From assembly GCA_015179125.1 (NCBI GenBank), contig WHVA01000027.1, forward strand, positions 310,001-374,000: a stretch of 64,000 bases of DNA. The letters run 5' to 3'. The notes under the pieces are model-generated. The model ran no database searches. It had not been told where the DNA came from and saw nothing but the letters and a program-made list of their open reading frames with translations. Positions 1-64,000 of the stretch are shown piece by piece; within the stretch, counting starts at the first letter, position 1, and every line of letters begins with the position of its first letter. The DNA comes from Gautieria morchelliformis. Lineage: Eukaryota > Basidiomycota > Agaricomycetes > Gomphales > Gomphaceae. A program made the translations under genes and the position numbers.

Positions 1-236
1 ACACACATCGCGCTCGATAGCCATTAAGGCTTCGAGCTCAATCTCTTTTTGCACCCGCCCTGTCCACTTCCCACTTCTTGTTGAATTGCTATTTTGTATT
101 TATGCTTGCGCCGGCTTGAGCACGGCCCGGTTCCCGGTCGCGCAGAGAGCGCTGGCATCGCAATCTACCTTGTTGCTAGCCCAGTGTCACACTCGAGTGA
201 GCATAGAGCCAAGTCGACCTCGTAACCCATCGTTTC

Positions 237-480
237 TGTGGAACGAAGGAAATATAAAATATGATCTTATTATTCAATCTTGAGACATAGAGTGTTTTTG
301 GGATAATTAGCTACGGCCGGGGCCCATAACCTGTAGGTCGAAGTATGATTAGAGGTGTAGTATATCGGAGTAAAGCAGCGACCTTAGTCGCTTCCTTATA
401 TACATGAAAGCCTTCTGCTAATTATAGTATATCTTATTGTCTCCTTTGTCCTTTGTCTTTTCCCTATCCCTTGTCTTCCT
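237..480 (-). mobile_element. Ty1/copia relic: leader, primer-binding site and LTR start
   Basis: A 13-base stretch at 319-331 (GGGGCCCATAACC) is the reverse complement of the copia primer-binding site also seen at 22366-22378 and 30679-30692. It matches the anticodon arm of initiator methionine tRNA, the half-tRNA primer known for copia and Ty5. From 332 the sequence begins TGTAGGTCGAAG and runs into TATA-rich DNA like the copia LTR at 22379. The piece at 237-250 also resembles the start of that LTR in the same orientation, so this is a mosaic of leader and LTR fragments of a minus-strand element. No coding part is visible; it is an old fossil with unclear ends. Confidence 0.5.
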
Positions 481-1485
481 CTTATCCACTCGTCCTTTGT
501 TTACGCGAGTGCGAGGCGTCAGCGCACCAAAGTGCCGCCCGCGAAGTTTGGGCTCCCAAGGATCGTCTTAAGGTCTCTCTAGCTTCCTTGCGAAGCACGT
601 CGACTGTTAAGTAGGCGAGATGAAGGGCTGGACCCACACACGTCTACAATCAAACGACTTCGTCGCGGTCCAAGCACCGGGAACCTGGGAAATACAGTAT
701 TTTGAATAGAAGCGTTGGCCATTAGGTAATCGGGCTTGGCGGCACTTCGGTAGCGATGACGTGTCCCTACAATACAGTTCGCGAGACAAGCGGTGGACGG
801 GATGTGACAAAGAGTTTGGAGAAAACAAGGCGTCGGGCAGACAATGGAGGAGATATTATTAGAGAGGACCCCATGTATTGAAGGCAGCGACCTCTGCCGG
901 TCGCTGCTCACCATCGAATCAACCCCGTACTCTAAAGCTCCTTCGACCTATATCTTTTATGCCAGAGCCATGTCACGTTCACGAGAGGCAGCAGAGAAAC
1001 TTCATAATAGTCAGTCGACAACTTGCAATCGGATGTCGAAGGATATGCGAATTTGTGCCGCTGTGCCGGATGTCGCTGATCCCCTTACTGCGTACCACTT
1101 ATTCTTCGCCTTTGAAGCTCAATTTGAAACTTGTGATCTATACATATCAAAAGGATTACTGGAAATTTTATCAAGTTGAAGTAGGATGGATGTAAAATCA
1201 ATGCGAAGGCTAGTAGTGGTAAAGCGTTAGCGGCCAAGGCGGCAAGCGGCGTCACTACGACAAGAGACGATACGAAGTCGACTTGACTGTTGTCTCCGCT
1301 GTGTGGCTCTGTTTTGGTGGTAAAGTCACCACCATAAATACTTTCCACAGTTGTACGCCATAGTGTGTTTTCGAAAAAGTAAAATGCACGGTTCCATGCT
1401 ATGAAGTTGATGCGTCTTCTATTGTGGACATATATATGATAGATGTTTTTTGTTATGCTCATTTAGCTCTCGGAAGCCACAATAC
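481..1485. other. no recognisable gene
   Basis: About 1 kb with only short overlapping reading frames on both strands (the longest about 125 codons), none with motifs I recognise. No tRNA, rRNA or repeat stands out. It could hold a diverged exon or decayed transposon sequence. Confidence 0.4.
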
Positions 1486-1524
1486 CTCACCTCTCTCCTA
1501 TTCAGAGAATAGGAGAGAGGTGAG
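1486..1524. repeat. perfect 18-bp palindrome
   Basis: The arms 1486-1503 and 1507-1524 are perfect inverted repeats (CTCACCTCTCTCCTATTC and its complement) around a 3-base loop. It lies about 440 bp beyond the stop codon of the minus-strand Clp1-like gene, so it may be a transcript-end hairpin or a tiny foldback element. Confidence 0.8.
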
Positions 1525-1589
1525 CCACAGTCCCCAACCCCGTGACATAAGATGCAGACGGGCCAGCACTTACTGGCGAGTTTGCACCT

Positions 1590-1759
1590 GATCCTCCTGA
1601 GTTTGAAAGCGATTTAGGTCCCGACCTCAGCCGCTTCAGATGGTAAAGCCATTATTTTCTATTCCGTGGTATTTACCGCGGTATAGACCCTTCGCGACTA
1701 AAGTGCTAGTTAGGTCCCACGAGGTCGGGGCCTAAATCACTTTCAAACTCAGGAGGATC
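1590..1759. mobile_element. 170-bp miniature inverted-repeat element (MITE-like)
   Basis: The terminal arms 1590-1628 and 1721-1759 are 39-bp inverted repeats that match at all but two positions. The interior is short and non-coding. The size and long terminal inverted repeats are those of a non-autonomous DNA transposon. I cannot define a target duplication with certainty (CACCT and CACGT flank it in inverted sense), so the superfamily is open. It sits about 200 bp past the end of the Clp1-like gene and could affect its 3' end. Confidence 0.7.
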
Positions 1760-1960
1760 ACGTGAGGCCACAGTGGACAGTCGCCACACAACATCGAAGA
1801 TTCTTTACATATGTAACCTTGTGGATCGATCCGTCTAGTTTTGCGTTGCATAATGAATGTAACTGCACCAAGCACGAGTCCCTGCTTCATGCAGAAGGAC
1901 ACACTTTGTGCATGAAAAAATCCCCTATAAAGTTGGCGGGCTAGTCGATAGCTAAAACGC

Positions 1961-2921
1961 TCATTGCTCCCCAATCTTCACCTCGAGGGCCTCCAACAAC
2001 GTCCCCCAGGCATAATCCATCGCTTGCCACAGCGTGTGGTCGACCACGCCCAGCGCCCCCACATTGCTCCAGACACCCTGCACCGTATACGTATACTCCA
2101 ACAGCCCCGGGATCGTGCACGTGTCGGTGACGGTCCTCATGTATGCATGAGGCGACAGCTTGCCCGTAGGGAGCGGCAGGAACGCCGCGGAGAGCGGCTC
2201 CGTGCGGCCCGTGTATAAGTACTCCAGGAGGAGCCGGAAGGTGCTTGGGCTTGGCAGGGGGAGCGGGTGCACGGGAACGGCAAGGCGGCGGGCGCCCGCC
2301 GAGGGGAGCGCGAGGTTCGCAGAGTCAGTGCCGAGGACGTGGGGGCGGGCGCCCTCGCGAGGGAGCGTGACGTTCGCGCAGTGCGCGACGAGGACGATGT
2401 CGTGCACGGGGTGGAGCGTGATGGGCGCCGTCTGGTCGGCGGGCGTGGACGCGTAGACGGCGAGGACGTCCGTCGGGGCGTCTCCCACGTCAACCGTGTC
2501 GGGGAGGGTGATCTCCACCTCGCGCGGGATTGGCCCCGTGGTACATGTTGTAATGACTGCGTTGTTAGCTAGAAGCATGCTGAAAATCCCGGGTCAGATG
2601 TGTGGCAAGCGGCGCACGCGCAGCGACGTACCGGTCGCTCAATGCCTTCAACGTCTTTTGAATATACTCGACGGGCACGTTTGCGAGCTGGCTATCGATC
2701 TCCGTGAGCGCGGCTTTCGACACCTTGCAGAACGGGTGTCGCCGGAGCTCCCTCGGGAGCGTGACCGTCCTCTGCGCGGCGTCCCCCGACGTACTCGTAC
2801 TCGGCCTCGGCGCATCCGAATCGGCATCCTCGATGGGCACGATGAGCGCGCTGGTCCGCGCCGCCGCAGGCGTGGCACGTCTGGAAGAGCGGCGGTTCCG
2901 CCGTCGGGATGCATTGGGCAT
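1961..2921 (-). CDS. Clp1-like protein (basidiomycete clampless1 family), two exons
   Basis: Exon 1 is 2921-2632 and exon 2 is 2579-1961; splicing gives 302 residues in one frame. The intron has GTACGT at its 5' end, CTGAC as branch site and TTTTCAG at its 3' end. Residues 1-45 are basic and Ser/Ala-rich. Conserved family blocks follow: KVSKAALTEIDSQLANVPVEY (about 66-86), HPVHDIVLVAHCANV (153-167), LLLEYLYTG (214-221), and GVWSNVGALGV...LWQAMDYAW (265-288) at the C terminus. Known biology: clp1 of Coprinopsis is needed for clamp-cell formation under A mating-type control, and Ustilago Clp1 for spread of the dikaryon; many agaricomycetes carry several Clp1-like paralogues of unknown role. The start is the first ATG of the frame. 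The frame has no stops and the splice sites are good, so this is probably a live host gene. Family assignment is from memory of the conserved blocks; which paralogue it is cannot be told. Confidence 0.8.
2580..2631 (-). other. intron of the Clp1-like gene
   Basis: A 52-base intron with donor GTACGT, branch-site CTGAC 16-20 bases before the 3' end, and acceptor TTTTCAG. Removing it joins the codon split CG/C (Arg97) and keeps both conserved protein blocks in one frame. Confidence 0.85.
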
Positions 2922-3647
2922 GGTGAGATGAAACGGTGGGGGTGGCGTAAGATGAAGGAGTGGGATGAAGGAGGGGTGGTTCAGGAACTGAGATGGGAAA
3001 CGCGCTGGCTCCCTTTATCCATTTCCAAACGCATCAGGCGCCGAACCCGCAGGCACAATTAAAACTGACGCGCGGATCGGAACAGGCAGGGGCCGCCACA
3101 GTCCCAAGGCGGCGGCGACCACCGCTCACACGAGGCCGAGATAAGTAGCGTCTTATTTCAAAGGTGTACATCCACTATAGAAGCAAGTCTCCTCTCAGCC
3201 CTGTCTCTCATCTCAGGGACAAGCGCTCCTCACACCACTCGCAATCAACGATCACGGATGAATACCCGTCCGGTAGGTCCTCTCAAGGCGTCCGCCATGA
3301 TACCGCGCCAAGCACGCCTCCCTACGCGTTACAGGATCACCCGCGCCGTCTGAGTGAGAGCAAAGTATGATTTTCCCAGAGAGAGCAGCGTTGGCGGCAA
3401 GTCGTACACCGCTCGACTGTCACAGGACGCCAGAGAAAGCGTTCCGCGAGTGACAGCGTGGACAGGTCTACACACCCGCGACTACTAGTCCTTCATCGCA
3501 GGCGTCGCGCACGCGGCAGGATGGGGATGATAGGGATGCATGGGTTATGAGGATACCCGCACAGATGCAGCGTAACGCACACCAAGTTCCACTGTGAGCT
3601 CAATCCAATTGAGATGGTAAGTTCAATGTTTTATAGTAATTTTATTT
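2922..3647. other. upstream region of the Clp1-like gene, no gene seen
   Basis: GC-rich DNA upstream of the minus-strand Clp1-like gene, which should hold its promoter. Short frames are present but none carries a recognisable motif. The region ends at the breakpoint-like start of the transposase fragment near 3648. Confidence 0.4.
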
Positions 3648-3938
3648 AGTCTGACAGGGTTGAACCACAGTACTGGGGATGGGTCAAGTATCGCTATCGT
3701 GAGGTATCCAAGCCAACCTTCGCAGAAGCGAAGAAAGTGGCATTGAAATATCTTACTTAATGCATGCCCTACCGATGTAATCCGGCGGTTTATCAATCGG
3801 TCCTGGAGGTTTATGAGCACATACCGGATGCGGCTTACTGGTAATGCTGCCACATGGGCCATCAGGAAGCAAAAGCAACATCAGCAGGTTTCAAACAGAG
3901 CAATGATGTCAATTGAGGCAGTTCTGAACCCGACTTAG
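3648..3938 (+). pseudogene. Tc1/mariner-IS630-like transposase, C-terminal fragment
   Basis: The plus strand starts abruptly with RVEPQYWGWVKYRYREVSKP, the block that carries the third catalytic residue (Glu) of the basidiomycete DDE transposase family whose body lies at 7630-9883. After a frameshift near 3759 it continues as NACPTDVIRRFINRSWRFMS and ...NAATWAIRKQKQHQQ to a stop at 3936-3938, as expected for the family's C terminus. It is followed by the element's terminal inverted repeat at 4091-4120. This is exactly the part that the minus-strand copy at 7630-9883 lacks. It is either the other half of that element, moved by an inversion, or an independent truncated copy. Confidence 0.75.
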
Positions 3939-4090
3939 CATACATATTTTTCGAATTTTTGGTCAAGCAATTTGGCCACCTTCAAAAGTTGTAGGAAAAA
4001 TCTAGAAGACATGTTTTCTGACGTATTTTGACCCACTGAATCCAATTCTGAACTCAGTTTGTCCAAAAAAAAATCAGATCACGAGATCTC

Positions 4091-4122
4091 AAGTTTGCTG
4101 AGTTTGATTGTCCGCAACTGTA
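4091..4122 (+). repeat. terminal inverted repeat of the Tc1/mariner-like element (3' end) with TA
   Basis: The 30 bases 4091-4120 (AAGTTTGCTGAGTTTGATTG followed by TCCGCAACTG) match 10113-10142 at 29 of 30 positions, and both are followed by TA, the known Tc1/mariner target dinucleotide. The two copies lie in the same orientation instead of facing each other. Confidence 0.8.
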
Positions 4123-4925
4123 CCCTGACCTGCACAGTTCTACTTTTGATTGGATGCACTCGTTTAAAGTTTTCAAATGGCATTGGTGCTGTTCTTGGTG
4201 CCTGAGAGACTTACATAGAAATTCAGCAAAAACATACCACAATTATCCAGGCTTTCCACAAACCAAAGAGCAATCACCGCAATCAGGAGAGCTGGTGGCC
4301 TCATTGACAATTTTTGAGAGGGAAACCAGGGGACAGATGATCTTGGACCCGAAGAGTTGTTTTGAAACAACTTTTTCATGATATTATCAGCAAACATCAT
4401 TGAAGTCATGGTCAAAATGAACCTTATTCAAAGGAGCCTGTGTGCACCTGGCAAAGAAACAGTAAAGCTGAGGAGCATTAGTTCAGAATGGCTGGGTAGT
4501 TGCCATAACAAGGATGCACCTACTTTGCCTAGGAGGAGGTACAGTCCCTTGCTCTTTGGTGCGCTACGCTGGGTCAATGGGGCATGATGGCTTTCGTAGA
4601 ATGTAGGTATGTCATGGTAGTCTGGTGTAGCCACTCTACTGAAGCCCAGTCTCCTGGGGCACGATGTGTCCAATGGTGCACCAACAAATATCTGCATGTT
4701 TTGGGGTGGGGACCTCAGCTACCCTTAGCAAAGGTCCCCAAGGAGGTCCCCACTAAGTGTAAGCACTTGGTGGGGACCCATGGCATCCCCTATTTATGTT
4801 GCTAAAAAAAAGGAAAAGTTCCCAAACCTCAGATTTTGTGCTCACCTGATGTAGCCACCCACATTACATAAGCATGCCAGTTCCTACCTTCCTCTACCTT
4901 ACTAGGATATCAAGCGTCTCCAGAA
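4123..4925. other. non-coding stretch with nested short inverted repeats
   Basis: No gene recognised. Around 4706-4790 there are two overlapping palindromic pairs: GTGGGGACCTC (4706-4716) with its complement at 4744-4754, and GTCCCCACTAAGTG followed after four bases by a near-perfect complement. They suggest a small decayed foldback element; its ends cannot be set. Confidence 0.4.
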
Positions 4926-6578
4926 TGTTAAAAGTTGCCAACATTGGAAATAGTTTCTGTATGTGGTGCAGATTCAGACTCGAATATAGAGTCGAATCAA
5001 GTTCAGTTGGGAGAGTGAGGGAAATGATGCTGTGCATAGTGATGGGCAGGGCCTGGCCCAGGCCATGGGCCAAGCCAGGCCAAAGCCGTTGGTGCATCCA
5101 GCTCCATGGCCTGGCTCAGGTTTTGACAAGCCAAAGCCAAGCCAGGAAGCCATGGCCTGGCGAGCACCTAAATACAGGATCTTTGGTCACCAAAAACAAT
5201 ATGTTTGCTCTGATACTGGTGTGTATATAAGTTTTTTTCATGATATGTAGTGTGGCCCAGCAATATTATAAGGGCACTTTCAGCTGTGCAGGACAGGTGA
5301 GAGCCTATTAGGCTCACTATTATGTCACAGGGCTAATGCTACAGCCAGGCTGCCATCCCATAATGACCTTTCATGCAGCCACATGACAGATTCATGATTC
5401 ACTCATGGAGGAATTCAGCGATCTGAGCATCAAGGAGATGGGAACTTATGAAACAATTGACCCTCACATGGAGGATGACCCATCTGAGGCAAACATAGGA
5501 ATCGAGTGTGATGAAATCCTTCGGGCAGGGAACCTGCGAGCGCTGTATATGGTGGTGTAATTGCTGAACCCCACCATGGTGAGTCATTCTTCCAGTTGTT
5601 TCAGTGGTTCATGCCTTCTCAGGACTCAAAAAATATGCTTTGTAGTGGCGGTATCCACTGGTGCGTGTCCGAGGGCATGACACCGCTGGAGGGAGAGCAA
5701 GATTAGTCTGAGTCAGGGTTCGAGTTGGATATTGATTGCAATGCGGGTCTCAATGACATCATCTATGATAAGGAAGAGTTTTGTGCGCTACATACAAAGT
5801 AAGAATGATGTCTGTGTCTACGACACACTTCAAGCTATTCCCCACCAACAGGGCAAGGCCAAGCCAGAGCTGAGCAAGACCAAGTCCCAAAGACCTGGCT
5901 CAGGATTTAGCAAGCCAAAGCCCGCGCAAGCCAGGCCAAAGCGGCATTCAGGCCAAGCCAGGCCATGCCCATCACTAGCTGCGCAGGATATATGCGCCTC
6001 AAAATAATCAACAAGACAAGATAGAGTGCTTCCGAGCACTGTAGGGTAACTGATAAGTGAGTTTGATTGACTGACTAGTCTCTGTGTACATTTGAGCTAT
6101 TTATCTGGCTAAGGTACGTGAGCCTACAGAGTTAGATGTTCCGGATCATGTGAGGATGAACATGTGAACTGAAGCTCAGAGAGGAATGTGCCGGCTGTTG
6201 CGGTAGTTACTAACCTATTACTTGATTGTGTTATGTATATAGAATCGATATCAGAAAGAAATGTGATGATGGATTGGGGGAGAAGAAGAGAAAGACAGTT
6301 CTGTGTATGATGTGCCGGTCATCACAGCACTCCTCGGATCAGAGCCTCTAGGGTCTCTGTATCGAGTCAGGGACAGGTCCGCGGATTGATGGAATAGGGT
6401 AGGAAGGACTATGTGAATGCGTGTGTGCTTAGAAAGGTGTGCGTGGGCGCGGGGGAGGGCTCGAATAGGTGTAGGGTGTGTATGCCACCTGGTGTGGATA
6501 CTGGTGAGTGCACATATGCGGTGTAGCGTCTTTTGGTGGGTGAGTGTGTTTGTGTGGACTTTCAATACATTTATAACA
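4926..6578. mobile_element. solo LTR, family B, interrupted by a hAT-like element
   Basis: The element runs from TGTTA (4926) to TAACA (6578) and is flanked by CAGAA (4921-4925) and TAGAA (6579-6583), a near-perfect 5-bp target duplication. Without the 949 bp of inserted hAT-like DNA and its duplication it is about 704 bp. It shares several blocks with the family-B copies at 43820-44448 and 55170-55985, for example the paired ACTCG...GAGTCGAATC block near 4978 and 55213, and GTGAGTTTGATT near 6057 and 43932. No internal region is present, so it is a solo LTR and an old fossil. Confidence 0.6.
5037..5977. mobile_element. non-autonomous hAT-like DNA transposon, 941 bp
   Basis: The ends read TAGTGATGGGC...GCCCATCACTA, an 11-bp perfect terminal inverted repeat that extends imperfectly into GGCCTGGC. 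It is flanked by GCTGTGCA (5029-5036) and GCTGCGCA (5978-5985), an 8-bp target duplication with one difference, as hAT elements make. Subterminal DNA is full of CAAGCCAGGCCAAAGCC-like repeats at both ends, also typical of hAT. The interior has no transposase; a 51-codon plus-strand frame near 5405-5560 has no known motif. It inserted into a family-B solo LTR and so is younger than it. Confidence 0.75.
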
Positions 6579-7629
6579 TAGAATGAAAGCCTGTCAATGA
6601 TCTGGCAGATGGACTCGTGATCCGGTGCCTTACTGTCCATGCCCCACAATGAGCGGCCCTAAACCTGGCGATTGGTATCTATTCGCACTATGAATACCTG
6701 CTCGACGCAGTGAGTTGACGCTGGTCAGCCATGCTGACTGATGCTGACCCCGACCTGTACCTTAATACACCGATGCAGGGAAGACCCGCAACAGTGGCCT
6801 GCGGCGGTGCGTACTACCCGCCGCTGATAAATAGCGCATATCGTTGACGAACGGCACTCGTTCCCGTTTCTACGCAATCTGACAGCGCCGCTCGAGTCTT
6901 TACGTAGAGATGCTCTTCGTCTGTGTTTTTGAGGCAGTTCTTTTCAAGCGAGAAGGATTTTTTTTTTCCCTTTTGGAATCCCCATCTGCCTTCAAGTTCT
7001 CCCATGCAGTCGCGCGTCTCCGACCCGACGATGCTCCAGTCATCAGCGCCTCTTGGCAACTATCCATCTGGAGTGCTTTTTCCCAGGAAAGAACGTGACA
7101 GGTACAGACAGCCCTGACGGGCCAAGCTCATCATCACGCAAGCATTTCAGCCTGAGTATTGAATGTGATTGTGCGTGATTCGCCTCTGTAACTGGATAAA
7201 CCCTGAAATATGCGATTACAGTAAGGCTTGCGGCGCGTGCTCATAGTGCGCACGCATTTCGATTAACGATTAACATGGGTACGGGCAAAGAAGACTAGCT
7301 TCCTTGCTATATATATCCAATACAATGAGTCAGTTCTCACTCTGTGATCTATGTATATCTTTCTGTTCACGATGCGTCAATGTTGCCGGCTATCGACTCA
7401 CCAGTCCTCCGATATATCATAGATCATCGCTGTCCCGTTGAGACACACTCTGCCAGTGCATTTCAAGCGGTGCAGCCTGTGATGGATATTAATTGAGGAA
7501 GGGGTTCTCTAGGCTCGGCCCGGAAGTCGCGCACGCACACGCACAGCACCTCCAGCTCAAGCTCATACTCCGGGATTCGTTGTTTGTGTCGCTTATTCGC
7601 GGACTGGGCCCACGCGTTACGGTTAGTGG
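6579..7629. other. no recognisable gene
   Basis: About 1 kb between the family-B LTR and the broken end of the transposase. Only short frames without known motifs. TATA-rich DNA at 7300-7370 resembles LTR sequence, but no ends or target duplication could be defined. By the inversion model the junction with the transposase near 7690 is the second breakpoint. Confidence 0.4.
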
Positions 7630-9883
7630 TCAGCGGTGGTGAAACGTAAACCTTTGGCAAACCTGGAGGTGTGTCGCGCGTATGCATTCATGCCCAGCTT
7701 TCTTGATAAGAGCCTCAAGCATAGACTCTTGATTCACAAAATCATCCCGTTTGCGGAGGAGGCAGCCCATGCAGCAATCAGTATTTTCGAACGGGCATAC
7801 TGGTGCGCACTTGGCACGCATCTTACGAACATCAAGGACACATTCTAAACCTTTTGATCTGCCATCTGGAAGTGTCATCTTCTGCACCTTTCCCCGGTGC
7901 TCTGCAACTGGATTGGATTCAGGGATGACCGTGTCACGCTGTCGACACTGCTTCCCACCATCCGACTTGTTCATTTCCAAAGCTTTGAGTGCATCTGGAC
8001 CCAATGATGCATGAGCTGAGGACTGATCAAAAATAAAGAGTGCGACACAATTCCGGTGCGATTTCTTGAACACCTGGATTGTGTGCTTCACTTGAGTAAG
8101 CAGCTGTTCTGTATCCCACCAGGCATTGCCATTGGAACCAGGGTAAATGATTTTCCAAGCTTCATCCACAATATTTCCTTCTGCATCATGAAGAAGAAGA
8201 CAACCCGTGATTGGATTAATGAACTCCAAGACATGAATAAGACGGCCTTGGCCTTTCTTCCGTAAGATGGTCTGATTCAGTCCCAACCATGCCCGCGCTT
8301 TGTAATCGTTGACTGAGAGGCAGCTTGCATTGTGAAACTGAGGTATGATCTCTTTCTCACCCTCTCTCAATGTTGGTGCCACCTTTCTCAGCTCTGGACC
8401 CTCAAACTTTGTCATCCGCGCCTCAAACTTGGCCATGGCTGGAAGAAAGAGCTCACTATGGTACTTGACCATGTCTTCTCTTTCAGGCCCATCCATATAC
8501 ATGCCCTTTTTGAGTGCCTTCAAGTGCCATCTGAGTCTCAGAAGCCAACGCCATGCAGTTTGTTCACAAAGTGGCTGTTTCAACGGAATTGACAGGGCCA
8601 GTAGGATTTCTTTATTGAGTGCATGCTGAAATTTGCAAGGGGTGACTTCACCTGCTTTCTGTGAGGTGAGATATGCTCACGCTACGGTTTTGACACGCTC
8701 ATCGAGTAGGAGGCTATGTGCCATCTTCTCCCCACCTTATTTACCCACAGGCAACTGTTCCAACACTTGGTAGTGTGCGAGTGCACGGACTCGCCGTGCA
8801 TAATACTCTCCCTTCCCCTCATGCCACTGTTGAGCAATATCAAGACTGGCTTTGATTTTGCTATATCCTTTGAGCTGGAGGGTGGCGAAGTTCCAGAGAA
8901 TATGAAGCTGATTGATTTTTGTGATAGGCAAAGTGTTCCCTGCCTTCTTCAAGTCCTTTTTTATCTGTTCACGAAGTTCTTGCCAGCCCCAAATATTGGA
9001 TTCACCTCCATGTGCACACTCCTCAAGATCGTCCTCCCAACCAATCTCCAAGTCTTTCAGTTCAGCTAGGAATGCAGGATCTATCTCGAAATCCACGCTT
9101 TCCTGGTGAGCCAGCACTGGGGCAACCTCGACACTTTCTTCCTGAATGGCTGGTGGGATCTCCACCTGCACACTTTCTTGCTGGATTGTCACCAGCTCGG
9201 AACAGGTGACACTGTGCTCTGCAGGCAATTTGTGAACACGAGTGGATATAAAAGCATCCAATGTTGTCTGATTTCGGTTCACATTATGGTAACGGCATTG
9301 GGTGCACTTTGATTTACTCATTACATTGGGGCCTTTTGCGTACTTTTTGGGCCGCTCTGTGACAGTCAGCTTGGAATTGGTGCATGGTCAACATTTTTAG
9401 ATACTCACCAGTTCTCCTTTTTGTGCTTTTCCTCAACACATCAGGGACCCAGTCTTCATCCAAGGGATTGTCTCCCTCATTCATTGCCAATGTAATTAAG
9501 TTTTCTTGCATATTTTCGACTCCCCAATCCCCACACAACGACTCTTCTTCAATGTCCGTATCGGATTCCATGCCGGCATTGTCATCATTGATAATAAACC
9601 TGGTGCTGTCAAAATGCAACCCTAATTCTTTTTCCAGTATATCACACATGTTTGGGTTGCTGTTCTCATGGGGATCAACTGGTGTCGGCATGTCGTTCAT
9701 GAGAGGTTCCACATTTGGTAACTGTGGAACGTTCAACCGGTTGACCTGATTTCGAAGGCCAGTGGTGTCTCGGGCATGTTTTGGACACCGTCCGCAAGCC
9801 ATTGAAGAGGATACAGTTGTGGCTTGTGGGTCCCACTTGTGTTTCCCTTTTTTTTTGCTCCACAGCTGATAGCCTGAACTCAA
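7630..9883 (-). pseudogene. Tc1/mariner-IS630-like transposase, body without its C terminus
   Basis: Reading right to left: an N-terminal part from ATG at 9883 with Cys-x2-Cys (ACGRCPKHA) and an acidic stretch; a 52-base intron (9408-9357, GTGAGT...CTGAC...CACAG) that keeps the frame; then RPKKYAKGPNVMSKSKC, a helix-turn-helix-like region (KINQLHILWNFATLQLKGYS, QWHEGKGEYYARRVRALAHY), LCEQTAWRWLLRLRW, and the DDE core with QFHNASC, ARAWLGLNQTILRKKGQGR, LFIFDQSSAH (second Asp) and DGGKQCRQRDTVIPESNP. The frame carries two in-frame stops (TAA at 8737-8739 and a TGA about 60 bases further). The usual first catalytic Asp (HDESC in relatives I recall) reads HNASC here. After GHECI (near 7690) the family sequence stops; the missing piece with the third acidic residue matches 3648-3938 on the other strand. 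The element is dead. Superfamily from the DDE motifs, the terminal repeats and the TA target. Confidence 0.75.
9357..9408 (-). other. probable intron in the transposase gene
   Basis: GTGAGT at the 5' end, CTGAC 13 bases before CACAG at the 3' end, 52 bases long. Splicing joins ...KRRT to ERPKKYAKGPNV and restores one frame from 9883 onwards. Confidence 0.65.
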
Positions 9884-10112
9884 TTGGGCAAGTGTAATAA
9901 TGTTCAGCTCATTGAAAGCTTTTGATTACACATTTTTTCATATTTTTCCCAATTTGTTTTGGGGGTGGCCAAATTTTCAGTGTTGTTGGCCCAAAATTTT
10001 TGATATAAGAAAATCGGCTGGTAGAATCATGTTCATCAGGGTGTAATATACACATTTTAGCAGTTTTTTACTATTCTGAATGTTTGTAGCGGTGTGCGTA
10101 AATAGGGTCACT

Positions 10113-10144
10113 AAGTTTGCTGAGTTTGATTGTCCACAACTGTA
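10113..10144 (-). repeat. terminal inverted repeat of the Tc1/mariner-like element (5' end) with TA
   Basis: 10113-10142 matches 4091-4120 at 29 of 30 positions and ends at TA (10143-10144). It lies about 230 bp upstream of the transposase start codon, which marks the 5' end of the minus-strand element. Confidence 0.8.
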
Positions 10145-12159
10145 GTTGTGGGCATTGCTTATGTCAAGATTGATAAGCTTAGTCAGCCAACCAATCATGA
10201 GCCAGCGCCACTTACCAGTCCAATCGTGAGCAAGCGGCGCAGCTGCGAGTTGACGCTGGCAGTGTTGCTGGTCATGTGACCCACTCATGTCCCTCGCGAC
10301 TGACCATATGTGAGGGTGGTCCGTGCAGGGCCTTCGCTCAGTATAAAGAGAGCAATGCCGCAGAGCCAGTCCCAGGTCACTCCTCTCTGGTGTTCTCTTG
10401 CTGTGCTGGTGGCTGGCTTACTCTTGGCTGGGTTTCTCTTGCTGTGGCTGGTGTCTCTTGCTTGGCTGGCTGTCTGCCTAGGTGGATAATCATAATGGTC
10501 ATGTGATACATTATATATGAGTATATAATATACATTATAAGAGTATTAATAACAACATATAGCAATATATAGTAGTATTTATAAGGAGAATGATAGATGT
10601 TATTAGATGATTCTTTATATATTTAAACATCTTGAAGATATATATACATATGAGATGTTATGTATCGAGATTTCCACTAAGTTGGAACTGGAAAGGACAG
10701 CGGCTTCAACTTATATGTTGTGCTCCCAATGAACTATTGTCCTAAGTATTTCGGAACGCAGGTTGGAAGATGGAAAGTACTGAACTAAAGGTAAGTCAGA
10801 ACTTGAGTCGGAACTGAGGCGGAAGGCGGAGAGACGGAGGTCTTGCTAGACTCGCTGTGCTAAGAACAGGAGATGGAGCGAAGGAAATCAAGTATCGAAG
10901 GCGATTATCTGATTGAAGAATAACAGACATACATGAGAGGCTTTTATACAAAGAGCTGAGACAACATGTAATGAGGTAGTACTAAGCAAATTCCGGGGGA
11001 GTGGAAGTCGGGTAGACATACGTGGGAACTAACTAATGGGGAACAAGGGGACTACAAGGGGGTTCAGGGTAAGGGAAAACAAGGGCAAAAGAACAAGGGG
11101 TCGGAAAACATATCTGACAACGAACTACAAGGATGACCGGATATATGATCTTGATGAATGATGAAGCGGGTCCGGTGGGTCCAAGTAATAGAGTCGAAAG
11201 AACAAGGGAGTAGAACAAGGGGCGGAATATCGGAACTATTGGGAGGTTGGAATGTGTGTGGAACTGAGGGTGGGAAATCGGAAATGCATGGTCATAACAT
11301 GAGAGGGTATTAGACTACAAGATAGAGTAACAGATACTTGGAGAGATACTTGTAACAGATATGAGTAGGAGTATTAGTATGACTAGTTATAATGAGAGAG
11401 TATTAGACTACTATATGGAGTAATAGTAGTTGTCTATATATTTGTAATATATATGAATAGTTATAATGATATAGTGTATATTAAAAGTGGGTAGAAAAAA
11501 TAAGAAGAGGCGTTCTCGTTGGCGGAGCCACCGCTCAGGGAGGGACAAAAGAAAATTTATTTATATCCCAACAATAAGATTGGCATGTACTTTCATCCTC
11601 TTCTTTTCTATAATCTGAGAATGAAATGGGTGAAGCTACAGGTAATAAAAAGTTGTGCGCATCCACCCTACTGTCTTGGCAGGCTTTTCTTGCAGTGGCT
11701 TGCTTTCTATTGGTAGGTAAGTGTCTCTTTTCTATCCAATGCAATCCCATTGACATGTATTCTATTTGCAATGTTATTGGGGTTGTTTTTTTCTTTATTT
11801 TCTTATTGTATTTTAAGATATGAATGCTTTATATTTTTGTGAAATTTTTCGAAAATATATTTCAATAAAATCTCTGAACTTTGCTGAAAAAAAATGTATT
11901 TTACCATATATACTATATATTTTTCCCCTTCTTTTCGAAAATAGACATCAATAAGTTTCCCTGACTTTCTGACTTTGTTCAACACCAGCTTCTGCTTGCA
12001 ATGTGGATTCTTTTGTTATGTTATTTTATATACTGTATATAGATAGTAATAAATTACCATGACTTTGCTCAAAGTTAATGATAAGTAAATATAAGTCTAT
12101 TTCTCTAATATTCACTTCTGACATTCATTTATCTTCTCTTCTATACAATAATAATTTCA
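10145..12159. other. non-coding region: repeats of CTGG type, then AT-rich DNA with a two-unit repeat
   Basis: A TATAAA at about 10341 is followed by pyrimidine-rich DNA with degenerate TCTCTTGCTGTGGCTGG-like repeats (10385-10475), which looks like an LTR or promoter but has no definable ends. DNA from 10500 to 12150 is AT-rich. Two copies of a roughly 93-bp unit lie in tandem at about 11294-11475 (both begin near GAGAG.GTATTAGACTAC). No gene recognised. Confidence 0.4.
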
Positions 12160-12483
12160 CTGTGAGGACACATGGGGGACATGCTATGCACAGTATACTT
12201 GAGGGCCACACTATGCGTGAGGACACGCTACGTGCGAGGACACGCTACATGTGAGGACATGCTACGTGTGAGGACATGCTATCTGTGAGGACACACTATG
12301 TGTGAGGACATGCTACGGGTGAGGACATGCTATGGGTGAGGACACGCTATGTGTGAGGACATGGTATCTACTGAGGTTATTGGCAGTTCCTATGTGTGAG
12401 GCCATGCTACGTGTGAAGACATGCTATGTGTGAGGACGCGCTATGTGTGAGGACATGCTATCTACTGAGGTTATTAGCAGTTC
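12160..12483. repeat. minisatellite, unit about 20 bp
   Basis: Some fourteen diverged tandem copies of GTGTGAGGACATGCTATGTG (variants ACGCTACGTG, ATGCTACGGG and so on). A larger unit ending in TATCTACTGAGGTTATT.GCAGTTC occurs twice (near 12365 and 12460), so part of the array was duplicated as a block. No coding sense. Confidence 0.85.
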
Positions 12484-13764
12484 AATCGCCTCTTTGGTCA
12501 CTAGGCAAAACAGATCGCATAGATCTGACTTCATACTATCCAGTCCTGGCATGTATAGCAGAGTTAGCTCACATGAGTGTGAGTTAGGGGCACCCAGCCC
12601 TCAGATGCAAAGGGATCAATTCACCACTCCCTGATGGATCAACTGCTTTTATTGTCAAGCTTGGAACAGCGATCAATGAAGGCAACTTGGATGAGAGTGA
12701 TAGGTGGCCTACAGGACCAACCGCAGCTGTGCAGAGTAAAATGAGGACATGCATCACAAGAGAAGGAAATGTCCTGCCTATCATCACATCCATCTGCCTC
12801 GGGACTCATGCTTGGGATTTACTCAACAACAACCAAGGAAGGGACAGAGCACATCAAATCCGACTGCATTTTGGGTCTTCCCCCATTTCTGATTTTGGTA
12901 TTGTTTCTATTTCTCTGAGAGTGTCACCAGAGGATCAGCTGGCATATCTATATAAAAGCATTGTCAAAATCAAGGATCCCCAAGATCACTATTGGATCTA
13001 TTTCACAACGCACAAGGGCAAGGAATTGCTACTGGAATGTAACATGTAAACTGTTCACTTTTGACATGTGTCTGGTGTGCATGGATTCCATTATTTTGAT
13101 GAGTTCTTTCATGGTGGATTTCCAGATGGCATTCCTGCATGGTTCCAAGACAGTGCACTCCCAAAGTGGAATATCAACAGTGGTATGGAGCCACTTTTCT
13201 GTTCTTCGAGATGAAAGCCTTCTCAAAGCTTTGAAACCTGTGGATTATGACAATAGGTGCAATCTTAATATCTGATGATTCAGTCAAGACCATCACCACT
13301 TTCACGTCTAGAGTTGCTGTGAGGACCATCACAGATGTCAAGAGGGAGGTCTGCATGTTCAAATCTGTGTATGCACACTGCACACTGGGGAACACACTAT
13401 GCATACTGGGGAGCACTAGGAGAACCACAGTGCAGGTTGCAGCACAGAAACATTTTATAAAAGCACCTCAAGCCCCTTCAGTCGGTATCCTCGCACCTTG
13501 AGCAACCCAGCTGATAATGAGGCATATGACCCAGACCTTTATGAAGTAGGTGATAGGTATATATGAACATCCCATATGGTGAAAATGCTTATAATCATCA
13601 CACATTTTGAGGATATACACACAGGGAGCACATGACATAAAGGGGACATGGGAAACATGAGAAGAGAATATATTTTACAGGATGCATTTTATTTACCCCA
13701 ATGTGTTTGACCTTACCGATGCATTTGACCTACACCCCTGCGCGAAGCGCGGGTACCCACCTAG
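12484..13764 (+). mobile_element. 3' part of a Helitron-like element with coding-looking remnants
   Basis: The right end is well defined (see 13738-13765); the 5' end, expected to begin TC after an A, was not found, so the start given here is only where the minisatellite stops and the true start may lie further left. The interior has no Rep/helicase. Coding-looking plus-strand stretches occur, for example about 12645-12830 (EGNLDESDRWPTGPTAAVQS...) and about 13080-13200 (HYFDEFFHGGFPDG, then PAWFQDSALPKW). I do not recognise either; they could be captured gene fragments, which Helitrons are known to carry. Confidence 0.4.
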
Positions 13765-13765
13765 T
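13738..13765 (+). repeat. Helitron 3' terminus: hairpin plus CTAG|T
   Basis: GCGC-GAA-GCGC forms a short hairpin (13740-13750), followed after ten bases by CTAG at 13761-13764 and then T. A hairpin about ten bases before CTRR, with insertion between A and T, is the known 3' signature of Helitrons, and this GCGCGAAGCGCGGGTACCC form is usual in basidiomycete elements as I recall them. Confidence 0.75.
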
Positions 13766-14014
13766 ACCAGATGATAAGTCGATCACTCCCACATTATTCA
13801 TGCAGATTTATTAATGTCTGACAAGAAGACACAGGCCTTAGCATACATGCCTGAGAATCAATGGAAGTCTGTGAAGGAGGTGTGTCATTTTGCATATGAA
13901 TCTTGTGGCTATTAACATGCTTCCCCAATGGCAGCTCGGTCAGCTGTACCACATGGACATGCAGCTAGTTGATCAAGAACCCAGGTGCAGGTAAACTATG
14001 AGCATAGATGCTAT
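13766..14014 (+). pseudogene. coding remnant of unknown family, left of a solo LTR
   Basis: The plus strand shows protein-like stretches such as DKKTQALAYMPENQWKSVKE followed by VCHFAYESCGY (about 13815-13915), and a second piece ending VNYEHRCY at 14014, where a family-A LTR is inserted. The reading continues as HFHAC after the LTR (15046 onward). I do not recognise the family; a decayed DNA transposon gene is likely. Confidence 0.35.
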
Positions 14015-15045
14015 TGTCATGACCGGTTTATTTCTCCTACCGCACTACCTCTATGTTCCCCCTCGTCACTCCCTAGCATCTTCGCCAGAGTTCGCCGCAC
14101 CTACCGACCACTTCCCCTCCACATCCACTCTATCCGCTGTTCGCCCCATTCTCCGAACCGCTATTCGCTGCTCGCACATTTCATCAGCAGGCACGCCATC
14201 GAATATGATCGATACCATTCACCCGGCATGATGGTTCATCATTAACCCCATCATCTTCTTAATCCAACCCCATTGGGTGTTCGTATGGCCAAAGTGTGAT
14301 CGCAGGACGTCTCTTCCATAGGCCGTGCGGGATCAACCTGGTAAATGAAGAGCCCGTGCAGGGTAGCATGTATGCGGGTCCCAAGACATGGTTTTGTCCA
14401 TAAGTGCCTTCGCTCCCTTTACTCTCCGTCGTTTCATGTTCGCATTCTCCCCTCACTCTATTGTATGTTTATTCCATCTACCTAGTATCATGACTGCACA
14501 CCCCTATCCAACCCTGACTTGTGACGGCCTCTTTCCTATTCGCTGATACCTTACGAGCATTCGATATAAGTAGTTTCCATTTGCATGTATATTCCCCAGT
14601 TCAATTATCATACGTCGTCCATCATGTGCCAACTTGACCTCGCTGTGATCATAGTCTCGAGCCTCCCCTTGAAGATTTCTATCTTCAACCAGCCAAGGAC
14701 TTAGGCATCACTGGTGAGTTCTCATACTTCATCTTCGTTGCCTTAGCCTTCGGACTACTTTCTGTGCTGTTGGCGAAGGGCTTTGAAGAGGCACCTTCGC
14801 CAGCGAAGGGACCATCGAAACTTAGACAGCCCTTCCGCGATATCTTGCACGTTACATCGTCAAGTGCTGCAAGCTATTTCACTACGACTGTAGATAGGGC
14901 GAGCCCCGTTCGGGCAACCCTCTTGTTTCGTGAACATTCATTGGTTCACTTATTCGCCGAACGGCATACTTATTCACACAAGTTATTCGGGCATTCGCTG
15001 TGTTCACTAATACACGATATTAACGCTTGAAAACCAATCTTGACA
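14015..15045. mobile_element. solo LTR, family A, 1031 bp, with perfect target duplication
   Basis: It begins TGTCATGACCGG and ends ATCTTGACA, with a perfect 5-bp duplication GCTAT on both sides (14010-14014 and 15046-15050). The same sequence recurs at 17597-18627, 59111-60139 and as fragments at 17357-18906, 52713-52982 and 61646-62308. TG...CA ends, a 5-bp duplication and no internal region identify a solo LTR. The internal region it belongs to is not evident in this window. Orientation relative to transcription is unknown. Confidence 0.85.
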
Positions 15046-15412
15046 GCTATCACTTTCACGCATGCTAAACACTTGTCTCCCAGTGTCCAACTCCACTGTC
15101 AGATTGTTCTCACCGCTTTCATTACATCTCAGAACCCAACCCAAAGCTTCTGCATTCTGGAGATGCTGAAGCTCTCCTCTCCATTGTGGTGATTTCTGTT
15201 TCTGGTAAAGTTCCCGATATTTCTGTCTGTCCGATCAGTAGATGTGCCTGAGTACCTTAGTAATGGCACTGGTCCACCCTTTTAGTGTGAGTGAGCTGTA
15301 CTATTGTTAAATGCTCCTGAATGGAAAAAAAAAAAGAAATGAAAGAAATTCTTATAGAATGCTATGCAATGTTGCATCACAACTGCCATGTGATGTGTCT
15401 AAGACTGGTGTT
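15046..15412. other. continuation of the coding remnant, then non-coding DNA
   Basis: The first 130 bp continue the unknown coding remnant split by the LTR. The rest has no recognisable gene and ends at the foldback element. Confidence 0.3.
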
Positions 15413-15798
15413 CACTAGGTGCAAGTTACTGTTTGTTTACCATAACCCACAGCAACAAATAGTGCAAAAAGAGGAAATCTGGTAATAATTTGAAACTATG
15501 GTAAACGGTGAAGAATTCTTCCTTTTTTGTTTCACAATTTAAGACCTCAAGGAAATCTGAATAAAGGCAAACATAATTTCTGGCATCTTATGCAGTGAAT
15601 ATGATTTATTTTGTCACAATTTATTTCTTACAAATGCTCATCTGTTTTTATTCAGATTTTCTTGATGTTTTAAATTGTAAAAAAAAAGAAAGGATTCTTC
15701 ACCATTTGCCATAGTTTCTAATTATTACAAGATTTCCTCCTTTTGTCACAATTTGTTGCCATAGGTTATGGTAAACAAACAGTGACTTGCACCTAGTG
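15413..15798. mobile_element. 386-bp foldback element with arms of about 165 bp
   Basis: The left arm starts CACTAGGTGCAAGT at 15413 and the right arm is its inverted copy ending at 15798. The two match over about 165 bp with scattered differences, leaving a loop of roughly 55 bp. Nearly the whole element is therefore one imperfect hairpin, typical of foldback or MITE elements. No coding capacity. No clear target duplication. Another CACTAGGTG at 16034 faces the right end, so a second element sharing these ends could occupy 15790-16042. Confidence 0.8.
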
Positions 15799-16146
15799 GT
15801 CGACCATATTGGATGGTGAGCTCTTCAAATGGCCATAGTCCTCTTAAGCCTCCATCTTGTGGTCTCCTGATGACCCAATTCAATGAGTTCTCCCCTCCAT
15901 TTCTGGACGTGGACTCCAAAGCGGCTGCCATTGCAGCTACTGACATGACTGCACCTCTGGCCTGCTGTTTCCTGAGTCTCCACATGAGCATGCCCTTGCT
16001 AAAATGGTCTTGCCTGCAGAGCCACCCAACCTGACACTAGGTGGGGTGTAGAAGTCCATGCATGACTTAGAAATCGAGTCCTATGCTGTATGAGAGATGA
16101 TATGAGGGGCAAACGGCAAACAGATATGTGGACATAACATACCTAT

Positions 16147-17356
16147 GTGCGCTATGTGTGTGCCTATGAGAAGTGGTGGGAAAATGACCAGTGGTTCTGT
16201 ACGCAGCAGTATCCAGACTATGCCGCTGTTCCTGCATTTCCAATCTTGGCAAGTAAGGTAGTTATGTTCCTGAACTACAAGACCACTCGGAAGCAGGTAC
16301 ATTCACTTGACACATCAGTATATGCTGATTTGGACCTTGAGCTCATGATCAACAGTTCAAACCGGGAAGCAGTGAGGAAATGAAAGAAGGAACTAGTGTG
16401 GAAAAGCAGGTTATCAGGAGTGCAATCTCCACCCTCAAAAGCCATTGAAAATTGAATCAACACCTCTACACTATCATTCCAGGGTCTCAAATCAGGCTTC
16501 GAGATGACATCTGAATACAAGAGATCAAACAAGCCACTGCACACAACGAGCCTGATCGTCACAGAAAATCTCAGAGTTTGAAAGCTGCAGGTTCTTCCAG
16601 CAGTTAGTGTAGGGGTTTTTATTATCCTGATCAGTAGCTTAAACTCCTCGGTTTCCACAAGACACATATACTGGTGAAGATCTTGAGGCAATCTCCCAGT
16701 ACTGTCTAACAATGCCTATGACCAAAAAGGCCCTCGTTAGAAGCCGTCAAGACCGAGCAATGATACTGCTTGTAGCTGGCTCAGCATACTGAGGGGACAG
16801 CCTTCACCCCTTAGAATGGTCCAATCTGGGCATACGGAACATCCCGAATGTCAGTGCTGGGTTTGATGCTGAAATTGCAGTAAGTTGACTGTTGTTATTG
16901 TTTTGAGGATGATGAGCCAATGGTATGCCTGGCAACAAGGCCATGATTATTCTGTCCTATAATTCAAAGCATAACCAAGACAGCCAACTTGATGAGCATG
17001 GTGTCATTTGTCATCGGTTTGCAGCATTATGCCCCATTGGAGCCTTGGCTCTTCATGTTTTTGCACAATTCCACATCCTAAACGTTCCTCGACCTTTGTT
17101 TGCACCAGATTTTTCTGACAGTGCATGTTTGGTTGGGTATGGATGGTATGGACACAAGGCATGGTATGAGTTCAAAGTGTTCTATGCTTCAGAGATCACC
17201 AAGCCCATGTTGTATGATAGTAGGTGCCCACTAGCATGCATGCATCTCCATGCAGACACTCATTTCTTTCATTTCTTTTGAGATCACCTTGAGAGGGTCA
17301 AGGCTTTGCACAAGGCCAGCAACATTGATCTGAGCAAGGTGACCCATGCAATGCGT
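16147..17356 (+). pseudogene. Crypton-like tyrosine recombinase (Ndc10-type domain), broken
   Basis: In order on the plus strand: an N-terminal block CAYEKWWENDQWFCTQQYPD then VPAFPILASKVVMFLNYKTT (16150-16290); a middle block with ISTLKSH, NQHLYTIIPGSQIRLRDD, HNEPDRH and LKAAGSS (about 16420-16610); TMPMTKKALVRSRQDRAMIL followed by GDSLHPLEWSNLGIRNIPN (about 16710-16850); and NQDSQLDEHGVICHRFAALC, PIGALALHVFAQFHIL, FAPDFSDSA and ERVKALHKASNIDLSKVTHAMR (16970-17356). This is the layout I recall for basidiomycete Crypton/Ndc10-like recombinases; THAMR would be the His-x-x-Arg of the catalytic site. Several frameshifts and stops are present, one replacing the Arg expected in AYRGD. The gene ends just before the catalytic Tyr, where an old family-A LTR begins. 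Dead. Confidence 0.65.
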
Positions 17357-18906
17357 TTTCAAGATTAGATTGAGGTGTTAATATTGTGTATTAATGAACA
17401 CGGCAAATAATGTAACGCCAGTAAAGATTACAAAGTAAAGGGGCTACCTGAATGGAGTTCACCCTGATCTACAGTCGAAGTGAAATAGCTTGTGACACTT
17501 GACGATGTAATGTGCAAGGCTTCACAGAAAGGTTGTCTAGCAGTAACAATCCTTTCCCCGGCGAAGGTACTTCTTCGGAGCCCTTCACCAACAGCATGTC
17601 AAGATTGGTTTTTAGGCGTTAATATCGTGTATTAGTGAACACAGCGAATGCCTGAATAACTTGTGCGAATAAGTATGCTGTTCGGCGAATAGGTGAACCA
17701 ATGAATGTTCACAAGGTAAGAGGGTTGCCCGAACGGGGATCACCCTATCTACAGTCATTGCCAAATAGCCCGTGGTACTTGACGATGTAACGTGCAAGGT
17801 CTCACGGAAGGGCTGTCTAAGTCTCGACAATCCCTTCGCTGGCGAAGGTGCTCCTTCGGAGCCCTTCACCAACAGCACAGAAAATGGTTTGAAGGCTAAG
17901 GTAATGAAGATGAAGTATGAGAACTCACCAGTGGCGCCTAAGTCCTCTGCTAGTCGAAGATGGAAATCTCCAAGAGAAGGCTTAAGACGATGACCACAGT
18001 GAGGTCAAATTTGCACAAGATGGACGACGTATGATAATTGAACTGGGGAATATACATGGGAATGTAAACTACTTATATCGAATGCTCGTAAGGTATCAGC
18101 GAATAGGAAAGAGGCCGTCGTGAGTTAGGGCCGGATAGGGGTGCGCAGTCATGATACTAAGTAGATGGAATAAACATACAATAGAGTGAGGGAAGAATGC
18201 GAACATGAAACGACGGAGAGTAAAGGGGGCGAAGGCACTTATGGACAAAACCATGTCTTGGGACCCACATACATGCTACCCTGCACGGACTCTTCGTTTA
18301 CTGGGTTGATCCCGCACGACCTATGGAAGGGACATCCTAGGAACATACTTTGGCCATACGAACACCCAATGGGGTTGGATTAAGAAGATGATGGGGTTAA
18401 TGATGAACTATCATGCCGGGTGACTGGTATCGATCATATTTGATGGCGTGCCTGCTGGCGAAATGCGCGAGGAGCGAATAGCGGTTCGGAGAATGGGGCG
18501 AACAGCGGGTAGAGTGGACGTGGAGGGGGAGTGGTCGGTGGGTGTGACGAACTCTGGCGAAGATGCTAGGGAGTGACGAGGGGGAACATAGAGGTAGCAC
18601 GGTAGGAGAAATAGACCGGTCATGACACAGCACAGACAGGAGTTTGAAGACTAAAGTGGTGAAGGTGAGATATAGAAACTCACCAGTGGTGCCTACACTC
18701 TACTCCGGTTAGAGGTAGTAGTCTAGAGGAGTGAGCTGAGGATGATGGTCACAGTGTAGTTGGGTTGTGCACAAGATAGATGTATGATAATTGAACTGCA
18801 GAATATACAGTGAATGTAAACTACTTATACAGAATGCTCATATGCTATCAGCGAATCGGAAAGAGGCTGTTGTGAGTCAGGGTTGGATAGGGGGGTATGC
18901 AGTCAG
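17357..18906. mobile_element. old family-A LTR, split by a younger one
   Basis: 17357-17596 and 18633-18906 are strongly diverged pieces of the family-A LTR in reverse orientation. They are contiguous with each other once the inner LTR (17597-18627) and its CAGCA duplication are set aside. The left end abuts the recombinase remnant directly after THAMR; the right end is cut by copia-1 at about 18907. It is older than both neighbours. Confidence 0.7.
17597..18627. mobile_element. solo LTR, family A, reverse orientation, nested in an older copy
   Basis: TGTCAAGATTGG (17597) to CATGACA (18627), 1031 bp, the same length as the copy at 14015-15045, with a perfect 5-bp duplication CAGCA at 17592-17596 and 18628-18632. 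The target was inside an older LTR of its own family. Confidence 0.85.
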
Positions 18907-19086
18907 GCTCAGATGTTGTACGGTAAAAGTCAAATCAGGTCACATGCTGAGTGCTGCATACATTAGCGATCTGATTGCTTTAGCGTAGGGTACTTCAGCA
19001 GTTGGACCCGTTGAGTCCATAGGCGTTGTGAGCTTGATCATTTTGTGTAGAGGTGTAGATACGGAATGTGCCGTAGCCATGTTGAA

Positions 19087-21081
19087 TCAATCGAGTATGA
19101 TGTCGATGTAATGTCCTTGAGACATAATCAGTGTTCCCTCATCCCTATTCCTCTCAACCCTAATTCCCAAGATTTTCTTCATTTCTCCTAAATCTGTTAA
19201 AGGGAATTTTCCATGGAGCTCCTCTTTGAGCTTAATCATCCCTCCTTTGGAATCAGCAAATATTCTGAATTCATCCACGTATACTGATATGACTTCGATT
19301 GAGTCCTTATCTTGCCTGATGTAGACGCATTCATCGGCTGTGCTTTGATGGAAGCCGAGATCGAGTAGTAATTTGCGTAGGCACTGATGCCAAGCTCGTC
19401 CCGATTGCTTGAGTCCATAGAGCGCTCTGTATATTCTTAGAATGCGTCCAGATCTATCATCAAAACTGTCAGGCTGACACATATAGATCTCCTCATCTAT
19501 GGTTGAATTGAGATAGGCGCCTTTGACATCCATCATTTCGATTTCCCAATCGAGTGTGTTTGCGATGGCTAATAGAACACGTAGTGAATCGAACTTGACC
19601 ACGGGTGAAGTTATTTCGTAGTAATCCATCCCTGGCCTCTGTGTGAATCCTTGAGCTACAACCCTTGCTTTTGCCTTATCGAATTGTCCATCCGGTTGCG
19701 TTTTGACAGCGTATACCCATCGGCAACCGATAGCTACTTGTCCGGGTGGTAGTTCTGTTAATTCCCATGTTCCTAGCGTCTTATGTTGATCCATTTCAAT
19801 TTCCATTGCTTTCTCCCAGATCGGTGCATCATCACGTGATACCGCCGCTCTGTAATTCTCAGGTTCAGTGACGATTTCTCTCATTATGTAAACCTGCTCA
19901 GTGCATCCTGAATCATTCAGTTTCCGGTAATCCGGTCTTTGAGTGATACGCGCGCTCCGTTGAATCTGTGGAGCTGGTGCTTGTTCAGGTGGGTCAGGAA
20001 CGGGCGTCTTCTGGGGTGATGACATCTGCGGGGTAGATGGGATCGGGTCCGGCACATGCTCGCGCAGTGAGTGCTCCCCCTCGAGCGGTGCCGTAGTACT
20101 GTCATCATCGTCGTTATCCGGGATAGGATAGAGTTTATTGTCATTTTCATCGAATGTGATATTTCTTGAGATTTGAACGTGCTTTGAGGCTTTATTGTAA
20201 TAGCTCGAGGCTTTTGCATGTTCAGCTACTCCGACGAATATGTGTTCTTCTGCTTTTGGATCAAGTTTAGCTCGACGCTGATCCGGTACCATAACCCAGC
20301 AGTTTGTCCCGAATTCTTCTAGACGTGCTATGTTCGGCTTCTTGCTGAATAGTGCCTGGAATGGCGTTGCGTCATCTCCAAGCGCTCGCATGGGCGATCG
20401 ATTTTTGATATAGCATGTGTAAGCCACAGCCTCGGGCCAGAGTATTTTTGGCAGGTTCTTGGCAAATATCATTGCTCGTGCGTGCTCGAGTAAGGTCCGG
20501 TTGAGTCGTTCGGCGATTCCATTCTGGGCTGGGGAGTATGGAGCTGTGGTCTCCATGATAATGCCATCTTTTGCACAAAATTCCTTGAAAATTTTATTGA
20601 CATATTCCCCTCCATTATCCGAGCGAAACCTCTTCAGTTTCTGACTTGTTTGGGTCTCGAGGAATGCTTTGTACGTCTCGAAGTGCTTGAGCGCTTCATC
20701 TTTGGTGCTCCTGAAATAAATGACCATGTACCTAGATTTGATGTCCGTGAAAGAATAGAAGTACTTTTCACGTGATGGTCCCCCGGTCTGGCCAGGCCCC
20801 CATACATTGGATACTGTTAGGTTACCGACCTGTTCTACAGTGTCCTCGGCTCTTTTGGGGAACGGCTCCACATGCCGTTTGCCTTGTATGCATTCCTTGC
20901 ACTGGCTCGGCTCGTTTGACTCGTCAATCTCAAGTCCAGTAACTAGATCGTTAGATTTCAACATCTTTATAGAATTTATGTTGACGTGCCCGAGTATCCT
21001 GTGCCCTTTGTCCCATGACCGTCCCTTTGCCGCGGCGGCAAAATCCCATGCCTCGACTGATCGAGTGACCCGTGCCTTCAT
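19087..21081 (-). CDS. copia-1 pol region (integrase, reverse transcriptase)
   Basis: A 664-codon frame. The gag-pre-integrase block (WDKGHRILGHVNINSIKMLK...CKECIQGKRHVEPFP) comes first, then the integrase core (SNVWGPG...SDNGGEYVNKIF...QNGIAERLNRTLLEHARAM), then a Ser/Pro-rich linker (about residues 330-390). The reverse transcriptase follows (WVYAVK, KARVVAQGFTQRPGMDYYE, MDVKGAYLNS, LYGLKQSGRAWH); the usual YVDD reads YVDE. Fossil part of copia-1; RNase H lies beyond its end. Confidence 0.85.
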   Translation of the reverse strand: MKARVTRSVEAWDFAAAAKGRSWDKGHRILGHVNINSIKMLKSNDLVTGLEIDESNEPSQCKECIQGKRHVEPFPKRAEDTVEQVGNLTVSNVWGPGQTGGPSREKYFYSFTDIKSRYMVIYFRSTKDEALKHFETYKAFLETQTSQKLKRFRSDNGGEYVNKIFKEFCAKDGIIMETTAPYSPAQNGIAERLNRTLLEHARAMIFAKNLPKILWPEAVAYTCYIKNRSPMRALGDDATPFQALFSKKPNIARLEEFGTNCWVMVPDQRRAKLDPKAEEHIFVGVAEHAKASSYYNKASKHVQISRNITFDENDNKLYPIPDNDDDDSTTAPLEGEHSLREHVPDPIPSTPQMSSPQKTPVPDPPEQAPAPQIQRSARITQRPDYRKLNDSGCTEQVYIMREIVTEPENYRAAVSRDDAPIWEKAMEIEMDQHKTLGTWELTELPPGQVAIGCRWVYAVKTQPDGQFDKAKARVVAQGFTQRPGMDYYEITSPVVKFDSLRVLLAIANTLDWEIEMMDVKGAYLNSTIDEEIYMCQPDSFDDRSGRILRIYRALYGLKQSGRAWHQCLRKLLLDLGFHQSTADECVYIRQDKDSIEVISVYVDEFRIFADSKGGMIKLKEELHGKFPLTDLGEMKKILGIRVERNRDEGTLIMSQGHYIDIILD

Positions 21082-21385
21082 ACAGAATAGCCTTCCGCGC
21101 TTCTGTCCCTGTGCAAAAATAACTCCGGCGCGTGTTTTTGAATTCGACGCCGGTGCCTGTAAATGTGGCCATGTTGCCCTTATCAGTTAGACGCCCTATA
21201 CTGATAAGGTTGTTCGGCACATCTGGTGCATGCTTGACGTCACGTCGTTTGATCATGTTCATCTTGGCGCCGACCTTGAATTCCATGTATATAGTGCCTC
21301 AGCCTTGTGTATGTAGTACCGCATCAGGTGAAATTCCTTCAATTTCTGATGGGTCCTCGGCATAGCTAGCGAAATCATTTCGGCT

Positions 21386-22294
21386 TCAGGCTATGTGTGT
21401 TGTTGCCGCTGAATCGGCTAGCCAGTCGGATGCAGATATAGCACTGTATGCTACCTCCTTAGATACAAACGCGAAGTCCTTTTCTTCCGCTTGTTTAACC
21501 ATTTCTTTGCTCCCTGATTTGAACCATTTCGGTGCTTGGCCTTCCTTGCCGCCACCTTTCGCCCAGCAGTCCTTCACATAATGACCCTTCTTGCCGCAAT
21601 TTCGGCACTTTCCCTTTGTTGCTCCTGAGTCATCTTTCCTGGGCCTGTGACGTTGTTGCGCCTTAAGCGCCGTCTGCCGTGCCGATCCAGCTTTCCGTGC
21701 TCGATCCTCATCGAGGACCCGAGCTATTAATATATCAGCTGTCGTCCCGGCTCCACTGGCGTTTACTGCCGTAATAAACGCCGACCAAGAATCTGGTAAT
21801 GACGTCAGCAACATGTTTGAGAACTCGGTGTCACTGAGGTAATGTCCTCGTGCATTGAGTTCCTGTTGAATGCCGCAGAGCTTGTGTATGTGCTCCTCCA
21901 TGTTCGCGCCGTCCTCGGCAAGCATCCGGAAGAAATCCCTTCGGAGATTTACAATCCCCACGGCTCCCTTACATTCAAATATCACTTGTAAACTAGTCCA
22001 TACAGCAAATGCAGACATTGTCTGATTGATGTAAACTGGTTGTTCATCAGCGACTCTGAGGCAAATCTCTTTTCTAGCCTTTTTGTCTTTCCTTCTCCAA
22101 TCGTCGATTTCCTGCTGCTCGGTCGCAGTGATGTTGTCGGCATCTGCCGGTCTCGGTTCCGTCTCCCTGCCGATAGCCACGTCCCACAGATATAAATCAT
22201 CGAGTATCCACTCGAGCCGCCGGCGCCACGCTGCGTAATTATCCCCGTTTAAGGGGTCGATCTTGTACGTGTTATTGCTACTCGACATGGTCAA
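21386..22294 (-). CDS. copia-1 gag with zinc knuckle
   Basis: 302 codons. The Gag domain of the UBN2/copia type begins LNGDNYAAWRRRLEWILDDL (residues 15-34). A CCHC zinc knuckle CRNCGKKGHYVKDC sits at 230-243, and DWLADSAATTHIA at the C terminus begins the protease. It forms the particle protein in functional relatives; here a fossil part. Confidence 0.85.
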   Translation of the reverse strand: MTMSSSNNTYKIDPLNGDNYAAWRRRLEWILDDLYLWDVAIGRETEPRPADADNITATEQQEIDDWRRKDKKARKEICLRVADEQPVYINQTMSAFAVWTSLQVIFECKGAVGIVNLRRDFFRMLAEDGANMEEHIHKLCGIQQELNARGHYLSDTEFSNMLLTSLPDSWSAFITAVNASGAGTTADILIARVLDEDRARKAGSARQTALKAQQRHRPRKDDSGATKGKCRNCGKKGHYVKDCWAKGGGKEGQAPKWFKSGSKEMVKQAEEKDFAFVSKEVAYSAISASDWLADSAATTHIA

Positions 22295-22365
22295 TCGGTA
22301 TTGAGTTGGTGGAGTATAGAGTGTAGTTGGAGTAAGCTAGATTCGTAATAGTTTTAGTTATGCGC

Positions 22366-22378
22366 GGGGCCCATAACC
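22366..22378 (-). promoter_or_regulatory. copia primer-binding site (initiator tRNA-Met type)
   Basis: Read on the minus strand it is GGTTATGGGCCCC, directly after the 5' LTR. It is complementary to the anticodon arm of initiator tRNA-Met, as known for copia and Ty5, which use a half-tRNA primer. Confidence 0.75.
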
Positions 22379-22523
22379 TGTGGAACGAAGGAGTAATAAT
22401 AAGCTGTTATATCACGATCTACTTGAGATCGTCTGCCTTTATATACAAAATATGATGTCCGTTACATTACTAATATCTTCGAGCTGCTGTGCCGATGCGA
22501 TGCCTGTGCACCAGCAAGGAGTG
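22379..22523 (-). repeat. copia-1 5' LTR, partial
   Basis: Matches the right part of the 223-bp copia-2 LTR (42619-42841) in reverse orientation, from TGTGGAACGAAGG up to GTGCACCAGCAA; beyond 22523 the similarity stops. Confidence 0.8.
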
Positions 22524-22570
22524 AGTTATATCGCCATTACTCACCCCGACACTACCCAGTGGTGTACACT

Positions 22571-22633
22571 GGTGGTCACCGGTGAGGGGTAGTCCCCCTC
22601 GGTGATCTATTCTCGTGCTCACCGGTGACCACC
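22571..22633. repeat. perfect 16-bp inverted repeat
   Basis: GGTGGTCACCGGTGAG at 22571-22586 and its complement at 22618-22633, with a 31-base spacer. It sits exactly where the copia-1 LTR is replaced by other DNA; possibly the end of a small DNA element. Confidence 0.7.
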
Positions 22634-22748
22634 CATCGGATCAGGTCACTATTGTAAGCCACAACGGGCTCCAATGGTCACCATTGAGTACTTAAACATA
22701 GTTAGAGTGCACTGTGGTGCACTGTCCCCTACTGCATTTTCTTGCTGT

Positions 22749-23006
22749 ATGACAGAGCCGCCGCCCAGACAGTCAGCGATGCGTAGCAGCTCACGCAATC
22801 GCAAGACCCCAGACCCACAACAGGTCATCATTGGTGACACTGCTGGGGCCACTGAGCCCAGTGCCGGTGCACCAACAACAAAGGCCAGCAAAGGTAAAAG
22901 ACGCAAAACTGCTGCAGAAAAAGCTGCGGAAGACGCCGCAGCTGCGTCTTCCGCTGAAGCCTCTGGGTTCGTTCAGATGCAGCATGGATTTTGCGTACAG
23001 CACTAA
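22749..23006 (+). CDS. N-terminal fragment of a low-complexity protein, probably transposon-derived
   Basis: From ATG at 22749: MTEPPPRQSAMRSSSRNRKT, then a Gly/Ala/Thr-rich linker and KGKRRKTAAEKAAEDAAAAS (basic then Ala/Glu-rich). The frame stops at 23006. Such basic, Ala-rich starts are common in N termini of basidiomycete transposon proteins, but nothing diagnostic follows because a gypsy LTR begins at 23070. Also possible: a host gene cut by the LTR. Confidence 0.3.
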   Translation: MTEPPPRQSAMRSSSRNRKTPDPQQVIIGDTAGATEPSAGAPTTKASKGKRRKTAAEKAAEDAAAASSAEASGFVQMQHGFCVQH

Positions 23007-23069
23007 CATGATGGTGGTGGCAGTGCTCTCAAGAAACTTATGGACAGCGGCCAAGCAGTGGACCCCCCC

Positions 23070-23440
23070 TGTCAGGGGACAGCCCGGTGGTTTCTTTTAT
23101 TTCCTTTATCTTCTGCCTTCCTCCTCCTTCACCTACTTGTTCTCACTTGTTCGTCCCTTCTCTTATTTCTGACATGTTCCCCCACCCATGTTCATGTCCA
23201 GTAGTCTGGCTTCCTCAGTAGCTGTATAGTTAGTTGCTTAGGTAAGGGGATCCTCACCCTATTCTCTTTGGATCCCCCTTACCAGGTGCGTAGGTCGCTT
23301 ATGTAGTTACTGAGTAGTGTCTTATATAACTTTGGATCCCCCTTACCAGTACTCTGTGTGACTCTCCACGAGCGGTAAGGTTGCCCTTACAGCAGAATAG
23401 GGTCACCCCATCGAGGACCGACGGTACGGTTGCGTGATTT
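23070..23440 (+). mobile_element. 5' LTR and leader of a chromodomain-type gypsy element, otherwise missing
   Basis: The LTR is 23070-23391 (TGTCAGGGGACA...GTTGCCCTTACA, 322 bp), a diverged relative of the gypsy-1/gypsy-2 LTR. It is followed by GCAGAATAGGG...GAGGACCGACGG (23392-23434), which matches the leader that follows the gypsy-1 5' LTR, so this is a truncated element and not a solo LTR. No target duplication (CCCCC against GCAGA), as expected. Parts: TATA at about 23225, hairpin arms 23241-23253 and 23270-23283, second right arm 23334-23347, and a PBS-like stretch 23394-23403 complementary to 23256-23265. Confidence 0.75.
23394..23403 (+). promoter_or_regulatory. putative self-priming primer-binding site
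   Basis: AGAATAGGGT, two bases after the LTR, is the exact reverse complement of ACCCTATTCT at 23256-23265, which lies just downstream of a TATA box and so near the expected RNA 5' end. The same arrangement with different bases is found in gypsy-1 and gypsy-2. Self-priming is known for Tf1/sushi relatives; its use here is inferred. Confidence 0.6.
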
Positions 23441-24201
23441 GAACACGGACGGATTTCCCGTGTTGCGATCCCTGCTTCCTACGCCATTCCCTCTCACACT
23501 GTGGAAGCCCACCGGTCTGTCAGCATCGTGCAAGTAACACGGAGTGAAACGCGACAAACGAGGGCCTTACAAAGCGACCACAGCCGCCTCACAAGACCCA
23601 GGCTCACTCCACCATCGTACTAGTAACGAAAGGCGTGAACGACAATTGTGGAGACCTCTGGTCGCGTGAGTCGAGAGTGCACCGTCCTCTGGTTTCAAGA
23701 CGACACTATAAAAGGCTGCTTGACGCAGTAGAGCGTACTGCCCTCTGAAGGCCAAGGCAGCGCTATAAACCCTACTCACACGCTCTTATCCTTCGACATA
23801 CCTACCATACGAACGCCTTGGTGTTGACTACATACCGCACATTCCCACCCACGACACCACACTTCAAGCCGCACTTCACACACCTTGAAACCGATCCTCA
23901 CCCCGACTCTCTCTTATACCCCACAATCGTCTTAATTGAATTCTCACCAAAGGAAGGAGCTGTGAAGAAGAAGTTGGAGGGAAGAGGAACAAGAACGGCT
24001 GGACATACCGCATGTACACACATCACGCACCTGCGATGCAGCTGTTACCTCTGTACGCCCTCTTGCATACCCATCTTCGCACTTGTCGACACTGCACACG
24101 TGTGCGTCTACGGCCCAGGAGATATCTGAAGGGATGGAAAAGGAGCAGAGATGGGTGAAGACAACCCTGGAAGGACTTGAAAAAGCTGTGGCTCCATAAA
24201 G
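23441..24201. other. no gene recognised; possible promoter
   Basis: CTATAAAAG at 23706-23714 and GCTATAAAC at about 23761 are TATA-like and precede the kinase pseudogene by some 500 bp. Reading frames here have no known motif. Confidence 0.35.
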
Positions 24202-25220
24202 ATGTCACGACGTACAGTCCCAAGAGCACGAGTACCCTGTTCAGAAACTTTGACCCGTTGGGAAAGGGTCCATGGACAACACAATCCTCGCCATATTCCT
24301 CACCATACGAACATGAGCCCTGAAAAGAGCCTTGAACTCTTTACCTACCGGCAATATCCCCTTCTAAAATCAATTGGATATTATCAGAAAGCGGGTTTGC
24401 ATCCAATACACATCGACGACGTTCTGCACAACCGTTATCGCATTGGAGATACGCCGCACTTAAAGTTCTTGCTGCCGATGTCTCTAAGGTTTCCGTAGTT
24501 GCCATCCTTTGCCGTCTCAAACAACGGCAGCTGAAGGATGGAGGCTCAACTGGTCAGGAATTCCTGGTGGAGTATTTGGATGACTTCAAGCTCGAAGGAC
24601 CAAATGGCATGCATCAATGTATTGTTACTGAAGTGCTTGGACCCAGCATAGGTGCTGATCTTGATGACATTTACGACGACGAAAAGTACCCAATAGACGT
24701 GGCAAAGAACGTCGTTGCACAAGTGATGCGTGGAGTCGCATACCTGCATAGCTGCGGGGTTGTCCATGGAGGCCTCACGCTGGAAACATCCTTTTCAGCA
24801 TACCTGGGAGAACCCCGCAAACAACCACTCTCCCGCTGAGATGGAAGGCCGGTTACATCCACCCCTCACGAACCGAATCCCCAGAGGCAGTACGTGTCAA
24901 AATATGTGATTTCGGAGACGCTTTCCTGTGGGATGGCAAACCCATGATAACTCAACTTCACATGCCTTGCGTCTACGCCGCACCAGGGATCATGCTTCAC
25001 GATCACGTTAGTCCTGCTGTGGACGTATGAGTGCTGGCTGTCCTCATGCACCTGATTCTGAGTGGAGGACCCCTTTGTTCTTTTCATGGCATGGGATTAA
25101 AAAGGAGGTCTTGAGAGAGATGGTGTTGCTGTCGGATAAGCTGCCGGATAGATGAAGTGGGAGGACAGATCAGAGTACTTCGACGAGAATGGTTCATTCA
25201 TTGGGGACAGGATGAAGTTA
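24202..25220 (+). pseudogene. SRPK-like protein kinase, degenerate
   Basis: Recognisable blocks in order: GYYQKAGLHPIHIDDVLHNR (24383-24440, the segment before the kinase core in SRPK relatives), ADVSKVSVVAILCRLKQRQL, EYLDDFKLEGPNGMHQCIVT then EVLGPSIGADLDDIYDD (24570-24680), AQVMRGVAYLHSCGVVHGGL (24717-24776), VKICDFGDAFLWDGKP (24893-24943), CVYAAPGIMLHDHVSPAVDV and VLAVLMHLILSGG. In functional SRPK kinases this enzyme phosphorylates Ser/Arg-rich proteins. Here the Gly-rich loop and catalytic Lys segment are missing, HRD/HGD reads HGG with the catalytic Asp lost, APE reads APG, and there are several stops and frameshifts (one stop right after SPAVDV). DFG is kept. A dead member of a kinase family that is often multicopy in agaricomycetes. 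Confidence 0.65.
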
Positions 25221-25488
25221 CCGCCTACATCGGGATCCCGCTCGTCGTCCTCGCACCCGCGTGATGGATGCTCATCAGCTTTGTCTCTCCATGCATGGGA
25301 ACCAGAGCCATGAACATCGCGCTCGCGCTCTCGATCTTTATCGCGATCAGACGAAGTTACCGCCTACATTGGGATCTCGCTTGTCGTCCTCGCGCCCGCA
25401 TGATGGATGCTCATCAGCTTTGTCTCTCCATGCACGGGAACCAGAGCCATGAACATCGCGCTCACGCTCTCGATCTTTATTGCGATCG
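25211..25488. repeat. 139-bp tandem duplication
   Basis: 25211-25349 and 25350-25488 are head-to-tail copies differing at about ten positions. On the minus strand the unit encodes an Arg/Asp-rich peptide (DRDRNKDRERERDVHGSGSR...). Confidence 0.85.
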
Positions 25489-25907
25489 CGATCGCGTCCT
25501 TTGGGTTCACGACGGGAGTCACGAGCCTCATCGCGGTCTCGGGTGCGTTCCATCCATCGCTCACGAGAAACACTCTGCTCACGACGAGAGCATTCCACTT
25601 TGGGACTGCGGTCTTGCTCAACTCCATGATGTTCCCATCTCGGCGAGAGTCTGGCCATGACGTGAGAACTATGTCAGAAAGTGGTTTCACCCCCTTCCTC
25701 CGCCCGCTTTCTCTTTTCACTGCGTCGCCCGCCATCTCTGTCTCTGTCATGATCTTTGTCTCTGTCAGCCCTATATCTTCCCTCTCGTGTGCCTAGCTGT
25801 CCGGACGAGGAAGCATTAGGAGCGAGAGAAGCCGAAAGATGGGGAGCAGAGTCGCGTTGCTGCGCGTACCGCGTACACAGATACCTGGCGCGAGGTTGTG
25901 CTACCAC
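25347..25907 (-). pseudogene. Arg/Asp-rich reading frame, possibly the tail of an RNA-processing protein
   Basis: One minus-strand frame from 25907 to 25347 is open except for a single TGA near 25674. It encodes SASLAPNASSSGQLGTREGR, YRADRDKDHDRDRDGGRRSE, then ERTRDRDEARDSRREPKGRD and RDRNKDRERERDVHGSGSR. RD/RE-rich tails like this occur at the C termini of splicing and mRNA-export proteins such as THO complex subunit 2. I see no domain that would fix the identity, and no upstream exon. It may be a gene end captured in the island, or only a low-complexity relic. Confidence 0.35.
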
Positions 25908-27222
25908 TCATGGACGAGGCCGCCACGAGAGACCCGCACAGCATGCAGGCCCGATGGCTCGCCGATCGCCACACTACATACCCGGACCTTGTCGGGGGTG
26001 ACTGCGTGCGTGGGCGACATGACCGTGACCTGCGTCGCCGACACGACACCCTCGTCATGCCCCGCGGTGCAGGCTCCTCCCATCCGCGATACGGCGAGAG
26101 CCACGACAGTCCTGCGCAGCGCATGCAGGTGCGAACGGTGCCGCGTGGCCCCCGTCTCCGTGCAGCACCATTTACCCAAGCGACCCGCACCCCTTCGCCC
26201 ACCACCCTGCAGCGTGACACCCCGCCCTCGCGCCCCTTGTCCCGCTCGTGTTACCTGTACCAGCTCCCGCCAACGCGCGAGCATATTCTCGCGCGCCGGA
26301 CACGAGCTGGAGGAAGAGGGAGAGCAGACAACGGGGATAGAGAAGAGAGAGACATCGGGCTGATGTGGTATAACGAGGGAGGATGTGGAGATGCAGATGG
26401 GAAGTGTGTAGGTGCTTGGCAGAACAGACACACTGGTGGCGCCCAGCTCCATATTCCCCATCCACACCCCTCAGAAACTCCGTAGACTGTACAGGCATGC
26501 CCCAGGCACCACAGTGACGTAGCTGTGCACCCTATCAGGCACACACTGACTGCATGAGGGCTCCTGTTCTGTCACCAAGTCACGGGGCCCGCAACCTCCT
26601 CTCTTCACTGCACTGCATTGTCTGCTAGTATGCGGCAGATCATGTGGGATGTTTAATGCCTCCGCCGCCTAGCCCTCCCATGCACTGGGTGGGTCAGGGT
26701 CCATTGTGAGCTGGTCATACTGCTGTTGGCACTGGGGTCAGCAGCGCACACCCATATTGATTGCCGTCGTGGGAAGTTGTGGGGTGCCCTTGCGCGAGCT
26801 GTACCGGGAGGGAGTTGGTGTATGGACGGCACCATGCAACGGGTGACTCAAGTGGTGGGTTGGGCAGCAGCATCAGCCATACTATTGCTGTGGTGTATGT
26901 GGCATTTTGGCAGCGGCAGTGCAGATGGAGAACACACAACCCTTACGTGCATCATTGCACTTGTCCATCCATGAGGGCCTGCTCCCATAACGATTTCTAT
27001 GCTGACCGTGTATACCCTTCCCCCTCCTGATGCATCCCAACAGCCTCGAGCACAGATGCAATGTCAACCAACTGTGAGACCTACCACCTTGCCACGCCTA
27101 CCCATGGTTGTCCAGTATTCCCCAGGGAAGGCAGGACACGGGGCGCCTAGACAAATGCAGCTGGGGTCACATGCATGAAGGAGAGTGATGGTATGAGAGG
27201 AAGTTGTCGTTGGGGCAGTGGT
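25908..27222. other. no gene recognised
   Basis: GC-rich from 25,908 to about 26,500, with overlapping frames of up to 195 codons on both strands, none with motifs I know. Frames this long are expected by chance in GC-rich DNA. From 26,500 to 27,222 nothing is recognisable. It ends at the left LTR of gypsy-1, where the flanking five bases GTGGT have no partner at the other end. Confidence 0.4.
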
Positions 27223-27702
27223 TGTAAGGGCAACCCTGGCTAGTCGTGGAGATCACACTACCACACAACTGACAAGGGGAAATCCAAAGTATGTATAAAT
27301 GAACAGAGCATACAAGAGAGGGGGTTCTCACCTGACAAGGGGAAATCCAAAGAGAAAAGTCTAAGGACCCCCAATGTCAGCGAGCCCGTATTATACTACG
27401 CTGCGCAGCCAGGGACAACACTTGGCACCCGCCATCAACCCTGCATCCCCCTGACCCTTGATCGACCCTTGATGCCACCTATTATGCGAGTCGCTTGATT
27501 TCCGACACTGTTCCGGGGCGGAAGTCGGAAATTGGAGTGGAACTGGCAAGGCGAACGGAACTGGTGGAAGTTCTCCCAGAAGCGGAATCGTTCCCGAAAG
27601 CGGATGCGGAGATGGAATCGGAACCGGAAGCGGAGTCGGAAATGGAGTCGGAACTGGGTGTGGTGTCGGAACTGGAAATGGAAAACAGGGTGTCCCCTGA
27701 CA
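27223..27702 (-). repeat. gypsy-1 3' LTR
   Basis: 480 bp, TG...CA. On the minus strand it has TATAATA at 27395-27389, hairpin arms (27380-27365 with 27348-27332), a second copy of the right arm (27285-27269), and a 170-bp stretch (27530-27700) packed with CGGAA/TTCCG. The polypurine tract AGAGGGGGGTGA adjoins it at 27703. Confidence 0.93.
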
Positions 27703-30166
27703 TCACCCCCCTCTAGCGTGCTGCGTCCTCGAAGCACGGGACACAAGGGATTGAAATGCCAGCGAGCGGATTCGGCGAGGGGCACCTGGATGTGTCCTAT
27801 AGAACTCCCGGAGTTTGTCAGGAGCGGAAACATCTTGCTCCGGGACCCAAGAATTCTCCTCGTACCCATACCCTTCCCATTTCACGAGGAATTGGAGTCG
27901 TCCTCGCACAAACCGGCTGTCCAGGATCCGTTCCACCACGTAGTGCTCTTCCCCATCTACAATTTCTGGCGGAGGTGGCGGATGAGCCTTCCGATGTGGA
28001 ATTGGGTCCTCAAGCATAGGGAGTAACTTCACCACGTTGAAGACGGGGTGGAGGCGGGACATGGACATCGGAAGTCGGAGGCGGTATGCATTCCGTCCAA
28101 CCCTCCGCGTCACTGTGAAGGGCCCAAGGTAGCGGTGGGCAAGCTTCTGTGAAGGGCGTGTGGTGCGGATGTCACTTGCATCTAGGTACACCTTGTCTCC
28201 AACTTGGTACTCTGGGGCAGGAACCCGGCGTTGGTTGTAGTACCTTGCCATGTCATCCTTGGCCTTTGCAAGGGCCGACTTGGCTTCCGAAAGGGTGGAG
28301 TCCATGCGGTCTCGGAACTCATTGACCGTCTCGAGTCGGGACTCAGCCTGGCGTGGTTCGAAGCCCATCCGCGGGTGTCGTCCGGAGTCAAGCATGAAGG
28401 GAGTCTGTTGTGTGGCGGAATGGACATGGTTGTTGTATTGGAATTCCGCCAGCGGAAGTAACTCATCCCAGTCATCCTGCCTCTCATTGACAAAGAGGCG
28501 GAGGTATTGCTCTAACTCCTGATTGACCCGTTCCGTCTGTCCGTCACCCTGCGGATGGTACGCTGTGGTGGTAGCCAGCTTTATGCCGAGCAGGCGGTAG
28601 AGCTCCCGAGTCAGTTCCGCGACAAACTGCGGACCTCGGTCGGAAACGACTTGCTTCGGGAGCCCATGCAACTTCCAGACATGTGCAAGGAACAGGCGGG
28701 CCGCTCCGAGGGCTGTGATCGTCGTGTGCGTCGGAATGAAGTGGGACACCTTGCTCACCGAATCCACGACGTTCATGATCGCGTCGTAGCCATGAGACTC
28801 TGGGAGTTCAACGATGAAGTCGACACTGATGGTGTCCCAGCGGGATTCGGGAATCGGGAGCGGAACAAGTTCTCCGACGGGCGGACGTCGTTGCGCTTTG
28901 GTTCGGAGACAAAGGTCACACGTCTTCACGTACTGTCCGATGTAGCGGGACATCTGAGGCCACCAGTAATTCCGAGCCACTAACTCCAGCGTCTTCCACC
29001 TGCCAGCATGCCCAGCGACCCGTGTGTCATGGTGCTGGGACACGATGCGACGGCGGAGGTCCGCCCCACCCGGAACATAGACCTTGCCTCTGAAGTGGAG
29101 CAGTCCATCACGTTCCGACCATTCCGCTGCCCGTACAGACCGTGAGTGCCCTTTCCGGAGTTCCTCCACTGCCTTCACCACCGACTCCTCCTTCTCTCCA
29201 TTCCGGTACTGCCTCCGGATATCCCGGAGCATTTCCGCTTCCGCCCCAACTGCAGTTACTCCTTCTAGGGCACGGATTGCAAAGAGACTTGGGCGGAGCA
29301 GTGTCATATCCGCGTTGTCTCCACTTCCGCTTCCGTGATCCGCGCGGCGGGATAGGGCATCGGGCTTGCCCATGGTGCGGCCGGGGCGGTGGTGGAGCAT
29401 GAAGTCAAACCGGGACAGGTGTAGGGACCACCGTGCTTGTCGTCGGTTCAGCTTCTTAGACGTGCGGAAATACTCGAGGTTCTTGTGGTCTGTCCAGATC
29501 TCAAAAGGGCATAGAGCACCCTCGAGGAAGTGTCGCCACTCCTCCAGCGCTCGGATGATTGCCAGCATCTCCTTGTCATGGATCTCATAGTTCCGCTCGA
29601 CCGGACTAAGGCTCTTAGAGAAGAAGGCAATCGGATGCCACCCCCCACCATCTTCCGATGACTGCTGTGACAAGACCGCTCCGGTAGCTGCGTCGGAAGA
29701 ATCCGCCTCGACTCGATAAGGGCGAGAGTCGTCGGGAAAGATCAGGACCGGAGCGGAAGTGATCAGCTCCTTGAGTTTGTCAAAGGAAGTCTGTTCCGGC
29801 TCTCCCCACCGCCATCCAACCTCCTTCTTGGTGAGGTCGAAGAGGGCACGGGCGTGGCAGGAGAAGTCCTTGATGAACCGCCGGTAGAAATTGACAAACC
29901 CAATGAAGGACTGGACCTCCTTCTTGTTTCGCGGCACGGGCCAATCCGATACACCGGAAACTTTGACTGGGTCCATTTCCACCTTCCCTTCCGACACAAT
30001 CACCCCAAGATACTCTATCCGCGTCCGCTCAAATTCGCACTTTTCCGGCTTGAGACACAGGTTGTACTCCCGGAGCCGTTCCAGCACTCTCCGCACGACT
30101 TCCCGATGTTCGGACATTGTTTTCGTGAAAATGAGGATGTCATCGAGGTAGACGCAGACAACCCTT
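27703..30166 (-). CDS. gypsy-1 pol, C-terminal part (RT end, RNase H, integrase, chromodomain)
   Basis: The frame begins at VCVYLDDILIF (the RT YLDD active site) next to the copia-3 insertion. RT thumb and RNase H follow (FFSKSLSPVERNYEIHDKE, IWTDHKNLEYF), then the integrase zinc finger (HHDTRVAGHAG...CDLCLRTKA), the integrase core (ISVDFIVELP, VSDRGPQFVAEL, YHPQGDGQTERVNQELE), and a chromodomain (HYVVERILDSRFVRGRLQFL then VKWEGYGYEENSWVPEQD, about residues 735-790). In chromoviruses this domain is known to bind heterochromatin marks and steer integration. Fossil part. Confidence 0.9.
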
Positions 30167-30678
30167 TGTTGGTGCATTTATGCTCCTGCACCAAAATCAA
30201 GCATAATATATCCAATTTGTTGTGTGGCCTTCCAATTTCTTCTCACATTGTTCTTGTATTATGCATCCATTTCTCTGGTTATTTTCGAAATTTTCCACTC
30301 ATTCCTTATCTCTCTATTTCATCTTGTTATTCCTACTTTCACAAGCGGCTGCACCCAGCGGAGTCTGAAATGACTTCGACGCGCGAGCTCTTGGGCGCTA
30401 AAGGGCCGGGTAGTAGTACATGCGCAGTGGAACACATTTCCCCCTCTCTCAGTGACCACTAAATTCACTGAGAGAGGCAAGTAAATTAGTCTAGTAGTCT
30501 TTGCATTTATTGACCTAGAAATGCTCTGTAGTGAATTGATTTCTAGGTAGTGTATAATATATTTAGAGTGACCACTAAATTCACTGAGAGAGTGAATTGA
30601 TTTCTAGTGAATTGATTTCTAGTCTATTCTTTTGAATAACAAGTCCATACCTACTGCCTATAATTCCTGTCCTCTACA
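30167..30678 (+). repeat. copia-3 5' LTR
   Basis: 512 bp, TGTTGGTGCATTTATGC...CCTCTACA. The right half holds repeated GTGAATTGATTTCTAG and GTGACCACTAAATTCACTGA motifs, the latter twice (near 30457 and 30570), each able to form a hairpin (AGTGA/TCACT). Confidence 0.93.
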
Positions 30679-30692
30679 GGGTTATGGGCCCC
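30679..30692 (+). promoter_or_regulatory. copia-3 primer-binding site overlapping the start codon
   Basis: GGGTTATGGGCCCC directly follows the LTR and is complementary to the anticodon arm of initiator tRNA-Met. The ATG at 30684 that opens the long frame lies inside it. Confidence 0.8.
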
Positions 30693-33600
30693 GGAGACAC
30701 TTCTGAGAAGCTGTTGGGTGTTGAGAAGCTTGCTACTGATGGAAGTAATTGGCCATTGTGGCGAGCCACTCTCATCAGCTATTTCGAGTCCAAAAATTTG
30801 CTCAAGCATGTAGAAGGGAGAGTCACTCGACCTCCTGATCCTCCAGTCATGCCCCCAGGCCATATTCTAACAGAAGCTGAGGAAACTCAGATGGATAAGG
30901 CCGAGGAGAAGCTGGAGAGATACCTTGCTAGAGAAGGACAAGCCAAGACCCAAATCATCGTCTCAGTGTCAGAGTCATTAGCCCTGATGCTACAGAAGCA
31001 GAAGACAGCAAAAGAGACTTGGGATGCACTGGTCAATGAAATGACCAAAAAGCCCAAGATGGTCCTCACCAGCCTGCAGAGACAACTCCGCAGTATGAGA
31101 TGTCCTGAGGATGGAGACTTGAGAGATCACTTGGACAAGGCCCAAGACCTATATGCTCGTCTTAATGAGATGGGAGCTAGAGTTTCTGAAGAAGAATTCA
31201 TGGACATAATCCTTGCGTCACTTCCACCATCCTATGAGGCAGTCATGAATGCCCTTACAACTTCGCTTGAAGAATGCGGGATGCCATTGGTCCCTGATAA
31301 TATTATTAGGGTACTAAAGGCTCAGTATGACAGGAAGAAAACACTCCCGCAAGAAGAGCAGGTGTTTATTGGTTCATCTACTAAGAAGGACCAGAAGGGG
31401 CAGAAGGCGCATGTATGCACCAACTGCAAAAAGCCTGGACATTCCATCGAAAATTGCTGGGCTAAAGGAGGTGGTAAAGAAGGTCAAGGACCACGTCAGA
31501 AGAAGAAAGCCAAAGGCAAGAAGAAGAAGAAGGGTAAAGCAAAAGCGAATGTTGCCGAAGAAGAGTCTACTTCTGAGGAAAGTGGTGATGGGCATCTTGC
31601 CTTCACCAATTTTGACGAGTGCTCTAATTTCAATTTGAGCACATCCTCAGGAGTTATAGTCATACTCGACACCGGAACGACATCGCATATGACTCCTCAC
31701 AAAAATTTATTGAGGAACTACTGTCAATTCTCACAGCCGAGGACTATCCGAGCAGCCAACAAAGGTACCTTTGATGCCTTCGGCTCAGGACTGCTCGTAT
31801 TATCCAATAAGGTTGGAGATAGAACAGTAGAAGTCACGTTGCAAGATACATACTATGCACCCAAAATTGCTGCTACCCTCGTCTCGATCGGTCGGTGCGA
31901 TGATGCTGGCTACGACATTCGACTCGGTGGCCAGAAATGCACAATATCTAATGCTGCTGGAAAAGTATTGATGCAAGCACCGAAAGTCAATGGCTTATAT
32001 CGACTAGACCTCCAGTCACCAAGTGCTCAAGCCCATATGTGTTTATCTGCCATGGAAATTCATCAAAAGATGGGGCACATCTCGCAGAAGTCCCTACAAC
32101 ATCTATTAAATCATGGCATGATATTGGGCATTGAACTGAGCTCCACAGGCGATAGAATTGTCTGTGATGCGTGTATTCAGGCCAAGATTGCGCGCAAACC
32201 TCTTCCTCGAGAACCCAGAGACCGAACATCAAAATTCGGTGACAGAATTTATTCTGATGTCTGGGGACCTGCAAGACACCTCACGATCGATAAGAAGTCA
32301 TATTATGTCTCCTTTATCGATGACTACTCAAGAGAATCGGTGATCTATCTCATGGCGAACAAATCAGAAGCATTCTCAAAGTACAAGCTCTACGAGGCTT
32401 TAATGCTTCGACAGAGAAATGTGCACATCAAGGCACTTGTTTCTGATCGAGGGGGCGAGTATACGAGCTCTGAATTCGAACAGCATCTAGCCAAACAAGG
32501 CACGAAGCATCAGTTGACGGTACACGACACACCAGAGTCCAATGGTGTTGCGGAACGCCTGAACCGAACCCTCACTGAGAGAACTCGTGCCATGCTGCTA
32601 GAATCAAGCCTTCCTAAGATATTATGGGGCTATGCGATACAGCATGCCAATTATCTTAGGAACAGGACGCATACAAGAGCTCTACCAGATAAAACGCCCT
32701 ACGAGATGATTCACCATGAAAAACCGAATCTCAAAGACATTCACGCGTGGGGAACTGAAATTTACGTTAAAATCACTCAGAGAGATAAATTGGCAGCTCG
32801 TGCCAAAAGAGCTCGGTGGATAGGAATTTCTGCGCAGAGCCATGGTCATTATGTTTATTGGCCTGACTCGCACAAAGTTTCTGTCGAGCGGAACGTTGTC
32901 TTTGATTCAGAAATGAAGAAGGGAAAGGTCCCAATCATTTCTATTGAGGAATCCAAGCTACCTACGTCTAAAGAAGAGAAGAAAGCCATTCCGGCATCAG
33001 TGCCTGTGCCCGGTCGCTTAGTCAGCGAAGAGGCAAAGATCGAAGAAATTGATGAAAGTGCACCGGAAGAATATCTTGAAAAGCTGCAACCTATTCAGGG
33101 AGTTGATGACAGACCTAGAGAAGCTGAACCGATAAGGAGAAGCGAAAGGATCCGTCAACAACAAGTGCAGCCGGCCCCATCAGGTCCCGTGACAAGATCT
33201 CAAACTCAGAGACAAACTGGCGCACATATGACTACGCTAGCTTACGAGGACGTTGAGGACCATGAAGAAGTTTTATTCGACCAAGAATTATCCTCCGAGA
33301 TTGATGGCATCAGTAGCTATGAGTGTGCCATCAGTGCGTTTCTAACCGACGGTCAAAACAACATTAAGGCGCCGGATTTGAGTCAAATTGAACCTAGCAA
33401 TGCAGACGAAGCTCTGAATAATCCTATGTGGAAGAAATCAATGGACAAAGAGTATGAGGCCCTAATCGACAAGGGAGTGTGGGAAAGAACCAAACCACCT
33501 CCTGGAGCCAACATTGTCGGCAACAAATGGGTCTACCTTTGGAAGCGTAATCCAGAAGGGAAACCAATAGTACCTAAATCGAGAATGGTCGCCCAAGGCT

Positions 33601-34928
33601 TCACGCAGAAGTTTGGAATCGACTATGATGAGACATACTCACCTGTTGCTCGGTTATCCTCCCTACGGATCATATGCGCCATTGCTGCTAGGAATGACTG
33701 GCCTATTCATCAAATGGACGTGGACTATGCATACCTCAATGCTAAGTTGCCCGAACCTATTTACATGAAGCAGCCGTATGGATATGAGTCAGGAGACAAA
33801 GGCGAAGTGCTACTTTTGAAGAAAGCACTCTACGGCCTCAAGCAATCTGGAAGAGAATGGTACAAACGTCTAAGTGGTGAATTCCACAAGTTAGGATTCA
33901 CTACGTCAGCCACAGACGGGGCTGTATTTTATAGACGTGGCGGAAAGGGGCATGTGATCATTGCAACAGCTGTGGACGACCTTACCATCACAGCTGAGAA
34001 TCAATCAGTCCTGGACGAAGTCAAACGAGATCTTGCTCAGGTCTTCAGTATGAAAGATCTAGGCGAGATTCATTGGCTATTGAATCTCAAAATCGAAAGA
34101 GACTGGCAGAAGAAGACCATTGCAATTTCACAACCTGCATACATCGAGAAGATCATCAAAAAATTTAATCTCGAAGATGCAAAGACTTATGCTACGCCTC
34201 TTGATCCAGCCGTAAAATTATCTAAAGACCAATGTCCTTCTACAGAGAGAGGCAAGAAAGCCATGTCGAAGTTTCCATACAGGCAAGCTATAGGATCACT
34301 GATGTGGGCGGCTGTAGCCACTCGACCTGACATTGCATTTGCGGTGTCATTACTCTCGCAATTCCTTGAAAATCCAGGTGGCACACACTGGAATGCAGTC
34401 AAACGTGTCTTCAAATATTTGAAAGGCACGAAGCATTACAAACTCACACTTGGAAGAAATCAAGACGGCTTGATGGGGTATTCAGATGCGGATTGGGGTT
34501 CACAGAGTCATAGGCGTTCGTATTCGGCATACTTATTTCAGATTGATGGAGGCACTGTTTCATGGAGTTGCCAGAAACAGTCGATAGTAGCCCTCTCATC
34601 AACTGAAGCCGAATTCGTCGCCCTGACCCATGCGGGCAAAGAGGCTCTTTGGATGCGCCATTTTATTTCTGAAATATTCCAACCACTGAACAGACCCATC
34701 CAAGTTTATTCAGACAATCAATCAGCCATTGCCATCACGTATGGCACCCAACAACACACGAGAACCAAGCATTTCGACATCAGATTATATTTCCTTCGAG
34801 ATATAATCAAAAATCAACAAGCCAAGCTCGTTTATTTGCCAACCGAACAAATGTTGGCAGATATCCTCACTAAAGGACTTCCTAGTCCTAGAGTGAAGAT
34901 TCTCAACGAGCAAATCGGAATATATTAA
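30684..34928 (+). CDS. copia-3 Gag-Pol polyprotein, 1414 residues
   Basis: Order typical of Ty1/copia: Gag (WPLWRATLISYFESKNLLKH near residue 25), zinc knuckle CTNCKKPGHSIENC (about 244-257) followed by a Lys-rich tract, protease ILDTGTTSHM (about 326), gag-pre-integrase block (about 458), integrase core (IYSDVWGP about 520, VSDRGGEYTSSEF, ESNGVAERLNRTLTERTRAM), reverse transcriptase (MVAQGFTQKFGIDYDETYSP, MDVDYAYLNA about 1010, AVDDLTI about 1095) and RNase H (YSDADWGS about 1265, ALSSTEAEFVALTH). Proteins of this kind copy RNA into DNA inside particles and integrate it. The frame is uninterrupted and, as far as can be read, whole. A single Gag-Pol frame without a shift is usual for copia. 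Confidence 0.93.
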   Translation: MGPGDTSEKLLGVEKLATDGSNWPLWRATLISYFESKNLLKHVEGRVTRPPDPPVMPPGHILTEAEETQMDKAEEKLERYLAREGQAKTQIIVSVSESLALMLQKQKTAKETWDALVNEMTKKPKMVLTSLQRQLRSMRCPEDGDLRDHLDKAQDLYARLNEMGARVSEEEFMDIILASLPPSYEAVMNALTTSLEECGMPLVPDNIIRVLKAQYDRKKTLPQEEQVFIGSSTKKDQKGQKAHVCTNCKKPGHSIENCWAKGGGKEGQGPRQKKKAKGKKKKKGKAKANVAEEESTSEESGDGHLAFTNFDECSNFNLSTSSGVIVILDTGTTSHMTPHKNLLRNYCQFSQPRTIRAANKGTFDAFGSGLLVLSNKVGDRTVEVTLQDTYYAPKIAATLVSIGRCDDAGYDIRLGGQKCTISNAAGKVLMQAPKVNGLYRLDLQSPSAQAHMCLSAMEIHQKMGHISQKSLQHLLNHGMILGIELSSTGDRIVCDACIQAKIARKPLPREPRDRTSKFGDRIYSDVWGPARHLTIDKKSYYVSFIDDYSRESVIYLMANKSEAFSKYKLYEALMLRQRNVHIKALVSDRGGEYTSSEFEQHLAKQGTKHQLTVHDTPESNGVAERLNRTLTERTRAMLLESSLPKILWGYAIQHANYLRNRTHTRALPDKTPYEMIHHEKPNLKDIHAWGTEIYVKITQRDKLAARAKRARWIGISAQSHGHYVYWPDSHKVSVERNVVFDSEMKKGKVPIISIEESKLPTSKEEKKAIPASVPVPGRLVSEEAKIEEIDESAPEEYLEKLQPIQGVDDRPREAEPIRRSERIRQQQVQPAPSGPVTRSQTQRQTGAHMTTLAYEDVEDHEEVLFDQELSSEIDGISSYECAISAFLTDGQNNIKAPDLSQIEPSNADEALNNPMWKKSMDKEYEALIDKGVWERTKPPPGANIVGNKWVYLWKRNPEGKPIVPKSRMVAQGFTQKFGIDYDETYSPVARLSSLRIICAIAARNDWPIHQMDVDYAYLNAKLPEPIYMKQPYGYESGDKGEVLLLKKALYGLKQSGREWYKRLSGEFHKLGFTTSATDGAVFYRRGGKGHVIIATAVDDLTITAENQSVLDEVKRDLAQVFSMKDLGEIHWLLNLKIERDWQKKTIAISQPAYIEKIIKKFNLEDAKTYATPLDPAVKLSKDQCPSTERGKKAMSKFPYRQAIGSLMWAAVATRPDIAFAVSLLSQFLENPGGTHWNAVKRVFKYLKGTKHYKLTLGRNQDGLMGYSDADWGSQSHRRSYSAYLFQIDGGTVSWSCQKQSIVALSSTEAEFVALTHAGKEALWMRHFISEIFQPLNRPIQVYSDNQSAIAITYGTQQHTRTKHFDIRLYFLRDIIKNQQAKLVYLPTEQMLADILTKGLPSPRVKILNEQIGIY

Positions 34929-34941
34929 GCTTGAGGGGGCG

Positions 34942-35454
34942 TGTTGGGTGCATTTATGCTCCTGCACCAAAATCAAGCATAATATATCCAATTTGTTGTG
35001 TGGCCTTCCAATTTCTTCTCACATTGTTCTTGTATTATGCATCCATTTCTCTGGTTATTTTCGAAATTTTCCACTCATTCCTTATCTCTCTATTTCATCT
35101 TGTTATTCCTACTTTCACAAGCGGCTGCACCCAGCGGAGTCTGAAATGACTTCGACGCGCGAGCTCTTGGGCGCTAAAGGGCCGGGTAGTAGTACATGCG
35201 CAGTGGAACACATTTCCCCCTCTCTCAGTGACCACTAAATTCACTGAGAGAGGCAAGTAAATTAGTCTAGTAGTCTTTGCATTTATTGACCTAGAAATGC
35301 TCTGTAGTGAATTGATTTCTAGGTAGTGTATAATATATTTAGAGTGACCACTAAATTCACTGAGAGAGTGAATTGATTTCTAGTGAATTGATTTCTAGTC
35401 TATTCTTTTGAATAACAAGTCCATACCTACTGCCTATAATTCCTGTCCTCTACA
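34942..35454 (+). repeat. copia-3 3' LTR
   Basis: 513 bp, preceded by the polypurine tract and followed by the CCCTT target duplication; practically identical to the 5' LTR. Confidence 0.93.
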
Positions 35455-35459
35455 CCCTT

Positions 35460-36903
35460 CTGCTATCATGTCACGGAAAATGTCATTCATCATCGTCTGG
35501 AATGTGGCGGGACTGTTGGTGAGGCCAAAGAACATGACCTGTGGCTCAAAGAGTCCTCGATTGGTGCGGAATGCGGCCTTCCACTCGTCTCCCTCTCGGA
35601 TCCGGACATTGTTGAAGCCCCAGCGGACATCCAGCTTAGTGAAGTACCTCGCCCCGCGGAGTTGTGTGATCAGTTCGGAAATGAGTGGAATGGGGTACCG
35701 GTTCTTGATCGTGATCGCATTCAAGGCCCGGTAGTCCTGCACAAGTCTGAGCGAGCCATCCTTCTTCTTGATGAAGAACACCGGAGATGCCATTGGTGAC
35801 TTGGAGGGGCGGATCCTCCCTGTACGGAGGTTTTCCGCAAGGAATGCATCGAGCTCTACCTGCTCCTTGGGTGACAGCGGGTAGACCTTGCAGTTGGTGG
35901 GCTTTGACCCAGGCTCCAACTCGATGGCGTGGTCCCACAGCTTCCGTGGAGGCAGGGTATCAAACGACTCCTTGGAAAAGACGTCCTCAAACTCCCGCAG
36001 GTACTCCGGAATTTCCGCCTCCACTCTATCATACCTCTTAGAGGCTTCAGCAAGGCGTTGCGAAATATTTCCGGTGGCGCGGATGTGTTCCGCCTCCGGC
36101 GGAAGGTTTACGTACAGCAAGCGCTCCCCTTCCGTCAGAGTGCCTTCCAGGCCGAGTCGGATGGCGTCGGAATCGGAATTGGAAGGGGGATCCGGGTCAA
36201 ATTCCGCTTCCGAGTCTTCTTCTGCAAGCAGTGGATGGGGGCCGGAACGACATGTCTGTATGAGCCGTTCGGTTTTCCGCTGCTCCTGGCGCTCCTTCCG
36301 CACTTCCGACCGGCACATGTGACACTTGGCTGGACACCGACTCATCAGTACCTTCCGAGTCTGCCAATTGATCTCCGGGTTGTGCTCTTGAAGCCAGGTA
36401 AACCCGAGGATGATGTCTTGCTTCCCCAGGCTGGTGACAGCGAAGGAAGTGCGTTCCGAGTGTCCATCGTAGCGGAGAATTGTGTCCACTATCTCCGTGA
36501 TGGACCCTGCCTCATTGGGGCTTCCATCCACATTGAACACCGGGATTGCACGTTGCAACTTCCGCGTGGTCAGTCGGTTCCGTTCCACATAGTCCCGGTC
36601 CATAAACTGACCAGTGGCCCCGCAATCGACAAGGGCGGGTCCGGATTTGACTTCCGCCGTATCGGTCGTCTGGATCTCTACCTTAATGACTAGTGACTTG
36701 GGGCCAGGGGTGGCAGCAACAACATAGCGCTTCGGAAGGCGTCTCTCCCAAGGGCGGATGCGGGATGGACGGGGTGTCAGATTTGATTTTTGTGTGACTT
36801 TATCCGGTGGGTCTGTACGAAGTGAGGGGAGTGGGGGCTTTTCATTCTCTACTTCAAGACAGGCAAACCGGTTATGTACAGGCAGCAGGGGCACACATCT
36901 CAC
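35460..36903 (-). CDS. gypsy-1 pol, N-terminal part (protease, first half of RT)
   Basis: An aspartic protease (ALVDCGATGQFMDRDYV) is followed by a Cys/basic segment, an acidic linker (EEDSEAEFDPDPPSNSDSD), and the RT fingers and palm (LSPKEQVELDAFLAENLRTG, SPVFFIKKKDGSLRLVQDYR, FTKLDVRWGFNNVRI, FGLTNSPATFQTMMNDIFRD). It starts in the -1 frame overlapping the gag stop, which fits the -1 frameshifting that many gypsy elements use. It ends where copia-3 is inserted. Confidence 0.88.
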
Positions 36904-38075
36904 CCGCTGCGTGTCACAAAATCCGACGCATCTTCCGCTTCCGGTAGACCATGTTCCGCATTTTCGGAAAGTTCTTCCGCAGTGGGCACTCCGTTTATGT
37001 CTGCAAGTGCGAGGAACTCTGGAAGGATCTCGAGTTTCTCCTCTGTGGTCATAAGCCGGATATCAAAGGCTTGGGGGCACTCGCGAGCATAGTGGCCTGG
37101 TTGTCGGCAGCGGAAGCAGGTGATAGTTCCGTGGCCTTTTCCGCGCATGCGGTCAACATCCATCGGGGCAGGGCCACTCTTCGAGGGAGGAGGGCTATGG
37201 TTCCTAATAGGAGCAGGCGGAGCAAGCATCGGAAATAATTTCCGTGTGGGAATGAATGCGCTTCCGGGTTTTGGCACAGGTGGAGTAGGACGAGCGGAAC
37301 TGCGTGTCGTGTTCCGACTCGTCTCTACGAAGGCCTCATTTGCGTCCCTGTTCCGAGAAACCTTCTGCGCGGCTTGGTACCACCCTTCCGGGTCATCAAA
37401 ATCCGGAGCTCCATCCCCAAGCAGCGCAACTTGGTTCTGGAGCGTCGGATCAAGTCCTCGTCGGAATTTGATGACGATCGTCTTGTCGTCGTCATATTCC
37501 GCAAGGTCGATGAGCTCCTGGAAGCGATCGATGTAGTCATCGACCGGATCTTTGGCCTGGTACCAGCTCGTCCCCTCGAGCTTTGTAAGGGCTGTGAGCT
37601 GCTCGTTTTTCGGGCAGAACTGGTCGGAAAATGTTTTCTCGAACGCGTCCCAGTCCCGGAAGTTGTTCCCCTTGCCCTTTGCTTCATGTCGGATCACCTT
37701 GTTTGCAAAACGGGCTGCGCGGTCCGATTTGAAAAAGGACAATGTCCAGTGAATCCGAGCCTGGTCGTTCGGAAAGAGGTCTCCGACAATTGCGAAGTAG
37801 ATGCTGCATGTGTTGAAGAATGCGCATCCCTTCTCCCGATCTCCGTCAAAGTCCACCGGAGTTGCGGGTTTGACCTTTGCTAACTTCGCGGACATCCTCT
37901 TTTCCGCTAGTTCCGCTTTTCCGAAATCTGGATCGTCCAGCATTTCATTTCCACCACCTTGTGGAATATCTAACTTAGCCAAAATCGCTTGTAAGGCTGT
38001 TTCAATCGCGTCGGTCTTCATCCGGTTCCGCGTCAATTCCTCCTCCATATTCCGAAGACGATCGTCCGGATCCAT
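36900..38075 (-). CDS. gypsy-1 gag
   Basis: From MDPDDRLRNMEEELTRNRMK (ATG at 38075; the frame is open further up to the LTR, so the true start is uncertain). It has a retrotransposon Gag domain (FFNTCSIYFAIVGDLFPNDQ, LSFFKSDRAARFANKV, DWDAFEKTFSDQFCP, DYIDRFQELIDLAEYDD) and a CCHC zinc knuckle CFRCRQPGHYAREC near the C terminus. It forms the particle in functional relatives; fossil part. Confidence 0.88.
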   Translation of the reverse strand: MDPDDRLRNMEEELTRNRMKTDAIETALQAILAKLDIPQGGGNEMLDDPDFGKAELAEKRMSAKLAKVKPATPVDFDGDREKGCAFFNTCSIYFAIVGDLFPNDQARIHWTLSFFKSDRAARFANKVIRHEAKGKGNNFRDWDAFEKTFSDQFCPKNEQLTALTKLEGTSWYQAKDPVDDYIDRFQELIDLAEYDDDKTIVIKFRRGLDPTLQNQVALLGDGAPDFDDPEGWYQAAQKVSRNRDANEAFVETSRNTTRSSARPTPPVPKPGSAFIPTRKLFPMLAPPAPIRNHSPPPSKSGPAPMDVDRMRGKGHGTITCFRCRQPGHYARECPQAFDIRLMTTEEKLEILPEFLALADINGVPTAEELSENAEHGLPEAEDASDFVTRSG

Positions 38076-38250
38076 GTTGGAAGGAGAAATATGGGACGGG
38101 ATTTCCGGGGTTGGGAGCTCGACGTAAGAAGAGGGGCTGTCGTACGCTGTATGTGCGGAAGAGGTTGCGATCTCCGAGTCGCTGTCTCCGATTCCGAACG
38201 CACCTATGGCGAATGCAACGTGCAGTATGACCGCCGGTCCTCTAGGGGAG

Positions 38251-38260
38251 AGACTTTTCT
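38251..38260 (-). promoter_or_regulatory. gypsy-1 putative self-priming primer-binding site
   Basis: AGAAAAGTCT on the minus strand, two bases inside the 5' LTR. It is exactly complementary to AGACTTTTCT, found in the LTR about 33 bases downstream of TATAATA (27362-27353 in the 3' LTR). Gypsy-2 has the same pair (50315-50306). Confidence 0.6.
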
Positions 38261-38262
38261 GC

Positions 38263-38742
38263 TGTAAGGGCAACCCTGGCTAGTCGTGGAGATCACACTA
38301 CCACACAACTGACAAGGGGAAATCCAAAGTATGTATAAATGAACAGAGCATACAAGAGAGGGGGTTCTCACCTGACAAGGGGAAATCCAAAGAGAAAAGT
38401 CTAGGGACCCCCAATGTCAGCGAGCCCGTATTATACTACGCTGCGCAGCCAGGGACAACACTTGGCACCCGCCATCAACCCTGCATCCCCCTGACCCTTG
38501 ATCGACCCTTGATGCCACCTATTATGCGAGTCGCTTGATTTCCGACACTGTTCCGGGGCGGAAGTCGGAAATTGGAGTGGAACTGGCAAGGCGAACGGAA
38601 CTGGTGGAAGTTCTCCCAGAAGCGGAATCGTTCCCGAAAGCGGATGCGGAGATGGAATCGGAACCGGAAGCGGAGTCGGAAATGGAGTCGGAACTGGGTG
38701 TGGTGTCGGAACTGGAAATGGAAAACAGGGTGTCCCCTGACA
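38263..38742 (-). repeat. gypsy-1 5' LTR
   Basis: 480 bp, identical to the 3' LTR except at one position. On its inner side, GC and then AGAAAAGTCT (minus strand, 38260-38251) follow. Confidence 0.93.
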
Positions 38743-38906
38743 GATGCAGGGTTGATGGAGGGTGCCAAGTGTTGTCCCTGGCTGCGCAGCGTAGTATAAT
38801 ACGGGCTCGCTGACATTGGGGGTCCTTAGAGACTTTTCTCTTTGGATTTCCCCTTGTCAGTTGTGTGGTAGTGTGATCTCCACAACCAGCCAGGGTTGCC
38901 CTTACA
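38743..38906 (+). mobile_element. inverted, partial gypsy LTR next to gypsy-1
   Basis: This is the first half of the same LTR in the opposite orientation, ending GGTTGCCCTTACA at 38906, so that with the 5' LTR of gypsy-1 it forms an inverted pair. It carries only one copy of the right hairpin arm. It abuts copia-2 in the middle of that element's gag (VYINQTMSAF). Confidence 0.85.
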
Positions 38907-41900
38907 GTTTACATCAATCAGACAATGTCTGCATTTGCTGTATGGACTAGTTTACAAGCAATATTTGAATCTAAGGGAGCAGTGGGGATTGTAAATCTCC
39001 GAAGAGATTTCTTCCGGACGCTTGCCAAGGACAGTGCGAACATGGAGGAGCACGTACGCAAGCTCCGCGGCATTCAACAGGAACTCAATGCACGAGGACA
39101 TTACATCAGTGACACCGAGTTCTTGAACATGTTGCTGACGTCACTACCAGATTCTTGGTTGGCGTTTATTATGGCAGTAAACGCCAGTGGAGCCGGGACA
39201 ACAGCTGAGAGATTAATAGCTCGGGTCCTTGATGAGGATCGAGCACGGAAAGCTGGATCGGCACGGCAGATGGTGCTTAAGGCGCAACAACGTCACAGGC
39301 CGAGGAAAGACGACTCAGGAGCAACAAAGGAAAATTCCGAAATTGCGGCAAGAAGGGTCATTACATGGACTGCTGGGCGAAAGGTGGCGGCAAGGAAGGC
39401 CAAGCACCAAAGTGGTTCAAATCAGGGAACAAAGAAATGGTTAAACAAGCGGAAGAAAAGGACTTCGTGTTTGTATCTAAGGAGGTAGAATACAGTGCTA
39501 TGTCTGCATCTGACTGGCTAGCCGATTCAGCGGCAACAACACATATAGCTCGAAGCCGAAACGATTTCGCTAGCTATGCCGAGGAACCATCAGAGATTGA
39601 AGGAATTTCACCTGATGCGGTACTACATACACAAGGCCGAGGCACTATATACATGGAATTCAAGATCGGCGCCAAGACGAACATGATCGAACTACATGAT
39701 GCACTGGATGGGCCGAACAACCTTATCAGTGTAGGGCATCTAACTGATAAGGGTAACACGGCGACATGTACAGGCACTGGCGTCGAATTCAAATCACGCG
39801 CCGGTGTTATATTTGCACAGGGACAGAAGTGCAGAAGGCTATTTTGTATGAAGGCAGGGGTCACTCGATCAGTTGAGGCATGGGACTTTGCCGCAGCGGC
39901 AAAGGGACTGTCATGGGACAAATGGCACAGGATACTCGGGCACATCAACATACATTCTATAAAGATGTTGAAATCTAATGATCTAGTTACTGGACTTGAG
40001 ATTGACGAGTCAAACGAGCCGAGCCAGTGCAAGGCATGCATACAAGGCAAGCGGCATGTGGAGCCGTTCCCCAAAAGAGCCGAGGACACTGTTGAACAGG
40101 TCGGTGACCTAACAGTATCCGATGTATGGGGACCTGCCCAGACCGAGGGACCATCACGTGAAAAATACTTCTATTCTTTCACAGACATCAAATCTAGGTA
40201 CATGGTCATTTATTTCGGGAGCACCAAAGATGAAGCGCTCAAGCACTTTGAGACGTACAAAGCATTCCTCGAGACCCAAACAGGTCAGAAACTGAAGAGG
40301 TTTTGCTCGGATAATGGAGGGGAATATGTCAATACAAATTTCAAGGAGTTTTGTGCAATATATGGCATTATCATGGAGACCACAGCTCCATACTCCCCAG
40401 CCCAGAATGGAATCGCCGAACGACTCAACCGGACCTTACTCGAGCATGCACGGCCAATGATATTTGCCAAAAACCTGCCAAAAATACTCTGGCCCGAGGC
40501 CGTGGCTTATGCGTGTTATATCAAAAATCGATCGCCCATGTGAGCGCTTGGAGATGACGCAACACTGTTCCAGGCACTATTCGGCAAGAAGCTGAACATA
40601 GCATGTCTAGAAGAATTCGGGACAAACTGCTGGGTTATGGTGCCGGATCAACGTCGAGCCAAACTTGATCCAAAGGCAGAAGAACATATATTCGTCAGAG
40701 TAGCTGAACATGCAAAAGCCTGGAGGTATTACAATAAGGCCTCAAAGCACGTTCAAATCTCAAGAAATATCACATTCGACGAAAGTGACAATAAACTCTA
40801 TCCTATCCCGGATAACGACGATGACGACAGTACTACGGCACCGCTCGAGGGGGAGCACTCACCGCGCGAGCATGTGCCAGACCCGATCCCATCTACCCTG
40901 CAGATGTCATCACCCCAGACGATGCCCGTTCCTGATCCACCTGATCAAGCGCCAGCTCCACAGATTCGACGGAGCGCGTGCATCACTCAAAGACCAGATT
41001 ACTGGAAACTGAATGATTCAGGACGCACCGAGCAGGTTTACATAACGAAAGAAATTGTCACTGAACCTGAGAATTACAGAGCGGCGGTATCACGTGATGA
41101 TGCGCCGATCTGGGAGAAAGCGATGGAAATTGAAATGGAACAACATAAGACGTTAGGAACATGGGAATTAACAGAACTACCACCTGGACCAGTAGCTATC
41201 GGTTGCCGATGGGTATACGCTGTCAAAACGCAACCGGATGGACAATTCAATACGGCTAAAGCAAGGGTTGTAGCTCAAGGATTCACACAGAGGCCAGGAA
41301 TGGATTACTACGAAATAACTTCACCCGTGGTCAAGTTCGATTCACTATGTGTTCTATTAGCCATCGCAAATACACTCAATTGGGAAATCAAGATGATGGA
41401 TGTCAAAGGCGCCTATCTCAATTGAACTATAGATGAAGAAATCTACGTGCGTCAGCCCGACGGTTTTGATGATGGATCTGGACACATTCTAAGAATATAC
41501 AGAGCGCTCTACGGACTCAAGCAATCGGGACGAGCTTGGCATCAGCACTTACGCAAATTACTACTCGACCTCGGCTTCCACCAAAGCACAGCCGATGAAT
41601 GTGCCTATATCAGACAAGATAAGGACTCAATAGAAGGCATATCAGTATATGTAGACGACTTCGGATTATTTGCTGATTCCAAAGGAGGGATGGTTAAGCT
41701 CAAGGGGGAGCTTCATGGAAAATTCCCTTTAACAGCTTTAGGAGAAATGAAGAAAATCTTGGGAATTAGAGTTGAGAGGAATAGGGATGAGGGAACACTG
41801 ACCATGTCCCAAGGACATTACATCGACATCATACTCGATTGATTTAACATGGCGACGGCTCATTCCGTATCTACACCTCTACACAAAATGATCAAGCTCA

Positions 41901-42841
41901 CAACACCCATGGACTCAACGGGTCCAACTGCTGAAGTACCCTATGCTAAAGCAATCAGATTGCTAATGTATGCAGCACTCAGCACGCGACCTGATTTGGC
42001 TTTTACCGTACAACACTTAAGCCAATTCACTACTACTTACGGAGCCGAACACTGGACAGCGATCAAGCATGCGCTCAGGTACCTCAAGGGGTCACGTGAC
42101 GACGGCATAACCTTCTGATGAGATGCTGGTCTCGACCTCGAAATCTTCGTTGACTCGGATTATGCTAATAGAAACGACGCACTGTCTATTAGTGGCTATG
42201 TAGCTATACTAGGAGGAGGAGCCATTGCATGGAGCTCGAAGAAGGAGCGAATGATTGCGCTATCCACCACGGAGGCCGAATACATGGCACTTACCGAGGG
42301 CGCCAAGAAATTGATCTGGCTGAGGCGCTTCATCGAGGAGCTAGGAATAGATCAAACACAACCCACGTCACTTCGATCAAACAATCTAGGCACTATCACA
42401 CTATCGCATGATGCAACGTACCATGCACGTACCGAACATATCAACGTCGCATATCATTTCATCCGTGAGAAAGTGCCCTCTCACGAGGCATCACTTACGT
42501 ACGTACCGACGAAGGAGAATGTAGCGGACATATTTACGAAGGGATTGGACTTTCACCAACACAGGCATCTATTAGGGAAATTAGGATTTTGCCGAAGGGA
42601 CTTCTCGCTGAGGGGGAGTGTTAGTAATCAGGATGATGATACGGCCAAGGCAGAGCCGGCACGCACTTAGCCGGAAGTTCAAGATCGCTCTCGACCCCGG
42701 GTTGCTGGTGCACCGCCATCGCATCGGCACAGCAGCTCAAAGATATTAGTAATACAATGGACTTCATATTTTGTATATAAAGGCAGAATGATCTCAAGTA
42801 GATCGTAGTATAACAGTCTATTATTACTCCTTCGTTCCACA
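38907..42841 (+). mobile_element. copia-2: 5'-truncated Ty1/copia element with 3' LTR
   Basis: Same family as copia-1. It starts within gag at the inverted gypsy LTR and runs through zinc knuckle, protease, integrase (CSDNGGEYVN, QNGIAERLNRTLLEHA), RT (YAVKTQPDG, GMDYYEITSP, MDVKGAYLN, YVDDFGLFAD) and RNase H (STTEAEYMALTEGAKK) to a polypurine tract (GCTGAGGGGGAG) and the 3' LTR. The coding part is broken by several interruptions, so it is older than gypsy-1 and copia-3. The 5' end is lost. Confidence 0.9.
42619..42841 (+). repeat. copia-2 3' LTR, full-length reference for this family
   Basis: 223 bp, from TGTTAGTAATCAGGATG to CTTCGTTCCACA. TATATAAAGG near 42774 is the likely TATA box. Related LTRs: 22379-22523 (copia-1) and the split LTR at 43745-50822 (copia-4). 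Confidence 0.88.
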
Positions 42842-43744
42842 TGGTCCACCTGGTGCCCACGGCGAGATGCGAGCGATTGCCCAGAATGCGTACAAAGGAG
42901 CACAACACGGCGTGGGTATGAAAGTGCCACGAGGATGGCAGCGTCTCCCCTACTCAGCTCGAGCGCTCGCCATTTCAACCCTCACCACAATGGCAGCCCT
43001 CAAGATGTCAGTAATAAAGTGCTAGCGCAGTCATCAACTACCGGATGTCTCCCTCCAGTTGCATTCGAATCAGCAACGGCGACAATGCCTATTTTCTAGC
43101 TTGCATTGTATTCCACCTGATCATCGCCCACAACGCGAAGATGAATGTTAAACAGTCGAAATGTGCGTCGATGGGTTGATGGGTGGAGCAGAAGCTAGTA
43201 ACCCAATCACTGGTCTTGCCGTTGCCTCACGAGTCCGTGATCTCGATGGGTATGACATGCAGTGACTTCCTACTCGTCGTGAGCGGCTCGGCTGCAAAGT
43301 GCCGTGCCTGTCCCGCATTGTGATATGGTTTGTTTTGTTGTTTGCTATGTATAAACCCAGCAGAACTACTCCATGGTGTTGAGGAAACGTTCGCTTGACG
43401 TCCTGGAATGTACCTTTTCGTGGCGTTATGCCACATCATATATGAACCAAGGGCAGACCTTAGGTCTTTGTATAGCTTTGCTTGCCGTATAAGAAAATTG
43501 CAAGAGATATAGCGTGCCCCTTCATGCTTTCTCAACCGGCGCAATATTGTGGACTAGATATCTTGCAACATTTGGATAATGCGTCCCTACATCAGGAAAA
43601 GCGGTTACAGCGCAAAACTGTACATAGTGAGCAATCAAATATATACAGTCTATATTGTTCCATGAATATATATACTGTACATACTGTATATACTGTATAT
43701 GCTGGCCTAGGCCTGTTTATACTGCCAGTGTATGTACAGTATAT
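42842..43744. other. unassigned DNA with a short coding-looking stretch
   Basis: A plus-strand stretch at about 42851-43010 reads GAHGEMRAIAQNAYKGAQHG, VGMKVPRGWQRLPYSARALA and ISTLTTMAALKM without stops, with coding-like composition; I do not recognise it, and it could be an exon fragment of a host gene. From 43600 to 43740 the DNA is a series of short ATACTGTATAT palindromes. Confidence 0.35.
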
Positions 43745-43819
43745 GTGGAACGAAGGAGTTATAATAAAACTGTTATTCTATGATCTACTTGAGATCATCT
43801 GTCCTTATATACTAAATAC

Positions 43820-44448
43820 TGTGAAGAATAAGAGTGGTTCTATGGAAAATAGTCTGCGCAGTATATATGTGCAGCGAGATGGAATCTAACGTGAGTAAAG
43901 TGTTTTGAGACGAATGCTAGTGTGCATAATAGGTGAGTTTGATTAACTGGGGGGGATGTACTATGTACATGACGGCCCTTTTAACTAGTGAAAGGAATGG
44001 ACTAGAACAGATGGGAATGACCGGCGTGAGAGGGTGCGGGTGCTAGGACTAGGTGACGGGGTTTGATGTGCCGGTAGCTGCGGAATATATGTATATCGTA
44101 TCTATCGAATGAGAGGAGTGGAGTATGGTACATGCACCAGAAAGGAATGAAATAGAAGAAAGAAGGGAGAGGAGAAAAGGGAATACGAGTGGCCGGTGAG
44201 CTAGCCGGCGTGCCACTCCACGGATCAGATGCTCTCGGGTTCAGGCTCTGTCTCGGTCAGGGGCTGATCTGTGGGTTGCTGGATCAGCTGCGTGTCCGCG
44301 GGTTGATGGGATGCTGTGGTGGATCGTGTGGGTATGTGTGCGATCGAGGGGGAAGCTACCGAGTAGTGGCACGGGCGTGTTGCAGGTGGAAGGGGTTGGA
44401 TGAAGTAAAATGAAGTGAGAGTAATGTTTTTGGTCTGGAATTGTGACA
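43820..44448. mobile_element. solo LTR related to family B, 629 bp
   Basis: TGTGAAGAATAAG...GGAATTGTGACA with a perfect 5-bp duplication AATAC (43815-43819 and 44449-44453). Shares GCGCAG.ATATATG and GTGAGTTTGATT blocks with the copy at 4926-6578. Inserted in the copia-4 LTR. Confidence 0.78.
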
Positions 44449-44562
44449 AATACGATGCTCCTATATTACTAATCCTTCGAGCTGATGCTGTGCCGATGCC
44501 ATGCCGGTGCACTAGCAACCCAGAGACAAGAACACTCTCGAACTTCCGGCTAAGTGCGTGCT

Positions 44563-45025
44563 TGTAAGGGCAACCCTGGCTAGTTGTGGAGATCACACTA
44601 CCACACAACTGACAAGGGGAAATCCAAAGTCTGTATAAATGAACAGAGCATACAAGAGAGGGGATTCTCACCTGACAAGGGGAAATCCAAAGAGAAAAGT
44701 CTAAGGACCCCCAATGTCAGCGAGCCCGTATTATACTACGCTGCGCAGCCAGGGACAACACTTGGCACCCGCCATCAACCCTGCACCTCCCTGACCCTTG
44801 ATCGACCCTTGATGTCACCTATTACGCGAGTCGCTTGATTTCCGACACTGTTCCGAGGGTGGAACTCGGAAATTGGAGTGGAACTGGGAAGGCGAACAGA
44901 ACTGGTGGAAGTTCTCCCAGAAGCGGAATCATTTCCGAGAGCGGAGGCGGAGATGGAATCGGAATCGGAAGCGTCTTCGGAAATGGAGGCGGAACTGGAA
45001 ATGGAAAACAGGGTGTCCCCTGACA
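44563..45025 (-). repeat. gypsy-2 3' LTR
   Basis: 463 bp; about 17 bp shorter than the gypsy-1 LTR, mainly in the CGGAA-rich part. It has the same TATA, hairpin arms and second right arm. Confidence 0.93.
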
Positions 45026-48000
45026 TCACCCCCTCTCTAGCGTGCTGCGTCCTCGAAGCACGGGACACGAGGGATTGAAATGCCAACGAGCGGATCCGGC
45101 GAGGGGCACCGGGATGTGTCCTATAGAACTCCCCGAGCTTGTCCGGGGCGGAAACATCTTGCTCCGGGACCCACGAATTCTCTTCGTACCCATACCCTTC
45201 CCATTTCACGAGGAATTGGAGTCGTCCTCGCACAAACCGGCTGTCCAGGATCCGTTCCACCACATAGTGCTCCTCCCCATCTACAATCTCTGGCAGAGGT
45301 GGCGGATGAGCCTTTCGACCTGGAATTGGGTCCTCAAGCATAGGGAGTAACTTCACCACGTTGAAGATGGGGTGGAGGCGGGACATGGACATCGGAAGTC
45401 GCAGGCGGTATGCATTCCGTCCAACCCTCCGCGTCACTGTGAAGGGCCCAAGGTAGCGGTGGGCAAGCTTCTGTGAAGGGCGTGTGGTGCGGATGTCACT
45501 TGCATCTAGATACACCTTGTCTCCAACTTGGTACTCTGGGGCAGGAACCCGGCGTTGGTTGTAGTACCTCGCCATGTCATCCTTGGCCTTTGCAAGGGCC
45601 GACTTGGCTTCCGAAAGGGTGGAGTCCATGCGGTCTCGGAACTCATTGACCGTCTCGAGTCGGGACTCAGCCTGGCGTGGTTCGAAGCCCATCCGCGGGT
45701 GTCGTCCGGAGTCGAGCATGAAGGGAGTCTGTTGTGTGGCGGAATGGACATGGTTGTTGTATTGGAATTCCGCCAGCGGAAGTAATTCATCCCAGTCGTC
45801 CTGCCTCTCATTGACAAAGAGGCGGAGATATTGCTCCAACTCCTGATTGACCCGTTCCGTCTGTCCGTCACCCTGCGGATGGTACGCCGTGGTGGTAGCT
45901 AGCTTTATGCCGAGCAGGCGGTAGAGCTCCCGAGTCAGTTCCGCGACAAACTGCGGACCTCGGTTGGAAACCACTTGCTTCGGGAGCCCATGCAACTTCC
46001 AGACATGGGCAAGGAACAGGCGGGCCGCTCCAAGGGCTGTGATCGTCGTGTGCGTCGGAATGAAGTGGGACACCTTGCTTACCGAATCCACGACGTTCAT
46101 GATCGCGTCGTAGCCATGAGACTCTGGGAGTTCAACAATGAAGTCGACGCTGATGGTGTCCCAGCGGGATTCGGGAATCGGGAGCGGAACAAGTTCTCCG
46201 ACGGGTGGATGTCGTTGCGCTTTGGTTCGGAGACAAAGGTCACATGTCTTCACGTACTGTCCGATGTAGCGGGACATCTGAGGCCACCAGTAATTCCGAG
46301 CCACTAACTCCAGCGTCTTCCACCTGCCAGCATGCCCAGCGACCCGTGTGTCATGGTGCTGGGACACGATGCGGCGGCGGAGGTCCGCCCCATCTGGAAC
46401 GTAGACCTTGCCTCTGAAGTGGAGCAGCCCATCCCGTTCCGACCATTCCGCTGCCCGTACAGACCGTGAGTGCCCTTTCCGAAGTTCCTCCACTGCCTTC
46501 ACCACCGACTCCTCCTTCTCTCCATTCCGATACTGTCTCCGGATGTCCCGGAGCATTTCCGCTTCCGCTCCAACTGCAGTCACTCCTTCTAGGGCGCGGA
46601 TGGCAAAGAGACCTGGGCGGAGCAGTGTCATATCCGCATTGTCTCCGCTTCCGCTTCCATGATCCGCACGGCGGGATAGGGCATCGGGCTTGCCCATGGT
46701 GCGGCCGGGGCGGTGGTGGAGCATGAAGTCAAACCGGGACAGGTGTAGGGACCACCGTGCTTGTCGTCGGTTCAACTTCTTAGACGTGCGGAAATACTCA
46801 AGGTTCTTGTGGTCTGTCCAGATCTCAAATGGGCATAGAGCACCCTCGAGGAAGTGTCGCCACTCCTCCAGCGCTCGGATGATTGCCAGCATCTCCTTGT
46901 CATGGATCTCGTAGTTCCGCTCGACCGGACTGAGACTCTTAGAGAAGAAGGCAATCGGATGCCACCCCCCACCATCTTCCGATGACTGTTGCGACAAGAC
47001 CGCTCCGGTAGCTGCGTCGGAAGAATCCACCTCCACTCGGTAAGGGCGAGAGTCGTCGGGAAAGATCAGGACTGGGGCGGAAGTGATCAGCTCTTTGAGT
47101 TTGTCAAAGGAGGCCCGTTCCGGCTCTCCCCACTGCCATCCAACCTCCTTCTTGGTGAGGTCGAAGAGGGCACGGGCGTGGCAGGAGAAGTCCTTGATGA
47201 ACCGCCGGTAGAAATTGACAAACCCAATGAAGGACTGGACTTCCTTCTTGTTCCGCGGCACCGGCCAATCCAACACACCGGAAACCTTGACGGGGTCCAT
47301 TTCCACCTTTCCTTCCGACACAATCACCCCAAGATACTCTATCCGCGTCCGCTCAAATTCGCACTTTTCCGGCTTGAGACACAGGTTGTACTCCCGGAGC
47401 CGTTCCAGCACTCTCCGCACGACTTCCCGATGTTCGGACATTGTTTTTGTGAAGATGAGGATGTCATCGAGGTAGACGCAGACAACCCCTTCTGCTATCA
47501 TGTCACGGAAAATGTCATTCATCATTGTCTGGAACGTGGCAGGACTGTTGGTGAGGCCAAAGAACATGACCTGTGGCTCAAAGAGTCCTCGGTTGGTGCG
47601 GAATGCGGCCTTCCACTCATCTCCCTCCCGGATCCGGACATTATTGAAGCCCCAGCGGACATCCAGCTTGGTGAAGTACTTCGCCCCGCGGAGTTGTGTG
47701 ATCAATTCGGAAATGAGCGGAATGGGGTACCGGTTCTTGATCGTGATCGCATTCAAGGCCCAGTAATCCTGCACAAGTCTGAGCGAGCCGTCCTTCTTCT
47801 TGATGAAGAACACCGGAGATGCCATGGGTGACTTGGAGGGGCGGATCCTCCCTGTACGGAGATTTTCCGCAAGGAATGCATCGAGCTCTACCTGCTCCTT
47901 GGGTGACAGCGGGTAGACCTTGCAGTTGGTGGGCTTCGACCCAGGCTCCAACTCGATGGCATGGTCCCACAGTTTCCGCGGAGGCAGGGCATCAAACGAC

Positions 48001-48959
48001 TCCTTGGAGAAGACGTCCTCAAACTCCCGCAGGTACTCCGGAATTTCCGCCTCCACTCTATCATACCTCTTAGAGGCTTCAGCAAGGCGTTGCGAAATAT
48101 TTCCGGTGGCGCGGATGTGTTCCGCCTCCGGCGGAAGGTTTACATACAGCAAGCGCTCCCCTTCCGTCAGAGCGTCTTCCAGGCCGAGTCAGATGACGTC
48201 GGAATCGGAATCGGAATCGGAATCGGAATCGGAATTGGAAGTGGGATCCGGTTCAAATTCCGCTTCCGAGTCTTCTTCTGCAAGCAGTGGATGGGGGCCG
48301 GAACGACATGTCTGTATGAGCCGTTCGGTCTTCCGCTGCTCCTGGTGCTCCTTCCGCGCTTCCGACCGGCACATGTGACACTTGGCTGGACATCGACTCA
48401 TCAGTACCTTCCGAGTCTGCCAATTGATCTCCGGGTTGTGCTCTTGAAGCCAGGTAAACCCAAGGATGATGTCTTGCTTCCCCAGGCTGATGACAGCGAA
48501 GGAAGTGCGTTCCGAGTGTCCATCGTAGCGGAGAATTGTGTCCACTATCTCCGTGATGGACCCTGCCTCATTGGGGCTTCCATCCACATTGAACACCGGG
48601 ATTGCACGTTGCAACTTCCGCGTCGTCAGTCGGTTCCGTTCCACATAGTCCCGGTCCATAAACTGACCAGTGGCCCCGCAATCGACAAGGGCGGGTCCGG
48701 ATTTGACTTCCGCCGTATCTGTCGTCTGGATCTCTACCTTAATGACTAGTGACTTGGGGCCAGGGGTGGCAGCAACGACATAGCGCTTCGGAAGGCGTCT
48801 CTCCCAAGGGCGGATGCGGGATAGACGGGGTGTCGGATTTGGCTTTTGTGTGACTTTATCCGGTGGGTCTGTATGAAGTGAGGGGAGTCGGGGCTTTTCA
48901 TTCTCTACTTCAAGACAGGCAAACCGGTTATGTACAGGCAGCAGGGGCACACATCTCAC
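45026..48959 (-). CDS. gypsy-2 pol region (protease, RT, RNase H, integrase, chromodomain)
   Basis: Protease VDCGATGQFMDRDYV near the start, an acidic linker expanded to a run of Ser-Asp repeats, RT (VFFIKKKDGSLRLVQDY, VCVYLDDILIFTKTM), RNase H, integrase (CDLCLRTKA, SVDFIVELPE, HPQGDGQTERVNQ) and chromodomain (VVERILDSRFVRGRLQFLVK). As in gypsy-1, pol begins in the -1 frame at the end of gag. Fossil part, near-complete. Confidence 0.88.
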
Positions 48960-50130
48960 CCGCTGCGCGTCACAAAATCCGACGCATCTTCCACTTCCGA
49001 TGCGCCATGTTCCGCATTTTCGGAAACTCCTTCCGCAGTAGGCACTCTGCTTATGTCCGCAAGTGCGAGGAACTCTGGAAGGAGCTCGAGTTTCTCCTCT
49101 GTGGTCATAAGCCGGATGTCAAATGCTTGGGGGCACTCGCGGGCATAGTGGCCTGGTTGTTGACATCGGAAGCAGGTGATAGTTCCGCGGCCTTTTCCGC
49201 GCATGCGGTCAACATCCATCGGGGCAGGGCCACTCTTCGAGGGAGGAGGCTATGGTTCCTAATAGGAGCGGGCGGAGAAAGCGTCGGAAATACTTTCCGC
49301 ATGGGAATGAATGCGCTTCCGGATTTTGGCACAGGTGGAGTAGGACGAGTGGAACTGCGCGTCATATTCCGGCTCGTCTCCACGAAGGCCTCATTTGCTT
49401 CCCTGTTCCGGGACACCCTCCGTGCAGCTTGGTACCACCCTTCCGGGTCATCAAAGTCCGGAGCTCCATCCCCAAGCAGCGCAACTTGGTTCTGGAGTGT
49501 CGGATCGAGTCCTCGTCGGAATTTGATGACGATCGTCTTGTCGTCATCATACTCCGCAAGGTCAATGAGCTCCTGGAAGCGATCGATATAGTCATCGACC
49601 GGATCCTCGGCCTGGTACCAGCTGGTCCCCTCAAGCTTCGTAAGGGCTGCGAGCTGCTCATTTTTTGGGCAGAACTGGTCGGAAAATGTTGTCTCGAAGG
49701 CGTCCCAGTCTCGGAAGTAGTTCCCCTTGCCCTTTGCTTCATGTCGGATCACCTTGTTTGCAAAACGGGATGCGCGGTCCGACTTGAAAAAGGACAATGC
49801 CCAGTGAATCCGAGCCTGGTCGTTCGGAAAGAGGTCTCCGACAATTGCGAAGTAGATGCTGCATGTGTTGAAGAATGCGTGTCCCTTCTCCCGATCTCCG
49901 TCAAAGTCCGCCGGAGTTGCGGGTTTGACCTTTGCTAACTTCGCGGACTTTCTCTCCTCCGCTAGTTCCGCTTTTCCGAAATCCGGATCATCCAACATTT
50001 CATTTCCACCACCTTGTGGAATATCTAACTTAGCCAAAATCGCTTGTAAGGCTGTTTCAATCGCGTCGGTCTTCATCCGGTTCCGCGTCAATTCCTCCTC
50101 CATATTCCGAAGACGATCGTCCGGATCCAT
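48956..50130 (-). CDS. gypsy-2 gag region
   Basis: Gag domain blocks (FFNTCSIYFAIVGDLFPNDQ, DWDAFETTFSDQFCP, DYIDRFQELIDLAEYDD) and the zinc knuckle CFRCQQPGHYAREC, closely similar to gypsy-1. The first good ATG (MDPDDRLRNMEEEL) is at about 50130. Fossil part. Confidence 0.85.
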
Positions 50131-50317
50131 GTCGGAAGGAGAAATGTGGGACGGGATTTCCGGGGTTGGGAGCTCGATGTAAGAAGAAGGGCTGTCGTAC
50201 GCTGTGTGTGCGGAAGAGGTTGCGATCTCCGAGTCGCTGTCTCCGATTCCGAACGCACCTATGGCGGCTGCGACACGCAGTACGACCGCCGGTCCTCTAT
50301 GGGAGAGACTTTTCTGC

Positions 50318-50780
50318 TGTAAGGGCAACCCTGGCTAGTTGTGGAGATCACACTACCACACAACTGACAAGGGGAAATCCAAAGTCTGTATAAATGAACA
50401 GAGCATACAAGAGAGGGGATTCTCACCTGACAAGGGGAAATCCAAAGAGAAAAGTCTAAGGACCCCCAATGTCAGCGAGCCCGTATTATACTACGCTGCG
50501 CAGCCAGGGACAACACTTGGCACCCGCCATCAACCCTGCACCTCCCTGACCCTTGATCGACCCTTGATGTCACCTATTACGCGAGTCGCTTGATTTCCGA
50601 CACTGTTCCGAGGGTGGAACTCGGAAATTGGAGTGGAACTGGGAAGGCGAACAGAACCGGTGGAAGTTCTCCCAGAAGCGGAATCATTTCCGAGAGCGGA
50701 GGCGGAGATGGAATCGGAATCGGAAGCGTCTTCGGAAATGGAGGCGGAACTGGAAATGGAAAACAGGGTGTCCCCTGACA
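50318..50780 (-). repeat. gypsy-2 5' LTR
   Basis: 463 bp, one difference from the 3' LTR; followed inward by GC and the AGAAAAGTCT primer-binding stretch. Confidence 0.93.
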
Positions 50781-50822
50781 GTGCTGGCTCTGCCTTGGCC
50801 GTATCATCGTCCTGATTACTAA

Positions 50823-52712
50823 CACCCCCCCTCAGTGAGAAGTCTCCTCTGAAAAATCCTAATTTTCCTAATAAATACCTATGTTGGTGTAAATCCGGTC
50901 CCTTCGTAAATATGTCCGCTACGTTCTCCTTTGTCGGTATGTATGTAAGTGTTGCCTCGTGAGAGGCCACTTTCTCACGGATGAAATGATACGCGATCTT
51001 GATATGTTTAGTACACGCGTGGTATGTTGCATCATGTGATAGTGTGATGGCGCCTAGATTGTCTGATCAAAGTGATGTGGGCTGGGTTTGATCTATTCCT
51101 AGCTCCTTGATGAAGCACCTTAGCCAGATCAATTGCTTGGCACCCTTGGTGAGTGCCATGTATTTGGCCTCTGTAGTAGATAACATGATCGTTCGCTGCT
51201 TCTTCCAGCTCCATGCGATGGCTCCCCCTCCTAGTATAGCTACATAGCCACTAATAGACGGTGCATCGTTTCTATTGGCATAGTCCGAGTCAACGAATAT
51301 TTCAAGGTCGAGACCAGCGTCTTGTCGGAAGGTTATGCCGTCGTCACGTGACCCCTTGAGGTACCTGAGCGCATGCTTGATCGCCGTCCAGTGCTCGGCT
51401 CCATAAGTAGTAGTGAATTCACTTAGGTGTTGCACGGTAAAAGCCAAATCGGGTCGTGTGCTGAGTGCCGCATACATCAGTGATCCAATTGCTTTAGCGT
51501 AGGGTACTTCGGTAGTTGGACCCGTTGAGTCCATGGGTGTTGCGAGCTTGATCATTTTGTGTAGAGGTGTAGATACGGAATGAGCCGTCGCCATGTTAAA
51601 TCGATCGAGTATGATGTCGATGTAATGTCCTTGGGACATGGTCAGTGTTCCCTCATCCCTATTCCTCTCAACCCTAATTCCCAAGATTTTCTTCATTTCT
51701 CCTAAATCCGTCAAAGGGAATTTTCCATGAAGCTCCCCCTTGAGCTTAACCATCCCTCCTTTGGAATCAGCAAATAATCCGAAGTCGTCTACATATACTG
51801 ATATGACTTCTATTGAGTCCTTATCTTGTCTGATATAGACACATTCATCGGCTGTGCTTTGGTGGAAGCCGAGATCGAGTAGTAATTTGCATAAGCGCTG
51901 ATGCCAAGCTCCTCCCGATTGCTTGAGTCCATAGAGTGCTCTGTATATTCTTAGAACACGTCCAGATCCATCATCAAAACCGTCGGGCTGACGCATGTAG
52001 ATTTCTTCATCTATAGTTCAATTGAGATAGGCGCCTTTGACATCCATCATCTTGATTTCCCAATTGAGTGTATTTGCGATGGCTAATAGGACACGTAGAG
52101 AATCATACTTGACCACGGGTGAAGTTATTTCATAGTGATCCATCCCTGGCCTTTGTGTGAACCCTTGAGCCACAACCCTTGCTTTAGCTTTATTGAATAT
52201 CCATCTGGTTGCGTTTTGACAGTGTATACCCATCGGCAACCGATAGCTACTCGTCTGGGTGGTAGTTCTGTTAATTCCCATGTTCCTAGCGTCTTATGTT
52301 GATCCATTTCAATTTCCATCGCTTTCTCCCAGATTGGCGCATCATCACGTGATACCGCCACTCTGTAATTCTCGGGTTCTGTAACGATTTCTCTTGTTAT
52401 GTAAGCCTGCTCAGTGCGGCCTGAATCATTCAGCTTGTGGTAATCCGGCCTTTGAGTGATATGCGCGCTCCGTCGAATCTGTGGAGCTGGCGCTTGTTCA
52501 GGTGGATCAGGAATGGGTGTCGTCTGGGGTGATGATGTCTGTGGGGTAGATGGGATCTGTTCTGGCACATGCTCGTGTGGTGAGTGCTCCCTCTCGAGCG
52601 GTACCCTATCAGTGGTGTTGTCATTGTTGTTATCCGGGATAGGATACAGTTTATTGTCATTTTCGTCGAATGTAATATTTCTTGAGATTTGGACATGCTT
52701 TGAAGCTTTATT
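50823..52712 (-). mobile_element. copia-4: truncated Ty1/copia internal region
   Basis: Minus strand, family of copia-1 and copia-2. From right to left: the end of the integrase region (KASKHVQISRNITFDENDNK), Pro-rich linker, RT (GYSIKL...GMDHYEITSP, MDVKGAYLN, YVDDFGLFAD) and RNase H (STTEAKYMALTKGAKQ), then a polypurine tract (CACTGAGGGGGGG) next to the LTR at 50822. The 5' part is lost at about 52713, where a family-A LTR piece begins. Broken by several interruptions; old. Confidence 0.88.
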
Positions 52713-52982
52713 GGGCTCTGGAGGAGCACCTTCACCGACGAAGGGATTGTCACTACTTAGACAGCCCTTCCGTGATGCCTTGCACGTTACATCGTCAAGT
52801 GCCATGGGCTATTTTTCGCTACGACTGTAGATAGGGCGAGCCCCGTTTGGGCAACCCTCTTATCTTGTGCACATTTATTGGTTCACCTATTTGACAAAGG
52901 GCATACTTATTCGCAGAAGTTATTCCGGTATTTGCTGTGTTCACTAATACACGATATTAACACCCAAAAACCAATCTTGACA
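52713..52982. mobile_element. family-A LTR fragment
   Basis: Matches the last about 270 bp of the family-A LTR (GGGCTC...CCAATCTTGACA). It joins copia-4 on the left to gypsy-3 on the right, cutting the latter in its integrase C-terminal region. The left end is truncated, so no duplication can be checked. Confidence 0.8.
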
Positions 52983-55169
52983 GCCGTGTACCTGTCGCTC
53001 GCCATACGTTTCTTGTTTGCATGAAGTGTTTGCGTCACTCGATGCTCTATGATTGCATCGTGTGCCGCCATCAGGTTCCATCTTGCCTGATGTGCAAACT
53101 GGGCTACCCCTTTGAACGGGGTGTCCAAGGCTATGGGGAGATCTATCCGTGGCATATAGCCATGGTTCAGCTCAAAGGGCGCGAACCCTGTGGTCGTGCT
53201 GACATTGCTGTTGAAGGTGACCTCAACCATCAGGCACTTTAATGCCCAATCCTTCTGATCATCTCGGATGACCATGCGCAATATCTGTCCTATCAAGCGG
53301 TTTACCCGCTTGGTCGCTCCATCCATTTGGGGATGGAAGGCAGTTGACATGAGGAGCTTAGTCCCCATGAGTCACTGTAGTTCACGCCAAAAGCTCGATG
53401 TGAAATTCGAGTCTCTATCCGAGACGATGGATCTGGGAACCCCATGGAGTCGAACGATCTATTTCAGAAACAGCCAGGCTACTCCCTTGGCCAACACGCT
53501 CGTCGTTGTTGGGACGAGGTGTATGAGCGACGTTAGTCGGTCGATGACTACCACCAGGTAGTCACAGACAGTCATTGGATTTGGGCAGGGGCCCCATGAA
53601 GTCGATGCCAATCGACTGCCATGACCTATCCGGAATGGGTAGGCTGTGTAGTAGGCCTTTGGGCCATTGTGGACCGGTTTTCATCATCTGGCACTTCGCG
53701 CACGATGTGCAGAATGACTCTATGTCTGGGCTCATGACTGGCCACCAGTATGACCTTCAAACATAGTTCGAAGTCTTCAGATGGCCGTAGTGACCGACTA
53801 TCTGATGTCCTCGATCGATGATGATTTCGATCAGCCTCCTTCCCCCTGAAGAACAGAGCAGGGGACGGCAATGACGTCTCTCTTGAGCTGGTTCTTTGTC
53901 CAGATCAGCCCGTCCCGAATCCCGACTCTCGGGTGCTCGTCCAGGTGCACCATGATCTTTGTGAACATGGCGTCCCTATGGTATGCGTCTCATAAGACCT
54001 TGGACAGGTCTGCGCCCTGCTCAATGATCCGGTGCAGGGGCGCGCCATCATTTCCTGCGGCGATGACTCTGATGTCATCATTGTTGTCGTCGCGTGATAC
54101 GGCAATGCTCGCGGGCTTTTGTGAGCCCTCGTTTAATGTGGCGGCTTCTGTTATTCTCGCCTCTGTCTTCTCCGCGAGGTGTTTAGACAGTCTTGTTGCT
54201 GCTGCTCGCAGCTTGATATATCGGTTGGTGGGCCATAACTCACCGTCCGGGTCTAACCGCGCGTCTGCGTTCACCAAGACGTGATCCGGGTGATTGTCAT
54301 CACTTGTGTCGCTCTCATAGTAGCGCAACAGGCAGTCTGCTACCTTGTTCTCTACACCGTCAACATGTATGGTGTTGAAGTTGAACCGGGATAAAAACTC
54401 CCACCATCTGACCTGGCGGTCAGACAGGCTCTTCTGGGTCTCGAAGTATTCAAGCCCTTTGTGGTCTGTGACAATGGTGAACCTCCGTCCCAGCAGCTTG
54501 TCCTCCCATTTCATGAGAGCCTCGAGCGTCTTGTGCTCGTGAGTCCGGTAGTGTTGCTGAGCAGCACTGAACTTCTTTGACAAGAAGCCGGCAGGCCGAC
54601 AGGTTTGCCAGTCGGGGCCTTGGCCGTAGACCACACCGACACTGGCTTTTGACCCATTGGTGATCACCCAGATGGGCTCTAGGCACCGTGTGTCTATTGG
54701 ACGCAGGATAGGGGCTTTACAGGCCAACGCCTTAATGCTTTTCCAGCATTTGTCCAGTAGTGGGGTCCATTCGAATGGACGGTTGTTACGTGCACAGCCC
54801 GATAGTGGGGTGGTGTATGCGCTGACATCTGGCATGTAATGTGCCAGATACTGTACTAGCCCGAGGAAACGCTGGATGTTGTTGAACGTCCGCGGCCGAC
54901 GCCACTTGCGGATGCGTTGCATCTTGTCCTTGTCGGCATGTACCCCTCGGCCATCAATGATGTGGCCGAGACACTCCATTTGGATGGAATAGAGGACCAC
55001 CTTTTTCTTGCTCAGAAAAAGGTGGTCCTTCCTCAGTCTGTCAAAGACAATATAGAGGTGCTCTTCATGCTCTTGTATCTGAGAGCGAGAAAATGAAGAT
55101 GTCGTCATGTAGACATGGACAAAGCGACCTATGCAGTCATGGAAAATGGCTGTCATCAACCATTGGTCT
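52983..55169 (-). CDS. gypsy-3 pol region: RT end, RNase H, integrase
   Basis: MTAIFHDCIGRFVHVYMTTS (RT around the active site), CLGHIIDGRGVHADKDKMQR then FNNIQRFLGLVQYLAHYMPD (RT thumb), KKFSAAQQHYRTHEHKTLEA and VTDHKGLEYFETQKSLSDRQ (RNase H), then integrase pieces ending TAFHPQMDGATKRVNRLIGQ and FAPFELNHGYMPRIDLP. A fossil with several breaks, cut at its end by the family-A LTR piece. Confidence 0.8.
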
Positions 55170-55985
55170 TGTTAGTTATGGTGTCACAAATAGCTAGTAG
55201 AAATATGATTCAAACTCGTAATAGGAGTCGAATCGAGAAGTGCTTGAGAAAGCAGGGTGTTTGAACATATAACAGCGTATATGTGTCTTACAACAGTGCT
55301 GACTGAAGCTAGTAGCTAAAAGCACAATAGAAGTGAGTGAGTAACTGTTTTCACTATCGAATGTAGTGTACAAAGTTGAGTATTTAACTATCAAGAAAAG
55401 AACTTGGCGTTCTTGGTGTGTTACAAGGTAGGAACAAGAGAAATGTTGTATGGGGTAACTGGCATAGGTTTGAGTATTAGGAGTAGGAGGGACATGTGTG
55501 TGGGATGTGATGTGTAAAGTATAATGGTGAATGGGGAATGGGGAATAAAGGAGAATATGAGAAATGGTCGAGACATATGCAGGGTCACCTCAGCATGTCA
55601 CGTTCCTTGATCAGATCACATGCACACGTGACATGTAGCATGTGGGAAAATACTTGGCTTGGCTTGGTCCACAGTGCTGTGATGATAGTATTGGTTTGGT
55701 GATTTGTATGTGTGCTTGGTGTGCTTGGTAGTGCGTGTGTGCATGTTGAGGTGTGTTGTGACTGGTTTGTGACAATTAAGCGCTGGGTCGGCCATGGTGT
55801 GTACACTGGGCATCACTGTGTGACAGTGTGACATGCAAAGTCATAGCATGTGTGTGATTTGCAATGTCCAAATAAGGAAAGTGGTCCACAGTGGTCCATA
55901 GACTTGAGATGATGTTTTCGTAGTATATCAGCGTGTTATAGTGATGAATGTTGGGTGGCATAGCTTTAGTTGTGTATTCATAACA
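55170..55985. mobile_element. solo LTR, family B, inside gypsy-3 RT
   Basis: TGTTAGTTATGG...TTCATAACA, 816 bp, with TTGG on both sides (55163-55166 and 55987-55990) as an imperfect target duplication. Gypsy-3 RT sequence reads up to its edges on both sides (CNAPSTFQ on the right, MTAIFHDC on the left). It shares the paired ACTCG...GAGTCGAATC block with the copy at 4926. Confidence 0.6.
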
Positions 55986-56616
55986 GTTGGAACGTTGATG
56001 GGGCATTGCAGTCTCCCATCTGTATCACCTGGCTCCTAAACGTGCCAAGGATCGTGGCAAAGGTGGTCTTTGCTATGTGATCCGGATGAATCCAGATCTG
56101 CTCGTATGCTTCTGACATATTGAGTTTTGTTCAATACCGACAGCGAGCTATGTCGCTATGGATGATATCTTGATCCGGGAAGGGCGTGACGTCCTTCACT
56201 GTGTTCTCGTTCTGCTGGCGCAGGTCGAAGATGGTTCATAATGTACTGTTCTTTTTCAGCACACACAGCATGGGCACGGCCTGCTGCGTGACTGCCGGAA
56301 TCCACCACTTTGCAGTGGTGTATTGTTCTATCTTAGCCGACAGTTCCTCTTGGAAATGTTCGGGGCACTTCGGTAGTTGATACTGCATGTGTTTGTTGGG
56401 ATTGATGCGGTTGATCTCATGGTTGATCTCCCATAGTGGCGGGAGTTCTAATGGAATTCCACTGACTAGGTGAGTGCTTTGTTCCATCCATTCCTCGCGG
56501 AGGCGAGGAAGGTCATCATCGGTGAGGATGATGGTGGTGGTTGGCTTAGAAGCCATTAGGCGCCGTGTGCGTCTATTAGGTCCCGCGGTGCACGGAACCG
56601 CTTTCCTTTTTCCCAT
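55986..56616 (-). CDS. gypsy-3 pol region: first part of RT
   Basis: PPLWEINHEINRINPNKHMQ, LPKCPEHFQEELSAKIEQYT, WWIPAVTQQAVPMLCVLKKN, then the palm motifs (ENTVKDVTPFPDQ, MSEAYEQIWIHPD, QMGDCNAPSTFQ). The layout is that of a basidiomycete gypsy lineage with this N-terminal RT form. Fossil, broken. Confidence 0.75.
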
Positions 56617-56703
56617 TGCTTTCCCCGTTAGGTGAGAGTGCCTCTCCCTACGATTGTAGGGAGAGCTCGAGGACGAGTCGTTCTGCGACTTGTCCTCCTG
56701 GCT

Positions 56704-58419
56704 TCAATGAGCCAGGCTAGGCTTCAGCGCCCAGGTGATCCTGCTCACCTGTGGCCCCTTGTCCTCATTCATCGCTCCATCATTGTTGAATGAGACCTTG
56801 CCCATGGGGATTAGTTTGTTCCCCTTGCAGATCGTCCCTGGGCTCGAGAAGTCCAGGGTTATGCCAAATCTCGTTAGGAACGGTGTCCCTAAGATCGCGT
56901 CGTAATATTCCACGTTCGCCATGTCAAAATATTCGTTGTATGTTTCACGACCAAATTTAATGGTCGTGTTCGTTCCATAGTTGATCGTGGAATGGCTGCC
57001 TATGCAGGCTAGCTGCAGCGTGATTGGCTGTTCCAGGGAAAATGTCTTCATCCCTGTAGCTTGCGTGAATTTGGGGGATAGTAGTACCCCTTTGCTACCG
57101 CTATCTAGCAGGCAGTGGGCTTTTATGCTGTTTATTTCCCAGTACCCCGACAGGGTACAGTTCTCACTGCGTGGGCGCGTTGGCCGCATCCTATGCTTGC
57201 TTTGGTGGTGATACACCGGCTCGGCTGCCTTGCCTGGCATGACCGAGGTGCGTGCCGCCATGACTTTTGTGGTGGCATTGTCTTCCGGCGTGAATCTGAT
57301 CGCGCTGGACCTGTAGGTGGTGTCCTCCGCCTCTTCGTCCCATTCGTAATATTGGGATGGCTCGGGATCCCACTCTTCAGTGGGCACGTCTCCGTTGTCC
57401 AGAGAGTCGTTGGGTTGGGGATCACCCTCCCCCTCTTCATCAATTTGATGGAGAGAATTTTGACCGAGATCCGTCTCCAGATCCTTGGTCTCCTCTTTGT
57501 GACTCGTGGCCGCTGTCCTGATACTGAACCTAAGCCGGGGGCACTCTGCTTTCTTGTGGCCAGGTTGGCCGCATTCAACGCACGTGGCACTGCTTTGGTT
57601 GCCACTGGGCCGATCGTTAGGCCGGCCCAACGCTTTTGTTGGTGGGGCAGGTTGCTGGAACGATCCTGACGCTTGAGGCTGTTTAGCTTCAGGCGGGCGT
57701 CCAGCTCGTGGGGGCGGCGGCCGCTGCGCCGTTCGATTCTCGAGAACAGGCTGGGCCTGGTCAGGCCCGTCTGTGTCAATGGCTTGCTCCCTGTAAGCCG
57801 GGCAGCGCTCTCTGCGCGGCGCATCCCCATATTGTATTGGGATGCTTCCTCTATCATTTGGGCTGTCTCGAAGAGTTGCTCTATTGAGCTGCTCTCGGCG
57901 TTATAGCCCTTTTTGAGGACTTCGTTGCGCAGCGCCGACACGAACCGTCTCTGGAACGTGTAATCGTTCTGGCGGCTGTATCATACGCGCCGCGTATTTC
58001 GTGAGTTCATTCAGCACCTCCTGAACAGTCTTCATGCCCTGCATGACCGCGTCGAATTTATTCAATGCGTGATGGTACATCAGTGTGTGCAGGAACCTTT
58101 TTTGAAGGCCCTGCATCACTGTTTCCAGAGTCCAGCTGCGGACCTGGCGATTGAAGCGTTCTATGTTTCGAAGGAACCATTCCTGGGCTTCGCCGGTTAG
58201 GCAAGTGCCCACGTAGCCAACCTGCATGTCTATGCTGGTTGGCCCTAGGAGGCAGTTCATCTTCAGCCATCGTAAGATTGCTGCGATGAAGATCTTGAAC
58301 TCTTCGAGGTCAGATCCCCCGGCGTATGGCTTGGGGTGAGCCAGCTTCACACCGGCTTTCGCTAGCACAGACTTCTCTGGGTCTGTGTCCGTGGCATCTG
58401 CTAATGCCACGCGCATCAT
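56704..58419 (-). CDS. gypsy-3 gag region with zinc knuckle and protease-like domain
   Basis: From right to left: Gag domain (LEEFKIFIAAILRWLKMNCL, GTCLTGEAQEWFLRNIERFN, KRFLHTLMYHHALNKFDAVM), zinc knuckle CVECGQPGHKKAEC, an acidic linker, and a retropepsin-like domain (INSIKAHCLLDSGSKGVLLS, YFDMANVEYYDAILGTPFLT). The protease active site reads LLDSGSKG. Fossil, broken. Confidence 0.78.
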
Positions 58420-59110
58420 CTGTGTGATCCCGTCCTATGGCTCCAGCGGTATGACGTCAGCCTGATCCGGGATTCCCTGGCCTTCCGTTGGGGCGATGGA
58501 TCGCTAGCGCGGCTGTGACGCCGCGCGGGCAGGCTGTTGTATGCCCTGACGGGCCCTGGGCCTGGGTCGGGCTCGGGATCAGGAGCATTTTGTGCTCTTG
58601 GGTCCGGGGGCGTTTTGTGCCTGGTGTCCCCGGTCAGCCCCGCATTGTGGATCCGCAGCCTGCTGTTGTAGGCTGTGTGCGCCTGTCATGCGTCCTGCAC
58701 GGCTCATGTGAGCTGGTCGTCAGGCTGCTGAGCAGTGTGGCTTTGGGCCACTGCTTCCTCAGTGTTCTTCGCTAGCAGCTCGAGGGCCCGCATATGGCGG
58801 CGGGCAGCTGCAGCCTTCTTATGCTGCCAGTGTGCAACTTCGAGCTCTAGGCTCTCAGTCGTCGTTTCAGATTCAGGCTCTGATGTGACCTGTTCCCTGA
58901 CGATCTGCTGGATCGTCTTGCAGCTGTCCGTTGGGGCAGCCGGTTGCTCTTGGGGTTCATTCCTGAACCTCACGTCCTTTTTTACCGGGACGGGTACCAG
59001 TGGCATTCGCTGCCTGTCCAGTTCCTTTCATCGTGGGTCTTCCGCGTTGTGACTGCGTTCATTAGCTGCGGACTGTCGTGAGCTTGGGCATGTTGCGTCG
59101 CATTCCCCAC
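58420..59110 (-). CDS. gypsy-3 gag, N-terminal coiled-coil-like part
   Basis: A frame at 58704-59006 encodes PVKKDVRFRNEPQEQPAAPT, ESLELEVAHWQHKKAAAARR and HMRALELLAKNTEEAVAQ, a Glu/Ala/Lys-rich helical stretch typical of the N-terminal half of such Gags. The rest continues beyond the family-A LTR (60140-60678). Fossil part. Confidence 0.5.
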
Positions 59111-60139
59111 TGTCATGAGCTGTCTATTTCTCTTACCCCGCTGCCTCTACGTGCCCCCTTGTCACTCCCTAGCATCTTTCCCAGAGTTTGCCTCACCCTC
59201 TGACCACTCCTCCTCTACATCCACCCTATTTGCTGTTCGCCCCATTCTCCGAACCACTATTCGCTGCTTGCACATTTTGCAGCAGGCATGCCATCAAATA
59301 CGATCGATACCATTTACCCGGCATGATGGTTCATCACTAAATCCATCATCTTCTTAATCCAACCCCTTTGGGTGTTCATATGGCCAAAGTATGTTCGTGG
59401 GACGTCCCTTCCGTAGGTTGTGTGGGATCAACCCAGTAGATGAAGATTCCGTGCAGGGTAGCATGTATGCAGGTCCCAAGACATGGTTTTGTACATAAGT
59501 GCCTTCGCCACCTTTACTCTCCATCATTTCATGTTCGCACTCCTCCCTCACTCTATTGTATGTTTATTCCATCTACTTAGTATCATGACTGCACACCCCT
59601 ATCCAACCCTGACTCACGACAGCCTCTTTCCTATTCGCTGATACCTTATGAGCATCCGATATAAGTAGTTTGCATTCACATGTACATTCCTCAGTTCAAT
59701 TATCATATGTTGTTCATGTTGTGCAAACTTGACCTCGCTGTGATCATCGTCTGGAGCCTTCTCCTGGAGATTTCTATCTTCGACCAGAAGAGGACTTAGG
59801 CATCACTGGTGAGTTCTCATACTTCATCTTCGTTACCTTAGCCTTTGAACTATTTTCTGTGCTGCCGGCGAAGGGCTCCAAAGGAGCCCCTTCGCCGATG
59901 AAAGGATTGTCGCTACTTAGACAGCCCTTCCGTGACACCTTGCACGTTACATCATCAAGTGCCATGGGCTATTTCCCTATGACTGTAGATAGGGCGAGCC
60001 CCGTTCGGGCAACCCTCTTACCTTGTGAACATTTATTGGTTCACCTATTCTCCGAACGGCATAATTATTCGCACAAGTTATTCGGGCATCGCTGTGTTCA
60101 CTAATACACGATATTAACGCCCAAAAACCAATCTTGACA
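59111..60139. mobile_element. solo LTR, family A, inside gypsy-3
   Basis: TGTCATGAGCTG...CCAATCTTGACA, 1029 bp, flanked by CCCAC (59106-59110) and CCCGC (60140-60144), a 5-bp duplication with one difference. Same orientation as the copy at 14015. Confidence 0.82.
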
Positions 60140-60678
60140 CCCGCGTGGGCGGAGGGCCATCTGGACGTCCTCCAGCGTGGCTGCATCCTACAGCCTGATC
60201 TCCTCCGCCTGGTGGAGTTCCTTGCCGATTGCCATTATGGTGGAGGCAATGTTGTCAAGCTGCGATGCTAGCTGATCGTGTTTGTGGCGCATGAGTCGCA
60301 CTCCGGTGCAGCGCATCCTGCACCTGCTTGTTCAGTGCCTCTGCTGTCTCATTGTTGACGGCGTGAGTTCTCAAGCTCTTGCAACTTGAGCTCGAGTATT
60401 CCAAGCCCTGACCATCGTCTGGGGCTTGCCTTTTTTGCCGTCGTCCCCCTTCGGGGACAATTGTTGTGGCTCTACTTCATGAGCCGCGGTTCGAGTCGTG
60501 GCTTTGTGCCCGTCTCGACATTGATGCTCTGCCGTCTGATGATGGTGAGACTTCTCTGCCCTTTCCTTTGTCTCTGGGCAGAGGGGATTGGGGGGGGTGG
60601 CGCTGGCTTGTTGCCTGGTGTCATCTCTTCCTCGACCATGCTTGACGAGATATGGTCAGGGTTTTCCTTGTCCTCCAT
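60140..60678 (-). CDS. gypsy-3 gag start region
   Basis: The best start is MEDKENPDHISSSMVEEEMT (60678), followed by NKPAPPPPIPSAQRQRKG and then a helix-rich part continuing to the LTR. Fossil part, broken. Confidence 0.45.
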
Positions 60679-60720
60679 TGGGGGGACGAGGGCGGTGAGA
60701 TCTAAGATCTCTCAGTCTTC

Positions 60721-61635
60721 TGGCGTCCTGGACTCTTGGTCCAGGGTAACATCAGCCGTCGTGTCGCTGGGCTGCGCCAGTGGTGTGGACCGCAGGCTTG
60801 TCACTCGTGTCCGTCTTCAACTGTGTGGAATCATCATGCTCGCAGCCGACAGTAGAAGGTCTACTGGAGGGTCTCAACAATGTTTAGTCATCGACGCAGC
60901 GATCTTTTTCAAGATTGCTTCAAATCCACAATTGGTTGGCCGCGTGGTGATCAACTGCAGGATAGTTCAAAAAGGTGTAAAGATGTCTATCTTAGGCCTT
61001 GAGTCACAAGAGCACGACAGAACTTGACCAATGTGTGGTATTCTGATGCTACGTGGTGACAGTGTAAGGGTAAGATGCGATGGGAACCGCTGACCGGTTC
61101 CCACGCATAAACTATACAGTGGGTCCTTAAGGGGCCCACTTGGATTATGTAATAACTAGGATACAGGTATGATATCTAGGTTATTTACACCTGGATTCTT
61201 GGTCCAGGGTTGCGTCAGCTGTTGTATTGCTAGGCTGTGCCTGGGGTGTGGACTGTGAGCTGGTGGCTCACGTCCGTCTTTGACTGCATGGAATCATCAT
61301 GCTCGCAGCCGACAGTAGAGGGTCTACTGGAGGGTCTCAATGATGTTTAGTCATCAACACAGTGATCTTTTTCAAGATTGCTCCAAATCCACAATTGGTT
61401 GGTCGTGTGGCGATCAACCGCAGGATAGTTAAAAAAGGTGTCAAGATGTAGATCTTGAGCCTTGTGTCACAATGGCAGACAGAACTTGACCAATGTGTGG
61501 CATTCTGGATGCCACGTAGTGACAGTGTAAGGTAGGATGCAATTGGGAACCACCAGCTGGTTCCCACACATGAACTGTACATTGGGTCCCTAAGGCGCCC
61601 ACTGGTATTAGCTAAGCACTATGTACATAGGTTAT
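60721..61635. repeat. direct duplication of about 460 bp
   Basis: 60721-61185 and 61188-61635 are head-to-tail copies with many differences; both hold TGGAATCATCATGCTCGCAG, CTACTGGAGGGTCTCAA and GACAGAACTTGACCAATGTG. Each copy also has a short palindrome (GGGAACCGCTGACCGGTTCCCA in the first, a changed but still palindromic GGGAACCACCAGCTGGTTCCCA in the second). This lies just upstream of the gypsy-3 gag and may be its leader/5' LTR in duplicate; LTR ends are not evident. Confidence 0.6.
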
Positions 61636-61645
61636 TTACAAAAAT

Positions 61646-62308
61646 GCACCAGTGGTGCTTAAGTCATCCTCTGGTCTAAGATAGTAAGTAGTCTATAGAA
61701 GAGGGCTCAAGACGATAGTCACAGTGAGGTCAAGTTTTGCACAAGATAGACATATGATAATTGAACTGCAGAATATACATGCAAATGCAAACTACTTATA
61801 TTGAATGCTCATATGATATCAGCGAATAGGAAAGAGGCCATCATGAGTCAAGGTTGGATAGGGGTGTGCAGTCAGGATACAAATAGATGAAATGCATATA
61901 CAATGGAGAAAGGGAGGAGTGCGAAGGTGAAACAATGGGGAGGAAAGGGGACAAAGGTACCTATGTAAGAAAACACACCTTGAGACCTGCATACATGTTA
62001 CCCTGCATGGACTCTTGGTCTGCCGGGTTAATCGCACACGATTTATGGGTAGGACATCCCACGAATGCATTCCGGCCATAGGAACACCCAAAGGGGGTTG
62101 AGTCGGGAAGATGATGGGGCCAGTGATGAACCATCATGCCGGGTAAAGGATGTTGATCGTGTTTGATGGTGTGCCTACTGGCGAATGATGTGAGTAGTGA
62201 ATGGTCATTCGGTGAATTTGGCGAAGAGTGAATGGAGCGAACATAGAGGTGGAGTGATAAAAGGGAAAATGGGGATAGCTGGATACAAGAAATAAATGAG
62301 TCATGACA
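61646..62308. mobile_element. family-A LTR fragment, reverse orientation
   Basis: Matches the family-A LTR from the CACCAGTGG block to the GAGTCATGACA end, about two thirds of the LTR, and is rather diverged. The other third is missing. Confidence 0.78.
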
Positions 62309-63092
62309 GTGTGCTGTATGGGAACATGCTTTTGATCTACACCCTCTTCTAGGGAGGATGTTCACATTGACAACAATGTACATTCTTCTAGGATATATTA
62401 GATATCTTTTAAAATATCAACCCTAACCAAATTCATAATCCATCATTTTGAGCAACTTGTATATTGTGGACATCCTATTTTTTTTGAATGTTCTGATATT
62501 TTAAGAATATGGTTGTATGTGCTAAGGCATGGTGTGTATTGAGATAACAGAGCAATTTCAGAGAGGATGTGGATGACTATATATTAAAAGTATATATGAA
62601 GCTTGTTACATGTGTGATGATAGAATGTAGAGGCAAGCATGGACCATATGAGTACATGTTAGAAGTAGATATGAAACATGTTAGATGTACAATCACAGAA
62701 TATAGAAGCAAGTATGGACAATACCTGTACTATATTATTATATATGGTTGAGAGATCTGATTAGAAGGTATGTTTAAAATAATATGCATGTATAGTACAA
62801 ATATATGTAACTATTGATGTTTAGACAATGGGGTATACACCCTTTCCTGGGGGAGCAGCAGACTATGAGAAAGAACTTTGGGGCTAGGATTAAGCATGCC
62901 TTACAGGTGCTGGCAACTGCCTCAATTTTGATATATTTTATGAAATATAGACCTCCTAGGAAAACATTTTAAAAAGTATGAATACTATATTCTAAGGTTC
63001 TCCTAAAAAGAATTGAGGTTCTCCTTTTATTCCAAGATCTCTTTTTATTGTTTCAAATATATCAGGAAACATATTTAGTATCTTATTCACAT
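62309..63092. other. AT-rich DNA; short frame with a 25-residue tandem repeat at 62569-62751
   Basis: Composition turns clearly AT-rich from here to the window end. The plus-strand frame 62569-62751 holds two diverged 25-residue units, LKVYMKLVTCVMIECRGKHG... and LEVDMKHVRCTITEYRSKYG..., identical at 12 positions (75-bp period). Either a decayed repeat gene or a minisatellite that happens to be open. No other gene seen. Confidence 0.4.
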
Positions 63093-64000
63093 CTACTTCT
63101 CCTTTTCTCTTAGGACTTTTCTGTCTTCTTGCCTTTCTAAAGAGATATCAACAGGACAATCAAGGTCTTTTATGACTCCAACTAGCTTACTGAGATAATT
63201 GGAATCATTTTCAACATTTTTCATTCCTAACCTAGTACATTGTTCAATCATCTTTTCTTCTATGACCTTCCATCCTACTAGAGTTCTGAAGTACATATCC
63301 AATATCCTTTTAAAGAATTGTAGGTATATCAATTTGTTTCTAAGCTCATAACCAATCTTTTCAACTTATCAAGATCCTCCTTATATGTACCTGTCAGGGG
63401 ACCACCAGTTCTTTCCTTTCTTTCCTGTTAATCCCCTTCCTTGTATCTCTTCATCATATCCCTTTCATTGCATCCTTCCCTTATTCCTTCCTGCACCACT
63501 GCCGCTCGTGGGATTTGCTTATGTCATTTTGTAGCAGCTATATAGTTCATCGCTGAGGTAAGGAGATCCTCACTCTGTTCTCTTTGGATCTCCTCTACCT
63601 CAGGTATGCCATCCATGTATTTACCTGCTCACTGACTTATATCACTTTGTATCTCCTCTACCTCAGCCGCTCTAGGGAGTAGAGCACCAGGTAGAGTCGC
63701 CCTTCCAGTACCCCTGTAAATATCAAACGATCCATATACTTGTACTATTTTTACTACCTCCACTTTTTTACCATAACTCTCACTATCCCAAGAACTTCTA
63801 GGTTTTTGGAGGATTTAAATTTTATATTTAATATGTCTCCAATATTCCCCTATAGCAGCTATACCATATACACTTTCATAATTGGTATCTAGGAATAGTA
63901 CTGTCACCTGATTTATCAGTTGCTTGTGAGTATCCTTGAAGATATTTTCACGTTCTTCTGTAGTTTTAACACTTCTTTTTATTTCCACTATTAAAAATGT
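63093..64000 (-). pseudogene. AT-rich coding remnant of unknown family, split by a solo LTR
   Basis: On the minus strand the right part reads TFLIVEIKRSVKTTEERENI, NQVTVLFLDTNYESVYGIAA, IGEYWRHIKYKI and KVEVVKIVQVYGSFDIYRG up to the LTR. Left of the LTR it continues TYKEDLDKLKRLVMSLETN, then YLQFFKRILDMYFRTLVGWK, VIEEKMIEQCTRLGMKN and SNYLSKLVGVIKD (63093-63332). The coherence of these stretches says they were one gene, running off the window edge. There are several stops and frameshifts, and its strong AT bias against GC-rich neighbours would fit C-to-T decay. I do not recognise the family. Confidence 0.45.
63392..63707 (+). mobile_element. solo LTR of a third chromodomain-gypsy-like family, 316 bp
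   Basis: TGTCAGGGGACC...GTCGCCCTTCCA with a perfect 5-bp duplication GTACC (63387-63391 and 63708-63712). It is clearly related in layout to the LTRs at 23070 and 27223: TATATAG at 63539, hairpin arms 63555-63569 and 63586-63601 with a 16-base loop, second right arm 63649-63664. Confidence 0.82.

Follow-up and report, generated by a model that had tools for sequence, protein, structure and literature searches.

Probable self-primer pairs in gypsy elements, and an intron-like repeat in the R region of gypsy and copia LTR retrotransposons, of Gautieria morchelliformis

The window, which is the whole 64,000-nucleotide stretch of Gautieria morchelliformis DNA that was analysed, contains an LTR of family f1, two gypsy elements (gypsy-1 and gypsy-2), a solo LTR of family f3, and a copia element, c1 (30167–35454), nested in gypsy-1. 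The pol regions of gypsy-1 and gypsy-2 encode RVT_1, RNase H, Integrase_H2C2, SH3_Tf2-1, and Chromo domains, with Chromo (PF00385) at the pol end (5e-16 and 3.7e-15, respectively); for f3, no pol was recognized by eye among the ORFs of locus L092. Copia c1 has one long ORF of 1414 residues, which encodes copia-type gag and RVT_2, and a target repeat, CCCTT. A 17-nt tandem minisatellite lies at 12211–12483. The gypsy-type features are as follows, where primer, primer-binding site (PBS), exon, and intron are names for predicted roles.

23070–23391 (+), f1 LTR (TGTCAGGGGACA...CCCTTACA)
23241–23253 (+), f1 U3 arm, between TATA and primer, reverse-complementary to exon 1 (GGTAAGGGGATCC)
23256–23265 (+), f1 self-primer ACCCTATTCT
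23266–23285 (+), f1 exon-1 copy 1, directly 3' of the primer, ending in CAG and followed by GTGCGT
23286–23349 (+), f1 predicted R intron, 64 nt, GTGCGT...TACCAG, putatively spliced
23330–23349 (+), f1 copy 2, the last 20 nt of the intron and the same in sequence as copy 1
23394–23403 (+), f1 PBS AGAATAGGGT
38263–38742 (-), gypsy-1 5' LTR
38405–38420 (-), gypsy-1 U3 arm, 5' LTR
38393–38402 (-), gypsy-1 self-primer AGACTTTTCT, 5' LTR
38372–38392 (-), gypsy-1 exon-1 copy 1, 5' LTR
38309–38371 (-), gypsy-1 predicted intron, 63 nt, GTGAGA...TGTCAG, with copy 2 as its last 21 nt (38309–38329)
38251–38260 (-), gypsy-1 PBS AGAAAAGTCT
27223–27702 (-), gypsy-1 3' LTR, with primer 27353–27362 and copy 1 27332–27352
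27269–27331 (-), gypsy-1 3' LTR predicted intron, with copy 2 27269–27289
50318–50780 (-), gypsy-2 5' LTR, with arm 50460–50475, primer 50448–50457, and copy 1 50427–50447
50364–50426 (-), gypsy-2 5' LTR predicted intron, with copy 2 50364–50384
50306–50315 (-), gypsy-2 PBS
44563–45025 (-), gypsy-2 3' LTR, with primer 44693–44702, copy 1 44672–44692, and copy 2 44609–44629
38743–38906 (+), 5'-truncated LTR piece with a single repeat copy and no intron, with primer 38830–38839 and copy 38840–38860
63392–63707 (+), f3 solo LTR, with arm 63555–63569, primer 63572–63581, and copy 1 63582–63603
63604–63666 (+), f3 solo LTR predicted intron, with copy 2 63645–63666 (1 mismatch)

The f1 primer and PBS are exact reverse complements, and because the LTR (...CCCTTACA) ends at 23391, the PBS starts 2 nt beyond it. 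The gypsy-1 primer in the 3' LTR (minus 27362–27353) pairs in the same way with the PBS at minus 38260–38251 and is also present in the 5' LTR (minus 38402–38393); gypsy-2 repeats the arrangement (primer minus 50457–50448, PBS minus 50315–50306), and in all three elements the PBS starts two bases 3' of the LTR. The earlier note had pointed to these pairs and to a TATA box about 30 bases ahead of the primer, and both were found in place, with 31 nt from TATA start to primer in f1 (23225) and 33 nt in gypsy-1 (minus 27395). The chance of a given 10-mer match within a 322-nt LTR is about 322/4^10, or 3e-4.

For a genome-wide comparison, 60 loci were taken with two PBS-side patterns, one with AGAA_AG fixed (30 of 756 matches used) and the other with AGAA followed by not A, any base, and G (30 of 48 matches used). 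A primer region was recognizable in 52 of the 60 loci, the other eight being truncated or rearranged as judged by eye, and primer and PBS paired at 10 of 10 positions in 42 of these 52, with imperfect pairing in the remaining 10. Eight different PBS sequences and 11 different primer sequences occur among the loci, in 14 distinct combinations. Over these combinations 126 of 140 positions form Watson-Crick pairs, as compared with a permutation mean of 102.2, and none of 20,000 permutations scored as high. The proposal that the bases differ between families while pairing is kept was thus borne out as compensatory change.

The third pair that had been predicted from the solo LTR at 63392 was also recovered: at other f3 LTRs of this genome the LTR is followed by AGAACAGAGT, and ACTCTGTTCT is the primer, present exactly in 14 of 20 f3 PBS loci (two are imperfect, and four have no primer region). 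The same kind of prediction from LTR primers, taken from L037 for f4, from L020, L041, and L016 for f6, and from a single copy, L069, for f5, gave 78 genome matches for the f4 PBS (AGAAAACTCT; control 0), 276 for the f6 PBS (AGATCAAG; control 0), and 0 for the f5 PBS. Among f4 PBS matches in contigs up to C242, the exon-1 motif lies 112–120 nt away in 12 of 23. The TATA start is 41–45 nt ahead of copy 1, or about 31–35 nt ahead of the primer, in eight of 10 lineages; f6 and f6b are the two of these 10 in which TATA is absent.

Self-priming has been described for fission yeast elements (PMC4600332 and PMC10085805, as excerpted). The elements here resemble the Tf1/sushi chromoviruses (Tf1, Tf2, Tj1, and Tosmo1-3) in the Chromo and SH3_Tf2-1 domains of gypsy-1 and gypsy-2, in having an LTR primer complementary to a PBS just beyond the LTR, and in the predicted position of the primer, close to where the RNA would begin. 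Together with the compensatory changes and the f3, f4, and f6 predictions, the domains support the Tf1/sushi-type self-priming that the earlier note had suggested; this interpretation stands, and at the level of sequence such priming of the gypsy elements appears well supported.

The larger feature of these LTRs, absent from the earlier note, is an intron-like repeat in R. In all 11 gypsy lineages tabulated, which were chosen by us and are each represented by one real copy (as also in the folding, pairing, colinearity, and c1 comparisons below), the 20–22 nt directly 3' of the self-primer are repeated 56–70 nt downstream. The two copies have 0–2 mismatches in 10 of the 11 lineages, the drifted one being g1b, where copy 2 has an indel, and the repeat sequence itself differs strongly between lineages (for example, CTTTGGATTTCCCCTTGTCAG, CTTTGGATCTCCTCTACCTCAG, and CTGAGGATATCCACTACACAG). 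When copies 1 and 2 were permuted among the lineages, none of 20,000 permutations matched as well as each lineage with its own copy. The left edge of the repeat coincides exactly with the primer end in nine of 11 lineages (g1b by eye), and the identity extends past that end by 1 nt in f1b and 3 nt in f5. Copy 2 accordingly begins, in the same nine lineages, exactly at the predicted primer cut, a start that fits the predicted RNase H cleavage after the primer.

The boundaries of the repeat carry splice-like motifs. The motif G[T/C]RNG is found after copy 1 in all 11 lineages, with the variants GTGAG, GTGCG, GTGTG, GTATG, and GCAAG, and after copy 2 in none of the 11; copy 2 ends in CAG, so that a GT or GC donor and an AG acceptor are at fixed places in all 11. 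With these two ends, the stretch resembles an intron of 56–70 nt inside R; a YTNAY-like branch-point motif is seen by eye but is variable. When the stretch is removed, R is colinear with the end of unspliced R at 67/67, 62/62, 65/65, 63/64, 53/53, and 98/99 positions in six gypsy lineages, in which the non-trivial part of each count is the repeat (20–22 nt in gypsy, 40–41 nt in copia c1, and 47 nt in the second copia family, c2) and the remainder is shared U5. Locus L036 and a second LTR in L067 represent other LTR families, in which this architecture is degenerate. A general scan for a repeat accompanied by an arm gave 69 hits at the top threshold against 51 in reversed sequence, a control nearly as high that is uninformative because reversal preserves both repeats and complementarity, and a scan anchored on the splice motifs gave 132 matches; those listed include minisatellites and a coding repeat.

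In copia c1 the arrangement is more elaborate, with two intron-like stretches in R.

30167–30678 (+), copia c1 5' LTR
30451–30476 (+), exon A1, beginning at the presumed cap site (TCAGT context)
30477–30531 (+), predicted intron 1 (P), 55 nt, GCAAGT...TTGAC...CTGTAG
30532–30546 (+), exon B1
30547–30607 (+), predicted intron 2, 61 nt, GTAGTG...TTCTAG, ending in A2 and B2
30567–30592 (+) and 30593–30607 (+), A2 and B2, fused, a spliced image of A1-P-B1
34942–35454 (+), copia c1 3' LTR, with A1 35227–35252, P 35253–35307, and B1 35308–35322
35323–35383 (+), 3' LTR predicted intron 2, with A2 35343–35368 and B2 35369–35383

R has the layout A1-P-B1-s-A2B2-U5, in which A2B2 corresponds to A1 and B1 fused directly, P being absent. 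When P and everything from GTAGTG through B2 are taken out, the window copy (30452–30679) matches the 3' end of R at 112 of 112 positions, and four other c1 loci give 97/97, 97/97, 91/91, and 92/92; c2 gives 54/56. The window copy also has an extra tandem B at 30608–30622. Across five c1 lineages, spliced A1 plus B1 differs from its own A2B2 at one position in total and from the A2B2 of other lineages at 1–6 positions each, and only one of the 120 possible orders, the true one, matches as well. Identity falls to 0.60 in P, as compared with at least 0.85 in the exons, and P retains GC[A/G]AGT, TTGAC, and GTAG in the five lineages (TTAAC in L069). The c1 introns end in TAG. The intron-2 donors (GTAGTG, GTAGTT, GTATTG, and GTACTG) have no G at position 5, nor do the c2 donors GTAAAG and GTATAC. 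The genome contains 2401 A1|P sites and 1537 A.B junctions. Among the junctions listed (contigs C1–C62), 50 of 59 have an A1|P donor 109–116 nt upstream, and of the 100 A1|P donors among the matches listed, 50 are followed by an exact A.B junction and 50 are not.

The copia PBS, GGTTATGGGCCC, resembles what we take to be a site for a half-tRNA primer. With such a PBS, the start of the copia repeat coincides with the presumed cap site, and that of the gypsy repeat with the presumed primer cut; in both superfamilies this is where the cDNA would end. Copia-type LTRs at minus 41623 and minus 63670 of the window have GGTTATGGGCCC and TATATAAA/TATATAAG near the LTR end; in these two families, which share the PBS type, no R repeat was seen by eye in the 330 nt before the PBS.

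The reading that we favor, and consider probably correct, is that the gypsy elements are self-primed Tf1/sushi-type elements with a spliced R, the intron being put back and copy 2 rewritten at each first-strand transfer. The pairs, the repeats and their boundaries, the splice-like motifs, the covariation, and the spliced image are visible in the sequences, and from them we infer the RNA 5' end, the splicing, the primer cleavage, the landing of the cDNA in strand transfer, and the role of the arm, as follows. (i) About the first 10 nt of the gypsy RNA would fold back onto the PBS two bases beyond the 5' LTR and, on being cut right after the primer, would prime minus-strand DNA. (ii) R would contain a small spliceosomal intron, and its 5' copy would be removed from the genomic RNA. 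(iii) The end of the strong-stop cDNA would then be the complement of exon 1, from cleavage site to donor, joined to the sequence after the acceptor, and the unspliced 3' LTR would contain this joined sequence too, since a repeat of exon 1 (copy 2) stands there just ahead of the acceptor. (iv) The cDNA would pair unbroken with copy 2, and synthesis would continue from there across the intron and then copy 1, so that each cycle would regenerate the intron and rewrite copy 2 from copy 1, which would explain why the two copies are alike while the families diverge. (v) The U3 arm, transcribed only at the RNA 3' end, would pair with copy 1 and leave copy 2 as a free landing site. In copia c1 the same scheme with two R introns would make the downstream copy the spliced form of the upstream copy. 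The wider statement, that two LTR superfamilies keep R introns by means of a spliced copy of the 5' end before the last acceptor, that transfer restores all of them, and that a U3 hairpin steers the cDNA, has in our judgment an even chance of being right.

The arm lies between TATA and primer and is complementary to exon 1 in the gypsy lineages. In a test of 10 lineages, from which f3b was excluded and in which f1b was taken from L056 (copy 1 ending in AAG) rather than from L054 as in the repeat comparison, the energy sum of each arm with its own exon 1 was -232.7 as compared with a permutation mean of -167.6, and none of 20,000 permutations was as good. Nine of the 10 arms beat all but 0–2 of 300 shuffles; the g1b arm was no better than shuffles (86 of 300). 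Such strong, covarying pairing would also be expected if, with self-priming real, the repeat and arm were RNA structure only and selection for pairing with the arm kept the copies alike without any splicing. In folded 3' LTR RNA, however, the arm pairs with copy 1 (13.3–16.8 expected pairs) and not with copy 2 (0–0.6) in six of six lineages, a result that fits a role in keeping copy 2 free. Also against a purely structural role are the GT/GC donor motifs, which occur only after copy 1, and the copia copy, which lacks exactly an intron-like stretch with conserved donor, branch-like, and acceptor motifs. We consider this alternative unlikely and the spliced R the better account of the repeat. 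Masking of the donor by the arm in the 3' LTR was discarded, since the folds show no measurably lower accessibility there: mean donor unpaired probabilities in 3' LTR and 5' RNA were 0.26/0.28, 0.33/0.37, 0.32/0.29, 0.21/0.54, 0.42/0.22, and 0.22/0.24. Of the duplexes that flank the PBS in Tf1/sushi elements (the 'pretzel'), the one tried, pairing of U5 with exon 1 with no U5 row for f6, was not supported (1747 of 20,000 permutations as good). A copia arm was dropped, as the arm-like CCTAGAAAT is not conserved by eye in L067 or L074.

Copy number in the LTRs varies. For gypsy-1, an exact one-copy pattern gave 195 matches as compared with 2073 for a pattern admitting both forms, and the one-copy form made up 12 of 100 among the matches listed. 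Among the first 100 one-copy LTRs listed, four pairs are at element spacing as judged by coordinates only (5648–5711, median 5680); 15 two-copy pairs in contigs C1–C113 are spaced at 5668–5781 (median 5747). Elements without the intron have therefore probably replicated, and the intron seems not to be essential and to be lost at times. The intronless pairs fit occasional landing on copy 1 and equally fit an intronless master that arose by deletion; pairs that mix the two forms are represented in C1–C113 by two candidates only, with spacings of 6266 and 4538 nt. One-copy LTRs were rejected as proof of splicing because DNA deletion between the repeats yields an identical product. A pattern for extra copies gave 11 matches, and eight examined correspond to seven distinct LTRs: one with four copies, four with three, and two that have the usual two copies and a sequence change ahead of copy 1. 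The gypsy-1 LTRs with three or four copies are at L061, L063, L065, L066, and L067; at the last three loci the introns within one LTR share variants absent from the others. Five LTRs (L055, L105, L078, L080, and L073) have homology that ends just upstream of the primer, without U3, and may be copies of spliced RNA; the intron is absent from three of these five, and the edges are not at the primer.

The one-copy and the rare three- and four-copy LTRs indicate that the repeat can slip or recombine, and the one-copy c1 LTRs (L069 and L040) retain P and so look like DNA deletions between repeats. These are the observations to be expected if the repeats were a DNA tandem repeat in which slippage and unequal exchange give LTRs of one, two, three, and four copies and homogenize the copies. 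Such a process does not predict a repeat edge at the primer end, as found in nine of 11 lineages (with g1b assessed by eye), or the confinement of P to the upstream c1 copy in five lineages whose flanking exons co-evolve. A tandem repeat as the whole explanation is accordingly improbable, and splicing of R followed by restoring strand transfer remains the preferred reading.

Splice donors in R are found in HTLV-1, BLV, and foamy viruses, which resemble the present elements in this respect but differ in that their acceptors are downstream and their RNA is packaged unspliced. According to excerpts of PMC12786077, spliceosomal introns in the LTR elements Ogre, EVADE, and Cer1 give subgenomic or protein-coding RNAs; the likeness is a predicted intron within an LTR element, and the difference, as far as those excerpts go, is that here the predicted donor and acceptor are both inside the R region of the LTR, so that the intron must survive strand transfer. 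These known introns lend some weight to a third alternative, in which splicing of the R introns would serve only the translation of mRNA, unspliced RNA would be packaged as the genome, and the repeat would be the relic of a single ancient spliced RNA that was reverse-transcribed. A relic would be expected to drift, whereas the copies resemble each other inside a lineage and differ between lineages, and we regard this alternative as very unlikely. Priming by tRNA with complementarity arising by chance, a reading in favor of which nothing was found, has next to no probability, given the covariation, the matches to predicted PBSs, and a PBS start that is not TGG, the start by which a tRNA-primed PBS is complementary to the tRNA 3' CCA end.

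The gypsy elements differ from the known Tf1/sushi elements in the intron-like stretch of R, with its exon repeat and covarying U3 arm, features unmentioned in the excerpts of PMC4600332 and PMC10085805. No description of an intron in an LTR or R with a spliced-image repeat was found among the open-access PMC papers listed for introns in LTRs or R regions, as judged by titles and abstract openings. In our view, the putative R intron with a spliced-image repeat, in gypsy and copia elements of one genome, is the real finding here.

An element that makes copies of itself by way of RNA is expected to lose its introns. If strand transfer could restore the intron by means of such a repeat, introns and retroelements would have a new mode of coexistence. 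The edge of the repeat would mark, from sequence alone, the cut site of the self-primer and the start of retrotransposon RNA, so that both may be tested from genomes. If the scheme is true, these elements carry a heritable, self-correcting intron while replicating through RNA.
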